This document shows positions 1 to 64,000 of a DNA stretch of 64,000 nt, in pieces. Below the pieces are notes generated by a model. That model saw only the letters and a program-made list of their open reading frames with translations, did not search any database and was not told the DNA's origin. Source of the stretch: an uncultured Clostridia bacterium (GTDB taxonomy: Bacteria > Bacillota > Clostridia > UBA1212 > UBA1255). Made by a program: the position numbers and the translations under genes. Position 1 is the stretch's first letter. Each line of letters opens with the position of its first letter. Where the stretch lies: NCBI GenBank assembly GCA_904420095.1, contig CAJFUB010000039.1, positions 1 to 64,000 on the forward strand, written 5' to 3'.

Positions 1-54
1 TCGCTTCCTCTGTGTCCGAAAACCCTTGATATTACGGGCTTTTTCGCGTTTCGG

Positions 55-1593
55 TCAATCTAAGGGTTTCATTGTCGGGAACAGCAGAACATCCCGGATC
101 GAGCGGGTATTCGTAAGCAGCATGACCAGCCGATCAATCCCCATGCCCATGCCGCCGGTTGGAGGCATGCCGATTTCCAGCGCGTTCAGGAAATCGCTGT
201 CAATGTCGTTTGCTTCCTCGTCGCCCGCCGCCTTCAGCGCCGCCTGACGTTCAAAGCGCTCTCGTTGGTCTATGGGATCGTTGAGCTCAGAAAATGCGTT
301 CGCATGCTCGCTTCCGACAATAAACAATTCAAACCGCTCCGTATACCCGGGATTTTCCGGCATGCGCTTTGCCAGAGGAGAAATATCGACAGGATGGTTC
401 GTAACAAAGGTCGGCTGAATCAGATGTTTTTCCGCATATTCTTCGAAAAACAGATTCAGAATATCTCCGATCCCGTGCCGGTCTTCAAATTCGATGTGAT
501 GCTCCTTGGCAAGCCTGCGCGCCTCTTCCGTCGTTTTAATCTCTTTAAAATCCACGCCGGCATATTCCAGTACCGCATCGCTCATGGAAATCCGCCGGAA
601 TGGCTTGTCCAGATCGATGATCTCGTCCCCGAACGGAATTTTTCCCGTCCCGTTTACCGCTTTTGAAACGTGCCGGATCAAGCCCTCCGTAAGCTCCATC
701 ATCCCGTTGTAATCCGTATAGGCCTGATACAACTCCAGCAGCGTAAATTCCGGATTATGCTTCGGATCCATGCCCTCGTTCCGAAAGACGCGCCCGATTT
801 CGTATACCTTGTCGAAGCCCCCGACAATCAGACGTTTTAAATGAAGCTCCAGAGCGATACGAAGATACAGATCGATATCAAGCGTATTATGATGCGTAAT
901 AAACGGTCTGGCCGCTGCGCCTCCGGCAATGCCGTGCAGTACCGGCGTTTCTACCTCCATAAATTCGCAGCGATCCAAATAGCTGCGGATTTCCCGAATG
1001 ATTTGCGAGCGTTTTTCAAATACGCCGCGTACCTCCGGATTAACGATCAAATCAACATAGCGCTGGCGGTAACGCGTGTCCAGATCCCGCAGGCCATGGC
1101 GCTTCTCCGGAAGCGGCTGGAGCGATTTGGACAGGAGCGTAATTTCTTTTGCTTTTACGGTAATTTCACCCGTTTTTGTTTTAAATACCGTTCCGCGGAT
1201 TCCGACGATATCGCCGATATCATATGTTTTAAAATCCTGATAGGCCTCGCCGCCAACCGCATCGCTCTTGATATAAATCTGGAGAAGACCGCTTTTGTCC
1301 TGGATATGGAAAAAGCTTGCTTTCCCCATAATCCGCTTCAGCATAATCCTTCCCGCCACAGAAACGACCGGACTGTCCGGATCCGGTTCTTCCGCTTCCG
1401 AATAACTGTTTTTCACGTCCTCAGAGGAATGTGTCACATCGTATTTTGTGATCACAAAAGGGTTCTTTCCGGCCCGTTTTAATTCCTCCAGCTTATTTCT
1501 GCGAATCTGCGCCTGTTCGCTCAGCTCCTCGGCGCTCGGCTCCCGTTCCTCCGTATTTACATTCGTATGGTTCATTTCTGTTGTTTCGTCCAC
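55..1593 (-). CDS. lysS: Lysyl-tRNA synthetase, class II
   Basis: Charges tRNA-Lys with lysine in the cytosol. The protein has an N-terminal OB-fold anticodon-binding domain (about residues 70-165) followed by the class II catalytic domain, with motif 2 around [18 protein letters not shown] and motif 3 around [12 protein letters not shown] near the C-terminus. About 512 residues is normal for bacterial LysS. The frame can open at GTG 1599, but GAGGAGG abuts that codon; the GTG at 1593 sits 6 nt after it and is the better start. It lies 25 bp after greA and appears to be the last gene of guaB-greA-lysS. No T-box leader precedes it and no convincing terminator follows before the window edge. 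Confidence 0.96.
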
Positions 1594-1618
1594 GCGCACC
1601 CTCCTCGATTCTCATCCG

Positions 1619-2113
1619 TTATGCCTTTTTGTCGGGAATCCGGATCTTTACAATTTTATATTTGACTACGCCGTCAAGCGTCTCTACTTCTACAATGTCG
1701 TCTACTTTCTTGCCAAGAATCGCCTGTCCTACCGGAGATTCGTTGGAGATTTTTCCTGCGATCGGATCGGCCTCCGTAGAACCGACCAGATAATATTCCA
1801 CTTCTTCTTCAAAATCATAATCGTACAGCGTAACGCACTGCCCCAGACGGACAGTGTCCGTATTTAGATCGGTTTCGTCAATCAATACGTAATTTTTGAG
1901 AATTTCTTCAATCCGATGCTTCTCCGCTTCGTTTTCCTGCTGCTCCCGTTTCGCGTCGTCATATTCAGAGTTCTCCGACAGATCGCCGAATCCCCTTGCA
2001 ATTTCGATTCTTTTAATGATTTCCATTGTCTTTTCGCCCTTCAGGTATTCGAGCCGCTCCTGATAATGCTTGAGCCCTTCCCTGGTAAGATGCGTAGGCT
2101 TCTGTTCTGCCAT
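1619..2113 (-). CDS. greA: Transcription elongation factor GreA
   Basis: Binds RNA polymerase through the secondary channel and stimulates cleavage of backtracked RNA. At 164 residues it has the family's usual length: an N-terminal coiled coil (about 1-78) with the acidic tip region near GDLSENSEYDDAK, then the C-terminal FKBP-like domain ending in the conserved ISNESPVGQAILGK region. An AGGAGAG ribosome site precedes ATG 2113. It lies between guaB (19 bp upstream) and lysS (25 bp downstream); greA-lysS adjacency is common in Clostridia. Confidence 0.96.
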   Translation of the reverse strand: MAEQKPTHLTREGLKHYQERLEYLKGEKTMEIIKRIEIARGFGDLSENSEYDDAKREQQENEAEKHRIEEILKNYVLIDETDLNTDTVRLGQCVTLYDYDFEEEVEYYLVGSTEADPIAGKISNESPVGQAILGKKVDDIVEVETLDGVVKYKIVKIRIPDKKA

Positions 2114-2132
2114 GATTCATCTCTCCTCTTTA

Positions 2133-3644
2133 TTATTTTACGTTAATATAGTTTTTATCCTTTAGAATAACGTCATGTGCGCCGCCCTCGATCAGGCTGG
2201 TCGAGGATACGCGCGTCAATCTGGCCGTATCGTGGAACTCTGCGATATCGCACACGCCGCAGTTGCACATGGTGGAGCGGATTTTTCCCAGCGTGATATC
2301 CAGATTGTCCCGCAATGACCCGGCGTATGGGACATAAGAGTCCACGCCTTCCTCAAAGGACAGCTTTGCGCTTCCGCCCATATCGTAGCGCTGCCAGTTT
2401 CTGGCCCGATTGGAGCCTTCCCCCCAATATTCCTTCACGTAATTTCCATTGATGTTTACTTTGAGCGTGGGACTCTCGTCAAATCTCGCGAAGTAGCGTC
2501 CCAGCATCACGAAATCGGCTCCCATAGCCAGCGCGAGCGTCATGTGGTAGTCGTGTACGATTCCGCCGTCGGAGCACAGTGGAATATATATTCCCGTTTC
2601 TTTAAAATATTCGTCCCTTGCCTTTGCCACTTCAATTACCGCAGTGGCCTGTCCGCGGCCGATTCCCTTCTGTTCTCTCGTAATGCAGATGGATCCGCCG
2701 CCGATCCCGATCTTCACAAAGTCTGCGCCGGCATCGGCAAGATACCGGAACGCATCTGCATCCACGACGTTTCCGGCTCCTACGCGGACTCTGCCGTTGT
2801 ATTCCGTTTTAATGTATTCGATCGTTTCTTTCTGCCATTCGGAGTAGCCCTCGGAGGAATCGATGCAAAGGATGTCCACATCCGCCTTCACCAGCTCCGG
2901 GACGCGTTCTCTGTAATCCCTTGAATTGATGCCCGCTCCGACCATATACCGCTTTTCTCCGTCGAGCAGCTCTAAGGGGTTTTCCTTGTGGGAATCGTAG
3001 TCTTTACGGAATACGAAATATTTTAAATTGCAATTTTCGTCAATGATGGGAAGGCAATTCAGCTTGTTGTCCCAGATGATGTCATTTGCCGTCTTCAGCG
3101 TGACGCCCTCTTTTGCATAAATCAGATCACGGAACGGCGTCATAAATTCCGCAATTCTGGTATCCGGGGACATGCGGCTGACCCTGTAGTCCCGACTCGT
3201 GACGATGCCCAGGAGCCTGCCGCTCTCCGTCCCGTCGTCCGTTATGGCAATGGTGGAGTGTCCGGATTTTTCTTTTAATTTAAGTACGTCTTCCAGCGTA
3301 TGTTCCGGAGTCAGATTGGAATCGCTGACGACAAAGCCTGATTTATATTTTTTCACTCTGGCGATCATTTCTGCTTGCTGGTCAATCGGCTGCGACACGT
3401 AAATGAAAGAAAGACCTCCGCATTTTGCCAGCGCGATTGCCATTTTATCATCCGATACCGCCTGCATCACCGCAGATACCATCGGGATATTAATGGAAAG
3501 CGGCGACTCCTCCTGTCCCCGTCGGAAGCGGACCAGAGGCGTCTTCAGCGATACCTTATCCGGCGTGCAATCCTTTTTCGTAAGCCCGGGCAGCAGCAAA
3601 TATTCGCTAAACGTGTAAGACGGTTCGTCATAAATAAAAGCCAC
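2133..3644 (-). CDS. guaB: IMP dehydrogenase, Tritrichomonas-like subtype
   Basis: Oxidises IMP to XMP with NAD+, the committed step of GMP synthesis. The (beta/alpha)8 barrel carries the catalytic cysteine loop [10 protein letters not shown], is interrupted by a CBS-pair insertion (about residues 95-220), and has a mobile flap with ARNWQRY. The wording of the flap, the cysteine loop and the C-terminal MCNCG and EGGAHDVI segments is, from memory, nearly that of the protist Tritrichomonas foetus enzyme rather than B. subtilis GuaB. Starting at GTG 3644 (TAGGAG 8 nt upstream) gives 503 residues, the length I remember for the T. foetus enzyme; TTG 3662 would add six residues ahead of the ribosome site. 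First gene of guaB-greA-lysS. Confidence 0.93.
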
Positions 3645-3676
3645 ACAATCAACTCCTAACAATAATTTGATTGGTT

Positions 3677-3705
3677 AGTATACTACCGGCCCCCCTAAAA
3701 GTCAA
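3677..3705 (-). promoter_or_regulatory. Sigma-A promoter of guaB operon
   Basis: Read on the minus strand: TTGACT (3700-3705), 17-bp spacer, TATACT (3677-3682). It lies about 33 bp upstream of the chosen guaB start. A run of six G lies in the spacer. No riboswitch-like leader fits in the short 5' region. Confidence 0.8.
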
Positions 3706-3740
3706 GGTTCTGCCGGTAAAGCCGCGGTGAATAATGTATA

Positions 3741-3772
3741 AAAACAAGAGCGCCCGCAAAAACGCGGACGCC
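3741..3772 (-). terminator. Terminator after LamG-like lipoprotein gene
   Basis: Minus-strand stem of 8 bp (GCGTCCGC pairing GCGGGCGC with one G-U pair) and a 6-nt loop, followed by a T-rich tract. It sits between the lipoprotein stop at 3798 and the guaB promoter, so it insulates guaB from upstream transcription. Confidence 0.6.
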
Positions 3773-3797
3773 CATAATACGGTTTGCGAAAAAATGC

Positions 3798-4706
3798 CTA
3801 TTCCGCTTTCTTCACCGCCTCGGTGAACAGCTTATAGACCTGATTTGCGTTCAGCGCCTCGTCATAGAGCCGGACAAAGGCGATGTCTCCAGAGAAGAAA
3901 TTCTCCACCGGTCCCGCACCGGAGTCGCCCCCAATGACAAAATACTGCGCTGTCTGATCCTGAGGAAACGTAAAATTGCTCCCCACGCCTCTCGTTTCGA
4001 CAGTAAGCTCGCCGTTTACATACAGGAGCAGATCCGTTCCGTCATATACCGCAATGGCATGGATATAGACGTCCTCCTCCATGTCCTCCTCCGGATAGGC
4101 CCATTGATAAGACCCGCCAATTCGAATGGAAAAGCCGTACGTCGTCACGCCATTCTTTGTCGGCTCGAAATCAAAGCCAAAGCCGCCGGATTCCATATTC
4201 GATGCGATGCCGCAGTATTCCGCCAGCACGTCAGTCGATTTGAAATAAATTTCCTGTGAAAATCCGCCCTTGATCTGATCGTAGTAAGTACCGAAATTGT
4301 TAATAATATAAGCAGATTCGTCTTCCGCACGGAAAGAAGCGACCTCTCTGCCGATCTCCTCGTCCAGCTTGACGGTCGGCTCTCCATAGGCCTCCACCGG
4401 AATCGCGTTTTCCGAACGGTCGACCGGAGCGCCGTTTTCAAACTCAATGTCAAAAATTCCGGCTTTTGGAACCGCAATGCTCGCATCGTATCCCTCCGGC
4501 GGAGCCGGCGTCACGACAGGCTTCGGCGTTCCCGGCGTCTGCTGCGCAGGCGTAGCTGCGGGCTTCTCGGTTGCCGCTGCGGTCGTTGCCGGCGGAGTGG
4601 TCGCCGTTCCGGATTCCTCTGTTTTCCCCCCGCATCCCGTCAGAAAAGCAACGGAAAGCACGGCAGCAGACAGCATCGCCGCTATGATTCTGTAAACTCG
4701 TTTCAT
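3798..4706 (-). CDS. Lipoprotein with LamG/concanavalin-like domain
   Basis: Predicted membrane-anchored extracellular protein of 302 residues; ligand unknown. The N-terminus is a lipoprotein signal peptide with lipobox LTGC (Cys about residue 25). A Thr/Pro/Ala-rich linker follows (about 30-70), then a C-terminal region (about 80-295) with the beta-sandwich pattern of LamG/laminin-G-like domains: IHAIAVYDGTDLLLYVNGE and a terminal GDIAFVRLYDEAL segment. It is monocistronic, with its own promoter (4770-4798) and terminator (3741-3772). Such domains usually bind carbohydrate or protein, but no catalytic residues can be assigned. The Pro/Thr linker resembles those of several other surface proteins in this window. 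Confidence 0.8.
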   Translation of the reverse strand: MKRVYRIIAAMLSAAVLSVAFLTGCGGKTEESGTATTPPATTAAATEKPAATPAQQTPGTPKPVVTPAPPEGYDASIAVPKAGIFDIEFENGAPVDRSENAIPVEAYGEPTVKLDEEIGREVASFRAEDESAYIINNFGTYYDQIKGGFSQEIYFKSTDVLAEYCGIASNMESGGFGFDFEPTKNGVTTYGFSIRIGGSYQWAYPEEDMEEDVYIHAIAVYDGTDLLLYVNGELTVETRGVGSNFTFPQDQTAQYFVIGGDSGAGPVENFFSGDIAFVRLYDEALNANQVYKLFTEAVKKAE

Positions 4707-4769
4707 GTTGCCTCCTGTTCCGCTTAAAAGAAATTAAGCTTAACATAATTAATTTATATTGATGCGTTT

Positions 4770-4798
4770 ATCATAAAGGATATGACGCTTTTGGTCAA
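4770..4798 (-). promoter_or_regulatory. Promoter of LamG-like lipoprotein gene
   Basis: Minus strand: TTGACC (4793-4798), 17-bp spacer, TATGAT (4770-4775). The spacing and position, about 64 bp before the start codon, fit a sigma-A promoter. Confidence 0.6.
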
Positions 4799-4829
4799 GA
4801 TTTTTATAAAGCTATTACAAAAGGCAAAC

Positions 4830-4861
4830 AAAAAACGCAGCCGGCGCCGCGGCGCGCCGTT
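4830..4861 (-). terminator. Terminator after plsY
   Basis: Very GC-rich inverted repeat immediately after the plsY stop (CGGCG ... CGCCG on the minus strand, with alternative pairings), followed by GCTGCG and a run of six T. It separates der-plsY from the lipoprotein promoter. Confidence 0.55.
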
Positions 4862-4862
4862 C

Positions 4863-5516
4863 TCAATCCTTTCCGTTTTTCGTCCGGAGATTCAGCTTAG
4901 ATTCCTTTCCGTGCAGCAGCCGCACAATATTCGCATGATGACGTACGATAATAAGAACCGCAACAAACACGGAAAGATAAAAGACCGGGCCGAGCCCGCT
5001 TTGCGACCGCAGGATATCGCCCAGAAAATACACGCAAACGGGCAGAGAAGCAGCTGCAAGCAGAGAGCCCAGCGAAACGTATCTGGTAATAACAACCGTG
5101 ATCAGGAAAACCGCGAAAGCGACAAGCGCCGGAAGCGGCGCAATCACGAGCATGACGGAAAATGCGGTAAGGACGCCTTTTCCGCCCCTGAATCCAAAAT
5201 ACAGGGGCCAGGTATGTCCGACGACTGCGAAAGCGCCCGCGATACAGGCGCCGTGCAAGCCCTTCGATGCAAAGATTCCAAGGAGCAGCCTTCCGATCAC
5301 CACTGCGACGATTCCTTTGCAGAAATCGCCCAGGAAGGTAAAAAGCGCCGCCTTTTTCCCGTAAATCCGCTGCATGTTGGTCATTCCCGCATTGCCGCTC
5401 CCCTGCAGGCGGATATCTTTTTTATAAAGAAGCTTCGATAGGATCACCGCAGTATTGATGCTGCCGAGAAGATATCCGATCAGAGCCGCAGCCGTAAGCA
5501 AAAGATAATATTTCAT
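4863..5516 (-). CDS. plsY: Glycerol-3-phosphate acyltransferase PlsY
   Basis: Integral membrane acyltransferase that moves an acyl group from acyl-phosphate to glycerol-3-phosphate, the first step of phosphatidic acid synthesis. The conserved motifs are visible: GSINTAVILSK near the N-terminus, the phosphate-binding QGSGNAGMTNM loop (about residues 38-49), and GFRGGKGVLT (about 109-118). There are several hydrophobic segments. At 217 residues it is slightly longer than many PlsY, with a Lys/Arg-rich tail. It starts 3 bp after der ends, so the two are co-transcribed. Confidence 0.95.
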   Translation of the reverse strand: MKYYLLLTAAALIGYLLGSINTAVILSKLLYKKDIRLQGSGNAGMTNMQRIYGKKAALFTFLGDFCKGIVAVVIGRLLLGIFASKGLHGACIAGAFAVVGHTWPLYFGFRGGKGVLTAFSVMLVIAPLPALVAFAVFLITVVITRYVSLGSLLAAASLPVCVYFLGDILRSQSGLGPVFYLSVFVAVLIIVRHHANIVRLLHGKESKLNLRTKNGKD

Positions 5517-5519
5517 GCG

Positions 5520-6851
5520 TTACGCCTCCTCTTTTCCTTTCTCCCGCACTTTGAACACAATCGGCGTGCCTTCAAATCCAAAACTCCGTCTGAGGCGGTT
5601 CTCAAGATATCTCATATAGGAAAAATGGAACAGCTCCGCCTTGTTTACAAACACGGCGAAGGTGGGAGGCTTTACCCGGATCTGCGTCATATAAAAGATT
5701 TTAAGGCGTTTTCCTTTATCCGAAGGAGGCTGCACCATGGCAACGGCCTCGTTCAGAACGTCGTTCAGCATTCCTGTAGAAACGCGCATCGCCGCCTGAT
5801 CCGCAGTGAATCGGATCAGCTCGTAAAGCTTTGCCACACGCTGTCCCGTCAAAGCGGAAAGAAACAGGATCGGAGCGTACGGCATAAAGCCGAGCTTCTC
5901 CCGGATGCTCTTTTTGTACTCCTCCGTCGTTCCCGCGTCCTTTTCTATCAGATCCCATTTATTGACGGCAATAATGCAGGCCTTGCCCTTATTATGGGCA
6001 TATCCGGCGATTTTCGTATCCTGCTCCGTTACGCCGTCCTTCGCGTCGATCATCAGTACGGCCACATCGCAGCGATCCACGGCAGCAAGACTCCGCACGG
6101 TACTGTACCGTTCGATATCATCCGTTATTTTTCCGCGCTTCCGCAGGCCGGCCGTATCAATGAAGCAAAAATCCTGTCCGTCCTTGGTAACCCAGGTATC
6201 GATGGCGTCTCGCGTCGTTCCGGGAACGTCGCTGACAATTACACGCTCCTCGCCCAATATTTTATTAATGAGGGAAGATTTTCCGGCGTTCGGCTTTCCG
6301 ACGACCGCCGCCTTGATGCAGCTTCCTTCTTCCTCCGCGTCTCCCGGCTCCGGCAGATAGGCCAGGATTGCATCGAGGACCTCTCCGATGCCAAGCCCAT
6401 GCGCGGACGAAACAGCGTAAAAATCACCAAGGCCGAGATGATAAAACTCATAAATTTCGGGAGGAGGCGCGCCGACCTGGTCCACCTTGTTGACCACAAG
6501 GAGCACCGGCTTTTGTGTCTTTCGGAGCAGCGTCGCAATATCCATGTCATCCGCAGTCACGCCGTCTTTCAGATCCACCATAAACAGGATGACATCTGCA
6601 AGCTCAATTGCCAGCTCTGCCTGCCGCTTCATCTGCCGGAAAATCGTATCAGAGGTATTCGGCTCAAGTCCTCCCGTATCTGCCAGCGTAAAACGTCTGC
6701 CGCTCCACTCAACCTCTTCGTAAATTCTGTCCCGGGTGACGCCGGGCACATCTTCCACGATGGAAATACGCTTTCCCGTCACATAATTGAAAAACGACGA
6801 TTTCCCTACGTTGGGGCGGCCAAGTATGGCGACCATTCCCTGTCTGCTCAC
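5520..6851 (-). CDS. der: Ribosome-assembly GTPase Der (EngA)
   Basis: Double GTPase needed for 50S subunit maturation. Two tandem G domains are clear: GRPNVGKS (P-loop 1, about residue 11) with DTGG, and GKPNAGKS (P-loop 2, about residue 185) with DTAG and the NKWD specificity motif, followed by the KH-like C-terminal domain (about 350-440). The length of 443 residues is typical. The GTG start at 6851 follows GGAGG by about 10 nt. It leads a two-gene unit with plsY and lies just downstream of the rpmF terminator. Confidence 0.97.
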   Translation of the reverse strand: MSRQGMVAILGRPNVGKSSFFNYVTGKRISIVEDVPGVTRDRIYEEVEWSGRRFTLADTGGLEPNTSDTIFRQMKRQAELAIELADVILFMVDLKDGVTADDMDIATLLRKTQKPVLLVVNKVDQVGAPPPEIYEFYHLGLGDFYAVSSAHGLGIGEVLDAILAYLPEPGDAEEEGSCIKAAVVGKPNAGKSSLINKILGEERVIVSDVPGTTRDAIDTWVTKDGQDFCFIDTAGLRKRGKITDDIERYSTVRSLAAVDRCDVAVLMIDAKDGVTEQDTKIAGYAHNKGKACIIAVNKWDLIEKDAGTTEEYKKSIREKLGFMPYAPILFLSALTGQRVAKLYELIRFTADQAAMRVSTGMLNDVLNEAVAMVQPPSDKGKRLKIFYMTQIRVKPPTFAVFVNKAELFHFSYMRYLENRLRRSFGFEGTPIVFKVREKGKEEA

Positions 6852-6867
6852 TGATTCTGCACCTCCG

Positions 6868-6916
6868 ATAAAAATCTACCCGGCAGAATGCCGTAATTCC
6901 TACGGCACAGCCGGGT
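6868..6916 (-). terminator. Terminator after pta-ackA-rpmF
   Basis: Two-tier hairpin on the minus strand: outer stem ACCCGGC/GCCGGGT and inner stem TGCCGT/ACGGCA separated by a small internal loop (6878-6916), followed after three bases by five T. It lies between the rpmF stop and the der start. Confidence 0.8.
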
Positions 6917-6954
6917 CTAACCTGGTTCGATTCATCATCAGAAATCCAATGAAT

Positions 6955-7143
6955 TTATTTATCGTCTTCAGCCATCGCAACGACCTCACGGCCCTTGTAA
7001 TAACCGCAGTTGCCGCAAACCCTGTGTGATAATTTGAATTCGTGGCAATGAGGACACTTTACAAGATTGGGAGCCTCCAGTTTCCAGTTTGCTCTTCTCG
7101 TCCGGGTTCTCGCCTTCGACCATCTTCTTTTGGGACAAATCAT
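6955..7143 (-). CDS. rpmF: 50S ribosomal protein L32
   Basis: Small zinc-ribbon ribosomal protein of 62 residues. The basic N-terminus (CPKRRWSKARTRTRRAN) and the CPHC...CGNC zinc-binding pair are diagnostic; this is the zinc-binding (Cys+) L32 form. GGGAGG precedes ATG 7143. It follows ackA in the same direction with about 107 bp between. Many Clostridia carry a DUF177 (yceD) gene between ackA and rpmF; none is present here. Confidence 0.94.
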   Translation of the reverse strand: MICPKRRWSKARTRTRRANWKLEAPNLVKCPHCHEFKLSHRVCGNCGYYKGREVVAMAEDDK

Positions 7144-7250
7144 CTTTCCTACACCTCCCGTGAGATTACGTGTCTTGCGTAATCGCCTGCTTACTCATAA
7201 AGCAACGGATGGTATTATATTCATTCCAGCCGTGCTTGTCAAGCATCTTT

Positions 7251-8447
7251 TTATTTTGCAAGAAGCCTTGCTGTTTCTCTGGCAATGGCAAGCTCTTCAT
7301 TCGTGGCTATTACAAATACTTTCACGGCAGAATCATCTGTGGAGATTTCTACTTCTCCGCCCTTGACCGCATTTTTGGCGGGATCCACTTTGAGGCCGAG
7401 ATATTCCAGACCGCTTGCGCAGGCCAGGCGCGCTTCTCCGTCGTTTTCACCGATTCCCGCAGTGAATACGACCGCGTCGACGCCGTTCATAACCGCCGCA
7501 TACTGTCCGATATAGGATTTGACGCGGTAGGCAAAAATCTGCAGCGCAAGCTTTGCCCTGGAATTGCCTTCTTTCATTGCGGTCGTGACGTCGCGCATGT
7601 CACTGCTGACGCCGGAAACGCCGAGCAGGCCCGATTTCTTATTTAGAACGGCGTTCATTTCCTTAGAGGAAAGTCCTTCGTTTTCCATCAGGAACAAAAC
7701 AACCGCCGGATCGAGAATTCCGCTTCTCGTTCCCATCTCCAAACCGTCCAGCGGCGTAAATCCCATAGAAGTATCCATACATTTTCCTCCGCGGATCGCC
7801 GCAATGCTTCCTCCGTTTCCGATATGACACGTAATGATTTTCAGAGCTTCCAGCGGCTTTCCCATCAACGCTGCGCAGCGCTCCGCCACGTATTTATGAG
7901 AAGTCCCGTGAAAACCGTATTTCCGGATTCCGTATTTTTTATAATAATCATACGGCAGTGCATACATGTACGCTTCTTTGGGCATCGTCTGATGAAAGGC
8001 CGTATCGAACACCGCAATCTGCGGAACGCCTTTCATTGCGGCCTGACACGCCCTGATCCCGATGATGTTCGGCGGATTATGGAGCGGGGCAAGGGGAACG
8101 CATTCCTCAATCGCTTTCATCACCTCGTCGTCGATGATCACGGATTCATGGAACCGCTCGCCGCCGTGTACGATCCTGTGTCCGACCGCGGATATGTCGT
8201 CCAGACTATCTATCACGCCGTATTCTTTATCGGTCAGCGCTTTGACGACCTCCGCAATGGCCGCGTTGTGATCCTTCAGCTCTACCTCAAAGACTTTGGC
8301 GTCCTTCCCCGTCACGGTCTGCTTGACGAAGGAATCGTCAATCCCGATCCTGTCGCACAGTCCTTTTGCAAGAACGTTTTCGTTCTTCGAATCGATCAGC
8401 TGATATTTTAAAGAGGAGCTACCGCAGTTGATTACTAATATATTCAT
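7251..8447 (-). CDS. ackA: Acetate kinase
   Basis: Makes ATP and acetate from acetyl phosphate, the energy-yielding end of acetogenic fermentation. It has the ASKHA-fold signatures: [11 protein letters not shown] near the N-terminus, [20 protein letters not shown], and [12 protein letters not shown]. At 398 residues it has the usual length. The frame is open further upstream to 8501, but ATG 8447 with an AAAGGCGG site and the canonical [11 protein letters not shown] start is clearly right. It begins 22 bp after pta. Confidence 0.97.
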
Positions 8448-8469
8448 AAATAAACCGCCTTTCCCGTTT

Positions 8470-9588
<1,119 letters not shown>

Positions 9589-9730
9589 TTACTTTCGACG
9601 GCGCCGCAAGTAAAAAAACAATTTTCAGAGCCGTCACTTCTTCCAGCTTTTTGAAGAGCAAAATGGGATAAAATCGGGTGGTTTCATTTGTTAATTTTAT
9701 TGAAATTCATGATTTTCCAGAATTTATCAT

Positions 9731-9759
9731 TTGACATATCTTCCTGAATTTTCTATAAT
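9731..9759 (+). promoter_or_regulatory. Consensus promoter of dockerin/cohesin operon
   Basis: Perfect consensus TTGACA (9731-9736), 17-bp spacer, TATAAT (9754-9759), about 30 bp ahead of the start codon at 9790. Its strength suggests abundant constitutive transcription of the surface pair downstream. Confidence 0.88.
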
Positions 9760-9789
9760 TTCTAGTGGCTGGAAAGGATTTCATTACAT

Positions 9790-12021
9790 ATGGATACGAG
9801 AAGAAACAAAAGAAAAAAACACAAGCTGCATAAAGATTTGAAGCGTTTTTCCGTGCTGCTGGCCGGTTTCGTTCCTTTTATCTGTTATTTGATCGTCCTG
9901 ATGCAGGGAATCTCATTGATCGCCGATGGAAAGACGGGACTTGCTTTTGTCAATACAGAATCGACAGGGCTTGCAGTCCGGGCGTATGCCGGAACCGACA
10001 GTATGCTGCTGGATCGATTGCCAAAAGATTCTCAGATTCTGGTTACGGGATCCGCAGTAGACGGCTCAGGCGCTGTCTGGTACGAAATAAAATATCTGAG
10101 AGGCGCCGACACCTGGCGTACCGGTTACGTCCATTCTTCTTATATCGTATTTTACAATGATATCGCGCCGGTCGGAGAAGATCCGGATTTTGAAAAATAT
10201 CTGGAGGAACAAAATTTCCCGGAAAGCTACAAGGCTCCGCTTCGCGTCCTTCACAAGGAGCACCCCACATGGGTTTTCAAGGCCCAGATGATCGATCTGG
10301 ACTGGAGTACGGCGCTTTACGAGGAAAGCAAGGTCGGCGTAAATATGATTCATCCTTATTACGCCGCGTCATGGCGTTCCATGGAGGAGGGCGCTTACGA
10401 CTGGGAAAACGGCAGATGGATTGAATTGGATACGGGCTGCTACGGCGCTTCGGCTACCATCACCGCTTATTTTCTTGATCCCCGGAACGGGCTCTGCGAC
10501 GACACCAGAATTTTTCAGTTTGAAGATTTATCGTATCTCCCCGATTCCCACAGCGCTGAAAATACATATAATATTGTAAAAGGCACTTTTCTGGCGGGCG
10601 AATACGAATTTCAGACCGTTCGGGATGACGGCTTATACCCGTCCTACGGAATTGTGGAGGGATCGCAGCAGGAGGACGGCACCGTAACATACCGGTTTTC
10701 TTATGTAGACACGATCATGCAGGCGGCAGAGTACGCGAAGGTCAGCCCCTATCATCTTGCCTCCCGCATCCGTCAGGAAATGGGCGTCAACGGCTCGGAG
10801 CTGGCAAAGGGAACGTATCCCGGATATGAAGGATACTTTAATTTTTTCAATATCGGGGCCTATGCGCACAGCGGCAGACCGGCAAGGGAAAACGGAGCGA
10901 TTTATGCAAAGCAGGAGGGCTCCTATCTGCGGCCGTGGACCAACCCGTACAAAGCGATTCTCGGGGGCGCGGATTTTGTCGGGAGCAGTTATATACAAAG
11001 AGAACAGAATACGCTGTATCTCCAGAAATTTGACGTTACGGACGGTGGAAACGGCCGCTACAGCCATCAGTACATGTCCAACGTCAACGCGCCGAAGGAC
11101 GAAGCCTCCAGCCTGAAAAAGGCATACACCGATTCCGGCCTGATAGATACCTCTGTGTTTACGTTTGAGATCCCGGTATATCAGAACATGCCCGAGCTGG
11201 CTGCGGCGCAGCCGGCTTCCGACGATACGAATGCTACAAACAACAACTGGCTGTCCTCCATTACGGTCTCCGGGGGCACGTTTGAGAGCCAATTTTCCCG
11301 CACGCAATACGAATATACGGTTAATGTACCTGCGGATACCGCTTCCGTAACCATTGCGGCGACGCCGTGTGATTCCGGCGCCACGCTGCTCGGCACCGGA
11401 GAGCTTTCGCTGACGTCGGACACCACGCAGCATGTCATTACGGTTCTGGCGCCCAGCTTTGAGCCGAGAACTTATACGCTGTACATTGTAAGAAGCGGCA
11501 GCATTCCCTCCACGCCGTCAGCTCCATCGGAGACGCCGACGCCCACGCCCACTCCGACGCCCACTCCGACGCCGACACCAACGCCTACTCCCGATCCTGA
11601 CCCGGTCCTGCAGAGCGGCGTTTATGAGATCGGCACTTACATCACCGGCGTGGAACCGAATACAGATGTCGCCACCTTCCTGGGGAATTTTTCCGTACAA
11701 AACGGGACGATCCAGCTGATGACCTCCTCTGGCGCCGCCAAGGGCAGCGGGGCTGTTGGGACAGGCGATCTGCTGCAATTGTACAAGGGGAATGAAGTGA
11801 TGCAATCTTATTTTGTCGTCATTTACGGAGACGTCAACGGAGACGGCAGCATTTCCCTGACCGATATGGTAATGATCCAGAGGCAGCTGCTCCAGATCAA
11901 AATCTTAGAGGGGCCGTATTTTACCGCGATGGACACCAATCACGATCAGTCGTGTTCTCTGGCGGACATGGTAACGATTCAGCGCGACCTGCTGGGAATC
12001 GGTACCGTTCCGCAGCGCTGA
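9790..12021 (+). CDS. Membrane-anchored glucosaminidase with C-terminal dockerin
   Basis: Predicted cell-wall hydrolase of 743 residues. Order of parts: basic N-terminus and one membrane helix (about 24-46); an SH3-like segment (about 55-122); a glucosaminidase-type catalytic domain (about 155-460), with the probable catalytic Glu in SRIRQEMG (about residue 330) and the NFFNIGA motif; a cadherin-like beta-sandwich (about 487-570); a PTPTPTP linker (about 575-605); a small beta module typical before dockerins (about 606-680); and a type I dockerin with two calcium-loop repeats, DVNGDGSISLTD and DTNHDQSCSLAD. The next gene, 16 bp downstream, encodes a cohesin-like membrane protein, so the two probably bind. 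The GGAAAGG ribosome site is 5-10 nt from ATG. Family function is well grounded; the dockerin partner is inference. Confidence 0.85.
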   Translation: MDTRRNKRKKHKLHKDLKRFSVLLAGFVPFICYLIVLMQGISLIADGKTGLAFVNTESTGLAVRAYAGTDSMLLDRLPKDSQILVTGSAVDGSGAVWYEIKYLRGADTWRTGYVHSSYIVFYNDIAPVGEDPDFEKYLEEQNFPESYKAPLRVLHKEHPTWVFKAQMIDLDWSTALYEESKVGVNMIHPYYAASWRSMEEGAYDWENGRWIELDTGCYGASATITAYFLDPRNGLCDDTRIFQFEDLSYLPDSHSAENTYNIVKGTFLAGEYEFQTVRDDGLYPSYGIVEGSQQEDGTVTYRFSYVDTIMQAAEYAKVSPYHLASRIRQEMGVNGSELAKGTYPGYEGYFNFFNIGAYAHSGRPARENGAIYAKQEGSYLRPWTNPYKAILGGADFVGSSYIQREQNTLYLQKFDVTDGGNGRYSHQYMSNVNAPKDEASSLKKAYTDSGLIDTSVFTFEIPVYQNMPELAAAQPASDDTNATNNNWLSSITVSGGTFESQFSRTQYEYTVNVPADTASVTIAATPCDSGATLLGTGELSLTSDTTQHVITVLAPSFEPRTYTLYIVRSGSIPSTPSAPSETPTPTPTPTPTPTPTPTPTPDPDPVLQSGVYEIGTYITGVEPNTDVATFLGNFSVQNGTIQLMTSSGAAKGSGAVGTGDLLQLYKGNEVMQSYFVVIYGDVNGDGSISLTDMVMIQRQLLQIKILEGPYFTAMDTNHDQSCSLADMVTIQRDLLGIGTVPQR

Positions 12022-12037
12022 CAAGGAGTCAAAACAC

Positions 12038-13507
12038 ATGAAAAAAACAATTTTATCCTTAATCATTCTATTGGGACTTCTGCTTGCCTGCGGAGTACCC
12101 GCCGGAGCCGCATCCATGAGCGCATTTATCGATGCGGACTCTTATGCCGAGGTCGGCTCTGAATTTAAAGTTACCGTACGATTTGAATCGGATGCCGGCG
12201 CGATGGTGCGCGCGGTATTGCAGTATGACAGCTCTGTCGTTACGTTTCTGCGGACGTCCTCCTCCGATGCAAACGACGTAGGCGGAACAGTCAATATCGT
12301 CACTCTGTCGTTTCAGACGACGCATGAGATCGAATTATATTTTCAAATGAATCAGGAAGCTCCCGCCGTTTTTTCAACGCAGGTGCTGGAAAGCTCTACG
12401 GTCGATATGGCGTCGCTCGGAACGCCCTACGCCAGCCACACCGTAACAGGCTTTTACCCCACGCCGGAGCCCGTTACGCCGGCGCCGACACCCACGCCGA
12501 CGCCAACTCCGACTCCGTTTATACCGACTGTGGATCCAGAAGCGACGCCTTCCACCCCGCTGGAATTTATGGAAAACGGAGAAATGCGTTTTATTGCGGA
12601 TAATTTTTCCGAAGAGTCCGTGCCGATTCCAGAGGGCTTTGAAAAGGTGCAGTACAATTATAAGGGCAGTGAAATCTTCGTTTTAAAGAATACATATGAA
12701 GTAGTCATGGTTTATGCCACGAATATCATCGGAGAAGAAGGTCGTTTTTATATTTACAATGAAAGCAGAGACATTCTTACCCCTTATACGGAATTCGTAC
12801 TGGGTTCCAATATTTATACGTTTCTGATTCCTGCCGAAGCGCTGCCGGAGGGAGTTACGGAAACCTCCGTTTCAATCGGGGAATACGAAAGCGTAACCGC
12901 ATACGCCATTGCCAACCCGGATTATGCCGATTTCGTATTGGTCTATGCGTTTAATCAAACAAATGAGCCCGGCTTCTATCTGTATGATACCGCGGAAGGT
13001 ACGCTGCAGCGCTGCGTCGACGAAACCCTTCTGGGTGCTGCGGTCCCTTCCCCCACCGGAGCCGTGTCTCCCTCTCCGACACTGACGGTTTCGCCGGCAC
13101 GTACCCCTGTTCTGCAGAACACCTCTGAACGCGGCGGAAAACTGGATACCAATACGCTGATTCTGGTTGCGATCGGCATCTGCTTTGTCGCAGCGCTTGT
13201 CGCCGTGATTGTTATCCTCGTACGGAAGCGCCGGATCGAACAAAGCTACGAAGAAGAAAACGATGTAGAATTTCTGGAAGATATTATTCTGGAAAAATCT
13301 CTCAGTCAGAAGCAGACGCAGGAACGAGAGGAACCGGCCGCGGAACCGGAAAGCGCTCCGCTTTCCTCCGAATCGTCAGAAGAAGCGCAGCAAACGCAGC
13401 CGCAGAACGAGCCGGAACCGCAGGAAAACGAGAAAGAGCAGGAACGGAATTCCGACAAAGAGGATGACGATGATGTATTACAGCTCGGCAATCACTTCCC
13501 GCACTGA
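12038..13507 (+). CDS. Membrane-anchored cohesin-like surface protein
   Basis: Predicted bitopic surface protein of 489 residues. It has a signal peptide (about 1-25, with a possible lipobox-like LLAC); a first beta-domain (about 27-135) whose opening EVGSEFKVTVRF and LQYDSSVVTF resemble cohesin/Ig-like scaffoldin modules; a PTPTPTP linker; a second all-beta domain of unknown type (about 177-345); a Pro/Ser linker; one transmembrane helix (about 372-398); and a very acidic Glu/Gln-rich cytoplasmic tail of about 90 residues. It is co-transcribed with the dockerin-bearing glucosaminidase 16 bp upstream and probably anchors it. The final 30 bp overlap the convergent aroB 3' end. Cohesin assignment is moderate: the fold pattern fits but identity is low. 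Confidence 0.7.
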   Translation: MKKTILSLIILLGLLLACGVPAGAASMSAFIDADSYAEVGSEFKVTVRFESDAGAMVRAVLQYDSSVVTFLRTSSSDANDVGGTVNIVTLSFQTTHEIELYFQMNQEAPAVFSTQVLESSTVDMASLGTPYASHTVTGFYPTPEPVTPAPTPTPTPTPTPFIPTVDPEATPSTPLEFMENGEMRFIADNFSEESVPIPEGFEKVQYNYKGSEIFVLKNTYEVVMVYATNIIGEEGRFYIYNESRDILTPYTEFVLGSNIYTFLIPAEALPEGVTETSVSIGEYESVTAYAIANPDYADFVLVYAFNQTNEPGFYLYDTAEGTLQRCVDETLLGAAVPSPTGAVSPSPTLTVSPARTPVLQNTSERGGKLDTNTLILVAIGICFVAALVAVIVILVRKRRIEQSYEEENDVEFLEDIILEKSLSQKQTQEREEPAAEPESAPLSSESSEEAQQTQPQNEPEPQENEKEQERNSDKEDDDDVLQLGNHFPH

Positions 13508-14614
13508 ATCCTCCGGAATGTATCTTGAATATACGGCCGCTCCAGCACTGCTTCCGGCGGAAAATTCAACCATGCTCCCGATGCCCTTTTGAAACACGAA
13601 GCGCAGTCTGCCGCCTCTGACCTTTTTATCCGTATATAATTTTCGTATCAGGGCTTCCCTGTCGATCCATTCCGGGATCCGCACGGGAAGCTTTGCTTTT
13701 CTCAGAAGCGCCTCGACTCTTGCAACGTCCTCCTCCGAACAATACCCGAGATTTCGTCCGAGCCGGGCCTGCGCCGCAAGGCCAATGGAAACCGACTCGC
13801 CGTGAGAAAGACGGTAATCGCTGACCGTCTCGATTGCTCGTCCGACCGTATGTCCCAGGTTCAATATTTCACGCATCCCCTGCTCCGTCTCGTCGAGCAT
13901 AACGACACGGTACTTGATTTCACAGTTTTTCTCAGCGATCCGCCTGCAGACGGCGGGATCAAGAGAAAAGACCTTTTCAAGATTGGTTTCCAGATAAGAA
14001 AAGAAAGCGGCGTCCGCCATGCAGGCATGCTTGATCGTTTCCGCAAGACCGTCGGAAAGCTCTCCTTGGGAAAGCGTCTTCCACATTGCGATATCGATGT
14101 ACACCCGTTTTGGCTGATAGATCAGGCCGATCAGATTCGTAGCCGCGTCCGTGTCAACCGCCGTTTTCCCTCCGATCGAAGCGTCCGCGGCAGCCAGCAG
14201 CGTCGTCGCGTAATTCAGAAACGGGACGCCTCTTGCAAAGGTCCCGGCAACAAATCCCGCCAAGTCGGTAACGACGCCGCCGCCAAACGCAAGAATCAGC
14301 GTGTCTCTGCGATAGCCCCAGGAAATCAGCAGATCTTCAAGGTAAGCTTTTGTTTCCCGCGTTTTGCTCTTCTCGCCAGCAGGGAAAACAGCCGTGTTGA
14401 TTTTCAGCTCCGGCAGCGCGCTTTTCAGGCGGGATTCCAGCTCCGCTCCGTAATATGCGTACACATTGGAATCCGTTATGACCGCAATACTGCGCCCGTC
14501 GCTGCGTGCGAAGACGTCCAGATCCTCCTGCAGTCTGTCCTCCAGTCCGCTTCCGATCACGATATCATAAGAATGGTCCACCGTTTTTTTGAGGTCAACA
14601 TGAAACAATTCCAT
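13478..14614 (-). CDS. aroB: 3-dehydroquinate synthase
   Basis: Converts DAHP to 3-dehydroquinate in the shikimate pathway. It is 378 residues with the expected NAD-binding segment GGGVVTDLAGFVAGTFARG, the metal and active-site region TLLAAADASIGGKTAVD, and the LGHTVGRAIE and HGESVSIGL metal ligands. The extra C-terminal tail after the usual end (SAGAAVYSRY...) is slightly longer than average and overlaps the convergent cohesin-like gene by 30 bp. No other aro gene is nearby. GAGGAG lies 11 nt before ATG. Confidence 0.95.
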   Translation of the reverse strand: MELFHVDLKKTVDHSYDIVIGSGLEDRLQEDLDVFARSDGRSIAVITDSNVYAYYGAELESRLKSALPELKINTAVFPAGEKSKTRETKAYLEDLLISWGYRRDTLILAFGGGVVTDLAGFVAGTFARGVPFLNYATTLLAAADASIGGKTAVDTDAATNLIGLIYQPKRVYIDIAMWKTLSQGELSDGLAETIKHACMADAAFFSYLETNLEKVFSLDPAVCRRIAEKNCEIKYRVVMLDETEQGMREILNLGHTVGRAIETVSDYRLSHGESVSIGLAAQARLGRNLGYCSEEDVARVEALLRKAKLPVRIPEWIDREALIRKLYTDKKVRGGRLRFVFQKGIGSMVEFSAGSSAGAAVYSRYIPEDSVREVIAEL

Positions 14615-14739
14615 TGGGGATTGCGCTCCTCTCTATTTTTCGTGTTATTCTAACATAACTTTCCGGCGTTGACAAACCTTCCGTTTCTGCTAAAATAAGC
14701 GCGGATTTGATTCTGCTACTCAACAGGAGGATGCGAAGC

Positions 14740-15408
14740 ATGGAAGCGCGTTACTGCTATATTTTCGGCGCGGCCGAATTTGATGGGAATCTGAAATTCA
14801 AACCCGATCAGGACAGAGATTTTATCATCGCTGCGGACGCCGGGTATCGCCATTTACAGGCGCTCGGAATCCCCCCTGATATGCTGATCGGCGATTTCGA
14901 TTCGCTCGGAGAAGTTCCAAAAGGCGTAGAGCTGCTGCGCTTTCCCGTCATGAAAGACGATACCGACCTTATGCTTGCGGTAAAATACGGTTTTGCGCAT
15001 GGCTACAGCCAATTCATCATTTACGGCGGCATGGGAGGGCGGCTGGATTTTACGCTTGCAAACTTTCAAATTTTATCCGGTATCGTCAACAATGGCGGAA
15101 GCGCCTATTTGATCGGCTGCGGTTCCATGACTACCGCTGTGCGGGACGCTTCCCTGCTGTTCGATGCATCCTTCCGCGGGAGAATTTCCATTTTCTGCAG
15201 CGGGGAACGGGCCTGTGACGTCACGCTGCGCGGTCTGAAATATCCTCTGGAGCAGGCCGTGTTAAAATATGACGAGCCGCTTGGAATCAGCAATGAATTT
15301 ATCGGAGAGAACGGCTTGATTTCCGTTGGAAACGGGATGCTCATCGTGATTTACGATGATGCGAATCCCATGATGACGCTCTCTAAAAATAACCCGGTGC
15401 GGCGTTGA
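14740..15408 (+). CDS. thiN: Thiamine pyrophosphokinase
   Basis: Transfers pyrophosphate from ATP to thiamine, giving TPP. It is 222 residues from ATG 14740, which sits 9 nt after AGGAGG; ATG 14731 and TTG 14707 in the same frame are too close to, or ahead of, that site. Conserved TPK motifs: AADAGYRHL, IGDFDSLG, KDDTDLMLAV and GGMGGRLDFTLAN, then a C-terminal beta-sandwich with LRGLKYPLE. It is divergent from aroB, with 125 bp between the start codons. Its stop codon overlaps the -35 box of the rubrerythrin promoter. Confidence 0.93.
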   Translation: MEARYCYIFGAAEFDGNLKFKPDQDRDFIIAADAGYRHLQALGIPPDMLIGDFDSLGEVPKGVELLRFPVMKDDTDLMLAVKYGFAHGYSQFIIYGGMGGRLDFTLANFQILSGIVNNGGSAYLIGCGSMTTAVRDASLLFDASFRGRISIFCSGERACDVTLRGLKYPLEQAVLKYDEPLGISNEFIGENGLISVGNGMLIVIYDDANPMMTLSKNNPVRR

Positions 15409-15433
15409 CTTTTCCTATGGGCACGGGTATAAT
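15405..15433 (+). promoter_or_regulatory. Promoter of rubrerythrin gene
   Basis: TTGACT (15405-15410), 17-bp spacer, TATAAT (15428-15433). The -35 box overlaps the thiN stop codon. No PerR-type palindrome is evident to me in the short leader. Confidence 0.82.
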
Positions 15434-15471
15434 ATCAGTAATAAATCTTATTTTTAAGGAGTGTGTTCGTT

Positions 15472-16008
15472 ATGAATTTAAAAGGATCCAAAACCGAGAA
15501 AAACCTTGCGGCAGCTTTTGCCGGCGAGTCGCAGGCGCGGAATAAATATACGTATTTTGCTTCGAAGGCCAAGAAGGATGGCTTTGAGCAGATCGCCGAA
15601 ATTTTTACGGAAACGGCCAACAATGAAAAGGAGCATGCCAAAATCTGGTACAAGCTTCTGGCCGGCGGAATCGGAACCACGGCGGAGAATCTGCTTTCCG
15701 CTGCCGAAGGGGAAAATTACGAATGGACCGATATGTATGCACAATTTGCCAGGGAGGCCAGAGAAGAAGGCTTCGACGATATCGCGTTTCTGTTTGAGTC
15801 TGTCGGCGCCATTGAGAAAACACACGAGGAACGCTTTCGCAAGCTCCTGGACAACGTGAACGGTGAACTCGTCTTCTCCCGTGACAACGACATGATTTGG
15901 GAATGCGGAAACTGCGGGCATATCCATTTCGGAAAGAAAGCGCCGGAGTTTTGCCCTGTCTGTAAGCATCCGCAGTCTTATTTCAAAATCAAAGCGCAGA
16001 ATTATTGA
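15472..16008 (+). CDS. rbr: Rubrerythrin
   Basis: Non-haem di-iron peroxidase that reduces hydrogen peroxide in anaerobes, cytoplasmic. The ferritin-like four-helix domain (about 1-135) carries the diiron Glu/His ligands in [29 protein letters not shown] and EKTHEERF. The C-terminal rubredoxin domain has CGNCG and CPVCKHP for the FeS4 site. It is 178 residues from ATG 15472; an in-frame GTG at 15463 lies too close to AAGGAG. It is monocistronic, with its own promoter and terminator. Confidence 0.96.
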
Positions 16009-16034
16009 TCGCATAAAAGCTGCCAAGCAGCTTC

Positions 16035-16063
16035 ATCCCCCGAATCCTCTCGGGGGATTTTTT
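16035..16063 (+). terminator. Terminator after rubrerythrin
   Basis: A 9-bp stem (ATCCCCCGA pairing TCGGGGGAT, 16035-16058) with a 6-nt loop and six T. Strong rho-independent terminator. Confidence 0.9.
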
Positions 16064-16069
16064 GTTTTT

Positions 16070-16319
16070 CTGTCCCATGACAGAACGGTTTCAGGTCCGC
16101 GAGGGCTGTTGGGACAGGGACAACGCATGGAGGACGATCTCTGCCTATCCTTTGATTGGAAATCTCTTCTTGCACGATTCCATAGAGCGTCCCTAATTTT
16201 TAAATTGTAAAAAGCGGCTAAATAGGACGACTACGAATTGAATTTTTTGATTTTTAACGGTAAGCATAATCCCACTATTCTTTAAAACAGAGGAAACGGT
16301 CTTCCGTCCCGTTTCCTCT
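16070..16319. repeat. Intergenic inverted repeats between rbr and pyr operon
   Basis: The 454-bp gap between rbr and pyrC holds no credible gene. It contains CTGTCCCA (16070-16077) matched by TGGGACAG (16110-16117), and a separate perfect 11-bp inverted repeat AGAGGAAACGG/CCGTTTCCTCT (16289-16299 and 16309-16319, 9-nt loop) without a good T-tract on either strand. These could be remnants of small mobile or REP-like elements; I cannot assign a family. Confidence 0.45.
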
Positions 16320-16399
16320 ATTAGATTAGAAACAGTATATCGCTTATTGCGACATGATCAATTTTGTTTACAGACATAAATAATTCACATTCCCCGGAA

Positions 16400-16428
16400 T
16401 TGACAATTTAGGGAATTACAGATATAAT
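16400..16428 (+). promoter_or_regulatory. Consensus promoter of pyr operon
   Basis: TTGACA (16400-16405), 17-bp spacer, TATAAT (16423-16428): perfect consensus. Transcription should start near 16435, leaving only about 28 nt of leader before pyrC, too short for a PyrR-type attenuator. Confidence 0.9.
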
Positions 16429-16462
16429 GAAGAATTGAAAATCAAACAAGGAGGAGCGCCGA

Positions 16463-17704
16463 ATGGGGATGCTTCGAAGACATGCAAATGTCTACGAAAA
16501 CGGCAGGTTCGCCGTGAAAGAAATTTTCATAACGGAAAACGACCGCGGCGGCAAGGGCGGACTGTTTTCTTTATTTCCCTCGGACGAGTTCTTTTCTTTA
16601 CAATCTACGGATCATTATTTTTATTCGGCCGACAGAAGCAAAACAGATCCCTTTCGTGAATTATTTATTTTACCCGGTTTCGTTGATGTACATGTTCATC
16701 TCAGAGAACCGGGTTTTTCATATAAAGAAACGATCGAATCCGGAACGGAGGCGGCCGCGGCCGGCGGATTTACCGCCGTATGCAGTATGCCGAATCTTGA
16801 TCCCCCGCCGGACTGTATCGCCGGCTTGAAGCGGCAGACCGAAATCATAGAAAAAACGGCAAAGGTTCCTGTTTATCCCTACGGCTGTATTACAAAGGGT
16901 TCCCGCGGAAACGAGCTTGCCGACTTAGATGCACTCGCGGAAAACGTAATCGCTTTTACAGACGATGGAAAGGGCGTGCAAAGTGAGGACATGATGCGCG
17001 CCGCCATGCGGAAGGCGGCCTCCCTTAACAAAATCATCGCTGCCCATTGCGAAGACGAACGCCGCGGCAGCACCCCGGAAAGCGAGTACCTGCAGCTCAA
17101 GAGAGATCTGGCCCTCGTAAACGAAACCGGCTGTCAATATCACATGTGCCACGCTTCGACCAAAGAGAGCGTCCGGCTCATCCGGGAGGCAAAAAAAGCC
17201 GGATTGCCTGTCAGCGCAGAAACCGCTCCGCACTATTTGCTTTTTACAGAGAAAGACGTCCGGGACAGCGGGGATTATAAAATGAATCCGCCGATCCGCG
17301 GCGAGGCCGATCGGGACGCGCTGATCGAGGCCGTCTGCGACGGCACGATCGATGTGATCGCCACCGATCACGCGCCGCATTCTTACGAGGAAAAAAGCGG
17401 AGGCTTTCAAAAAAGCCTGAACGGAATTGTCGGACTCGAAACTGCATTTGCGTTAATCTATACGAATTTTGTGAAAAAGGGAATTTTCCCGATGGAGCGC
17501 CTTGCGGAGCTGATGATCGACCGTCCGCGCAAAATTTTCGGAATTCCCGCAAAACCGGGAGACGGAATCATAGCAGATACCGGCGAACGTTTCACCGTAA
17601 ACAGGAAGGAATTCCGTTCCAAGGGAAAAAGCATGCCCTACGAAGGAATGGAGCTTTACGGGAAATGTCTTGCAACAATGATAAACGGGAGGATCGTACG
17701 ATGA
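16463..17704 (+). CDS. pyrC: Dihydroorotase
   Basis: Cyclises carbamoyl aspartate to dihydroorotate. It is 413 residues in the amidohydrolase fold, with zinc ligands in DVHVHLREPG, the PNLDPPPD substrate region, AHCEDE, HMCHAST and the catalytic TDHAPH. It is a class I (long) dihydroorotase. Strong AAGGAGGAG ribosome site. First gene of the nine-gene pyr operon; its TGA overlaps the carA ATG in ATGA, implying translational coupling. Confidence 0.95.
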   Translation: MGMLRRHANVYENGRFAVKEIFITENDRGGKGGLFSLFPSDEFFSLQSTDHYFYSADRSKTDPFRELFILPGFVDVHVHLREPGFSYKETIESGTEAAAAGGFTAVCSMPNLDPPPDCIAGLKRQTEIIEKTAKVPVYPYGCITKGSRGNELADLDALAENVIAFTDDGKGVQSEDMMRAAMRKAASLNKIIAAHCEDERRGSTPESEYLQLKRDLALVNETGCQYHMCHASTKESVRLIREAKKAGLPVSAETAPHYLLFTEKDVRDSGDYKMNPPIRGEADRDALIEAVCDGTIDVIATDHAPHSYEEKSGGFQKSLNGIVGLETAFALIYTNFVKKGIFPMERLAELMIDRPRKIFGIPAKPGDGIIADTGERFTVNRKEFRSKGKSMPYEGMELYGKCLATMINGRIVR

Positions 17705-18795
17705 ACGACAACAGAAAAATCGTACTGCAGGACGGCAGAGAGCTGTACGGGAAAAGCTTCGGAGCGGAACGGGACACCGTCTGCGAGCTTGTATTCAACA
17801 CCTCAATGGTAGGATATCAGGAGATCGTTTCCGATCCGTCCTATACGGATCAGCTCGTTGTGATGACATATCCGGTGATTGGAAATTACGGCATCACGGA
17901 TGAGGATTACGAGACGAAGATCCCGACCATCGGAGGCCTTGCGGTGCGGGATTACAATGATATTCCGAGTAATTTCAGATACACAGAAACGCTGTCCGAA
18001 ATTCTGAACGAATATAATATTCCGGCAATCAGCGGAATCGACACTAGGATGCTGACCAGGATTATCCGCGACGAAGGCAGCCAGAGAGCGTTCCTGACGG
18101 CGGCGGAATGTCCTCTGGAAGAAGCGCTTGCCGTTCTCCGGGCGGACAGGCCGAGGACGGATGCCGTCTCTCGCGTAAGCTGTAAGAAAAAATGGTATTC
18201 CAGAACGGCAAACCCGCGTTACAACGTCGTTGCCATCGACTGCGGCATCAAGCATAATATCATCCGTCATCTCAACAGGCGCGGCTGCAACGTGACGATC
18301 GTGCCGTACGATACAAGACCGGAAGAAATCCTGGCGCTGCGCCCGGACGGGCTTTTCATTTCGAACGGTCCCGGGAATCCGGAAGACGCCGCGCCCGTAA
18401 TTCATACGGTCAAAATTTTGAAGGGCCGTCTTCCCATCTTCGGAATCTGTCTCGGCCATCAGATCATCGCGCTCGCTTACGGAGCCAAAACGTATAAAAT
18501 GAAATTCGGCCACAGGGGCGGAAATCACCCCGTCAAAAATCTGCTTACGGATAAAATCGAAATTACAAGCCAAAACCACAGCTACGCCGTACTGGCCTCC
18601 TCGATAGAGGGAACGGGACTGAAAATCACCCATATCAATCTGCTGGATCACACCGTGGAAGGCCTTTCCGACGAAACAAGCAGGCTGTTCAGCGTGCAGT
18701 ATCATCCGGAAAGCGCGCCCGGGCCGCAGGACAGCACGTATTTGTTCGGAACATTCATTGAAATGCTGGAAACGGAGGTCAGAAGCCATGCCTAA
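17701..18795 (+). CDS. carA: Carbamoyl-phosphate synthase, small (glutaminase) subunit
   Basis: Hydrolyses glutamine and passes ammonia to CarB. It is 364 residues from ATG 17701. The N-terminal domain (about 1-170) is followed by a class I glutamine amidotransferase domain with the nucleophile in FGICLGHQ and the His/Glu pair in [10 protein letters not shown]. Upstream in-frame codons lie inside pyrC. It overlaps pyrC by 4 bp and carB by 8 bp. As this is the only carAB in view and lies inside pyr, it probably serves pyrimidine synthesis first. Confidence 0.96.
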
Positions 18796-21700
18796 AAGAA
18801 CGGACATCAAAAAGATTATGGTAATCGGCTCCGGTCCGATCATTATCGGACAGGCCGCGGAATTTGACTACGCCGGTACGCAGGCCTGTCTTGCATTAAA
18901 GGAAGAGGGATATGAAGTCGTACTTGCGAATTCGAACCCCGCTACGATTATGACGGATACTACCATTGCCGATAAAGTATATATGGAGCCGCTCACGCTT
19001 GAATATATCGCCAAAATTCTCCGTTACGAGAGACCTGACGCCATTCTTCCCGGAATCGGCGGACAGACCGGCCTTAATCTTGCGATGCAGCTGTATAAAA
19101 AAGGAATCCTGGAGGAATGTCAGGTCGAACTGCTCGGCACGAGCTTTGAAAGCATTGAAAAAGCGGAAGACCGAGAAAAATTCAAGGAGCTGTGTATCGA
19201 GCTTGGCGAACCCGTTCTGCCTTCGGAAATTGCAGAAAGCATCGAGCAGGCAAAAGAAGCCGCAAACGAAATCGGTTATCCGGTCGTGCTCCGGCCGGCA
19301 TTTACACTGGGAGGAACCGGAGGCGGTTTTGCCGATAACGAGCAGCAGCTTCTTGAAATTGCGAAAAATGCGCTTGCCCTTTCCCCCGTTCATCAGGTAT
19401 TGGTTGAAAAAAGCATTAAAGGCTTTAAAGAAATCGAATACGAGGTAATGCGGGATGCAAATGATACAGCGATCACTGTGTGCAACATGGAAAATATCGA
19501 TCCGGTAGGCATTCACACAGGTGACTCCATCGTGGTAGCGCCGAGCCAGACGCTGACCAACAAGGAATATCAGCTGCTCCGCGACAGTGCGCTTAAAATG
19601 ATCCGCGCGCTTAAAATCGAAGGAGGCTGCAACGTCCAATTCGCGCTTGATCCGTTTTCCTTCAAATATTATTTAATAGAAGTTAATCCGCGCGTTTCAC
19701 GTTCTTCGGCGCTTGCTTCTAAAGCAAGCGGTTATCCGATTGCGCGCGTTTCGGCAAAGATTTCCGTAGGCATGCGCCTGGATGAGATTCCGCTTGCAAA
19801 TACGCCGGCCTGCTTCGAGCCCTCTCTGGACTATGTAGTAACGAAAATCGCACGTTTTCCGTTTGATAAATTCGCCACCGCGTCCAATAAGCTCAGTACG
19901 CAGATGAAAGCGACAGGAGAAGTCATGAGCATCGGCCGCACCATCGAGGAAAGCCTTCTGAAAGCGATCCGTTCTCTAGAAATCGGTGCCTATCATCTGC
20001 ATCTTCCGAAATTCGACAGCTGTACGACAGAAGAGCTGATCGGCTACATCAGCGACGGGCATGACGACAGACTCTTCGCGATCGCGCAGCTGATCCGCAG
20101 CAATGTGGATCTGGGCCTGATCCATAATCATACAAAAATCGACATGCTGTTCCTTGATAAATTCAAAAACATCATTGATTTTGAAAAAGTTCTTTCTGCG
20201 CATCCCAGAGAGCTTTCCGTGCTCCGAGAGGCAAAGCGGCTCGGAATCAGCGATAAATATATTGCGCACGTCTGGGATATGGCGGAATCAGAAATTTTTC
20301 TGCTCAGAAAAGAGAACGGCATTTTACCGGTCTATAAAATGATCGATACCTGCGCAAGCGAATTTGACAGCTACGTCCCGTACTTCTACTCTACTTATGA
20401 AACGGAAAACGAATCGGCAGTAAGCCAGAAGCGGAAAATTCTTGTGCTTGGCTCCGGGCCGATCCGTATCGGGCAGGGCGTTGAATTCGATTATTCCACC
20501 GTTCACGCCGTACAAACCATCAAAAGCAGCGGCTATGACGCAATCATCATCAATAACAATCCGGAAACCGTTTCCACGGATTATACCACGAGCGATAAGC
20601 TTTATTTCGAACCTTTGACCGTGGAGGACGTAATGAACGTTATAACGCTCGAGCAGCCGGAGGGCGTCATCGCTTCTCTGGGCGGTCAGACCGCGATCAA
20701 TCTTGCCGACAAACTTGGCGCGCTCGGCGTCAGAATCATCGGAACAGACGTCGCGGCAATCGAAAAGGCGGAGAACCGGGACTGCTTTGAAAGAATCATG
20801 GAAGAGCTCCAAATTCCGCAGCCGAGGGGCCGGGCTGTCACGAATATCGAGGCCGGAATCGCGGCCGCCGCTGAGATCGGATACCCTGTTCTCGTGCGGC
20901 CCAGCTATGTGCTCGGCGGACGCGCCATGCAGATCGTACAAAACGAAAAAGCGCTGAAGGTCTATCTTCGTTCCGCAGTGGAGGTAGACGAAAAGCAGCC
21001 GGTGCTTGTAGACAAATACATTTCCGGAAAGGAACTGGAGGTCGATGCGATCTGCGACGGTAAAGACGTATTCATCCCCGGCATTATGGAGCACGTCGAA
21101 CGAACAGGCATCCATTCCGGCGACAGCATCAGCGTATATCCGACCTTCAGCGTAGACGAATCCGTAAAGCAGACGATTATTGATTATACCATCCGTCTGG
21201 GGCTCGGAATCGGAATTGTCGGCCTGTACAATATTCAATTTATCGTAGATAAGAATAATGCTGTATACGTGATCGAGGTCAATCCGCGTTCTTCTCGGAC
21301 CGTGCCGTTCCTTTCCAAAGCGACAGGATACTCCATGGCCGATATTGCAACGCACGTAATCCTGGGACGCAGCCTGAAGGAGCAGGGATATGATACGGTA
21401 TATCCCAAAGAAAAGGAACGCTGGTATGTAAAGGTCCCTGCCTTCTCCTTTTCCAAGCTGGACGATCTCGACGCGTATCTTTCTCCGGAAATGAAATCTA
21501 CCGGCGAGGCGATCGGGTACGATAAAAAGCTGACGCGAGCAATGTATAAAGCGCTCCTCGCCTCAGGGATGCATGTCGTGAATTATGGTACCATCTTTGT
21601 TACGATTGCAGATAAGGATAAGGAAGAAGCGCTTCCGCTGATCCGGCGGTTCTACCAGCTGGGCTTCAATATCGAGGCTACGGAGGGCACCGCAAACTTT

Positions 21701-21970
21701 CTTCGCAGCAATGGAATCAAAACGCGCATTAAGAAAAAGCTCAGCTCCGGCAGCACGGAGATTCTGGATTCCATTCGTCAGGGGCATGTCAATTACGTCA
21801 TCAGCACGCGTGATATCGACATTGCTTCTCAGAAAACGGACGGCTATAAAATCCGGCGCTGCGCGGTTGAAAACAATGTGACAATGTTCACGGCGCTCGA
21901 TACGGTAAAAATTCTGCTTGATGTGCTGGAGGAAATTACGATGTGCGTTTCCACGATTGACGCAGAATAA
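18788..21970 (+). CDS. carB: Carbamoyl-phosphate synthase, large subunit
   Basis: Uses two ATP, bicarbonate and ammonia to make carbamoyl phosphate. It is 1060 residues from ATG 18788. Two homologous ATP-grasp halves are visible ([19 protein letters not shown] at the N-terminus; [19 protein letters not shown] near residue 560), then a C-terminal allosteric MGS-like domain (about 935-1060, [14 protein letters not shown]). In many bacteria this domain binds UMP as inhibitor and ornithine as activator. The start overlaps the end of carA. Confidence 0.97.
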
Positions 21971-21996
21971 GCGCGGCACTTTTGAAAGGAAGACAG

Positions 21997-22713
21997 ATGG
22001 AACAGCATAACCTAACGATTACGGAAAATACGCCCATTCTTACGGACGTTTTTCGAATGACGCTGAAAGGAGACGGTTTAGATCGCCATAAGCCGGGGCA
22101 GTTTGTCAATCTTAAAATAGACGGCTGTTTTCTGCGGCGGCCGATCTCCGTTTACGATACAGGAAAGGATTTTATCACAATTCTGTATAAAATCGTGGGA
22201 AGAGGCACGAAGCTTCTTTCCGCCGCCGTTCCGGGCAGCAGGCTCGACGTACTGACGCATCTCGGAAACGGGTTTGATTCCGAAGTCCGGTGCGAAAGGC
22301 CGCTTCTGATCGGAGGCGGGATCGGCTGCCCTCCCCTGTATTTGCTGGCTAAGGAATTGCGGGCCTCCGGAAAAACGCCGGCGGTTCTACTGGGCTTCAA
22401 CGCACCGTCTGAGGTCCTTCTGGAGCAGGAATTTAAAGCGCTCGTTCCGGAAGTCACCATTGTAACGCAGGGGTATGTAACGGATTCACCCGTTTTTACC
22501 GGGGGCGCCTATGACTATCTCTATACATGCGGACCGCTCCCGATGCTGAAGGCGGTCTATTCCGGCAGCCAATGCGGCGGACAATATTCCTTTGAAGAAC
22601 GCATGGGCTGCGGCTTCGGCGCGTGCATGGGATGCAGCTGCCGGACGAAATACGGCAGCAAACGGATCTGCAAGGACGGCCCGGTGCTGTACAGGGAGGA
22701 AATCGTATGGTAA
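21997..22713 (+). CDS. pyrK: Dihydroorotate dehydrogenase electron-transfer subunit
   Basis: FAD and [2Fe-2S] subunit that passes electrons from dihydroorotate dehydrogenase 1B to NAD+. It is 238 residues: ferredoxin-reductase-like FAD domain with RRPISVYD, an NAD-binding region opening at LIGGGIGCPPLYLLA, and a C-terminal cysteine cluster MGCGFGACMGCSC...ICKDGP that binds the iron-sulfur centre. ATG 21997 follows GAAAGGA. It overlaps pyrD by 7 bp, matching the physical complex. Confidence 0.95.
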   Translation: MEQHNLTITENTPILTDVFRMTLKGDGLDRHKPGQFVNLKIDGCFLRRPISVYDTGKDFITILYKIVGRGTKLLSAAVPGSRLDVLTHLGNGFDSEVRCERPLLIGGGIGCPPLYLLAKELRASGKTPAVLLGFNAPSEVLLEQEFKALVPEVTIVTQGYVTDSPVFTGGAYDYLYTCGPLPMLKAVYSGSQCGGQYSFEERMGCGFGACMGCSCRTKYGSKRICKDGPVLYREEIVW

Positions 22714-23636
22714 GTAACTATTACAACGAACGGCTCGCGGTCGAGCTGTGCGGTCTCCGCCTGGATAATCCCATCATTCCCGCGAGCGGCTGCTTCGGCT
22801 ACGGAAAAGAATTTGCAGAGCTGTACGATATCAATATGCTCGGTTCGTTTTCTTTTAAAGGAACGACGAAGGAGCCTCGCTTCGGCAACGAAACGCCTCG
22901 GATCGCAGAAGCGCCGGCCGGAATGCTGAATTCCGTCGGCCTGCAGAATCCGGGAATTGAACACGTCATTGCACACGAGCTTCCGGAGCTGCAGAAATAT
23001 TTTTACAAAAAGGTTATAGCAAACATCAGCGGCTTTTCGGAGGAAGAATACGTCTACTGCGCCCAGCGTCTGGACGCGCAGGACTGCGTTGGAATCCTGG
23101 AGGTCAACATCAGCTGTCCGAATGTCCACGGCGGCGGGATGAGCTTCGGCACCGATCCAAAATCGGCCGCGGCGGTTACGGCGGCCGTAAAGAAAGCGAC
23201 TACAAAACCAGTTTTCATCAAATTGTCTCCCAATGTAACGGATATCCGGGAAATTGCGCTCGCCTGCGAAGCGGCCGGCGCCGACGGCCTCAGCTTGATC
23301 AATACGCTGCTGGGCATGCGGATCGATCCCGGAAAAAGACGTCCGATTCTGGCCAATACATTTGGGGGACTCTCTGGGGACGCGATTTTCCCGATTGCCC
23401 TCAGAATGGTATATCAGGTCTGCAGCGCCGTAAAGATCCCGGTCATCGGTATGGGCGGCATTTCGTCCGCGGAGGGCGTTCTTGAGATGATGGAAGCGGG
23501 CGCATCCGCCGTGCAGATCGGGGCGGCAAATCTGATCGATCCTTACGTCTGCAGAAATATCATTCGGGATCTGCCGGCTGTAATGGACCGGTATCATATA
23601 CAGAATTTAAGCGATATTATCGGAGGTGCTCTTTAA
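22707..23636 (+). CDS. pyrD: Dihydroorotate dehydrogenase 1B, catalytic subunit
   Basis: Oxidises dihydroorotate to orotate on FMN, working with PyrK. It is 309 residues from ATG 22707. The class 1B signature is NISCPNVHGGGMSFGTDP with the catalytic cysteine loop, plus NSVGLQNPG, FIKLSPNVTDI and IGMGGISS. Pairing with pyrK confirms the NAD-linked 1B type. GGGAGGA precedes the start within pyrK. Confidence 0.96.
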   Translation: MVSNYYNERLAVELCGLRLDNPIIPASGCFGYGKEFAELYDINMLGSFSFKGTTKEPRFGNETPRIAEAPAGMLNSVGLQNPGIEHVIAHELPELQKYFYKKVIANISGFSEEEYVYCAQRLDAQDCVGILEVNISCPNVHGGGMSFGTDPKSAAAVTAAVKKATTKPVFIKLSPNVTDIREIALACEAAGADGLSLINTLLGMRIDPGKRRPILANTFGGLSGDAIFPIALRMVYQVCSAVKIPVIGMGGISSAEGVLEMMEAGASAVQIGAANLIDPYVCRNIIRDLPAVMDRYHIQNLSDIIGGAL

Positions 23637-23638
23637 AA

Positions 23639-24376
23639 ATGGCGAAAGACGTAATCATTGCGTGCGACTTCTCATCGGAAGAAGAAACGCTGAACTTTTT
23701 AAATAAGCTTGGCAGCCGCAGGCCGTTTATCAAAATCGGCATGGAGCTTTTCTACAGTGCCGGTCCTCAGATGGTACGGCGGATTGCAGAGCAGGGCAGC
23801 AAAATCTTTCTGGATCTGAAGCTGCACGATATCCCCAATACGGTTCGGAAGGCGATGGCAAATCTCGCCGGGCTTGGCGTTCATATGTGCAACGTCCACG
23901 CGGCGGGAGGGATCAAAATGATGCAGGCCGCGCGCGAGGGGCTTCTGGAGGGTGCAGCGCGCACCGGCAGAGCCGTTCCGCTGCTGATTGCGGTAACGCA
24001 GCTTACCTCCACGGATGATGAGATGCTCAGAGACGAGCTTCTGATCCAAGCATCGATGAACGATACCATATTAAAATACGCAGAAAACGCGTATGCCGCA
24101 TCCCTCGACGGCGTCGTATGCTCGCCTCTTGAAAGCGGTATGCTGCACAGACATTTTTTAGAGAAGGGCGCCGCGTTCCTGACGGTCACTCCAGGGATCC
24201 GCTTCCGCGGAGCCGAAGCAGACGACCAGAAACGGATCACGACACCGAGGCAGGCGCGAACGCTTGGTTCGGACTATATCGTCGTGGGAAGACCTGTTAC
24301 TGCTGCCGCCGATCCGGCTGCCGCCTACGACAGATGCGTCAATGACTTTCTAACCGACGAACCGGAAGGAGAATGA
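23639..24376 (+). CDS. pyrF: Orotidine-5'-phosphate decarboxylase
   Basis: Decarboxylates OMP to UMP, the last step of the pathway. It is 245 residues in a TIM barrel, with the signature FLDLKLHDIPNTV (catalytic Asp-Lys-Asp) and the phosphate-binding VTPGIRF and VGRPVT loops. It begins 2 bp after pyrD and is followed by pyrE. Family length is normal. Confidence 0.96.
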   Translation: MAKDVIIACDFSSEEETLNFLNKLGSRRPFIKIGMELFYSAGPQMVRRIAEQGSKIFLDLKLHDIPNTVRKAMANLAGLGVHMCNVHAAGGIKMMQAAREGLLEGAARTGRAVPLLIAVTQLTSTDDEMLRDELLIQASMNDTILKYAENAYAASLDGVVCSPLESGMLHRHFLEKGAAFLTVTPGIRFRGAEADDQKRITTPRQARTLGSDYIVVGRPVTAAADPAAAYDRCVNDFLTDEPEGE

Positions 24377-24381
24377 AAAGT

Positions 24382-25029
24382 ATGGAAAATAGGAAAAAAC
24401 AAATTGCCGCCGATTTATTATCGATCAAGGCCGTTTTTCTGAGGCCGGACGAGCCTTTTATCTGGGCCAGCGGCATCAAGAGCCCGATCTATTGCGACAA
24501 CCGGCTGACGCTGACCTCCCCCGAGGTGCGCAGCGATATTGAAAATGGGTTATGCGAGCTGATCCGAGAATATTATCCGGATGTAGAGGTTCTGATGGGA
24601 ACCAGCACCGCAGGCATTGCGCACGCGGCAATCTGCGGCCATATTCTGAACCTGCCGATGGGATATGTCCGTTCCGGGGCAAAGGATCACGGCAGAAACA
24701 ACAGGATCGAAGGGCGCCTCCTCCCCGGCCAGAATGTCGTAATCGTAGAGGACCTGATTTCTACGGGCGGCAGCGTTATTGAAGTCGCAGAGACGCTTCG
24801 CGATGCGGGCGCAGAAGTGCTCGGCGCAGTCAGCATTTTTACATACGGCATGAAAAAGGGGTTGGAGCGGCTTGCGGAAGCGCGGCTCCGGAATATCAGC
24901 CTGACGGATTTCGACACGGTGATACAGGCTGCCGCGGCGACAGGTTATATTTCGGAGAACGATATTCCGCGTTTGATAGCATTCCGCGATAATCCCTCCG
25001 ATGAAAGCTGGATCAAAGGGAGGCCGTAA
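24382..25029 (+). CDS. pyrE: Orotate phosphoribosyltransferase
   Basis: Joins orotate to PRPP giving OMP. The PRPP-binding loop [13 protein letters not shown] and KSPIYCDNR mark the family. Two ATGs are possible: 24373 overlaps the pyrF stop but AAGGAG lies 1 nt away; 24382 has a 10-nt spacing and is preferred (215 residues). Located between pyrF and pyrB in the operon. Confidence 0.95.
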
Positions 25030-25030
25030 T

Positions 25031-25948
25031 ATGAAGCACATTTTGGATATCACGGATCTTTCTGTAGAAGAAATCGGCCGCCTCATCACTGTCGCCGAGG
25101 ACATCATCCAGAATGCCGATCAATATCAGGACGTCTGCAAAAGGAAGAAGCTTGCCGCTTTGTTTTTCGAGCCGAGCACACGCACAAGGCTCAGCTTTGA
25201 GGCTGCGATGCTGGAGCTTGGCGGCTCGGTGATCGGGTTTTCTTCTGCCGCAAGCAGCTCCTCCGCGAAGGGCGAATCCGTTTCCGATACGGTAAAAGTC
25301 GTAAGCTATTACGCCGATATCATTGCCATGCGTCATCCCAAAGAAGGCGCTCCGGTCGCGGCGGCGGCCGTTTCGGATGTCCCGATCATTAATGCCGGAG
25401 ACGGCGGCCATAACCATCCGACGCAGACGCTTGCCGATCTGCTGACGATCCATCGCGAGAAAGGCCGCTTTAACGACATTACTGTAGGCTTCTGCGGAGA
25501 TTTGAAGTTCGGACGCACCGTGCATTCTCTCGTCAGCGCCCTGTCCCGTTATACCGGGATCCGCCTTGTTTTTATTTCACCGGAAGAATTGAAAATCCCT
25601 CACTATATCAAAACGGATATCGTCGAAAAAAATCATATGCCATACGAGGAAACGCGTACCATGGAAAGCGTGCTGCCGGAGCTGGATATTCTCTATATGA
25701 CAAGAGTGCAGGGAGAACGCTTTTTCAACGAGGCGGACTACATCCGCCTGCGCGACTGCTACATTCTCACGCCCGACAAGCTTGCCGCCGCGAAAAAGGA
25801 TCTTTGCATCCTGCATCCCCTGCCCCGCGTAAACGAAATTTCGCGCAGCATCGACAAGGATCCGCGCGCTTGTTACTTCAAGCAGGTAGAGAACGGAAAA
25901 TATATGCGCATGGCGCTCATTATGATGCTGCTCGGCCTTTTGCCGTAA
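25031..25948 (+). CDS. pyrB: Aspartate carbamoyltransferase, catalytic subunit
   Basis: Condenses carbamoyl phosphate with aspartate, the committed step. It is 305 residues from ATG 25031. Motifs: the carbamoyl phosphate-binding [22 protein letters not shown], and HPLPRVNEI. It follows pyrE by one base and precedes the regulatory subunit gene, so the enzyme is likely the PyrB-PyrI holoenzyme type. Confidence 0.97.
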
Positions 25949-25966
25949 TGTCAGGAGGGGTTATAT

Positions 25967-26392
25967 ATGGTAATCGATAAAATTGAAAACGGCATCGTGC
26001 TGGATCATATCAGAGCCGGGAACGCGATGGTTCTGTACCGTTACCTGAGGCTCGACGAGCTGGATTGCTGCGTGGCGATCATAAAAAATGTAAAGAGCCA
26101 GAAAATGGGGCGTAAGGATATCATTAAAATCGACTCTCTGATCGATATCAATCTGGACGTGCTTGGCTATTTTGACGAAAGCATCACGGTCAATATTATC
26201 CGGAGCGGCGAAAAAGTTGCCAAGAAGCATCTGTCTCTGCCCGAGCGCATCGTCAATATTGTAAAATGTAAAAATCCGCGCTGCATCACATCTACGGAGC
26301 AGGAGCTGGATCAGGTTTTCCGCCTGACCGACCGCGAGCATCGCATATACCGCTGCATATACTGCGATTCCAGCAGCAGCGTTCTTCCGTGA
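25967..26392 (+). CDS. pyrI: Aspartate carbamoyltransferase, regulatory subunit
   Basis: Nucleotide-binding subunit that gives aspartate carbamoyltransferase CTP/ATP control. It is 141 residues: an N-terminal allosteric domain (GIVLDHIRAGNA) and a C-terminal zinc domain with CKNPRC and CIYC ligands that contacts PyrB. A strong AGGAGGGG site precedes ATG. Last gene of the operon, 22 bp before the terminator stem. Confidence 0.95.
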   Translation: MVIDKIENGIVLDHIRAGNAMVLYRYLRLDELDCCVAIIKNVKSQKMGRKDIIKIDSLIDINLDVLGYFDESITVNIIRSGEKVAKKHLSLPERIVNIVKCKNPRCITSTEQELDQVFRLTDREHRIYRCIYCDSSSSVLP

Positions 26393-26414
26393 CGGTGGTG
26401 ACGCAGGCAAGCAG

Positions 26415-26452
26415 GCAAACGGCGCAAAGGGAGAATGCGCCGTTTGCTTTTT
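26415..26452 (+). terminator. Terminator of pyr operon
   Basis: Perfect 12-bp stem GCAAACGGCGCA/TGCGCCGTTTGC (26415-26426, 26436-26447), 9-nt loop, then TTTTT. It also stands immediately after the stop of the convergent gene at 26455, but the A-tract needed for the other strand is short. Confidence 0.93.
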
Positions 26453-26454
26453 CT

Positions 26455-27102
26455 TTACAGCTTTAATTCATAAATCAGCCATTCGCCGTCGATTTTCCTC
26501 AGCGTCATCTGGTAGTCCATCTGATCCGTCCCGGAAACGGTTTCCTCCCAGTACGCAGTAAGCAGGAACTGCACGCGGCAGGACAGAGCTTCATCGCCTT
26601 CCCGTTTCCAATCCGTAATCTGCCACTGGCTGAGCTCGTAAGAGGTCAGATGAATATAATATTCGTTTACAAAATTGCTCAGCGTTTTCTTTGTGGCCGT
26701 ACCGTCCGCAAAAAAATGCGCAATCTCATGAAAATCTTTTTTCCCTGAAACGAATGCGGCAATTTCTTCTGAAACCATCCGGACATGCCCCTCCGTCTGC
26801 GCAAAAAGGGGATCCTCCGTCGGAGACGGCGTTGGAGAGGCGGTCGGCGTCGGTGTCGGCGTCGGAGGAGATTCGGTCGGCGTCGGCCGCGGGGTTGGGG
26901 ATGGAGACGGCGGTGCAGAGGTCTTAAAAGGATGCTCCGAAACGGCGGAAACCTGCAGCGATTCGCGAAGTGTCTCCGTCTCTTGATATTCCTTTAGCGT
27001 CATACCCAGCCAAATCAGAAAGCAGGCGCCGCATACAAGCAATACGGAAAGCACGATCCGATAAACAAACCAGAACGGATCTCTGCGCCGTTTTTTATCC
27101 AT
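26455..27102 (-). CDS. Membrane-anchored protein with NTF2-like C-terminal domain
   Basis: Hypothetical surface protein of 215 residues. Basic N-terminus, one membrane helix (about 13-35, YRIVLSVLLVCGACFLIWLG), a Pro/Thr/Ser linker rich in PTPTP (about 60-95), then a roughly 115-residue alpha+beta domain (FFADGTATKKTLSNFVNEYY ... YQMTLRKIDGEWLIYELKL) that resembles NTF2/SnoaL-like folds. ATG 27102 follows GGGAGG; the longer frame to 27135 is upstream of it. If the neighbouring glycosidase gene is read in its restored frame, the two overlap by 8 bp, which supports an operon. Function unknown. Confidence 0.75.
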   Translation of the reverse strand: MDKKRRRDPFWFVYRIVLSVLLVCGACFLIWLGMTLKEYQETETLRESLQVSAVSEHPFKTSAPPSPSPTPRPTPTESPPTPTPTPTASPTPSPTEDPLFAQTEGHVRMVSEEIAAFVSGKKDFHEIAHFFADGTATKKTLSNFVNEYYIHLTSYELSQWQITDWKREGDEALSCRVQFLLTAYWEETVSGTDQMDYQMTLRKIDGEWLIYELKL

Positions 27103-27188
27103 CGGAAGCCCTCCCTTCCGGATTCTCCATGACAATGACCGCCGTAGGGAGCTTGCGCAGTCGTAAAATTTGATTCACAATTTCTCCT

Positions 27189-28250
27189 TTATAGTAACAT
27201 TCCTGTAGAGGTTCCTCCGTCAAGGTTGGCTGCGTTCACCGCGCCGAAATCCCAGAGAATCGACGCCAGGTCGCTGTAAGTCGCTCCGAGGGAAGAAAGC
27301 TGTCTTCCGTTGATAACGAGCAGCAAAATGGCGCCGTCCTTGCGCTGACCGATTGCCGTTCTCGGATTGACGCCGCTTCCGTAGCCGCTCATTTCAACCT
27401 TTTCTCCATTTACAATTAAGGTCGGCCCGTAGCAAAGCGCGTCGCGGATCCCCATTTCCAGCGCCCTGCTGCCGGTCATATAACCGACAACCAGCACATT
27501 ATTTTCTGTAAAACCGACGAGCTCATATTTGTATTCGGGCACTCCCCATTTCATTTTGCCGTTCGAAATCACCAGCCCGTACGGCGCGCTTCCCGTTCCC
27601 ATACCGCCGTCGTCTTCAAAGCCTCCCCCGTTAACCGCTGCTACAGCATTATATCGCTGTACGATTTCGGGAAGCGTGCGGCCCGGCTTATCGTAGCTGT
27701 ATTCATCATGGCTCATGCCGATCGTAACGCGCGACGGATCATGGATAATCATCAAATTTCCATTGTACAATTGCGTTTTGATTTCATATAGCTCAATGCC
27801 GTCCTCTTCAGAAAGCTTAAAGGCGCCGTAAGCGCGTTCCTCCGCAGGCGTAGGGCTTGGTGACGGCGTCGGGACCGGAGAGACCTCCGCCGTCATGCTG
27901 CCTGTCGGGGCAGGCGGTCTCGAAGCCGCGGGGGAAGGCTTCGGAGCTTCCGTTGGCCGTACAAATTCAATCAGCTCTGGATCCGTAATTTCCTCCGTAC
28001 GTATCACGCGGTTCTTTCCGGTAATTTCCTGGACGCGGCTCCTGCTGAAATAAAGATACGGCACAAATTTGGCGGCGCTCGTTTCCAGCATGGAATTTAC
28101 AAAAAGATCGCGCGCTTTTTCGGATGGGCCGTAGCAGCATAAAGCGCCGCAAAGATATGTAATGACAAGAACATAAAGCAGCAGCGTTCCGATGCAGACC
28201 AGAACCCGTCGAAAAATTTTTAAAAATTTTTCTCTTGTTTTCGATTCCAT
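27189..28250 (-). CDS. Phosphodiester glycosidase-family surface protein, C-terminus frameshifted
   Basis: Membrane-anchored protein of the phosphodiester glycosidase (NAGPA, DUF2233) family. It has an N-terminal membrane helix (about 12-36), a Pro/Ser/Thr linker (about 100-145), and a catalytic domain (about 150-353) with AAVNGGGFEDDG, NPRTAIGQRKDG and the terminal NLDGGTSTGM motif. The frame stops two codons after that motif, about 35 residues short. Skipping one T at about 27203 restores a tail beginning MYYKGEIVN and containing LPTAVIV, exactly what this family has, ending at 27095 and overlapping the next gene start. So either a recent frameshift or a base error. GGAAGGAG precedes ATG. 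Middle gene of a three-gene surface operon. Confidence 0.85.
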   Translation of the reverse strand: MESKTREKFLKIFRRVLVCIGTLLLYVLVITYLCGALCCYGPSEKARDLFVNSMLETSAAKFVPYLYFSRSRVQEITGKNRVIRTEEITDPELIEFVRPTEAPKPSPAASRPPAPTGSMTAEVSPVPTPSPSPTPAEERAYGAFKLSEEDGIELYEIKTQLYNGNLMIIHDPSRVTIGMSHDEYSYDKPGRTLPEIVQRYNAVAAVNGGGFEDDGGMGTGSAPYGLVISNGKMKWGVPEYKYELVGFTENNVLVVGYMTGSRALEMGIRDALCYGPTLIVNGEKVEMSGYGSGVNPRTAIGQRKDGAILLLVINGRQLSSLGATYSDLASILWDFGAVNAANLDGGTSTGMLL

Positions 28251-28296
28251 TTTTTACTCCTTCCTCAATTGCTCCGGACAGATATCCGGGAAACGC

Positions 28297-29769
28297 TTAT
28301 CTCCTCTTGGTACGCCTTACGGCGCGGACGGTGCAAAGCGCTCCGGAAAGACACAAAGCACCTGGAGCAGCGGCTCCGGACAGTCGCTGCGGATTCGTCG
28401 AGCCGCGTGTTTCTGCAGCCGCATTTACGGCAGAGGTACGCGCGGACGGCGTCGATTCCTGTTCCGCGGACGAAAATTCCGGACAGGGAGACGCCGCAGC
28501 AGTTGGCACAGCCGTCGGCTCTGCCGTGGGTTCCAGCGTCGGTTCCGGTGTCTGCGCCGGCTCGAGCCGGATGTTTTCAAATAAATCGTCTTTCCGTACG
28601 TCGGCGCCGACCGTACTCCGGTACAGTCCAAAACAGCGGCAGTCGCCATACCCGTCCGTCCGGACGGCAAAAGACCAGTGCTGCTGGGAAAGATGGCAGC
28701 GATACCCCTCGCGCGCCATCTCAAGCGCTGTCCTTCCTCCGAAGGAGGACAGCTTCAGATTTTCCCAGTCCATATACAGCGTATTTTCCTCATACAAATG
28801 AATATATAATTTCGGCGTATTCCAGGCTCCGTATTCCGCAGCAGATTCTGGAAATTGCGCGGCGTCCGCCGCAGCCGGCACGGCCTCTGCAAGCATCCGC
28901 GCATTCAGCATGTGCGCCCCGTGGCCATACTCTCCGTCAAAGTCGTGTCCGACGATCACGGACGGGCGAAAGCGCCGGATCGTTTCCACCTGCCAGGCGG
29001 CAACCGCCTCTTTCTCATAAATCCGCTCAGCCTCCTCCAGACTGCCCGCGTAAACATCCGGAAATTCCGAAAATACCGGATACGCGCGTATCCCGACGGT
29101 CCACAGACCGTCGAGAATTTCATGAACGCGGTGTTTTTCGGTATATTTGTGATTCGTTAAATACGCAACCTGAACCTTGAGGCCTAATTCGCCGGCATAA
29201 TACGGCATGATTCCGCCGAAAAAGAGATGCTCGTCATCCCCATGTGTGGGAAAAAGAAGAAGATCCGCCTGAGCGCACGACGGTTCCCAGATCTGAACGG
29301 AATCAGGCAGCCGCCCTTCCGTATAAAGAGCGATTTCGCAGACGGCAGAGCCCGGCGGCAGCTCCAGGAAAAACTCGTTCTGCGTTCCGCTTAGCGGGAT
29401 ATACTCATGAAGCACGGCGTTCCGGCCGCAAGGAAGCCGCCGGCCGCCCTCCGTCAGCGTCCATGGTCCGGGAAGATCGTCCCAGATGACGTAAAGCGCT
29501 TCCGCCGGATGCTCCGTTTCAATTCGAATCGTATCCCCTGCTTCGAAGGACAGCACAGTGGAAATCTGGCCGTCCGCAGCGGGACCCGGATCTGCTCCGG
29601 AGGACAAGCGAAGCTTCGCGGAAGGGATCAGATTTTCCGCGGGATGCTCCGTTCTAACCTCCGCGGCGGCCGGAGGCCGGCTGAAATAACCGTACGGCAA
29701 AATAAAAAGCGACAACAATACGATAAAAATCACGGCATATCTAAAGCCTGTCTTACGGAACATATCCAA
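28297..29769 (-). CDS. Membrane-anchored PIG-L family deacetylase
   Basis: Predicted zinc-dependent N-deacetylase of the PIG-L/LmbE fold acting outside the membrane. One N-terminal helix (AVIFIVLLSLFILPYGYF) is followed by a beta-rich region (about 40-165), then the catalytic domain with the metal motif THGDDEHLFFGG and the second motif GHDFDGEYGHGAH. A Pro/Thr linker (about 410-440) leads to a weakly hydrophobic Ala/Leu segment and a basic tail RRTKRR, perhaps a degenerate C-terminal anchor. TTG 29769 lies 8 nt after GAAAGG; ATG 29763 is the alternative. The frame is open to 29895 but that covers the promoter. Substrate unknown; an amino sugar is likely. Confidence 0.82.
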   Translation of the reverse strand: MDMFRKTGFRYAVIFIVLLSLFILPYGYFSRPPAAAEVRTEHPAENLIPSAKLRLSSGADPGPAADGQISTVLSFEAGDTIRIETEHPAEALYVIWDDLPGPWTLTEGGRRLPCGRNAVLHEYIPLSGTQNEFFLELPPGSAVCEIALYTEGRLPDSVQIWEPSCAQADLLLFPTHGDDEHLFFGGIMPYYAGELGLKVQVAYLTNHKYTEKHRVHEILDGLWTVGIRAYPVFSEFPDVYAGSLEEAERIYEKEAVAAWQVETIRRFRPSVIVGHDFDGEYGHGAHMLNARMLAEAVPAAADAAQFPESAAEYGAWNTPKLYIHLYEENTLYMDWENLKLSSFGGRTALEMAREGYRCHLSQQHWSFAVRTDGYGDCRCFGLYRSTVGADVRKDDLFENIRLEPAQTPEPTLEPTAEPTAVPTAAASPCPEFSSAEQESTPSARTSAVNAAAETRGSTNPQRLSGAAAPGALCLSGALCTVRAVRRTKRR

Positions 29770-29798
29770 ATATACTGCCTTTCGTAAAAAGTAAAGGT

Positions 29799-29827
29799 AT
29801 TCTATCATATCGCCGGCAAAAAGGCAA
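29799..29827 (-). promoter_or_regulatory. Promoter of three-gene surface operon
   Basis: Minus strand: TTGCCT (29822-29827), 17-bp spacer, TAGAAT (29799-29804), about 30 bp before the deacetylase start. Moderate match. Confidence 0.5.
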
Positions 29828-29871
29828 ATATTAGAAATATCGAATCGTGTGCCGTATGGTATTTTTTTCAA

Positions 29872-29899
29872 GTTTAAAAACAATCGGCGCGGCAATACT
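29872..29899 (+). promoter_or_regulatory. Sigma-F type promoter of sigG
   Basis: GTTTA (29872-29876), 14-bp spacer, GGCAATACT (29891-29899). This matches the forespore sigma-F pattern (GYWTA ... GGNRANANT) known to drive sigG in Bacillus, and lies about 50 bp before the sigG start. Confidence 0.6.
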
Positions 29900-29950
29900 C
29901 AATATAAAGACTAATACAGTGAATGACAGTTCTCATTCGGAGGTAGGATT

Positions 29951-30724
29951 ATGTTGATGAACAAAGTTGAAATCTGCGGGGTAAATACAAGTAAGCTTCC
30001 GGTATTGTCGGCCGACGAGAAAAAAGCTCTGTTTGACAGGATTCTGAAGGGAGACGAAAAAGCGCGGGAAGAATTCATACGAGGAAATCTTCGGCTGGTG
30101 CTCAGCGTAATTCAGCGTTTCAACAACCGGGGGGAAATGGTGGACGATTTGTTTCAGGTCGGCTGTATCGGCCTGATCAAGGCAATCGATAACTTCGACG
30201 TCACACAGGAGGTGCAGTTTTCCACCTATGCCGTGCCCATGATAATCGGTGAAATCCGCCGCTATCTCAGAGATAACAACGCGATCCGCGTAAGCCGGTC
30301 GCTGCGGGACCTGGCCTACAAAGCCATACAGGTGCGCGAGCGGCTTTTTAACGAAAATAACAGAGAGCCCTCCGTCAGTGAAATTGCAAAAGAGCTTGAC
30401 GTGGAATGCGAAGAACTCGTCATGGCAATCGATTCCATTCAGGATACGGTATCCATGTTCGAACCGATTTTTCAGGACGGAACGGACACCGTTTGCGTCA
30501 TGGATCAGATCCGCGACGAGCAGAACACGGACAGCGCCTGGGAACAAACGATCACAATTAACGAAGCGATGAAAAAGCTCTCCGACCGAGAGCAGATGAT
30601 CATCAATCTGCGCTTCTTCGAGGGACGGACACAAACGGAAATCGCAGACGAAATCGGCATCAGCCAGGCGCAGATTTCGCGCCTGGAAAAAAATGCCTTA
30701 AAACATCTCAGGAAATATGTATAA
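29951..30724 (+). CDS. sigG: Forespore-specific sigma factor G
   Basis: Late forespore RNA polymerase sigma factor. It is 257 residues; the N-terminus NKVEICGVNTSKLPVL is the classic SigG signature. Regions 2 (DDLFQVGCIGLIKAIDNFD), 3 and 4 (ISQAQISRLEK) are intact. In Bacillus and most Clostridia sigG lies directly after sigE on the same strand; here it is on the opposite strand and converges on sigE with 3 bp between stops. GGAGG precedes the start. Confidence 0.95.
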   Translation: MLMNKVEICGVNTSKLPVLSADEKKALFDRILKGDEKAREEFIRGNLRLVLSVIQRFNNRGEMVDDLFQVGCIGLIKAIDNFDVTQEVQFSTYAVPMIIGEIRRYLRDNNAIRVSRSLRDLAYKAIQVRERLFNENNREPSVSEIAKELDVECEELVMAIDSIQDTVSMFEPIFQDGTDTVCVMDQIRDEQNTDSAWEQTITINEAMKKLSDREQMIINLRFFEGRTQTEIADEIGISQAQISRLEKNALKHLRKYV

Positions 30725-30727
30725 GCT

Positions 30728-31459
30728 TTACATTCCGCTTTTCACGAGCTCCTTCCGCAGTCTGCCGATGATGCGTTTCTCCAATCTGGAAATATAGGAT
30801 TGTGAAATTCCGAGCATGTCGGCGACCTCTTTCTGCGTAAGCTCCTCTCCGCCGGAAAAGCCGAAGCGAAGATCCATGATTTTCCGTTCCCGCGGAGACA
30901 GCTTGCTTAAGGCCGCATAAAGCGTCTCCATGTCCGATTCGTCCTCGATATCACGCGATACGAGATCGTCCTCGCTGCTGAGCACATCGGACAGAAGGAG
31001 CTCATTGCCATCCCAATCGGCCTTCAGCGGCTCGTCGATCGACACTTCGGCCTTCTGGCGGTTGCTTTTTCTCAAATACATCAGAATTTCATTTTCAATG
31101 CAGCGGGAAGCATACGTTGCCAGCTTAATATTCTTGTTCGGGACAAACGTATTGATCGACTTGATCAGCCCGATCGTACCGATTGAAATCAGGTCTTCCA
31201 CATTAATATTGGTATTTTCAAATTTTTTTGCAATATATACCACGAGCCTGAGATTGTGCTCGATCAGGATAGAGCGTACATCAAGCGTACAATCGTCAAA
31301 ATGCTTCATCAGATAATTTTCCTCTTCAGCGGACAGCGGCGGCGGGAGCGTTTCCGGTCCCCCGATATAAAATACGCTGCCCGTGCAGCCTAAGCCCAGC
31401 CTGCGAACGAGCTTCAGCCATTTCAGGCGCAAAAACAATGTAAAATTTGAAAAACTCAT
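30728..31459 (-). CDS. sigE: Mother-cell sigma factor E precursor
   Basis: Early mother-cell sigma factor made as an inactive precursor. It is 243 residues; the first about 30 form the basic, hydrophobic pro-sequence ending near FYIGG, where SpoIIGA would cut. Region 2 ([20 protein letters not shown]) and region 4.2 ([16 protein letters not shown]) are typical. It follows spoIIGA by 22 bp. It converges on sigG with no terminator between them, so transcripts should overlap antisense. Confidence 0.96.
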
Positions 31460-31481
31460 AAAACCATTCCTCCCATTTTGA

Positions 31482-32351
31482 TCATGCTATCATATCAGGG
31501 GCCAGAAGCGCCCTGTATTGTTCATCCTCCGAAAGCGCCTTTTCATAAAGGCATACTACAACGTCGTTCAGCTCGGCGCCTTCCCCTCCGTCCTCACTGA
31601 CGCGTACGACATCCGCCTTAAAGCCGGGCAAAATCCCGTTTTCATGGCCCACGGAATGATACGGAATCAGCCGAAAGCGCCGTTCCCAGCCCTTCGCCGT
31701 ACAGACCACCGAAGCGCTGTTCAGTATATCTCCCGTACCGTTTTCCCGAATGGATTCGGAAACCTCCTTGGGCAGCAGCGCCGCAAGCGCTTCCAGCTCC
31801 GCAACAATTACGGAGGTCCCGGTAAAAGGGTCACGAAGCGAGTTTCCCGTATCGATCATTGCAGGAAGCCAAACGCCGTTGTCCGCGGTCCGTTCGAATT
31901 GTATGAATACCTGGGCTGCAGACTGTTCCGCATGCCGATGCTTTTGGATGCATCGGGCAATGACAAGCACCAGCAGATAGCCGACGCATACCGTTGCAAG
32001 AATGTTGCTGGCAGATTTTACTTTTCCCGTCAGAAGAATTCCAAAAGAGATCCCTGCAAATAAAAACGTCACCCCATAGAAAATGGCGGACAGGCGCAGG
32101 AAATCCTTAAATTTTTTAGGAAAGTACGCGACAAGCACCATCAGGGCAGAAAGCAGAATCTTTCCCAGAAGCGCATGCAAAAACGCGCTGAGCCACAGCG
32201 AAAGGATTGCATACAGCGTACCGATCGCAGCGCCGGCCAGGAGGCGATACCATCGGGAGCAGCGGGAGGCCGTCAGAGAAGTAATATGTAAAATGACGTA
32301 ATTCATGATCATATTTTCAAATATGAGAACATCAAGATAGACATCGTTCAC
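31482..32351 (-). CDS. spoIIGA: Sporulation sigma-E processing protease SpoIIGA
   Basis: Membrane aspartic protease that cleaves pro-SigE when signalled from the forespore. It is 289 residues from GTG 32351 (GGGAGG 6-7 nt upstream; the longer GTG at 32366 overlaps that site). Five hydrophobic segments fill the first half, and the soluble half carries the active-site motif [11 protein letters not shown] (Asp about residue 167). The [13 protein letters not shown] start is typical of the family. Confidence 0.93.
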
Positions 32352-32384
32352 GAACAGACCTCCCACATCAGTTTATGTTTATAA

Positions 32385-32408
32385 ATTATATGTTATCGGA
32401 AGGTCGAA
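32385..32408 (-). promoter_or_regulatory. Possible spoIIGA promoter with Spo0A-like box
   Basis: A TATAAT on the minus strand (32385-32390) lies about 34 bp before the spoIIGA start. GGTCGAA (plus strand 32402-32408) differs from the 0A box TGTCGAA at one position. No good -35 box at 17 bp, as also in Bacillus spoIIG where Spo0A activates a poorly spaced promoter. Confidence 0.35.
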
Positions 32409-32519
32409 ATATGACTGTTTTGGTTTATAAAAAATTTAGTTTTATTTTAGTGATAGGCCGGGCCCGCCTCCGCGTATAATAAAATAAAGCGTTGTTGTTT
32501 CGGGCGTGCCGGTGTTTCT

Positions 32520-32783
32520 ATGGGACGAATGAGTTTATTTCGTAATAATGAGGTGGTTAATTTATCAGATGGCCGGAGGCTTGGCTACGTATGCGACGCC
32601 GATGTCAATTTCGAAACAGGGCGCCTTGAGGCGATTATGGTCGCCGGGACGGGAAAGCTGTTTGGCTGCGCAGCCAAAGACGCCGAGCTCATCATACCGT
32701 TTGAAAAAATACGTAAAATCGGTGATGACGTTATCATCGTAGAAATCGAAGAACGAGTACTGCGTTATCTGTTCAAGACATAA
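32520..32783 (+). CDS. YlmC/YmxH family PRC-barrel sporulation protein
   Basis: Small protein of 87 residues with a single PRC-barrel-like domain (EVVNLSDGRRLGYVCDADV ... AELIIPFEKIRKIGDDVIIVE). The family is typically encoded beside sigG/sigE in spore formers; the molecular role is not established. Starts at ATG 32520 or ATG 32529 (MSLFRNNEV) are both possible, neither with a strong ribosome site. It stands alone on the plus strand between spoIIGA and ftsZ, both minus. An antisense 85-residue frame is a shadow. Confidence 0.85.
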   Translation: MGRMSLFRNNEVVNLSDGRRLGYVCDADVNFETGRLEAIMVAGTGKLFGCAAKDAELIIPFEKIRKIGDDVIIVEIEERVLRYLFKT

Positions 32784-32815
32784 AAAAGCGGCCCGCGCCG
32801 TGTCGCGCAAGCCGC
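32782..32815 (-). terminator. Terminator after ftsZ
   Basis: Minus strand: GCGGC ... GCCGC outer pairing with an inner GCGC/GCGC, followed by six T (the A-run overlapping the ylmC TAA on the plus strand). It ends the ftsZ transcript. Confidence 0.75.
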
Positions 32816-32833
32816 CGTACAATCCTGATTCAA

Positions 32834-33934
32834 TTATTTTCTGTTCTGAAGGAAGGTAGGAACATCGAAATCGTCATCGATTCTTGCTCTTCTTCTTCTC
32901 GACGGTTCCGATTCCTCAACGGACGCCGCAGCGGTAAGCGTCGCTTTTGTATCGAGATCCATCGCATCTCCGATTTCCTGATCGTCAAAGCCCGCAGCGA
33001 TGACCGTAATCTTCATTTCATCATTCATGTCGTCTTTTGCTTCCATTGCGCCGAAAATGATCTGCGCATCCGCATCGACTTCTTCATGGACCTCATTATT
33101 AACAAGCGTCAGCTCCATCATGTTGATATTGTCTCCGCAGTAATATACAAGGACGGACTTTGCGCCGCGAATGCTCGTTTCCAGCAGCGGATTTTCAATG
33201 GCCATTTTCAGAGCCTCTTCCGCGCGGTTCTTGCCGGAGGCACGTCCAACGCCCATGTGCACAATTCCCTTGTTGGACATCGTCGTCTTCACGTCGGCAA
33301 AATCTACGTTTACGTCGGCAACATCCGTAATGATATCACAGATTCCCTGTACGGAATTGCTGAGAACTTCGTCTACGAGCTTGAAGGCGTTCTGGATGGT
33401 TACCTTTTCATCCACAATCTTCATGATGTTGTCGTTCGGAATGATTACCAGCGAATCTACGTTTTCTTCCAGCTTCTCGATCCCCTTAAGCGCCGCCATC
33501 ATTTTGCGCCTGCCCTCGAAAGCAAACGGCTTCGTGACGACCGCCACGGTCAGAATCCCCAGGCTCTTTGCGATTTCGGCCACGACCGGCGCCGCGCCGG
33601 TTCCGGTTCCGCCGCCCATACCCGCCGTGATAAAGACCATATCGACTCCGTTCAGAAGATTCGTAATCTCATCGCGGTTTTCCGCCGCCGCCTTCTCTCC
33701 GATCTCCGGATTTGCACCCGCGCCCAGACCTCTTGTCAGTTTCTCTCCAAGCTGTATTTTCGTTCCCGCTTTTGATTTTAAAAGAACGTGCTTGTCCGTG
33801 TTCATCGCGATAAAATCCACGGTCGTCATTCCCGACTCTATCATTCTGTCAACAGCGTTGTTTCCGCCGCCGCCGATCCCGATTACGATAATCTTGGCAT
33901 CCTTGCCCGCTTCACTGTCATATTCGATACTCAA
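32834..33934 (-). CDS. ftsZ: Cell division GTPase FtsZ
   Basis: Tubulin-like GTPase that forms the division ring. It is 366 residues with the GTP-binding motif GGGTGTGAAP, NTD (MNTDKHVL) and the T7 loop NVDFADVKT. The short C-terminal peptide DDDFDVPTFLQNRK is the FtsA/SepF-binding tail. It starts at TTG 33934 after AAGGAGG. It has its own promoter and does not overlap ftsA (169-bp gap). Confidence 0.98.
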   Translation of the reverse strand: MSIEYDSEAGKDAKIIVIGIGGGGNNAVDRMIESGMTTVDFIAMNTDKHVLLKSKAGTKIQLGEKLTRGLGAGANPEIGEKAAAENRDEITNLLNGVDMVFITAGMGGGTGTGAAPVVAEIAKSLGILTVAVVTKPFAFEGRRKMMAALKGIEKLEENVDSLVIIPNDNIMKIVDEKVTIQNAFKLVDEVLSNSVQGICDIITDVADVNVDFADVKTTMSNKGIVHMGVGRASGKNRAEEALKMAIENPLLETSIRGAKSVLVYYCGDNINMMELTLVNNEVHEEVDADAQIIFGAMEAKDDMNDEMKITVIAAGFDDQEIGDAMDLDTKATLTAAASVEESEPSRRRRARIDDDFDVPTFLQNRK

Positions 33935-34006
33935 GTTAAGCCCTCCTTAAATTTCATCTTCTGTCTGCTTCGTTCCCTAAAATTCAAGATATTTTCTATC
34001 CATATT

Positions 34007-34059
34007 ACTATACATCATCGGAGTTTGTTATGCAATAGCATATTTTAAAAAAAACTCCG
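34007..34059 (-). promoter_or_regulatory. ftsZ promoter within an inverted repeat
   Basis: Minus strand promoter TTGCAT (34030-34035), 17-bp spacer, TATAGT (34007-34012). The -35 element lies between the arms of a perfect 8-bp inverted repeat, CGGAGTTT (34019-34026) and AAACTCCG (34052-34059), with an inner ATGC/GCAT pairing. The repeat could be an ftsA terminator without a clean T-tract or a regulator site. Confidence 0.6.
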
Positions 34060-34103
34060 TGAATTCCAATATTTCTTTCATTTTACAGCATTTTGCACGC
34101 CTT

Positions 34104-35357
34104 TTACTCTCGGAATCTCGCAATCCAGCCCCGGACCTTTTCTTTTGCTCCGGAAAGGATGCCGCTGCCCTGTTCTGGCTGAGGCTCCGATAAAAAGGAC
34201 TTTTTTTCGATGCGGGAATCCATTCTTCCCAAAGGCAGCAGACCGGAGATATACATAACCATTCCGCTTGCATAGGTGTAGCAGCCCTTCATGCCCGTGA
34301 CTCTAGAAAAATCGACGGACAGATACGGGGCGTTGAAAATCTCCCTGCACAGGATATCCAGTCCGTTGAAGGAAGCAAGGCCGTCGCCGCTGAAAATAAT
34401 CCGGTCGATTTTCTCCGGGCAGATGTCCTCTTTCTCCAGTCTGTCCGCAATGATGTTGAGCAGTCCAACAATTCTCGCCTCCATGATTTCCACAATATTT
34501 CGGATTTTGACGAGCTGCTGCATGCCCTTCTCCAGATCGAACACGGCAACGTCCACATTATTTGTGACAAGCTCGGCTGTCGCAATCGCGTAATCACGTT
34601 TAATGGTTTCCGCTTCCTCGGGGCTGATTTTCAGTACCGCCGCGACGTCATTCGTAATATGGTCGCCGCCGACGGGAACGGAAGATGAAAAAAACGGGTA
34701 ATTTTTGAAATACACAGAAAATTCGGTAACGCTTCCTCCGACATCGATCAGCAGCGTGCTGCCGCTCTCCTGCTCATAATCCGGAAGCAGTCCCATCATG
34801 GCCGCGGAGAACGGAATAAACCCGTCGACCTCCAGGCCGGCGGCGTTCAGACATCCCGTAATCCGATTTACCGCGTCTTCGCTTGCCGTTACGACATCGG
34901 CTTCCACGCGCAGCGATTCCGCCTCCGCTCCGTACGGATCCGTTGTCGCCGTTGTATCGTCTATGATATATTTGATCGGAATGACATCGATCAGATGCTC
35001 GTCTTCATACAACTCGATATCCGACGTCTTGTCCAGAAGGTCGGCGATAATTCCCGCCGTTACGCTCCCGTCCTCCGTGTCGATCACGGCCGTATTCCTT
35101 ACATATCCGACATAAGCCCCCTGTATGCTGACATAAGCTGATTTTACGATAATGTCTGTCTGTTCCTCTATTTTCTTCAGAAGCTTCCGGACACCCGCCG
35201 TCAGCTCCTGTTCATCCTCTATTTGAAATTTTCTGACGCCTCTGCAGACAACCGTCGATTTTGCGATAATATGCGTGCTTCCGGAATCTGTAATTTTTCC
35301 TACAAGCATCCGGAGTCCGGTCGTTCCGATATCAAGCGCCGCTACATATTTGACCAT
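34104..35357 (-). CDS. ftsA: Cell division protein FtsA
   Basis: Actin-like protein that tethers FtsZ to the membrane. It is 417 residues: ASKHA phosphate loops (ALDIGTTGLRMLVGK; LLIDVGGSVTEFSVY), an SHS2/1C domain insertion (about 85-165), and a C-terminal basic amphipathic helix KEKVRGWIARFRE for membrane binding. It follows sbp and precedes ftsZ, as in other Firmicutes. Confidence 0.94.
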   Translation of the reverse strand: MVKYVAALDIGTTGLRMLVGKITDSGSTHIIAKSTVVCRGVRKFQIEDEQELTAGVRKLLKKIEEQTDIIVKSAYVSIQGAYVGYVRNTAVIDTEDGSVTAGIIADLLDKTSDIELYEDEHLIDVIPIKYIIDDTTATTDPYGAEAESLRVEADVVTASEDAVNRITGCLNAAGLEVDGFIPFSAAMMGLLPDYEQESGSTLLIDVGGSVTEFSVYFKNYPFFSSSVPVGGDHITNDVAAVLKISPEEAETIKRDYAIATAELVTNNVDVAVFDLEKGMQQLVKIRNIVEIMEARIVGLLNIIADRLEKEDICPEKIDRIIFSGDGLASFNGLDILCREIFNAPYLSVDFSRVTGMKGCYTYASGMVMYISGLLPLGRMDSRIEKKSFLSEPQPEQGSGILSGAKEKVRGWIARFRE

Positions 35358-35401
35358 TGTTCATACCTGCCTTCTTCCTAGTAATATTGTCTTTTGTAAA
35401 A

Positions 35402-35752
35402 TCAATGTAAGTCTTTCTTTTTGGAATATTTGCTGATCAGCAGCCTTCTGATCGTTGCAAAATTCTCAAACAGCCTCGTCCCGAACGCAAAGATCGCCGC
35501 CATATAAAGAGGAATCCCCATTTTGTCGCCGATAAAAGCAAGAATCACGGCCAAAAAGGCATTGCCGATAAAGCCGGATATAAATATTTTCAAATCAAAG
35601 CGCCCCTGGAGCGAGGCGACTCCTCCACCCAGCACGCTGTCTATCATAGCAAGAATCCCGACCGCGACATATGTGGAATATTCCGCCGGGATTTCGCCCG
35701 GCAGGAATATTCCCGCGATCAACCCTATGATCAGTCCCAAAATCGGAATCAT
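35402..35752 (-). CDS. sbp: Small basic protein Sbp (DUF1290)
   Basis: Integral membrane protein of 116 residues with three to four hydrophobic helices and a basic tail (SKYSKKKD). Homologues sit between ftsQ/divIB and ftsA in many Firmicutes; the function is unknown. The GILAMIDSVLGGGVASLQGRF segment is the conserved core. It starts 15 bp after ftsQ. Confidence 0.88.
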   Translation of the reverse strand: MIPILGLIIGLIAGIFLPGEIPAEYSTYVAVGILAMIDSVLGGGVASLQGRFDLKIFISGFIGNAFLAVILAFIGDKMGIPLYMAAIFAFGTRLFENFATIRRLLISKYSKKKDLH

Positions 35753-35767
35753 ATTTGTTCCTTCCCT

Positions 35768-36703
35768 TCACTGCGCGGTTTCCGGAGCCTGCGGCGTTTC
35801 TGGAGCCTCCTGCGCCGATTCGTTGTTTTTAAACACCGGATTTCCTCCCGCAGACAGGTCCAGTGTTCCGTTCGAATTCCCGTCATATCCGCTGTCGATT
35901 ATCCCTTTAATATAGGAAAGTTTTCTGCCGATATCGTCTGCGCTGCCGAATTTTATGGATAAGGAAGGCGCACAGTACATCCAGATCTCATTATAATCCG
36001 AAACGTCAATAATATCAATATAGGAAAGCATCGAAAGTTGTTTCATCGTGCTGCAAATTTTAATTGCATCATCCGTAGCGCGGTCTTTCCCTCCCGCAAC
36101 CGAGGTTCCGATCTTATAGTCCGAGATACGGATTCCCCGGATCACGGGCATATCCAGCTGATCTGCCTGTGTATAGGTACCGAGCAGATACCCTTCAGAA
36201 TCGATATGCAGATACATGCCGTCGGATTCGGTTACCATAACGGGAGTCCGCTCCTCAATTTCTACTACGATTGTATCAGGCAAATCATATCGAACGACAA
36301 TATTTTTTATAAGCGGATAGTCGAACAGCAGGCTTTCTTCTTTACTGCCAAAGCGCAATCGGAAAAGATCGTCCAAATCAGAAAAGGACGTGCTCTGAAG
36401 AAGAGAAAGAAAGCCATTTTTTCCTTTCAGGCCGTCGAAAGAGGACAGAAGCTCCTCGCTCGAATATAAGGAAACGGCGCTGATCCGAATCTCTGAAATG
36501 CTGAAAATGGGAGACAGCAAAAGAATGACGGTAATTGCAACCGCCGCAAAAACAATCAGAAGAATCCTCTTCCTCACGGAAAATTTCTTCTTTCCTCTCC
36601 TCTGATGTGCGTTTTGACTCTGCCCGGCCTCTCGGTTCCGGGACGGACGGCGGGCCGACGCGCGGTCCCCGCTCTTCTCTGCCGCTCTGTATTGTGTGCC
36701 CAT
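35768..36703 (-). CDS. ftsQ: Cell division protein FtsQ/DivIB
   Basis: Bitopic divisome protein. It has a basic cytoplasmic N-terminus (about 1-45), one transmembrane helix (ILLIVFAAVAITVILLLSPIF), a POTRA-like segment starting FSISEIRISAV, and the beta domain with VVRYDLPDTIVVEIEERTPV. The acidic Pro-rich C-tail is unremarkable. ATG 36703 has GAGGA 8 nt upstream and is preferred to ATG 36724. It is 311 residues and leads ftsQ-sbp-ftsA. Confidence 0.92.
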   Translation of the reverse strand: MGTQYRAAEKSGDRASARRPSRNREAGQSQNAHQRRGKKKFSVRKRILLIVFAAVAITVILLLSPIFSISEIRISAVSLYSSEELLSSFDGLKGKNGFLSLLQSTSFSDLDDLFRLRFGSKEESLLFDYPLIKNIVVRYDLPDTIVVEIEERTPVMVTESDGMYLHIDSEGYLLGTYTQADQLDMPVIRGIRISDYKIGTSVAGGKDRATDDAIKICSTMKQLSMLSYIDIIDVSDYNEIWMYCAPSLSIKFGSADDIGRKLSYIKGIIDSGYDGNSNGTLDLSAGGNPVFKNNESAQEAPETPQAPETAQ

Positions 36704-36803
36704 AACCGCGTTCCTCTGCCGCATAACGGCATTTTATCCTTTGTACACAGTAAAATATGCACTTTATGTATTATGCCACAATGCGTCCGTTTTCGCAAGC
36801 AAA

Positions 36804-37157
36804 TCATTTTGTAAAAGCAATGATCAGCTCGTTCAGCACATTCATTTGACGCTGTGTAAGGCCCGATCCTTTTCTGCGGAACTGAAACTCCAGCGCCAGC
36901 ATATTCAGAATCGTAATCTGCTCCTGAGTCAGACGCTCCGTAATAACCGGTCTCTTCGTTTCGATTCCTGCCAGATAATCCAGAGAGGTTTCCAACAGCA
37001 CGGAAAGCTCGATTAAATTATGAAGCGTAGGGGATTTATAATTATTCTCCCATCGTAAAACGGTATTCTGTGATACATTTAATTTGGCTGCAAGTTTTTT
37101 TTGCGAATACCCCTTCTCCTTGCGCAGGCCTTTCAGCCTTTCTCCAAAGTCAAACAT
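36804..37157 (-). CDS. XRE-family DNA-binding regulator (second of pair)
   Basis: Probable DNA-binding regulator of 117 residues. It has an N-terminal HTH_3/Cro-C1 domain (about 5-60) with the recognition region LNVSQNTVLRWENNYKSP and a helical C-terminal region (about 70-117, LTQEQITILNMLALEF ... LTQRQMNVLNELIIAF). It is clearly paralogous to the gene 2 bp upstream: same length, the same RWENNYK-P motif, the same second half. AAAGGAG precedes ATG 37157. Stop is about 100 bp before ftsQ in the same direction with no terminator seen. Confidence 0.88.
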   Translation of the reverse strand: MFDFGERLKGLRKEKGYSQKKLAAKLNVSQNTVLRWENNYKSPTLHNLIELSVLLETSLDYLAGIETKRPVITERLTQEQITILNMLALEFQFRRKGSGLTQRQMNVLNELIIAFTK

Positions 37158-37159
37158 TT

Positions 37160-37519
37160 TTATTCTCCTTTCAAGAATTCGTCGAGAAGTCTGCAAATGA
37201 TATCTTTCTTTGCGCGACTGAGTCCTTTGCTTTTCTCCGGATTTGAAAGCTCATGTGCGATGTCGATCATCAGCTGCCGCTGCGATTCTGACAGCCGGTC
37301 GATCGAGAGAACGGCTTCCTCCCGCAGTCCGGCAATCGTATTCAGCGATACGCCGAACAAAACGGCTAAGCCGACCATATGCTCCAGAGAAGGCGTCTTA
37401 TAGTTGTTTTCCCACCGTCCGACCGTCACAGCAGATACGTTCAGGGCGTAGGCGACCTGCTCCTGCGTCATTTTTCGAAGCATTCTCTGTTCTTTTATTA
37501 CCTTTCCCATGTCATACAT
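37160..37519 (-). CDS. XRE-family DNA-binding regulator (first of pair)
   Basis: Regulator of 119 residues with an N-terminal HTH (TQEQVAYALNVSAVTVGRWENNYKTP) and helical C-terminal region (LSESQRQLMIDIAHELS ... IICRLLDEFLKGE). It is the first gene of a tandem paralogous pair; the next starts 2 bp beyond the stop. AAGGAGGGG precedes ATG 37519. It faces the unknown gene at 37643 across a promoter carrying a perfect palindrome, a typical autoregulatory layout. Confidence 0.9.
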   Translation of the reverse strand: MYDMGKVIKEQRMLRKMTQEQVAYALNVSAVTVGRWENNYKTPSLEHMVGLAVLFGVSLNTIAGLREEAVLSIDRLSESQRQLMIDIAHELSNPEKSKGLSRAKKDIICRLLDEFLKGE

Positions 37520-37554
37520 ATTATATCCCCTCCTTAAAATTAATTTTAACAATC

Positions 37555-37606
37555 TTGACATTACCTTTAGGTAATATTATTATTTATTTTCATAACCCTA
37601 TAGGTA
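37555..37606 (+). promoter_or_regulatory. Promoter with palindromic operator in its spacer
   Basis: Plus strand TTGACA (37555-37560), 17-bp spacer, TATTAT (37578-37583). The spacer opens with the palindrome TTACCTTTAGGTAA (37561-37574). A second, imperfect copy AACCCTATAGGTA (37594-37606) covers the expected start of transcription. Both would suit XRE dimers; binding would block the promoter of the gene at 37643. Confidence 0.72.
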
Positions 37607-37642
37607 TTTTTTTATTTATTAATTGAAAAGAGGGAATTATTT

Positions 37643-38059
37643 ATGAAGATTATTCCATTTCTTGGCGCAGAGCATGCGAATGTTCTGGTGATGCTTTGTT
37701 ATGAAGATATTTCTTTTATTTCGGAAACGGAATGTCTGTGCCGCCGCAGGATTGCCAAATTAAAAAAAGAGGCGCTGCTGTGTCTGCGCGCAGCATGCGG
37801 AGAAGTTTATCGAAGGGATGTATTGATCGATCCATTTTGTGCCCTGAATTATATGTCCGTTCGTTGCAATTCAAATATCAAAAATATAACATTAAGGATA
37901 GATCATTATATTGCTGAATATATGGATCGATGGGAAAGTGAATATTGGGAAAAAATCCCCAAAAAAGGGAAACTGCTTACCGCAGCGGAGCTGCTTTCCT
38001 TTCTATATGCAAATTACGATTGCGATCTTCCGTTATTGCCATACGGATTCATTTTCTGA
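37643..38059 (+). CDS. Hypothetical protein divergent from XRE pair
   Basis: Unrecognised protein of 138 residues, predicted cytosolic and mostly helical. It has a basic helix RRRIAKLKKEALLCLRAACGEVYRR (two halves) near residues 34-58, several cysteines, and a Trp/Tyr-rich stretch MDRWESEYWEKIPKKGK. No signal peptide or membrane segment. GAGGG precedes ATG. It is driven by the operator-bearing promoter at 37555-37583 and faces the two XRE genes, so it is probably their regulated target. A short AGAGC-gcg-GCTCT hairpin after the stop may end the transcript. Confidence 0.7.
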   Translation: MKIIPFLGAEHANVLVMLCYEDISFISETECLCRRRIAKLKKEALLCLRAACGEVYRRDVLIDPFCALNYMSVRCNSNIKNITLRIDHYIAEYMDRWESEYWEKIPKKGKLLTAAELLSFLYANYDCDLPLLPYGFIF

Positions 38060-38117
38060 CGGATCTGCGCAGAGCGCGGCTCTTCTCCCTTTTATAGGCG
38101 GCTCCTGAAAATTTTTA

Positions 38118-38146
38118 TTGACAGGATGCCGGATCTGTTGTATCCT
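38118..38146 (+). promoter_or_regulatory. Promoter of tRNA-Glu
   Basis: TTGACA (38118-38123), 17-bp spacer, TATCCT (38141-38146), 15 bp before the mature tRNA 5' end. Confidence 0.78.
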
Positions 38147-38160
38147 AGTAACGAAATTAC

Positions 38161-38235
38161 GGCTCATTGGTCAAGCGGCTAAGACACCGCCCTCTCACGG
38201 CGGAAACAGGGGTTCGATTCCCCTATGAGTCACCA
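38161..38235 (+). tRNA. tRNA-Glu (anticodon CTC)
   Basis: Full cloverleaf: acceptor GGCTCAT/ATGAGTC with encoded CCA, anticodon stem CCGCC/GGCGG around loop CTCTCAC (anticodon CTC), and T-arm AGGGGTTCGATTCCCCT. It is 75 nt including CCA. It has its own promoter and a terminator that starts at its last base. Confidence 0.97.
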
Positions 38236-38275
38236 GACGGAACTGCAGAAATATGCGGTTCCGTCTTTTATATTT
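38235..38275 (+). terminator. Terminator after tRNA-Glu
   Basis: Perfect 9-bp stem AGACGGAAC/GTTCCGTCT (38235-38243, 38258-38266) with a 14-nt loop and the tail TTTTATATTTTT. The left arm begins at the tRNA terminal A. Confidence 0.85.
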
Positions 38276-38338
38276 TTCCAAAAGAATCGTTTTCAGAGAG
38301 GCCGGCGTCTGCCGCGGAAGCACAGGAGTGTGAAAAGA

Positions 38339-38860
38339 ATGCAGTATACCGATACTTATTGTTCGCCGCTTGGCGGCATAACCTTAGCGGGAACCGAAGA
38401 GGCTCTGACCGGCCTGTGGTTTAACGGGCAAAAATATTACCCCGCTGCGCTCGCGCCGGAAAGGGCAGAAAAGGAGCTGCCTGTGTTTCGGTTGACAAAG
38501 AAATGGCTCGATCTCTATTTTCAGGGAAAAATCCCGGATTTTACGCCGCCTCTGTGCCCAGAGGGTTCCGCGTTCCGTCTTTCCGTGTGGGAAATCCTGA
38601 AGCAGATTCCGTACGGTGAGGTTACAACCTACGGAGATATCGCGCGTCAGATTGCCGGGCAGAACCAGATGGAATCCATGTCCGCACAGGCGGTAGGCGG
38701 CGCGGTCGCCCATAATCCGATTTCAATCCTGATCCCGTGCCACAGGGTTGTGGGAAGCGGCGGAAGCCTGACAGGCTATGCGGGCGGGATCGACAAAAAG
38801 CTCTATTTACTGAAACTGGAAAAAGTCGATACTACAAAATTTACAATTCCCGCCAAATGA
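38339..38860 (+). CDS. ogt: Methylated-DNA--protein-cysteine methyltransferase
   Basis: Suicide repair protein that removes O6-alkyl groups from guanine. It is 173 residues from ATG 38339. The active-site motif IPCHRV and the helix-turn-helix region YGEVTTYGDIAR are clear, and the N-terminal ribonuclease-like domain (about 1-85) is present. The longer frame to 38225 runs through the tRNA terminator and is rejected. GGAG lies 8-10 nt before the start. Confidence 0.93.
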   Translation: MQYTDTYCSPLGGITLAGTEEALTGLWFNGQKYYPAALAPERAEKELPVFRLTKKWLDLYFQGKIPDFTPPLCPEGSAFRLSVWEILKQIPYGEVTTYGDIARQIAGQNQMESMSAQAVGGAVAHNPISILIPCHRVVGSGGSLTGYAGGIDKKLYLLKLEKVDTTKFTIPAK

Positions 38861-38895
38861 AAAAAACGGGGAGGAATCCGAAAGATTCCCCCCCG
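38861..38895 (-). terminator. Terminator of MBL-fold gene
   Basis: Minus strand stem GGGGgGGAATC/GATTCCtCCCC with 5-nt loop followed by a G and seven T. Placed between the convergent ogt and MBL-fold genes; on the plus strand the tail lacks T. Confidence 0.85.
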
Positions 38896-38914
38896 CCAGT
38901 AAAAAGCGGCGTTC

Positions 38915-39745
38915 TTAACGATTGGTATCAAAGATCGCATGCTCCTGCATGCTCGTGATCGGCTCCGCACCCAGCCGTTCCATCCATGCGCGGACCTCCA
39001 GCGTTTTCCAGGGACCGCTTCCGGCCCTCCAGCCGTGAGGCGTATTCGTCCAGAGCCAGTCCGGTGTCGGCCAGAATGCATAACGCGGCGCGATCGCCTC
39101 ATACACCGGAAGCTCTACGCCGTTTTGTCCGTGGTGCGCCATTTGTACCGCATCCGCCTTCAGCGCAGAACGATCCTCCGCATACGAAGCAAGCAGCTCT
39201 TCTCCTCCCTGTCTGCCAAGATCACCCAGGAAAATCATTTTAAAAGTTTTTTCTCCCGGCAGATGTTCCGTAATCCGAAACACGATGGAAAGATTATTGA
39301 TAAAATCTTCTTTCAGCGATTCGTTCACGACGCGCAGCACATCAATTCTGACGTTGTCCGTTTCAAAGGATTCCCCCGCTTTCAGGATATGAACCGGATA
39401 CGGCGTGATCTGAAGCGCCGAGCGAAAGCGGATGATGTCATTGATCGTCTGATCCTTGTCAAGAACCATAAAATCCGCCGGCGCAGGGCTGTAGCACACA
39501 AGGTCTGCCGTGATATCCGCTTCGGGATGCTCGGAAAGCGTAACAAAAACATCGTGATGGTCATGATGCGGATGCGTCAGGAACCAGAAATCAATATGTC
39601 CTCCGTGTTCGCGCACAAGCCGTTTAAACTCGGGCGCATCGCCCTCCGTGCCGCCGTCCACTGCGATGAGCTTTCCGCCGTCCGTAACCAGAAGAAATCC
39701 CATCATCTGACTTGGAGTGCTGTTATGCATCTGTATGATTTTCAC
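38915..39745 (-). CDS. Metallo-beta-lactamase fold hydrolase
   Basis: Predicted metal-dependent hydrolase of 276 residues, cytosolic. The MBL signature THPHHDHHD gives the first metal ligands, followed by FLGDLG and MAHHGQNG as the later Asp and His ligands. It resembles the ComEC/Rec2-type soluble MBL proteins by its MAHHG motif, but has no membrane part. Substrate unknown. It is divergent from the Lrp-type gene, with overlapping promoter elements between them. Confidence 0.82.
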   Translation of the reverse strand: MKIIQMHNSTPSQMMGFLLVTDGGKLIAVDGGTEGDAPEFKRLVREHGGHIDFWFLTHPHHDHHDVFVTLSEHPEADITADLVCYSPAPADFMVLDKDQTINDIIRFRSALQITPYPVHILKAGESFETDNVRIDVLRVVNESLKEDFINNLSIVFRITEHLPGEKTFKMIFLGDLGRQGGEELLASYAEDRSALKADAVQMAHHGQNGVELPVYEAIAPRYAFWPTPDWLWTNTPHGWRAGSGPWKTLEVRAWMERLGAEPITSMQEHAIFDTNR

Positions 39746-39773
39746 AGAATCATCTCCTTACATAAAAAAATGC

Positions 39774-39802
39774 TTTTCAATATTATACTTTGGTAATATA
39801 AT
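39774..39802 (+). promoter_or_regulatory. Promoter of Lrp-aminotransferase pair, overlapping divergent elements
   Basis: Plus strand TTTTCA (39774-39779), 17-bp spacer, TATAAT (39797-39802). The dyad ATTATA-N9-TATAAT (39782-39802) also offers a -10 for the divergent MBL gene, so one regulator could control both. Confidence 0.55.
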
Positions 39803-39839
39803 AAAAGCAATTGCAAACTTAACCGGGAGGACGATTTGA

Positions 39840-40319
39840 ATGCACAGAATACTGGAATTGCTGGAAAAAAACAGTACGCTCACCGTCAGCGATTTAGCCG
39901 TTATGCTCGACAAAAGCGAAGAGGAAATTTCCGCTGCCATTGAGCAGTTCAAGAAAGACGGAATTATCATCGGCAGCAAACTCCTTGTGGACTGGCAGAA
40001 GACCTCCAGAGAATTTGTCACGGCGTTTATTGAGGTGAAAGTCACGCCGCAGTTCGGAAAAGGCTTCGATCAGATTGCAGAAAGATTCTACCAGTACGAG
40101 CAGGTCAAAACAGTCTATCTGATGTCGGGAGCTTACGATCTTGCGCTGATCATAGAGGGGAAAACGCTGAATGAGGTTGCGCTTTTCGTTGCGGAGCAGC
40201 TTTCCCCCATGGATACCGTCATCAGCACGGCAACGCATTTCGTACTGAAAAAATATAAGCAAGACGGCGTATTATTTGAAAAGCCGCAGGAAGACGAAAG
40301 ATTGGTGATGATGGTTTGA
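39840..40319 (+). CDS. Lrp/AsnC family regulator
   Basis: Transcription regulator of 159 residues: an N-terminal winged helix (about 1-50) and a C-terminal RAM/AsnC ligand-binding domain (about 60-140; FIEVKV, VYLMSGAYDLALIIEG). It is coupled to an aminotransferase gene by a 4-bp overlap. This order and the protein types match Bacillus alaR-alaT (yugG-yugH), so it may respond to alanine or another amino acid; that is inference. Confidence 0.9.
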   Translation: MHRILELLEKNSTLTVSDLAVMLDKSEEEISAAIEQFKKDGIIIGSKLLVDWQKTSREFVTAFIEVKVTPQFGKGFDQIAERFYQYEQVKTVYLMSGAYDLALIIEGKTLNEVALFVAEQLSPMDTVISTATHFVLKKYKQDGVLFEKPQEDERLVMMV

Positions 40320-41488
40320 ATTTCAGCCAGCTGTTTAACCAGACGCTTACTGAGCTGCCGCCGTCCGGAATCCGAAAGCTGTTTGATATTGCGGCTACGA
40401 TGGACGACGTCATCTCGCTGGGTATAGGGGAGCCGGATTTTCCGACGCCCTGGCACGTGCGAAATGCCGCTATCCAGACATTGGAGAAAAGCAGAACAAA
40501 ATATACTGCAAACGCGGGTATGGCCGAGCTCCGCGCGGAAATCTCGGCATATTTGAAACGTCGTTTCCAGCTTGCCTATCATCCGGACAGGGAAATTTTG
40601 GTTACCGTCGGAGGCAGCGAAGCAATCGACCTTGCCATGCGCACCTTTATTCGTCCGGGCGACGAAGTTATCGTACCGCTCCCAAGCTTCGTATGCTACG
40701 GCCCCCTGGCCGCTCTCTGCGGGGCAAAAGTGGTAACAATCGACATGCGCGCGGAGGATCAATTCAAGCTGACGCCAGAGCTTTTGAAAAATGCGATAAC
40801 AGCCAGAACGAAGCTGCTGGTATTGCCCTTTCCGAATAATCCGACCGGCTCAGTTTTAGAACGCCAAGAGCTGGAAGCCCTGGCCGCAGTTCTGTGGGGG
40901 ACCGACATCATGGTCCTTTCTGATGAAATTTACAGCGAGCTGACATATACTGGCACACGCCATACTTCCATCGCAGAGCTGCCCGGAATGAAGGAACGTA
41001 CGATTCTTGTAAACGGCTTTTCCAAAACGTATTCTATGACGGGCTGGCGTCTTGGTTACGCGTGCGCCGAGCCGGAGGTCATAGCAAATATGACAAAGCT
41101 CCATCAATATGCAATCATGTGCGCCCCCACGACAAGCCAGTTCGCCGCAATTGAAGCGCTGCGGAACGGAGATGACGACGTAAGCGCAATGCGTCAGGAA
41201 TACGATTACAGGAGAAAATTCATTGTAAACGGCTTTAATAAGCTGGGGCTGACCTGTTTCGAGCCGCTCGGAGCATTTTACTGTTTTCCGTCCATTCAAA
41301 GCACGGGCCTGTCCTCCGAACGCTTCTGTGACGAGCTGCTCCGCAAAGAAAAGGTCGCCATTGTGCCGGGCTGTGCGTTCGGTCAAAGCGGCGAGGGCTT
41401 CGTAAGGGTTTCCTATGCGTACTCGATCGATCATATCAAAAAAGCGCTCAGCGCGATCGGCCGTTTTTTGGAAACGGCAGTGAAATAG
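40316..41488 (+). CDS. PLP-dependent aminotransferase, class I/II
   Basis: Fold-type I aminotransferase of 390 residues, cytosolic. The PLP lysine lies in NGFSKTYSMTGWRLGY; other anchors are GIGEPDFPTP, FPNNPTG and SDEIYSELTY. It starts at TTG 40316, overlapping the stop of the Lrp gene. The pair resembles alaR-alaT of Bacillus, suggesting alanine transaminase, but aspartate or aromatic substrates cannot be excluded from sequence. Confidence 0.92.
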   Translation: MNFSQLFNQTLTELPPSGIRKLFDIAATMDDVISLGIGEPDFPTPWHVRNAAIQTLEKSRTKYTANAGMAELRAEISAYLKRRFQLAYHPDREILVTVGGSEAIDLAMRTFIRPGDEVIVPLPSFVCYGPLAALCGAKVVTIDMRAEDQFKLTPELLKNAITARTKLLVLPFPNNPTGSVLERQELEALAAVLWGTDIMVLSDEIYSELTYTGTRHTSIAELPGMKERTILVNGFSKTYSMTGWRLGYACAEPEVIANMTKLHQYAIMCAPTTSQFAAIEALRNGDDDVSAMRQEYDYRRKFIVNGFNKLGLTCFEPLGAFYCFPSIQSTGLSSERFCDELLRKEKVAIVPGCAFGQSGEGFVRVSYAYSIDHIKKALSAIGRFLETAVK

Positions 41489-41509
41489 CATATTCGGGGA
41501 GGAAATTGC

Positions 41510-43849
41510 ATGCAGCTTTCGGAAGGCAGCAGATGGATCTGGGTAAAGGATTTCCCATTTCAGGAAAATTGTTATTGCCAGTTTTCGGAAAAATTTATCG
41601 TCGCAGAAGCAGGAATTCCTGTATTGGTACATATCAGTGCGGACAGTCAATACGCGCTTTGGGTAAACGGACAGTTCGCGGATTTCGGCCAATATGCCGA
41701 TTATCCAGAATTTAAGGTTTTTGATGAAATCGATATCACCGCGTTCGTTACGGAGGGCACAAACGAGCTGCTGATTCTTGCCTATTATCAGGGCACGGAT
41801 ACCTCAACCTACAGAAAAGGCCCTGCAGGCGTTATTTTTGACGTCACAAGCGGCGGTCAGACACTTGCGGTCAGCGGTACGCAGACACGTTCCCGAGTTG
41901 CCTCAGGATTCCGGAACGGTCCGATGGAGCTTGTCAGCGGCCAGCTGGGGTATTCCTTTGAATACAACGCGGCGGAGGACGGGAAAAACGAATGGCTCGC
42001 CTCCGTTCCCGTCAACGGGCCGGCCAAGCTGTATCCTCGTCCTGTGCCGAAGCTGCGCATCGGCGGCCGTGCGCCGGCATCCGTCGTGGCGCAGGGCTTT
42101 TTTATGCTTCATCCTGCGTATCGGGAACAGACGACGGCGGTTAAAATGCAGCGCGCATTTCTGTCCGCCGCAAGCCTTTCGGAAATTTCCGAACAAAATT
42201 GCGTGGCGCCCTATGTTCTTGCGGAGGGACATCCTCTGCGCTGCGCTGCGGATTCTCTTTCTCCGGTTCATGCGGGCGAGAACGGAATCTATATCGTAAT
42301 CGATCTCGGGGCCGAGGAGTCCGGCTGCTTCGAGCTGGATCTGGAGGCTGCCGCCGGTACGGTCGTAAATATCGGATACGGAGAGCATCTGGACGATTTG
42401 CGCGTTCGTACCAGCGTCGGCGGAAGATGCTTCGCCGCAAAATATACCTGTCGAAAGGGCCGAAACAAATACACGCATTTCAACAAGCGCTTCGGGTGCA
42501 GATATATCGCGCTGTACATCGAGGCGTTTCGTTTTACGCTTTATTACGCCGGCATCAGGCCGTGCGAATATCCCTTCCGCGAGGCGGGAAAATTTTCCTG
42601 CTCCGATTCGCTCCATAATAAAATATATGAAGTCTGCCTGAGAACGCTGCGACTCAGTGCGCATGAGCATTACGAGGACTGTCCGTGGAGAGAGCAGGCG
42701 CTGTATTCCATGGATTCCCGCAATCAGATCTTATGCGGATATTATGCGTTCGGAGAATACGCGCTGCCGCGGGAAAGCATCCGTCTGCTCTGCCTGGGCC
42801 TTCGCCCGGACGGCTTACTGGAGTTATGCGCGCCGGCCCGGGTTCCCTGCGTCATTCCCTCCTTCTCGCTGATCTGGATTCTGGAGCTGTATGAATATGT
42901 CTTGTATTCGGGCGATCTCACGTTTGCCGGAGAAATGTGGCCGTGCGCAGAAACCATTCTCCGGACGTTCTGGCGCAGCGCAAGAGGCCGCGACCTGCAG
43001 GGACCGATGCTGGGACCGGGATACTGGAATTTTTATGAATGGGCGCAGGGCCTTTCCGACGGATTCCCGGAAAATTTGCGCGACAAAAACGATTATAGAA
43101 ATTATGACGGACCGCTGAGCGTTTTTTACATTCTGGCGCTTTCCTGCATGATCAAAATTGCAAAGCTCCTGCATTCCGGACAGATCTCCGTGCATGCCGA
43201 CAGCGCTCCGGATTCACAGGAAATTGATTTTTTGGAAAAAATCTCCTGGTGCGAATTATTATATTCCGGCGCCGTTCATTCCTTTCATGACGCCTTCTGG
43301 GACAGCGACGCGGAGGCATACTGCACATACGTTGTGAATGGAGAAAAAGTCCATTTTTCCGAGCTGATGAACGCGCTTGCTTTATACGCCGGGCTTGTTC
43401 CGCAGAGTCATGTCCGGAGAGTGGCGGATCTGCTTTCCGGCAGGGCTGCGTGTACGCCGTCGCTTGTTCCGATTACGCTGAGCTACGCGATTTTTAAATA
43501 CGAAGCGCTTCTGTCGGTCGGCGGCGCATATACCGATTTCGTATTCGGTGACGTCGCGGAAAAATGGGGCTCCATGCTGTTCCGCAACGCAACGTCTTTC
43601 TGGGAAACGATTGACGGCGCCTGGGCGTTTGATAACGCGGGAAGTCTTTGCCACGGCTGGTCCGCGACGCCGGTTGTCCTGTATTACAAATATTTGCTCG
43701 GCATTTCACCGAAAGAGTGCGGTTTTGCCGACTACCGTTTTCAGCCGGTAAAATTAAAGGCGCCGATCACGGCAGCCGGGGTGATTCCCCGGGCGGATCA
43801 CGCGCCCTTACACGTTGAAATTACACACAACGGGTTTAATTTGTCATAG
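41510..43849 (+). CDS. GH78-like (alpha-L-rhamnosidase family) protein
   Basis: Predicted glycoside hydrolase of 779 residues without a signal peptide. An N-terminal beta-sandwich (about 1-170) and a second beta region are followed by the (alpha/alpha)6 barrel (about 385-700). The motif [15 protein letters not shown] matches the acidic motif of GH78 (DCPxRxExxxW/YxxD), and SFWETIDG...CHGWSATP the later conserved block. Cytosolic rhamnosidases take up imported oligosaccharides. GGGGAGG precedes ATG 41510. It follows the aminotransferase by 21 bp and may be co-transcribed, an unusual pairing. Its stop overlaps the convergent metK end by 6 bp. Confidence 0.82.
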
Positions 43850-45007
43850 CTTTACGGTCTCTTCCCACCTCAGCCCGCTGTTTTCTTTCCCGAAGTGCCC
43901 GTAATTCGTAGTTTTTGCATAAATCGGCTTCCGCAGATCAAGATATTTTATGATTGCGGCAGGCCGAAGATCGAATCGCGCCAAAATGCGTTCTTCAATT
44001 TCCGAAACGGGGATTTTTTCAGTGCCGAACGTCTCTACCCGAACGGAAACGGGCTGCGCCACGCCGATTGCATACGCAAGCTGAAGCTCGCAGCGGTCCG
44101 CAAGGCCGGAGGCCACCACGCTTTTGGCGATATGCCTGGCCATGTAGGCGGCGCTCCGATCCACCTTCGTGGGATCTTTTCCGCTGAAGCTGCCTCCGCC
44201 GTGCCGGCCTACTCCGCCGTAAGTATCCACGATAATTTTACGCCCCGTGAGGCCCGAATCCCCGCACGGTCCGCCGATCACGAAACGTCCCGTGGGATTT
44301 ACATAAATTTTTGTATGCTCGTCCATATATTCTGCCGGAATCACCGGGCGGATCACCTGTGCGCGGATGCCTTCCCGTACTGTTTCGATATCGGTATCAG
44401 CGGAATGCTGCGAGGATATGACAATCGTATCAACCCGCAAGGGCTTTCCCTCCGAATCATATTCCACGGTAACCTGACTCTTTCCGTCAGGCCGAAGATA
44501 CGGCAAAACGCCGTTTTTCCGTACATCAGTCAGACGCGCAGTAAGCTTATGCGCCAGACTGATCGGCAGGGGCATCAGTTCTTTTGTTTCGCTGCACGCA
44601 TAGCCGAACATCATTCCCTGGTCGCCTGCCCCATTTTCGTTTTCCGCGGTTTCGCTTCCCGACTGCTTTGCCTCCATAGATTTGTCCACTCCTAAGGCAA
44701 TATCGGGAGACTGCTCATGAACGCAACTGATCACCGCACATGTATTTCCGTCAAAGCCCATTTCCGAGCTCGTATACCCAATGTCCAGAATCGTTTTCCG
44801 CGCGATTGCGGCAAAGTCGACATACGTTTCCGTAGTGATCTCTCCCATAATAAAAATCTGCCCCGTCGCCGCGGTCACTTCGCAAGCGACGCGCGCCATC
44901 GGATCCTCCCGAAGAATCGCGTCCAGGATTCTGTCCGCGATTTGGTCGCAGATTTTATCGGGATGTCCTTCGGTTACGGATTCTGAAGTAAAAAGATTTC
45001 TTGCCAT
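43844..45007 (-). CDS. metK: S-adenosylmethionine synthetase
   Basis: Makes SAM from methionine and ATP. It is 387 residues with the signatures [28 protein letters not shown] and [19 protein letters not shown]. The 130 bp upstream hold a plain promoter (45069-45096) and no SAM riboswitch, so control by SAM at the RNA level is not evident. It is convergent with the GH78-like gene. Confidence 0.98.
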
Positions 45008-45068
45008 ATTTTCCGATTAACTCCTTTTCTGAAATTACAAATAAAGCCTGATCTGTAAACGCATTAAC

Positions 45069-45096
45069 AGTATATCATAATTCACCACGTATACAA
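45069..45096 (-). promoter_or_regulatory. Promoter of metK
   Basis: Minus strand TTGTAT (45091-45096), 16-bp spacer, TATACT (45069-45074), about 60 bp before the start codon. Confidence 0.55.
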
Positions 45097-45137
45097 ATCA
45101 AAATTTTACGCAAAATATCCGCGAAAGGGTGGTTAGC

Positions 45138-45347
45138 ATGATTTCCAAAACAGGAAACGAACTTCCGATCGGATTTGCCATGGAGCTTGCTTCAGATCTC
45201 GACGCCATGGATATCTTCGCCGAAATGAGCGAAAATGACCAGCAGGTCTGGATCGACGGCGCAAGAAGAATGAATACAAAAGACGAGATGCGCCGCTACG
45301 TTCACTCCATCGCAGATCAAATGAAACAGAAAAAAAATCATAAATAA
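45138..45347 (+). CDS. Small helical protein of unknown function
   Basis: A 69-residue acidic-then-basic helical protein (LPIGFAMELASDLDAMDIFAEM ... MRRYVHSIADQ). ATG 45138 follows AAAGGGTGG; an in-frame GTG at 45129 lies inside that site. It resembles the C-terminal helical segment found in YdeI/OmpD-associated-type proteins and in many small Clostridial hypothetical proteins, but I cannot assign a function. It is followed by a bidirectional terminator. Confidence 0.75.
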   Translation: MISKTGNELPIGFAMELASDLDAMDIFAEMSENDQQVWIDGARRMNTKDEMRRYVHSIADQMKQKKNHK

Positions 45348-45366
45348 AAGCAGTATCTTTAATAAA

Positions 45367-45426
45367 ATAAAAAGCGCGGCGGCCGGGTGCTCTTATGTAC
45401 AAGTCCCAGCCGCCGGCTTTATTTCC
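45367..45426. terminator. Bidirectional terminator
   Basis: Long stem AGC..GGCGGC pairing GCCGCC.GCT (45373-45418) with a large loop, T-rich on the right and A-rich on the left, so it can serve both the small plus gene and the minus BFD-like gene that converge here. Confidence 0.65.
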
Positions 45427-45435
45427 TTCGCACGA

Positions 45436-45633
45436 TTATTTATATAGCTTCAATGCGATGACGTCTAAAATTCTGTCATGACATTTTCCGCAGCCCGTTG
45501 AACAGCTTGTGATCTTCTGTACGTCTTCAAATGCGCTTTCAAGGTCCCCGAATGTTTTTGCCTCGGCCAGCGCCGCATCAATGTCTGCCAGGGTAACATG
45601 CTTACAAAAGCAGATCGTTTCGTTTGCCTCCAT
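45436..45633 (-). CDS. BFD-like [2Fe-2S]-binding protein
   Basis: A 65-residue protein matching the bacterioferritin-associated ferredoxin-like domain: CFC near residues 8-10 and CSTGCGKC near 44-51 supply the four cluster ligands (CxC-x32-38-CxxC). Free-standing copies are common in Clostridia and may carry electrons or help iron release. AGGTGTG precedes ATG. It is the last ordinary gene before the accessory island. Confidence 0.85.
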   Translation of the reverse strand: MEANETICFCKHVTLADIDAALAEAKTFGDLESAFEDVQKITSCSTGCGKCHDRILDVIALKLYK

Positions 45634-45803
45634 AACGACACACCTCCATTTTTTTGTATTATTGCACAGTATATGCCAAAAAGCAAGTCTCGGTTTGACT
45701 GCCGGAAGTGTCGGAATGTAGTGCTACAATACAAATTGGACAGAAGAGGGAGGAAAAAAAGTAGAGGAGCAGTGTAATACAAGACACGCGCTGTCCGCGA
45801 GCA

Positions 45804-46225
45804 TATCCGGAGCAAAGCGCCTATTCTTCCGCTGATTTTCTGGAGAAGATGGCGGCGGGGTTCAAACGCCGCGGCATACAAGTAGAGTGCGTGCAGACGG
45901 ATAACGGATTTGCGTTTACCAATCGCTTTTCCAACAGCAAGAAAGATTTGCCCACCCACTTTGAGCTGACCGCTGCACGCCTTGGTATCCGTCACAAACT
46001 CATCCGCCCTTATACGCCTCGTCACAACGGCAAGGTGGAACGCAGCCACCGGGAGGATCAAAAGCGTTTCTACGACTCGCACCGCTTCTTCTCTCTTGCC
46101 GATTCTAGTGTGCAGCTCACCGCACACTAAATCGCTCCAATAATTTACCTATGCGCCCTCTTGCCTGGCTCTCTCCTAAAGAAAAACTGCTTTCTTTTTT
46201 TCTCTCTGTACAAGATGTACGATAA
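45804..46225 (+). pseudogene. IS481-like transposase remnant (integrase core, 3' part)
   Basis: C-terminal part of a DDE/rve integrase. In frame from about 45804 it reads YPEQSAYSSADFLEKM, then the catalytic block QTDNGFAFTNRF, GIRHKLIRPYTPRHNGKVER and HREDQKRFY. The frame stops at 46130, but in another frame the usual C-terminus continues with NRSNNLPMRPLAWLSPKEK to 46225. The HTH and the first catalytic Asp are missing and no start codon precedes it. So this is a truncated, frameshifted copy. Terminal inverted repeats were not found. Confidence 0.85.
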
Positions 46226-46626
46226 TTACATTAATGTTTGCGAAGATATTTTGTGCGATGGTACGACGGAGGATATCGATTCCGTAGCAGGTGCAATCCA
46301 AGACGGATATATTGTGAAAAAGCAGGATGGATGTTTTTCGTAACGGTTCCTTTCTTCACTATAGAGCAAAAAACTGAATTTGATGCCATAGCAGATAAAT
46401 ATCTTGCGCCTCTTCTGCCGGAGTATTCTGAAATAATCAACAAATTGATCTCAGGCTATAAGAAATTGTTCCCTAAGCACTTAAAGGATGACGCCGATCG
46501 TATGTGCCATGATATGTTTATGGGATGTATGCGGTAATGATCGATTATGCACAAAGAACCGAAATAATTACAATGCCTTCACCGAATTGTTATTGTGATG
46601 TTTTAATTCAATTCAAACAAGCTTAA
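46215..46626 (+). pseudogene. Decayed 3' fragment of a sigma-like gene (paralogue of 46792)
   Basis: Read through two frameshifts, this segment encodes about 137 residues: ...SVAGAIQDGYIVKKQDG, then FFVTVPFFTIEQK...LLPEYSEIINKLISGYKK...MCHDMFMG, then YAVMIDYAQRTEI...VLIQFKQA. Helix and hydrophobic patterns align with the C-terminal 130 residues of the intact protein encoded at 46792 (AIECGYLYRDGD ... GLCKGFFEEDAKIVAEKI ... LTPPENG). Both breaks occur where GGATG stands in place of an expected GGAATG. The N-terminal part is absent; the transposase remnant abuts it. The 165 bp to the next gene hold no other feature that I can see. Confidence 0.65.
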
Positions 46627-46791
46627 TCAATATCACCGGAAACGAAAGTCTTCGGCGATATTTTCGTATTTGCGTGATGTTCAAGAAAATTTTAATAAAA
46701 TATGTTATAACAGCTCTAATCCCACCTAACAAATCGATTTTTTCACAGACTATATAGGTGAAAGCATTGATCAATCGCTTGGAGTGAAACC

Positions 46792-48417
46792 ATGAAAAAA
46801 CAAGAACTGCTGAGACAATTTGATGATGACCTGTTGGACAAGCTATTTGGGTTTTGTTATGTGCGTACCAACGACAGTTACGAAGCGCAAGAACTGTGTT
46901 CGGACATAGTCTTCGCCTTGGTTAGGGCAGTTCATACAGACGGAGAAATAACAAATTTGTATTCGTTTATTTGGAGAGTTGCCCGAAATGTGTATGCCGA
47001 TTTTTCAAACAATCGCAGAAAATATGTAGATACATTCTATGACGGCGATGCAGATGAAGTCTTGCAATTTGTCGCTGACGAAGAGCAAGAGGAGGATAGT
47101 GATGAGTTGCTCAACTCAGTTTATCGACGCATTGCATTCTTAACCAAAGCATATCGCGAAGTAATGATTATGTACTACATAGATGGTTTATCTACTGCAG
47201 AAATAGCAAAGCTACAAAATACCAGTGAGGGCGCCGTTCGTCAAAGATTGTTTTCAGCCAGACAAAAAATTAAAAGAGAGGTGGAAGAAATGGCAGAAAT
47301 CTATAATAGACCTTTGACTCTTGACAAAATTGATTACGTTATTTGGGGAACCGGAAATCCTATTTGGGGTGATCCTAGTACCGTTTGTTCCAGAATGTTT
47401 TCCAAGCATATCGTATGGCTTTGCCATAAAAAGCCGATGAGTGCATCTGAGATCGCTGAAGAACTAAATGTACCTACCGTTTACGTCGAGGAGGAGCTTG
47501 AAATTCTTGCAAAGGGGAAGAACGGTAAATATGGCCTCCTGCGTCGAATGGAAAACGGCAAATATGCTATCAACTTCATCCTGCTGGATAAGGAAGTAAT
47601 CGAAAAAGCACATGCATTGTACACCGATCAGCTTCCAAAGATTTGTGAAATCATTTTGGATTATATTGAAAAGCATAAAGATGAATATCTCTCCTTCCCG
47701 TATCTTAATAAGAAAGTTGACTTAAATCTGATCCTTTGGCAACAGGTTTTTACAATGTCTCGCGCTTTTTCTGACAATGTTGAGCGCATTCTTTCGGAAA
47801 AATACTTTTCACAGTACGGAAAGATTGAGCGTCCTTTTAGCGTGTTCGGATATGTTGATAATGGAAAGCACTACGGCGGAGGTTGGGACGGAGTAAACGC
47901 AACAAATGTATGCGGTTTCTCTAAAATCCACTTGGATAACATCTATATCACTCGTATTCAGAAGCATTTCGGTTGTGGTCTGAATGTTTCCGAGGATCCC
48001 CAGATTCAGTTGGCTCTCCGTGCTATCGACGGGCTCGATGTTTCAACGCTATCTGAAGCTGATAAGGAGCATGCTGCAAAGGCCATCGAGTGCGGCTATC
48101 TTTACCGCGATGGTGATATGCTCTATACTAAGATTCTCGTCTGTTCCATGAAGGACTCTGATCGTCTCTTTGAAATCAGCAAAGGTCTGTGCAAAGGTTT
48201 CTTTGAGGAAGATGCGAAGATCGTTGCAGAAAAAATTGCAACTCTGATCAAAAAGGTCGTTCCGGAATACTTGCTGGGAGAATGGAGACTTGCAAATAGA
48301 CTTGCAAATATGCCTGTCCTTGACGCTGTTGTGGAGGTGCTTATTGATAAAGGCATTCTTACCCCTCCGGAAAATGGTATTGGTGCAGAAGGTTGCTGGA
48401 TGAGCGTTATGAAATAA
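46792..48417 (+). CDS. Sigma-70 (ECF-like) factor with large C-terminal extension
   Basis: 541-residue protein. The first 165 residues are an ECF-like sigma factor: region 2 (about 10-80, FGFCYVRTNDSYEAQELCSDI, WRVARNVYADFSNNRR) and region 4 (about 112-165, VMIMYYIDGLSTAEIAKL, SEGAVRQRLFSARQKIKRE). Then follow a probable winged helix (about 204-255, MSASEIAEELNVPTVYVEEELEIL) and a 285-residue C-terminal domain I do not recognise. No membrane segment or anti-sigma gene is adjacent. Base composition is visibly more AT-rich than the flanking core genes. A dead C-terminal paralogue and a transposase remnant lie just upstream, pointing to an acquired island. Could sense a ligand through its C-terminal domain; that is inference. 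Confidence 0.82.
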   Translation: MKKQELLRQFDDDLLDKLFGFCYVRTNDSYEAQELCSDIVFALVRAVHTDGEITNLYSFIWRVARNVYADFSNNRRKYVDTFYDGDADEVLQFVADEEQEEDSDELLNSVYRRIAFLTKAYREVMIMYYIDGLSTAEIAKLQNTSEGAVRQRLFSARQKIKREVEEMAEIYNRPLTLDKIDYVIWGTGNPIWGDPSTVCSRMFSKHIVWLCHKKPMSASEIAEELNVPTVYVEEELEILAKGKNGKYGLLRRMENGKYAINFILLDKEVIEKAHALYTDQLPKICEIILDYIEKHKDEYLSFPYLNKKVDLNLILWQQVFTMSRAFSDNVERILSEKYFSQYGKIERPFSVFGYVDNGKHYGGGWDGVNATNVCGFSKIHLDNIYITRIQKHFGCGLNVSEDPQIQLALRAIDGLDVSTLSEADKEHAAKAIECGYLYRDGDMLYTKILVCSMKDSDRLFEISKGLCKGFFEEDAKIVAEKIATLIKKVVPEYLLGEWRLANRLANMPVLDAVVEVLIDKGILTPPENGIGAEGCWMSVMK

Positions 48418-48422
48418 TTTAT

Positions 48423-48455
48423 ACCGCCGAGAGCAGTGAGTTCTCGGCGGTTTTC
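48423..48455 (+). terminator. Terminator after sigma-like gene
   Basis: Perfect 10-bp stem ACCGCCGAGA/TCTCGGCGGT (48423-48432, 48442-48451) with a 9-nt loop and TTTTC tail, 5 bp past the stop codon. Confidence 0.88.
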
Positions 48456-48589
48456 ATAACAAAATCCGTTAGTATTCCATGTGTTCGAATAAATCGACCA
48501 AAATTTACGTATTTGGCAAAAAAACTATTTACAAACATATGTTCTTTATGATAAAAGGAAATTTCTTTTTATGAGGGACTACAGCTGAA

Positions 48590-48850
48590 TATGATGTCTT
48601 CGTAGAGGTATAGTCAGGTACAAGTCCGCTATACCGGCGGTATTCACCTTTCGGAGCGTACCGTGATTCGCCACCGTTGTTTTTTGTACTGTTTAAGGTG
48701 GCGTTGCGCCGACGCAAACAGTATGGTCTTTTGAAACATTCAAAGCCGTCACATATGAGCATCTGATTTGAAGCGAGAGCTAAGCTTTCGCCGATGATTC
48801 GTGTCGATATGTGGCGGCTTTATATTTTTCTCGTTGTACTTAACAACGAA
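48590..48850 (+). ncRNA. Candidate structured RNA with pseudoknot
   Basis: No credible gene lies in the 620-bp gap between 48418 and 49041, but pairing is dense. Seen directly: GGTATAG/CTATACC hairpin (48607-48613, 48629-48635); an H-type pseudoknot from interleaved perfect stems CGCCACC/GGTGGCG (48669-48675, 48697-48703) and TACTGTTT/AAACAGTA (48687-48694, 48716-48723); a 12-bp stem (48745-48756 with 48807-48818) holding an inner 8-bp hairpin (773-780/784-791 of the 48 kb block), followed by TTTATATTTTTC as a terminator-like end; and a 7-bp hairpin at 48831-48849. Strand is inferred from the T-tract. The family is unknown to me. The stretch from 48850 to 49041 has smaller hairpins only. Confidence 0.42.
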
Positions 48851-49041
48851 ATGACCGTCCGAATGGGATATGACTGTGCGATGACCTCCCTGTCGGGAGC
48901 GAGCCTGGCCACGCTACGGTGAGATTCCGAGGCAGGAACGACATTTGAGTAGAACGGCAAAAAAGCTCTTGAGCCGTAAAAGTCGGGATTTATCCAACAG
49001 AAAAGATTCTAACATGTCCGGCTTCGTTCGGGGCATTTCTA

Positions 49042-51348
49042 TCAAAAAACAGGAGCCGCATAGCTCATAGAGATCCATCCCAGATCCGTTCGTCCCCAAA
49101 GGCTTCCGCTCTCGGTCTGATACGTTTCATATACCGAAACGATCTCGTTTTGGTAATATAGGCCATACACGCTTCCTGTAACAGGATAGCTGCGCACGTT
49201 CAGCGCGCTGGCAGTAATCTTATAGCTCCCTGCCGCCGCCGTAAAAACGGCAGTATTTTGCAGAATTTCAAACGGATCTGTATTCAGCGCCGTATAGCCG
49301 TCGTCCTGAAAAATCACGAGCTTATAAGAGCCCGCCGGAAGAGCGGTTGTAGGAAAATACGCGGTTCCCCCTGCGCTGCTCACATACTGCCACAGCAAAG
49401 AAGGATTTTCCGCCTGATATACATTCTGTGAGATCGGATAAATCCCGATCCATGCCGTATCCGTCAGACTTCCTCCGCCATACGAGATCTTCATCGTTTC
49501 CCCTTTTATATAAGAAGCTGCGTTTGAAGAAACGACCGCCGTATTTGCAGACGATACGACTGTGAATGCCAATTTATCGCTGAGCGCAATATAGGCGTCG
49601 TCCCCGATCGTACAGAACAGGCGCGCATAGTAGCTTCCCGCCGGCAAAACATATGAAATTCCCTTGTCCGATTGATTTTGATTCGGAAACGTCATGACGG
49701 CGTTTCCGCTTTCGTCTGCGATGGCGTCCGCCCACAGAACGGAAACGGCGCCCTGCACATCCTCAGAGCGGTCGCTGTCGGCCGCGTTATAAATCCCGAG
49801 CCACACGCCCGTATAGGCAGGATGGACGATATCATATGCCGTAACGATCAGTTTGCTTCCCTGAATGTAGCTCTCACTCATGGAAATCGTTTTTTTGTAC
49901 GGAACGCAATACGGCGTCGTCAGATCTGCTGAAGACACCATTGCAAGCCAGCCGCCGTCCGTACGCCCCCATCTCTGTGTTCCGCCCATCACTTGAAGGT
50001 CGCAGATTTCGTAAATAGGAATCACGGCTCCCGCATCGAGCGTTTTCACAACGGCGCCGGTCTGCGGGACAGCGCGCACATTGATGGCCGTAACATTCGA
50101 TATCGTATACAGATCTGCGTCTCTGACATATGTCTGCGTTCCCTCCGTGACCGTAAAGAAAACGGGATCGCTGATTTTTACGTATGCGGAAAGACCGCCG
50201 CTGCAATAGGCGCGCACATAATAGCTTCCTGCGGTGAGAGAAGACGAATCGAAGGTCACGGAGCTGTTGCTTCCCACATATTCGTATACTCTTGCCTCAA
50301 CGCCTCCCGCAGTATAGGGATCCTCGACCTCTCCCTGCCGGTAAAGGCCGATCCATGCCTCGGGATAATTACCGGTGTTCCCCGTGTATACCGTGATCGG
50401 CGCGCCTTTTTCATAAGTCTGCGCATTGATCGAAATCGTTTCGTATCTGCGCGAAACGTAATCCATAGAAATCCAGCCGTCGTCCGTTCTTCCCCAGGAG
50501 CCGTCCGTCAGATATTCATAAATGGTTACAATCGAGCCGTTCGGATAAGAGCCCGTCTTTGCCGAGGAAGCGGTCGGATACTGCCGGATATTCAGCGCGG
50601 ATGCGGTCACTGTGTAGGTTCCGATATCCCATGTTGTCTCATAAGACAGCGCCGTGCCGCCGCCCGCGCCGTTCATTACGCCGTAATACACGATTTGGGA
50701 GGAGGTAAGCGCATAGGACCTTCGGAGCACCTGATTGCTCGCATTCCCCTCAATCGTATGTACATACCCGCCGCTGACGGATTCCACAATCCCCACATGC
50801 TGTCCGGACGCTGTTCCGGAGGAAGAAAAGAAGATAATATCGCCGGCCTGCGGGGTATAGGTATCTTTTGTCTTTTTCTCGATATGGAACGCATAGCTTC
50901 CGGAAAGCGACGGGTTGCCGCTGCAGGTCGCCATGCTGGAATTGTTAATCATACTTTCCGGAATTCCCGCCTGTCTTGCACACCAGCTGATAAACATCGC
51001 GCACCATGCATACCAGAAATTGCTGTCGCCGCGTACGCGCGGGCCGAACCAATACGCATATTCCGTATAATTTGCGGTGCCGGATGTGTTTCCGCCGCCG
51101 AGCTCGCTTCTGCTGTTCCCCTCGTGATAGCCGACCTGGGATGCGGCTACAAGCACGAGATCCGTTTTGGGATTGCCGGTAAGTGTGACGCCCGTAAGCC
51201 GTGAATAGTATACGCTGGAACGGTAATAAGAGGACGGTTCATACGTCATCGTTAAAGCCAGGACGTTTTCCATACGCAGCGGAAGCAGTCCCGCCGCGAT
51301 CGCGAACGTCAATACCGCAGAAAAAATGCGTCTTGCGAATTTCTTCAA
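49042..51348 (-). CDS. Secreted CHAP-domain cell-wall hydrolase with SH3 repeats
   Basis: Secreted protein of 768 residues. Signal peptide (about 1-32); CHAP amidase/peptidase domain (about 60-228) with catalytic Cys in YAWCAMFISWC (residue 116) and His in GQHVGIVES (about 184); then three SH3-like domains (about 245-298, 412-480, 711-766, each with ALNVR or INVR and RTDxGW) interleaved with three roughly 100-residue beta-repeats marked by W(I/L)GIY or WIGLY and (L)PAGSYY. It likely cleaves peptidoglycan while the repeats hold the wall. It starts at TTG 51348, 8 nt after GGAGG. No LPXTG or membrane anchor, so wall retention is by the repeats. Confidence 0.87.
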   Translation of the reverse strand: MKKFARRIFSAVLTFAIAAGLLPLRMENVLALTMTYEPSSYYRSSVYYSRLTGVTLTGNPKTDLVLVAASQVGYHEGNSRSELGGGNTSGTANYTEYAYWFGPRVRGDSNFWYAWCAMFISWCARQAGIPESMINNSSMATCSGNPSLSGSYAFHIEKKTKDTYTPQAGDIIFFSSSGTASGQHVGIVESVSGGYVHTIEGNASNQVLRRSYALTSSQIVYYGVMNGAGGGTALSYETTWDIGTYTVTASALNIRQYPTASSAKTGSYPNGSIVTIYEYLTDGSWGRTDDGWISMDYVSRRYETISINAQTYEKGAPITVYTGNTGNYPEAWIGLYRQGEVEDPYTAGGVEARVYEYVGSNSSVTFDSSSLTAGSYYVRAYCSGGLSAYVKISDPVFFTVTEGTQTYVRDADLYTISNVTAINVRAVPQTGAVVKTLDAGAVIPIYEICDLQVMGGTQRWGRTDGGWLAMVSSADLTTPYCVPYKKTISMSESYIQGSKLIVTAYDIVHPAYTGVWLGIYNAADSDRSEDVQGAVSVLWADAIADESGNAVMTFPNQNQSDKGISYVLPAGSYYARLFCTIGDDAYIALSDKLAFTVVSSANTAVVSSNAASYIKGETMKISYGGGSLTDTAWIGIYPISQNVYQAENPSLLWQYVSSAGGTAYFPTTALPAGSYKLVIFQDDGYTALNTDPFEILQNTAVFTAAAGSYKITASALNVRSYPVTGSVYGLYYQNEIVSVYETYQTESGSLWGRTDLGWISMSYAAPVF

Positions 51349-51472
51349 ATCAAAAACCTCCGTTCGAAATAAATTTATACGTTTACAGATCTGTCTGTTA
51401 GAATAGTATAAACGTCAACATTTGTAAACATATTTTTATATATCGAACGATATTTTCGATACGATTCGCACT

Positions 51473-52645
51473 TTAGCTGCCAATAGATAAGCGCGCTCCA
51501 AGCATTTCGCAGATCCGATGATATCTGTTCAGCACCGCTTCCCTTCTGCCGGATGTGCGGATCGCTTTGATCATAAGGTTTTTGGGAGTGTCGATAGGAG
51601 AAATATATTCCAGCATGGAAACGTCGTATCCATGGCCTTCCAGATACATCGCGCGCAGTCCGTCCGTCAGACTGTCCGCGATACGGGCTTTCAGTATGCC
51701 GTATTTTAAAATATCCTCAAATCCGTCCAGATGATACTGCGCATTCAGCTCCTTATGGCAGCAGGGAACACAGAGGATCCCGGGGATTTTATGATTCAGC
51801 GCAAACGTCAGCGCCTTGTCCGTAGCCGTATCGCAAGCATGCAGCGTAAGCAGCAGGTCGTATCCGGCGTCCGGCTCATAAGCGGCAATATCGGTCTCGA
51901 TAAATTTCATATTGGCATAGCGCAGCTTGTCCGCGATGCGCTTAGACTCCGCAATCACGCCGGCGTTACGGTCCAGTCCCGTAAAATAGCAGGGCTTTCC
52001 CAGTATTTCCTTGATATAAAAATTAAGCGCAAAAGACAAGTAGGATTTTCCGCAGCCGCAGTCGATGATCCGAAGCGCTTTTTTTCCGGCGGAGAGCCTG
52101 CGAAGCATCGGATCTGCCAGCTCGATAAAATGATCGATCTGATTATACTTTCGAATTTTATCGTTTCGGATTTTTCCGTTCTTCCCGAGGATTCCGATCG
52201 CTTCCAGCAGCGCCGCAGCCCGGTCGGGCTTGATGTAATATTCCCTGCTGCTCATTGCGGGCCCCGTTGCGGCCGGTTCCGCCGGCTCCGAGGCGTTTTT
52301 GCTTTCTGAGGATACGTTTCTCGCATCGGCGTATATCTGGATCCTTTTACCGCGTTCTATATAAGTAAAACGCATTTCGTCGAATTCCGGGATCTGCGTT
52401 TTTAGAAACGCCCGGAATGCCGCGAAATCCGTCCGATAGCTGTTTCCCATAAAGCGGTACGAAAGCGCGTCCCCGTCCGCTTCCGCTTTCAGCTCGTACG
52501 TTTTGTTCCCCGAGGAAAACTCGGCCTGTATCCCGAGAAAAAAGTCTCTTTCGTTTTCGTAGCGTCCCTGCAGGCCGGCAAAGAAACCCGTCCGCCAGGA
52601 GGATGCCGTTTTCAAACGCCGCGATATCTGCCTCGCTGATTTCAT
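51473..52645 (-). CDS. SAM-dependent methyltransferase, N-terminus uncertain
   Basis: Predicted class I methyltransferase of a Clostridial family (about 390 residues). The catalytic domain (about 165-340) has the SAM loop IIDCGCGKSYLSFALN and LTLHACDTATD, followed by VPCCHKELN and a C-terminal HTPKNL-like DTPKNLMIKA. The family targets RNA or small molecules; substrate unknown. The first 100 residues run out of frame over the 3' part of the rsuA-like gene (299-bp overlap), so the true start is unclear. The frame's ATG at 52645 has no ribosome site. See the overlap finding. Confidence 0.78.
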   Translation of the reverse strand: MKSARQISRRLKTASSWRTGFFAGLQGRYENERDFFLGIQAEFSSGNKTYELKAEADGDALSYRFMGNSYRTDFAAFRAFLKTQIPEFDEMRFTYIERGKRIQIYADARNVSSESKNASEPAEPAATGPAMSSREYYIKPDRAAALLEAIGILGKNGKIRNDKIRKYNQIDHFIELADPMLRRLSAGKKALRIIDCGCGKSYLSFALNFYIKEILGKPCYFTGLDRNAGVIAESKRIADKLRYANMKFIETDIAAYEPDAGYDLLLTLHACDTATDKALTFALNHKIPGILCVPCCHKELNAQYHLDGFEDILKYGILKARIADSLTDGLRAMYLEGHGYDVSMLEYISPIDTPKNLMIKAIRTSGRREAVLNRYHRICEMLGARLSIGS

Positions 52646-53066
52646 GCTCCAGGCTGCAAAAATACCTCTTGCTCACATGCTTTGCCGGAGAAATCACCTG
52701 ATGAATGTAATCGCCGTCGTTTGTCAGAATCAAAAAGCCCTCGCTGTCCTTATCCAGGCGTCCTGCCGGTGAAACGCGATAATGCGCATATTCCCCTGCT
52801 ACAAGATCCGCCGCCGTAACTGCGCCTCCCCGGTCCTCTGAGGCGGAGAGGACGCCAGAGGGCTTATTCATCATGAGATAGACGAACGGCCGGTAAAAAA
52901 CGCGCTCTGAGCGGACGAAGACCTGATCGTTTTGTTCGTCTACAGCCATAGCGCAATCCGCCGCGGGTATTCCGTTTACCGTCACGGCGCCCTCAGAAAT
53001 CATTTTTTTCACTTCTTTGCGGGTGCCGCGTCCCATATTGGAAAGAAATCGGTCCAAACGGATCAA
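52347..53066 (-). CDS. RsuA-like pseudouridine synthase, abnormal C-terminus
   Basis: 16S-type RNA pseudouridine synthase. The N-terminal S4 domain (about 1-50, RLDRFLSNMG...KKMISEGAVTVNG) and the catalytic Asp in SPAGRLDKDSEGFLILTNDG are intact, up to GILLADGFLCRPA at about residue 150. Beyond this the frame yields an Arg/Gly/Ser-rich 85-residue tail with none of the expected EGKFHQVKRM region. In that stretch the methyltransferase frame looks like the real coding frame. A deletion or frameshift has probably removed the C-terminus, so activity is doubtful. It starts at ATG 53066, overlapping the rsmF-like stop by 4 bp. Confidence 0.7.
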   Translation of the reverse strand: MIRLDRFLSNMGRGTRKEVKKMISEGAVTVNGIPAADCAMAVDEQNDQVFVRSERVFYRPFVYLMMNKPSGVLSASEDRGGAVTAADLVAGEYAHYRVSPAGRLDKDSEGFLILTNDGDYIHQVISPAKHVSKRYFCSLEHEISEADIAAFENGILLADGFLCRPAGTLRKRKRLFSRDTGRVFLGEQNVRAESGSGRGRAFVPLYGKQLSDGFRGIPGVSKNADPGIRRNAFYLYRTR

Positions 53067-54454
53067 AGCATGCGCCTCCAGCCTTTAGGGTATAAATTTT
53101 TCAGGGTGCCTCCGCTGAGGATTCCCATGCCGATCACGTGGCGGCCTACGCAGATCGCCGACCATCCGTCCTCCGCTTCGATTCCAGTCAGCGTTTCTCC
53201 GCGCAAATAACGCTTTAAAGCCTCGTCCTGCCAGGGAAAGCTGATTTTCCTGCGAAAAAATTCGCCGTACGACGTTGCGAACTGCTGATAGGGTTTAAAT
53301 TTACCGTAATTCAGGTCTCCAAGCCGCAAGCCGATTTTAGGCGCCTTGATTCCGTCTAAGACTGGAGGCAGACAAGGCAGATAATACAGCGCGCTTCCGG
53401 CGGTATAATAGAATCCCTCCGGAATCTCTCCATATAGATTCTTTTTCCAAAACGCCGCAAATTCCGCAGGCGCTTCTCGGCAGATCTGGTAGCTTTGCGT
53501 TTTTGACACGCGGGAGTCTTCGGAACGCACTTCGTATTCCGATGACTGTTTTTCGAGCAGAGCCGCAAAATGCCCTTCTCCGTTCAATTTATGAGGCCAC
53601 AGGCGTGCCGCCTCCCGCATTCCGTTCAGACCGTCCTCCACGCCGCCCGGCTTGACAAGCGGGACGAGAAAATATTCCGGATGGCGGCTCATGAACGAAC
53701 GGATCATCTCCTCGTCCTCTCTCGGATCAAACGTGCAGGTCGAATACAGCAGGCGGCCGCCGGGCTTGATAAGCCGGTGCGCGGCCTCCAGGATTTCCTG
53801 CTGAAGCTTCATGCAGAGCTCCGTTTTGAATTTTCCCCAGCTTTTGACGGCCTCCGCATCCTTTCGGAACATTCCTTCACCGGAGCAGGGCGCGTCTATA
53901 AGGATTTTATCAAAATACTCGGAAAAATTCGGCCAGAGCCGGTCCGGCGGTTCGTTCGTCACGACCGCATTTCGTACGCCCGCGAGCTCAAGATTGTAAA
54001 TCAGCGCCTTTACCCGTTCCTCGCTGACATCATTGGCGACCAGCAGCCCCGTTCCCTTTAGCTTCGCGGCAAGCTTCGTGCTCTTCCCGCCCGGCGCCGC
54101 ACACAGATCCAAAACCTTGTCTCCCGGCTTTACGTCAAGCTGCTCGGCAGGATACATTGCGCTCGGTTCCTGAAGATAATACAGGCCGGCATGGTAAAAC
54201 GGCAGCTTTCCGGGCTGTTCCGCACCCCTTCCATCAAACGGATCGTAATAAAATCCGTCCGACGTCCAGGGGATCCTCTCGCCGATTCCAATGCATTCGC
54301 CAAGCTCCGCAATAAATTCGTCCGTCGTTATCTTCAGCGTATTGACGCGGACTCCAAAAGCGCGCGCCGCATCCAGCGCCTGCCGGTAACGCGCAAACTC
54401 TTCTTCCCCGAGAAGCTCGGTCATTTTATTTGTATACTCCAGAGGCAGCTCCAA
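53063..54454 (-). CDS. RsmB/RsmF-type rRNA cytosine-C5 methyltransferase
   Basis: Methylates C5 of cytosine in rRNA using SAM. SAM loop LDLCAAPGGKSTKLAA, the general Cys in LIDAPCSGEGMF and the catalytic Cys in YSTCTF are present. The C-terminal region (about 300-463) matches the RsmF/YebU PUA-like extension. TTG 54454 (MELPLEYTNKM) sits 10 nt after AAAGG and gives 463 residues; TTG 54472 is possible. It is translationally coupled to the pseudouridine synthase gene downstream. Confidence 0.93.
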   Translation of the reverse strand: MELPLEYTNKMTELLGEEEFARYRQALDAARAFGVRVNTLKITTDEFIAELGECIGIGERIPWTSDGFYYDPFDGRGAEQPGKLPFYHAGLYYLQEPSAMYPAEQLDVKPGDKVLDLCAAPGGKSTKLAAKLKGTGLLVANDVSEERVKALIYNLELAGVRNAVVTNEPPDRLWPNFSEYFDKILIDAPCSGEGMFRKDAEAVKSWGKFKTELCMKLQQEILEAAHRLIKPGGRLLYSTCTFDPREDEEMIRSFMSRHPEYFLVPLVKPGGVEDGLNGMREAARLWPHKLNGEGHFAALLEKQSSEYEVRSEDSRVSKTQSYQICREAPAEFAAFWKKNLYGEIPEGFYYTAGSALYYLPCLPPVLDGIKAPKIGLRLGDLNYGKFKPYQQFATSYGEFFRRKISFPWQDEALKRYLRGETLTGIEAEDGWSAICVGRHVIGMGILSGGTLKNLYPKGWRRML

Positions 54455-54468
54455 TGCTCCAAATCCTT

Positions 54469-55434
54469 TCAATATTTCAGAAAACGCAGAAGATTCAGTG
54501 CGTACTGCAGAAATCCCATATCGTTCGGATGCGCATGATCCGTGAAATATTCCGGAACATGCGGCATGATTTTCAGTCCGTCGATCGTATTGCAGCCTGC
54601 CTTATCCGATTCCTTCATCGTTTTGCGATAGATCTGCATATATAATTTGTATTTGTTGCGTTCCTCTTCCGTATCAAAGCGTTCGAGATCCGTCTGCCAG
54701 ATCGTGGAAATCACATTGACCGGAATGTTCGGATAGACCTCCCGCAGCCTGGCAAAAAAATCCTCTATATTTTTCTTGATCTTTTTGTAATCCCCCACAA
54801 ACGGAAGATCGTTCGTCCCCAGCGCTACGATCACAGCCGTCGGAGTGAACGGAAGCGAGGGATCGATCATATTTTTATCAAACAGATCTCCTCCAACGCT
54901 TAAATTCAAATAATCGGCGCCGATCACGTCGCTGATCAGAGGCACGTAGCTCATATACGGATGGCTTCCCATCAGGCCCTGCGAGATGGAATCTCCGTAA
55001 ACGAGAAGCTTGTTTCTGCGCCGGTCGCGCGTCGTTTTGTAATCGCCGAAGCGAATCTCCGATATATGCGTTTCCCCGTTATACGGCAGATAAATCCGTA
55101 TTCTGACAGTTCCGGGCGTTTTCTTTCGGTATACGACGCGGCCCTCTTTCGAGTCGTCCGGTTCCCTAACAAACGCCATATATGTATCATTTTCGAAGAT
55201 ATCAAAAACGACCGAGGAAAAAAACAGCTGCGAGAAGTAATAATCAAATGAAATTTCTTCCGCAGCCGTTACGAATTCCATAAAAACGCCCGCGGTGCAA
55301 TACGGATAGATGCACCACGGCATTTTTGTATATCTTTCAAATTGTTCCGGAGTAAAACGCTTTGCGAGATACCCCTTTTCCCGTTTTTCCACGTCAATGC
55401 AGCCGTGGAAAAGCATTTTGTTCTGATCGGCCAC
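54469..55434 (-). CDS. SGNH/GDSL-type hydrolase
   Basis: Predicted esterase of 321 residues. The catalytic blocks are LLVYGDSISQG (Ser nucleophile), NLSVGG, VALGTNDLP and DHAHPND (Asp/His). An N-terminal beta-rich domain (about 1-145) precedes the catalytic domain, as in SGNH proteins acting on carbohydrate esters. No signal peptide. GTG 55434, just 2 nt past the clpB stop with GGAGGTG 11 nt before it, is the likely start; ATG at MLFHGC is an alternative. Substrate unknown. Confidence 0.82.
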   Translation of the reverse strand: MADQNKMLFHGCIDVEKREKGYLAKRFTPEQFERYTKMPWCIYPYCTAGVFMEFVTAAEEISFDYYFSQLFFSSVVFDIFENDTYMAFVREPDDSKEGRVVYRKKTPGTVRIRIYLPYNGETHISEIRFGDYKTTRDRRRNKLLVYGDSISQGLMGSHPYMSYVPLISDVIGADYLNLSVGGDLFDKNMIDPSLPFTPTAVIVALGTNDLPFVGDYKKIKKNIEDFFARLREVYPNIPVNVISTIWQTDLERFDTEEERNKYKLYMQIYRKTMKESDKAGCNTIDGLKIMPHVPEYFTDHAHPNDMGFLQYALNLLRFLKY

Positions 55435-55436
55435 TT

Positions 55437-58049
55437 TTAAAACCGCACCTCCAGGTTCTGGCCGGTTTCGTCCGTATCCACTGTCAGGCATGCGTTGATG
55501 CTGAGATCATGCGACAAAATCGTTCTCGCCAGCATCGTTTCGACATGGCTCTGCAGATACCGCTTCAGCGGTCTTGCGCCGTAAACGGGATCAAAGCCGT
55601 GCTCAATAATGAAATCCTTTGCTCGGTCCGTGATTTCAAGACGCAACGATTTGTCCGCCAAGCGCGCTTTCAGCCGCTCGATCAGGATATCAATGATCTT
55701 GCCCATGTCTTCCTTCCGCAGAGGCCTGTAAAATACGATCTCGTCCAGTCGGTTCAGGAATTCCGGCCTGAAGCTCTTTTTCAGAAGCGTCATGACGCTT
55801 TCTTTCGCTTCTTCAGAAATATAACCTGCCGGCGTGATTCCGTCAAGTAAAAATTGCGATCCCAGATTGCTCGTCAGTATGATGACCGTATTTTTAAAGT
55901 CCACAGTACGCCCCTGCGAGTCCGTGATCCGTCCGTCGTCCAAGACCTGAAGCAGGATATTAAATACATCGGGATGCGCTTTTTCCACCTCGTCGAACAG
56001 AACGACCGAATACGGCCTTCTGCGGACCGCCTCTGTAAGCTGACCACCCTCGTCATATCCGACATATCCCGGAGGCGCTCCGATCAGTCTGGAAACGGAA
56101 AATTTTTCCATATATTCTGTCATGTCGATCCGAACCATGTTATGCTCGTCGTCGAAAAGGCACTCCGCCAGCGCTTTTGCAAGCTCCGTCTTTCCGACGC
56201 CGGTCGGGCCAAGGAACAGGAAGGAGCCGATCGGCCGGTTTGGATCGCCGATGCCGGCTCTGGAGCGGAGGATCGCCTCCGTCACCTTTGTGACGGCCTC
56301 ATCCTGTCCGACGACGCGCCGATGCAGGATTTCGTCCAAGTGGAGGATTTTCTCCCGTTCTCCCTCCATCAGCTTCGATACGGGGATTCCCGTCCATCTT
56401 GCCACGATTCCGGCAATTTCTTCCTCCGTTACGGTATCGCGCACGAGCGTTCCCGTATTTCCCGTTTTCCGGGCGCGTTCCTCGCTTTTCTTCTGCGCCT
56501 CTTCCAGCTTTTTTTCAAGCTCCGGCAGTGTAGAATATCTGAGCTTTGCCGCCTTTTCATATTCATAATTCCGCTGCGCCGCTTCGATCTCGCCGTTCAC
56601 GCGGTCAATTTCTTCCTTTGTATTTTTGACTGCGTCAATTTCCTGCTTCTCCGATTCCCATCTGGATTTCATTTCGTTGAATCGATCGCGCAGCTCTGCA
56701 AGCTCCTTTCCAATCTTTTCGGTGCGCTCCTTGGAAAGCGTATCCGTTTCCTTTTTCAGCGCCATTTCCTCAATTTCCAGCTGCATGATCTTACGCCGGA
56801 TATCATCGATTTCAGACGGCATGGAGTCGATTTCCGTCCGAATCTGAGCGCACGCCTCATCCACCAGATCAATCGCCTTGTCCGGCAGGAAACGGTCTGT
56901 AATATACCGGTGCGACAGTGTCGCAGCGGCAACAAGCGCACTGTCGTGAATCTGTACGCCGTGGAAAATCTCGTATTTCTCCTTGAGCCCTCTTAAAATG
57001 GAAATGGTATCCTCCACTGTAGGCTCGTCGATCTGCACCGGCTGGAATCTCCGTTCCAGAGCGGCGTCCTTTTCAATATACTGGCGATATTCGTCCAGCG
57101 TAGTGGCCCCGATGCAATGCAGCTCTCCCCTTGCGAGCATCGGCTTCAGCAGGTTGCCCGCATCCATTGCGCCGTCCGTCTTGCCTGCTCCTACAATAGT
57201 ATGAAGCTCGTCTATAAAAAGCAGGATTTTTCCTTCCGCCGCCTTGACTTCATTCAGCACGGCTTTCAGGCGTTCTTCAAATTCTCCGCGGAATTTGGCG
57301 CCCGCGATAAGCGCTCCCATATCCAACGCAAAGATGGTTTTATCCTTTAAGCCCTCCGGTACGTCTCCCCGCACGATCCGCTGGGCAAGCCCTTCCGCGA
57401 TCGCCGTTTTGCCGACGCCCGGCTCGCCGATCAGAACCGGATTATTTTTTGTTTTTCTGGAAAGGATGCGGATGACGTTTCTGATTTCTCCGTCGCGTCC
57501 GATTACGGGGTCGAGTTTTCCTTCCTTCGCGCGCTCCACAAGATCGAAGCCGTATTTGCTCAGCGCGTCATAGGTGCTTTCCGGGTTGTCTCCGGTCACG
57601 CGGTTTGTCTTGACCTTGCTCAGCTCCGCGGAGAAGCCGTCCTTCGTAATATTATATTGCCGAAATATTTCCTTCAGCTTCGGCGTCGGATACGTCAGAG
57701 CCGCGAGCATCAGATGCTCCACAGAAACGTATTCGTCCTGCGCCTTTTTTGCAGCCTTTTCGGCCTCCGAAAGAATTTTTTCCGTTTCTCTTGAGATGTA
57801 GACCTTGTCCGGTTCCCGTCCGCTTCCGCTCACCTTCGGCAGATTTGCGACCGCTTCATCCACGGACGCCAGAAATCGGTCGGTATCCACGCCCATTTTC
57901 CCAAGCAGGCTTCCGATCAGACCGCCGTCCTGATCTGCAAGCGCATAGACGAGGTGCTCGGGCGCAATCTGCATGTTTTCGTTTTCAATTGCCATTCCCT
58001 GCGCGCTTTGCAGCGCCTCTAATGTTTTTTGTGTAAATTTATCCGTCAT
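55437..58049 (-). CDS. clpB: Disaggregase chaperone ClpB
   Basis: AAA+ chaperone that pulls apart aggregated protein with DnaK. It is 870 residues: an N-terminal domain (about 1-145), NBD1 with [15 protein letters not shown], a long coiled-coil middle domain (about 400-530), NBD2 with [16 protein letters not shown], and a C-terminal dimer region. The coiled coil distinguishes it from ClpC and ClpA. Its ATG overlaps the stop of the RHH regulator gene (ATGA). No CIRCE (TTAGCACTC) or CtsR (GGTCAAA) site is evident upstream. Confidence 0.97.
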
Positions 58050-58696
58050 ATCAATCCTGCCCCCTTGTTAAAATACTCTAAATAGATCCGTTCAAGCTCC
58101 TGCGGTCCGTATTCCCCGCTCACGTAGCCCTTCAGCAGTCTGTCGAACAGCTGAATATAAGAGGAAATATGATTCCCAATCTCTTCGTTCGTATAATTCC
58201 GATCGGGAGAAGCCTGGATGGTACGGGTGAACTTGCCCTCATAGAGCGCGTAACGAATCCCTTCCCCCTGCTTATAGATGGATTCGAGCCGTGTCCAAAG
58301 ACGGAAAAACTCCGTCATGGCGCGGATCAGCGCCGGCGACTGCGTCCTGAATACAACGCTCAGCTCTCCGATTGCGTTTCCGTCCGGGATTCTGTAAAGC
58401 GCCACCTCATACCGGATTGTCGGCCTGTATTTATATTCCAAGCTGCTCTTGAGCGACATCGTCATCTGATTTGGCACAACATGCGGAACGATTCCCAGAC
58501 CGCACTCATTGATCAGCGCTTCGATATTTTTAAAAATATTGCCGATCCGTTTTTCCGGCGTCATCAGCGACACATATTCCGCCAGGATCTGATTAATAAA
58601 ATTAGAACGATTTGTATTCTGCTGAAGAGCCAGTCTGTCGATTTCGCGAACGACATCGTCCATCAGCATGAGACTGTATAAGCTTTTCTGCAACAT
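58046..58696 (-). CDS. Ribbon-helix-helix domain protein, probable clpB regulator
   Basis: A 216-residue protein. The N-terminal 45 residues ([40 protein letters not shown]) form a ribbon-helix-helix DNA-binding pattern like CopG/MetJ. The remaining about 165 residues are an alpha+beta domain I do not recognise ([22 protein letters not shown]). AAGGAGG precedes ATG. It is translationally coupled to clpB and the two share a consensus promoter holding a GTTGA direct repeat. It probably senses a stress signal and controls its own operon; direct evidence is lacking. Confidence 0.8.
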
Positions 58697-58750
58697 CAGC
58701 GCCTCCTTGTAAAGGATTTTCTTTCTGAATCATGTACCTTTACGAGGCGT

Positions 58751-58779
58751 ATTATACCCTCTTGCTCAACTTTTGTCAA
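58751..58779 (-). promoter_or_regulatory. Consensus promoter of RHH-clpB operon
   Basis: Minus strand TTGACA (58774-58779), 17-bp spacer, TATAAT (58751-58756). GTTGA occurs twice, 10 bp apart (one helical turn), covering the -35 box and the spacer, as RHH regulators often need. Confidence 0.85.
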
Positions 58780-58813
58780 CAAATTTATATAAATTTTCGA
58801 ACAAATTTTAGAT

Positions 58814-59632
58814 CTACAGATTCCAATTCGGCGTCAGCTTCATGTGCAGCACACCGAGGATTTCTCTTACCCAGTATTCCCCAAGAAGCGGCCAATAGAG
58901 ATCGGAACTGATATTATATGCCCGGTAGCCGTTTTCCTCCGCAAATAAAAATGCGCGGTAGGAATGATAGGCGTCGGTGATAATATACATTGTCTCCGGG
59001 AGACCGTTCTCCTCTATGATTTCTCCCGAGAAGCGGATATTTTCCTCCGTGCTTTCGGAACGGTCCTCCATAATGATTCTTTCTTCCGCAATCCCGCGGC
59101 TGACAAGGTATTTTTTCATGACATATGCCTCTGGGACGGTCTCGTCTTCCCCCTGTCCGCCTGCGACGATCGCTTTGCTGCCTTCATGGGAGGCAAGATA
59201 TTCATATGCCGCATCCAGTCTTCCGCGCAGAGATACAGAAGGAGTTTCCCCGTAAACCTGGCAGCCAAGTACAATGGCGGTTCCGCCGCTGCCATCCGTG
59301 TCCGCGGCCGGAGGCTCGTGAAAGAAAGCATATTTTACCATAAAGCAGGAAATGACTGCGCCCGCCAGGAAGCACACCGCCAGGAGCGCAGAAAGAACGA
59401 GGCGGATCCAGAAAATCAGCTTCGGCAGCAGCGCTTCGCTTCTGTGGTTCCCTCTGATAAAAAGAACCGCGCCCAGAAGAAAAGCATAACATAGCAGCGC
59501 CAGATTTCCGTGGTTGAAATGTCCGTACAGGACGAGGGGAACGGCTCCGCAAAGCAGACACAGCAGCGCAAACGCGCCGCACAATGTTTTTCCCGTAATA
59601 ACAGCTATTTTTTTAATCCGTGAAAAAGCCAT
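58814..59632 (-). CDS. YdcF/ElyC-like (DUF218) membrane protein
   Basis: A 272-residue membrane protein. Three hydrophobic segments (about 12-35, 43-60, 73-100) are followed by a soluble DUF218 domain with GGTAIVLGCQVYGETPS, VAGGQGEDE and EDRSESTEENIRFS. Relatives include ElyC, implicated in envelope polymer control in E. coli. GAGGAAAC precedes ATG 59632; it overlaps rodA by 20 bp, so it is the last gene of the envelope operon. Confidence 0.87.
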   Translation of the reverse strand: MAFSRIKKIAVITGKTLCGAFALLCLLCGAVPLVLYGHFNHGNLALLCYAFLLGAVLFIRGNHRSEALLPKLIFWIRLVLSALLAVCFLAGAVISCFMVKYAFFHEPPAADTDGSGGTAIVLGCQVYGETPSVSLRGRLDAAYEYLASHEGSKAIVAGGQGEDETVPEAYVMKKYLVSRGIAEERIIMEDRSESTEENIRFSGEIIEENGLPETMYIITDAYHSYRAFLFAEENGYRAYNISSDLYWPLLGEYWVREILGVLHMKLTPNWNL

Positions 59633-60797
59633 TTTGTTTCCTCATCGAGATACTCAGCAGCACGCCGATTGCCATAAAATTTGTAACCATCGAGCTTCCT
59701 CCCTTGCTGATAAAAGGAAGCGGCAGCCCGGTGATGGGCATGATTCCGATATTCATCCCGATATTTTCAATGATGTTAAACGCGAACATCGCAAAAATAC
59801 CGGCAGCAACACATTTCCCGAAGGTCTCGCGCGCTCGGGATGAAATGTGGATCATTCTGGCAAGCAAAATGGTCATCAGCAGAATGACAAACACACAGCC
59901 GATAAAGCCCGTTTCCTCCCCGATTACGGCAAAAATGGAATCCGACATTTTGACCGGTATCATTTTTCCGTTATTCATAGTACCGTTTCCCAGTCCTTCG
60001 CCCGTCAGCTGCCCGGAGCCGATTGCCGTAACGGTCCGCCTGAGCTGATAGGAATAATCCAGATATTTTTCCGGATCGATGAAAGACAGCAAGCGGCCTC
60101 TCCTGGCGTCATTCATTCCGAATTTCCATACGAACGGCAGCGCAAGCATCCCGGCGCCGATCACGGAAAGGAGAAACCATTTATTGATGCCGCCGACAAA
60201 CAGTGTTACCATAAACACAAAAATAAATACCATGGCCTGTCCGATATCTTTCTGCAGGAATACAAGGCCGAGCGGCAGCAGGAAAGAACCGAGTATAATC
60301 GCCGCCCTTTTAAAAGTCAGCGCCCCATCCCGCTCAATATACTCGATCTGCTGGGCGATCACGAGCACCATCGCAAGCTTCATCAGCTCTGAGGGCTGAT
60401 ACGTCGTTACAGAAAGGTCGATCCAGGCACGGCTGCCGTACTGATCGACTCCGAGCGGAGTAAAAACGGACAGCATCAGCAGTACGTTGGCAGCGTAAAA
60501 CGGCCAGCTGAACAGCCGGAATAAGTAATAATCTGTAAAGGATAACGCAGCGGCGATCACGGCTCCGGCTACGAGTCCTAAAATCTGTACCATCATGGCG
60601 CTTTTCCCGCCGTCCTGATACATGTTCCTCATAGCGCTTTCCAGAAAAACCAAGCCGATCAGGGAAATCAGCAGAACCGTTCCCATCAGAAAATAATCGA
60701 ATTTCGCCAGATAATCCAGCTTTCCGTTCTGCTCGATCTGCATATAGGGGCGTCTTATGGAAAGACCGCCGCGCTGCGTATCATTGTACTTCATCAT
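59613..60797 (-). CDS. rodA: RodA/FtsW-type peptidoglycan glycosyltransferase (SEDS)
   Basis: SEDS family polymerase for peptidoglycan, with about ten hydrophobic segments over 394 residues. Conserved blocks are GVDQYGSRAWIDL, YQPSELMKLAMVL, FLQKDIGQAMVF and the late LPLPFISKGGSSM. Soluble N-terminal 30 residues are unusual but short. Located between lgt and the elyC-like gene, overlapping both. RodA rather than FtsW or SpoVE by its sequence, but the three are hard to separate. Confidence 0.9.
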   Translation of the reverse strand: MMKYNDTQRGGLSIRRPYMQIEQNGKLDYLAKFDYFLMGTVLLISLIGLVFLESAMRNMYQDGGKSAMMVQILGLVAGAVIAAALSFTDYYLFRLFSWPFYAANVLLMLSVFTPLGVDQYGSRAWIDLSVTTYQPSELMKLAMVLVIAQQIEYIERDGALTFKRAAIILGSFLLPLGLVFLQKDIGQAMVFIFVFMVTLFVGGINKWFLLSVIGAGMLALPFVWKFGMNDARRGRLLSFIDPEKYLDYSYQLRRTVTAIGSGQLTGEGLGNGTMNNGKMIPVKMSDSIFAVIGEETGFIGCVFVILLMTILLARMIHISSRARETFGKCVAAGIFAMFAFNIIENIGMNIGIMPITGLPLPFISKGGSSMVTNFMAIGVLLSISMRKQNGFFTD

Positions 60798-61764
60798 CCG
60801 TATCGTCCGCGTTCTTCATTTTCTCAACAACGTTTTCAAGGCCGCCCTCTTCGGCGGAATCCGCACTTTCGTACTGGGCAAGCTTCCATTTTCGCCTGAT
60901 GTCGATAAACAGGGCAATTCCCGCTACAACCAGAACGCCGGAAAGCAGCTGAGAGACGCGAATCCCCGTATTGCCTATGTACAGGCTGTCAGTACGCAGG
61001 CCCTCCACGATCATCCTTTCCAGGCCGTACAATATCATATAAAGGCAGAGGCTTTCTCCCTCCGTCTTCTCCCACTTTCTGCGGTAAATCATCATGAATA
61101 CGAATACAAGCAGACACCAGAACGATTCATAGAAAAAAGTCGGATGCACAAGCGTGCCCAATTCATAGCCTGCGACGCCCGCATTAGCCTGAGACGCAAC
61201 GAACTCCTCGATTTTGTCGCCGGTCATTCCCCACGGCAGATCCGTAGGACCGCCGAACGCCTCCTGATTGAAAAAATTGCCCCATCGGCCGATCGCCTGC
61301 CCCAAAATAATATACGGCGCCGCGAAGCCGGCAATCTTAATAAACGACTGTTTTTTATAAAGGGAAACGAAAAAGGCGGCAAGGAGCGCGGCGATCACGC
61401 CTCCGTAAACAGCGAGCCCGCCTTCCCAGTAATCAAAAATAGATTTCCAGTCGTCTTTGTAATTGTCAAGATTGAAGAGCACATAATAAGCCCGCGCTCC
61501 GATGATCGCGGAGGGAATCGCAAACAAAATATAATCAAGCAGATCGTCCTGTTTGATCCCATGCTTCTCGCATGCATGGAGCGCAAGCGAAATGCAGAGA
61601 ATCACCGCTGCGCAGATCAGAATGCCGTACCATTTCACCTCAAAGCCGCCGATCGTAAACGCCGTATCGTTTATAGGGATGCGAATTCCCTTGTCTCCGA
61701 ACAGATTTGGGAATTCCACCCAACCGCTCGCCAATTTCACAGCTGCGCCGGCAAAAAAATTCAT
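60781..61764 (-). CDS. lgt: Prolipoprotein diacylglyceryl transferase
   Basis: Adds diacylglycerol to the lipobox cysteine of prolipoproteins in the membrane. It is 327 residues with seven hydrophobic segments; GQAIGRWGNFFNQEAFG is the Lgt signature and HPTFFYES the second. An acidic cytosolic tail of about 45 residues is longer than usual. It would modify lipoproteins such as the LamG-like one at 3798. It follows the M16 peptidase by 5 bp. Confidence 0.95.
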   Translation of the reverse strand: MNFFAGAAVKLASGWVEFPNLFGDKGIRIPINDTAFTIGGFEVKWYGILICAAVILCISLALHACEKHGIKQDDLLDYILFAIPSAIIGARAYYVLFNLDNYKDDWKSIFDYWEGGLAVYGGVIAALLAAFFVSLYKKQSFIKIAGFAAPYIILGQAIGRWGNFFNQEAFGGPTDLPWGMTGDKIEEFVASQANAGVAGYELGTLVHPTFFYESFWCLLVFVFMMIYRRKWEKTEGESLCLYMILYGLERMIVEGLRTDSLYIGNTGIRVSQLLSGVLVVAGIALFIDIRRKWKLAQYESADSAEEGGLENVVEKMKNADDTDDEVQ

Positions 61765-61769
61765 TTTGA

Positions 61770-63065
61770 TCAGTCCAACCTTTCGATCACGGAAACGGCC
61801 ATGTCTCCGCTTAATAAATCGGCAATCACGTGATTGACATCCTCCTCGGTTATTGTACCACAGGACAGGAAATAGTCAAACGCATCGACGCCCTGAAGAT
61901 AAAGCTGCCCGAAGATCCTGCCGATGAAGGAAACCGAATCAAAGCCTCTGAGCAGGCTGCCGTTCATGGCATTTTTCAGAACAGCAAACGCATGCGAGCC
62001 GATCCCGTTTCCACGGAGCCGTTCCACATAATCCATAATATATTCCTGCACGAGGTCGATCTGCTCGGAAACGCCGGAGATGCTGAACATGGCATAGTCG
62101 CGTTCGATTTCATAGGAGGCGTAAAAATCGTAATTGATATATCCGTTCTCGTACAGTTTCTCGTACAGCTCGGAGGAGGTTCCAAGCAGCAGCTCCTTTA
62201 CCATGCTTCCCGCCAGCCGCCGCCGCATCCGTTCCTTCCCCTGATAGCGCTCCGGCCTGTCTTTAAAACCGAAATTAAAAATCGGCAAAGGCGTATCCAT
62301 TCTGCGCGCCGAACGCGTTCCGGCGAGCTGCGCCGGTTCGTCCGGCAGCAGCTTTTCAATTTTATCTGAGGCATTCTGCGGCAATTCCGCACGATCCACC
62401 GCGCGGTAAACCGTCTCCCGGTCGAAATCGCCTACTACGGTAAGGCACATGTTCCGCGGCCTGTAGAATGCGGCGTGGCTCTGATACAGGATCTCCGGAG
62501 TAATCTGCCGCACCGACGCCTCCGTGCCCGCGATGTCCTTTTTCACGGGATTCTTCTGATAAAGCAGTCCCAGCAAATCCATTTCGCAGACATAATACGG
62601 ATCATCCAGATACATGTTGATTTCCTGAATAATGATTCCCTTTTCTTTTTCTACATTTTGCTCCGTAAAATACGGATGGAATACATGCCGAAGCAGCAGA
62701 TCCAGACATTGCTCAAAATTTTCGGTGCAGCTGAAATAATAATACGTTTTGGAATATCCTGTCGCCGCGTTGCAGTCTGCGCCCAGCGCCGCAAACTGGT
62801 TCATTACGTCGCCCTCGGGCTGCTCATATAATTTGTGCTCCAGAAAATGCGCGCTGCCGTCCGGAATCTGAATCCGTTTTTCTCCGATTCTGTATTCCGT
62901 GTTGATCGAGCCGAAGTCCGTTGTCAGAACCGCAAATTTTTTTCGATACCCTCTTTTCGGGATGATTTGAATATGAAGCCCCGAGGGATGGTCGTATTCA
63001 TAGATTCTTTCATTCAGCGCGTCATAGACGCGCTCTGTGACAATTCTTTCCCTTTCGTTTCTCAT
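61770..63065 (-). CDS. M16 zinc peptidase, YmfH-like
   Basis: Peptidase of 431 residues in the M16B group. The inverted zinc motif HFLEH (about residue 75) and the downstream Glu in EKGIIIQEINMY mark the active subunit. Conserved LTVVGDFD and IFGQLY follow. It pairs with the upstream M16 gene, overlapping by 4 bp. The pair matches Bacillus ymfF-ymfH, the latter carrying zinc. Cytosolic; substrate unknown. Confidence 0.9.
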   Translation of the reverse strand: MRNERERIVTERVYDALNERIYEYDHPSGLHIQIIPKRGYRKKFAVLTTDFGSINTEYRIGEKRIQIPDGSAHFLEHKLYEQPEGDVMNQFAALGADCNAATGYSKTYYYFSCTENFEQCLDLLLRHVFHPYFTEQNVEKEKGIIIQEINMYLDDPYYVCEMDLLGLLYQKNPVKKDIAGTEASVRQITPEILYQSHAAFYRPRNMCLTVVGDFDRETVYRAVDRAELPQNASDKIEKLLPDEPAQLAGTRSARRMDTPLPIFNFGFKDRPERYQGKERMRRRLAGSMVKELLLGTSSELYEKLYENGYINYDFYASYEIERDYAMFSISGVSEQIDLVQEYIMDYVERLRGNGIGSHAFAVLKNAMNGSLLRGFDSVSFIGRIFGQLYLQGVDAFDYFLSCGTITEEDVNHVIADLLSGDMAVSVIERLD

Positions 63066-64000
63066 GCCTCATCCTCCGAAGTCAGAAAATAAACCGTATC
63101 GAGCGTCATGCGTCCGGCTGCTTTTACAATGTCCTCAACGGATACTTCCGCGATATGACGCGCATATTCATCGGGATCCGCAATCTGCTCCATAAAGGTC
63201 TGGCCGAAATAATATTGGAGCAGCTGGCTCTGGCTGTCTCCATAGGATGCCAGATCATTTCTGAGCAGCTTAACTGCCGCCTCGTATTCTTCCGTGGTAA
63301 TTTCTCCATTCCTGATGGCAGCTACCTGTTCCCGAATCAGCGCTTCGGCCACGGCTCTGTCCTTCGGATCGATTGCGCAGAATGCAAATAGGATTCCCTT
63401 CATTTTGTTGGTATATGCCGCCGCATAATATGCCAGGCTGTGCTTTTCTCTAATATTGACAAAAAGCTTTGACTGGGTGCCCTGTCCCAGGATAACGCCG
63501 CAAAGCGCGGCAGCGTAATAATCGGAGGACTCCGGCGGCGTATTCGTCCGGTAGCCCAGGAACAGCTTACCCTGCGTAACATTCATTTTCTCTTCCGCAT
63601 ACTTAATATTCGTCTCAGGGATTTCACGCTTTTCCACATAGGCCCTGTGCAGCGTCACGCGTCCCCCCGCCGGGAACCGGTTCTGTGCGTACGCTGTCAG
63701 CTCCTCCGGATACGTTTCTCCGCAGAAAAATATTTTTACTCTGGATTTCGCAAGATATTCCTTCCGGTAATAGTCGTACAGACCGGAGGGCGTAAGGCCG
63801 TCTCCATCTCCCGCGCCGCCCAGCTGATATACCGCGTAGGGCTCCCCCTCGCACATAATTTCGGTGCAGCGGCGCTGTGCATAGGCATGCTTGTCGTTGA
63901 TCAGAGAACGAATCTGATGATCGCGGTTTGTCCGCTCGCGTTCAAACACACTGCCGACAAAGCCCTTTCTGCCGTTATATTCCTCAGTTACCGGATTCGT
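63062..64000 (-). CDS. M16 peptidase-like protein, YmfF-like (5' end cut by window)
   Basis: The last 312 codons of an M16 family gene; the frame continues past 64000, so the N-terminal half is missing. Visible parts (ERTNRDHQIRSLINDKHAYAQ, YYRKEYLAKSRVKIFFCG, GQGTQSKLFVNIREKHSLAYY) match the M16 C-terminal lobe. In the ymfF-ymfH pair this partner usually lacks the zinc motif; that cannot be checked here. First visible gene of the envelope operon ymfF-ymfH-lgt-rodA-elyC-like. Confidence 0.88.
   Translation of the reverse strand, partial: TNPVTEEYNGRKGFVGSVFERERTNRDHQIRSLINDKHAYAQRRCTEIMCEGEPYAVYQLGGAGDGDGLTPSGLYDYYRKEYLAKSRVKIFFCGETYPEELTAYAQNRFPAGGRVTLHRAYVEKREIPETNIKYAEEKMNVTQGKLFLGYRTNTPPESSDYYAAALCGVILGQGTQSKLFVNIREKHSLAYYAAAYTNKMKGILFAFCAIDPKDRAVAEALIREQVAAIRNGEITTEEYEAAVKLLRNDLASYGDSQSQLLQYYFGQTFMEQIADPDEYARHIAEVSVEDIVKAAGRMTLDTVYFLTSEDEA

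Follow-up and report, generated by a model that had tools for sequence, protein, structure and literature searches.

The cohesin-dockerin clasp is known from cellulose-digesting complexes. In the window, the whole 64,000-nucleotide stretch of DNA that we analysed, a dockerin stands at the end of a predicted wall hydrolase, and the adjoining gene encodes a membrane-anchored protein that opens with a cohesin-like domain. This arrangement raises the question of what the dockerin binds, and of what such a clasp would do at the cell's own wall. We argue below that a dedicated, non-cellulosomal cohesin-dockerin clasp probably holds the hydrolase at the membrane.

A dockerin-bearing glucosaminidase is encoded beside a membrane-anchored cohesin protein

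The two genes lie head to tail with a spacing of 16 bp, and both open reading frames and their domains are as an earlier note, made from the letters alone, had described them. That note had also read one consensus promoter ahead of both genes, and a perfect sigma-70-type site is indeed present there; the window holds four such 12/12 sites, against a chance expectation of 0.03. As part of the clasp reading, and with the same good probability, we take the pair to be a two-gene operon. The features of the locus are as follows.

9731-9759, forward strand: sigma-70-type consensus promoter, TTGACA-17 bp-TATAAT, 12/12 match
9790-12021, forward strand: wall hydrolase with dockerin, 743 aa (open reading frame, Pfam and PDB sequence matches)
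9838-9930, forward strand: N-terminal hydrophobic stretch, residues 17-47, membrane anchor or signal peptide (hydropathy)
9967-10146, forward strand: SH3_3 domain, residues 60-119 (Pfam E 2.5e-6)
10699-11142, forward strand: GH73-type glucosaminidase domain, residues about 304-451 (PDB and NCBIfam matches)
10777-10779, forward strand: catalytic Glu330 (AtlE alignment)
11251-11493, forward strand: Cadherin-like beta-sandwich domain, residues 488-568 (Pfam E 1.1e-6)
11611-11817, forward strand: conserved module preceding the dockerin, residues about 608-676
11824-11994, forward strand: type I dockerin, residues 679-735, with two calcium loops and recognition positions LT / LA (Pfam E 4.2e-8)
12038-13507, forward strand: membrane-anchored cohesin partner, 489 aa (open reading frame, AlphaFold2 and structure matches)
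12107-12460, forward strand: cohesin domain, residues 24-141 (AlphaFold2; best PDB matches are cohesins)
12560-13024, forward strand: second extracellular domain, two tandem repeats (half-against-half profile E 2.7e-17; AlphaFold2 pLDDT 91.3)
13139-13237, forward strand: transmembrane helix, residues 368-400 (hydropathy maximum 3.33)
13238-13504, forward strand: acidic cytoplasmic tail with 29 D/E and DDDDVLQL near its end

The first protein had been described as a glucosaminidase followed by a C-terminal type I dockerin with two calcium loops, and database comparison bears this out. Its catalytic domain is of the AtlE/SagB type: the nearest solved structures are AtlE entries, matched over residues 309-451 with E 1.4e-14, and lower in the list come 6u0o, with E 8.8e-12, and others. 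Glu330 aligns to a position that reads Ala in AtlE entry 4pi8, and its equivalent is Glu in 42 of the 42 pairs checked; by sequence criteria, the match and the catalytic Glu place the domain among GH73-type glucosaminidases. The NCBIfam SagB model (NF052642) also matches (E 4.8e-16), at 58.8 bits against a cut-off of 425, a score that leaves the protein outside SagB proper. The dockerin scores 33.7 bits against the Pfam cut-off of 22.9 for Dockerin_1 (PF00404), and its calcium loops read DVNGDGSISLTD and DTNHDQSCSLAD. Together with the module that precedes it, it aligns jointly with many further proteins of the order.

Sequence searches of the second protein were less direct. A search against the PDB gave nothing useful, and Pfam Cohesin (PF00963) matched the window domain with E 0.053 and 14.2 bits, below the cut-off of 24.1 (15.8 bits in the genome-wide search). 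The profile search proposed in the earlier note thus falls short for the window domain itself and succeeds for some of its relatives: Cohesin was the most frequent family match among 11 homologues (7 of 11, best E 2.4e-5), and relatives such as L083 and L102 exceed the cut-off. We modelled residues 24-141 with AlphaFold2 from an alignment of 11 sequences, obtaining a mean pLDDT of 95.9. When the model was compared with the PDB by Foldseek, cohesins or their complexes took the first seven places and eight of the first nine (E 1.5e-7 to 3.6e-6; TM 0.66-0.77, the first five 0.72-0.77), so that a confident non-cohesin fold, set beforehand as grounds for refuting the idea, did not arise. The N-terminal domain, proposed as cohesin-like from sequence alone, is thus predicted to adopt the cohesin beta-sandwich.

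Beyond the cohesin, Foldseek gave the tandem-repeat domain no PDB match with E under 0.2, and no convincing family emerged from Pfam, nor any from NCBIfam, where three partner proteins were searched. The transmembrane helix and acidic tail are present as the earlier note had stated. Close relatives of the receptor have a similar DD-EILQL ending, at or near the C-terminus (DDEILQL), and an acidic-hydrophobic C-terminal motif such as DDFEFIDL occurs in many partners, for example L083, L103 and L137.

The pair recurs across clostridia, often alone

Relatives of the hydrolase turned up in MAGs labelled Clostridia, Oscillospiraceae, Ruminococcus and Lachnospiraceae. In many loci a gene for a cohesin-type membrane protein lies directly downstream, and the adjoining pair is conserved within the window's genus and beyond it, in other families. 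The pair recurs across many clostridia, often as the sole cohesin-dockerin couple in the genome. We counted dockerins and Pfam-detectable cohesins genome-wide in two sets, 25 selected genomes and 200 from one clostridial family, f31. By hand counts from two tables, 47 of the 200 have exactly one dockerin, and in 19 of these 47 the sole detectable cohesin lies 130-235 bp from it on the same strand; because ancestry is shared, these are not 19 independent events. The glucosaminidase pair accounts for 18 of the 19, and a papain-type protease protein for the other (G553). No other detectable partner is present in these single-pair genomes, which offer a clean system for a direct test of the pairing. 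Outside f31, the single dockerin of one genome (G064) likewise adjoins its single, sub-threshold, cohesin match.

The recognition face of the dockerin shows signs of selection

We compared the two dockerin repeats within and between proteins across 42 pairs, taking the recognition positions from published work (PMC4081043; PMC5301203). Identity at exposed positions is 76% within a protein and 27% between proteins. Recognition positions 10-11 give 79% and 15% (p 2e-4), and core position 16 gives 43% and 27%. Such repeat symmetry has been tied to dual binding (PMC5301203). It is as expected for a functional cohesin-binding face, a sign of selection there, and at the level of sequence it fits dual-binding dockerins that are kept matched to one cohesin. 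Dockerin and cohesin distances also correlate (r 0.28, p 5e-4 after removal of the catalytic-domain and repeat-domain distances), but this is a weak test, since catalytic domain and cohesin distances correlate about equally (r 0.25) and the relationship is therefore non-specific.

The enzyme can be exchanged, and the dockerin lost

In three genomes of another family, f50, a SpoIID-SH3-dockerin gene directly precedes a receptor of the same kind, and the one genome checked, G092, gave no hit to the glucosaminidase domain of the window. Loci L079, L084 and L085, each with SpoIID-SH3-dockerin upstream, also have a further cohesin receptor gene, which does not directly follow a dockerin gene.

Other relatives lack the dockerin. 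In nine, a detected cohesin adjoins a hydrolase without a dockerin. Dockerin-less pairs that keep the cohesin or a cohesin-like domain persist in part of f31 and in family f47, where the likeness to cohesins consists of weak profile matches, and 7 of 8 f47 genomes have no dockerin match anywhere. As the cohesin-like domain persists in these relatives, the partnership may rest on more than the clasp. In G022 (L070) PG-binding domains take the dockerin's place on the hydrolase, and its partner protein showed no cohesin. A quick tree of the pairs, with many open forks, gives a rough count of at least eight changes of dockerin state. We did not use the presence and absence of the two domains among pairs as a statistic because the cohesin is near-universal and f47 forms a single clade.

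The window's genome has a further cohesin-dockerin network

The window's genome holds seven further dockerins and three canonical cohesins of another type, at sites on C1 (L013 2989-5958), C24 (L014), C8, C12, C49 and C39 (75987-76145). The canonical cohesins are on contigs C1 and C24, and the one on C1 belongs to a membrane-anchored protein that adjoins a dockerin protein. The seven other dockerins share an LLLQYLAEW-type ending. Wherever positions 10-11 could be read, they are G-R/K/V/I/A in these dockerins, as against LT/LA in that of the window. The earlier note had called the system minimal, which is wrong for this genome.

How the hydrolase might be held at the membrane

We think it probable that the two proteins form a dedicated clasp. 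The glucosaminidase would be exported, and its C-terminal dockerin would bind the N-terminal cohesin of the adjoining membrane protein, presumably in the presence of calcium, on which cohesin-dockerin pairs typically depend. The clasp would keep the enzyme close to the membrane's outer surface, and there it may trim or release glycan strands, like SagB held by SpdC. Cellulosomes gather plant-polysaccharide enzymes on a scaffoldin with several cohesins; here the partner has a single cohesin and the cargo is a wall hydrolase, so the pair does not qualify as a cellulosome. The proposal that a non-cellulosomal pair links a peptidoglycan hydrolase with a membrane receptor thus gains support from the predicted fold, the conserved pairing, the 19 single-pair genomes, the repeat symmetry and the SpoIID replacement; it is this core of the earlier interpretation that stands, without its minimality and without signalling inward.

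Three other readings have to be weighed against the clasp. The cohesin-like domain may no longer bind dockerins, and the two proteins may work together by way of other surfaces, as in relatives that lack the dockerin; the persistence of such pairs in f47 and part of f31, the dearth of dockerins in the f47 genomes and the sub-threshold score of the window cohesin all speak for this. We nevertheless find it unlikely, given the symmetry of the dockerin's recognition face, the dockerin retained in the SpoIID replacement and the confident cohesin fold. Somewhat less likely again is that the hydrolase binds the scaffoldin-like cohesins encoded elsewhere in the genome while the adjoining protein serves another role. 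Three canonical cohesins are available for this, in the Ruminococcus relatives the related hydrolase has a dockerin and the partner gene is absent downstream, and dockerin-bearing wall hydrolases have been reported to join scaffoldins (PMC6403190). The recognition positions of the window dockerin differ from those of the other network, however, and in 18 f31 genomes the glucosaminidase's neighbour is the only detectable cohesin.

The partner could also serve chiefly for signalling, sensing the hydrolase once docked and passing the signal on through the acidic tail; signalling inward by way of the tail had been suggested in the earlier note. Acidic tails longer than 30 aa are found in 46 of 70 relatives, often with the acidic-hydrophobic motif at the end, but the other 24 are short or not clearly acidic, for example basic in f47 and f50, and Pfam found no kinase, sigma or anti-sigma domain. 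Inward signalling is thus unsupported, and we regard this reading as very improbable.

Relation to known systems

The titles, abstracts and passages searched, with subscription papers outside the search, gave no account of this gene pair. Dockerins on wall hydrolases are themselves on record: GH73 is listed among the dockerin-bearing proteins of R. albus (PMC4081043), and lysozyme activity is noted for the R. champanellensis cellulosome (PMC6403190). Ruminococcus loci L048-L053 encode relatives of the window hydrolase that likewise bear a dockerin, but they differ in having no dedicated cohesin receptor gene downstream, docking there being ascribed to scaffoldins. Closer to the receptor are R. 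flavefaciens ScaE and single-cohesin proteins with C-terminal transmembrane helices (PMC11557425), which share with it one cohesin and anchoring to the cell. Unlike these, the window cohesin adjoins the gene for its likely partner, stands beside an unclassified tandem-repeat domain and would carry a wall hydrolase. The best structural matches to the window cohesin are those of Clostridium perfringens glycoside hydrolases (2jh2, 2vo8, 2w1n); both systems are non-cellulosomal, but the C. perfringens cohesin is part of a carbohydrate-active enzyme, whereas that of the window belongs to a membrane protein that yielded no enzyme domain.

For the function of the pair, the nearest likeness is the SagB-SpdC peptidoglycan release complex of Staphylococcus aureus, in which a membrane protein both holds and regulates a glucosaminidase (PMC12272431). 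There is a sequence match between the window enzyme and the SagB model, and by analogy the enzyme is perhaps held at the membrane in the same manner. SpdC differs in being an integral membrane member of the CAAX protease family (PMC12272431) and not a cohesin receptor.

If the clasp reading is true, cohesin-dockerin binding extends from plant-polysaccharide and mucin machines to the control of a cell's own wall. It would also suggest what single-cohesin proteins anchored in the membrane might bind; for two such proteins the partners have been called unclear (PMC11557425). A bolder idea, which we think doubtful, is that across clostridia the cohesin-dockerin clasp is mainly a private one-enzyme, one-receptor device for wall or surface enzymes, and that large cellulosomes are derived. 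It draws on the glucosaminidase and SpoIID pairs, and on a subtilase and a papain-type protease encoded beside cohesin proteins. At L142 (2467-6876) a subtilase-dockerin gene, and at L115 (2040-7901) a papain-type protease-dockerin gene, is followed by one for a membrane-anchored protein that overlaps a cohesin match.
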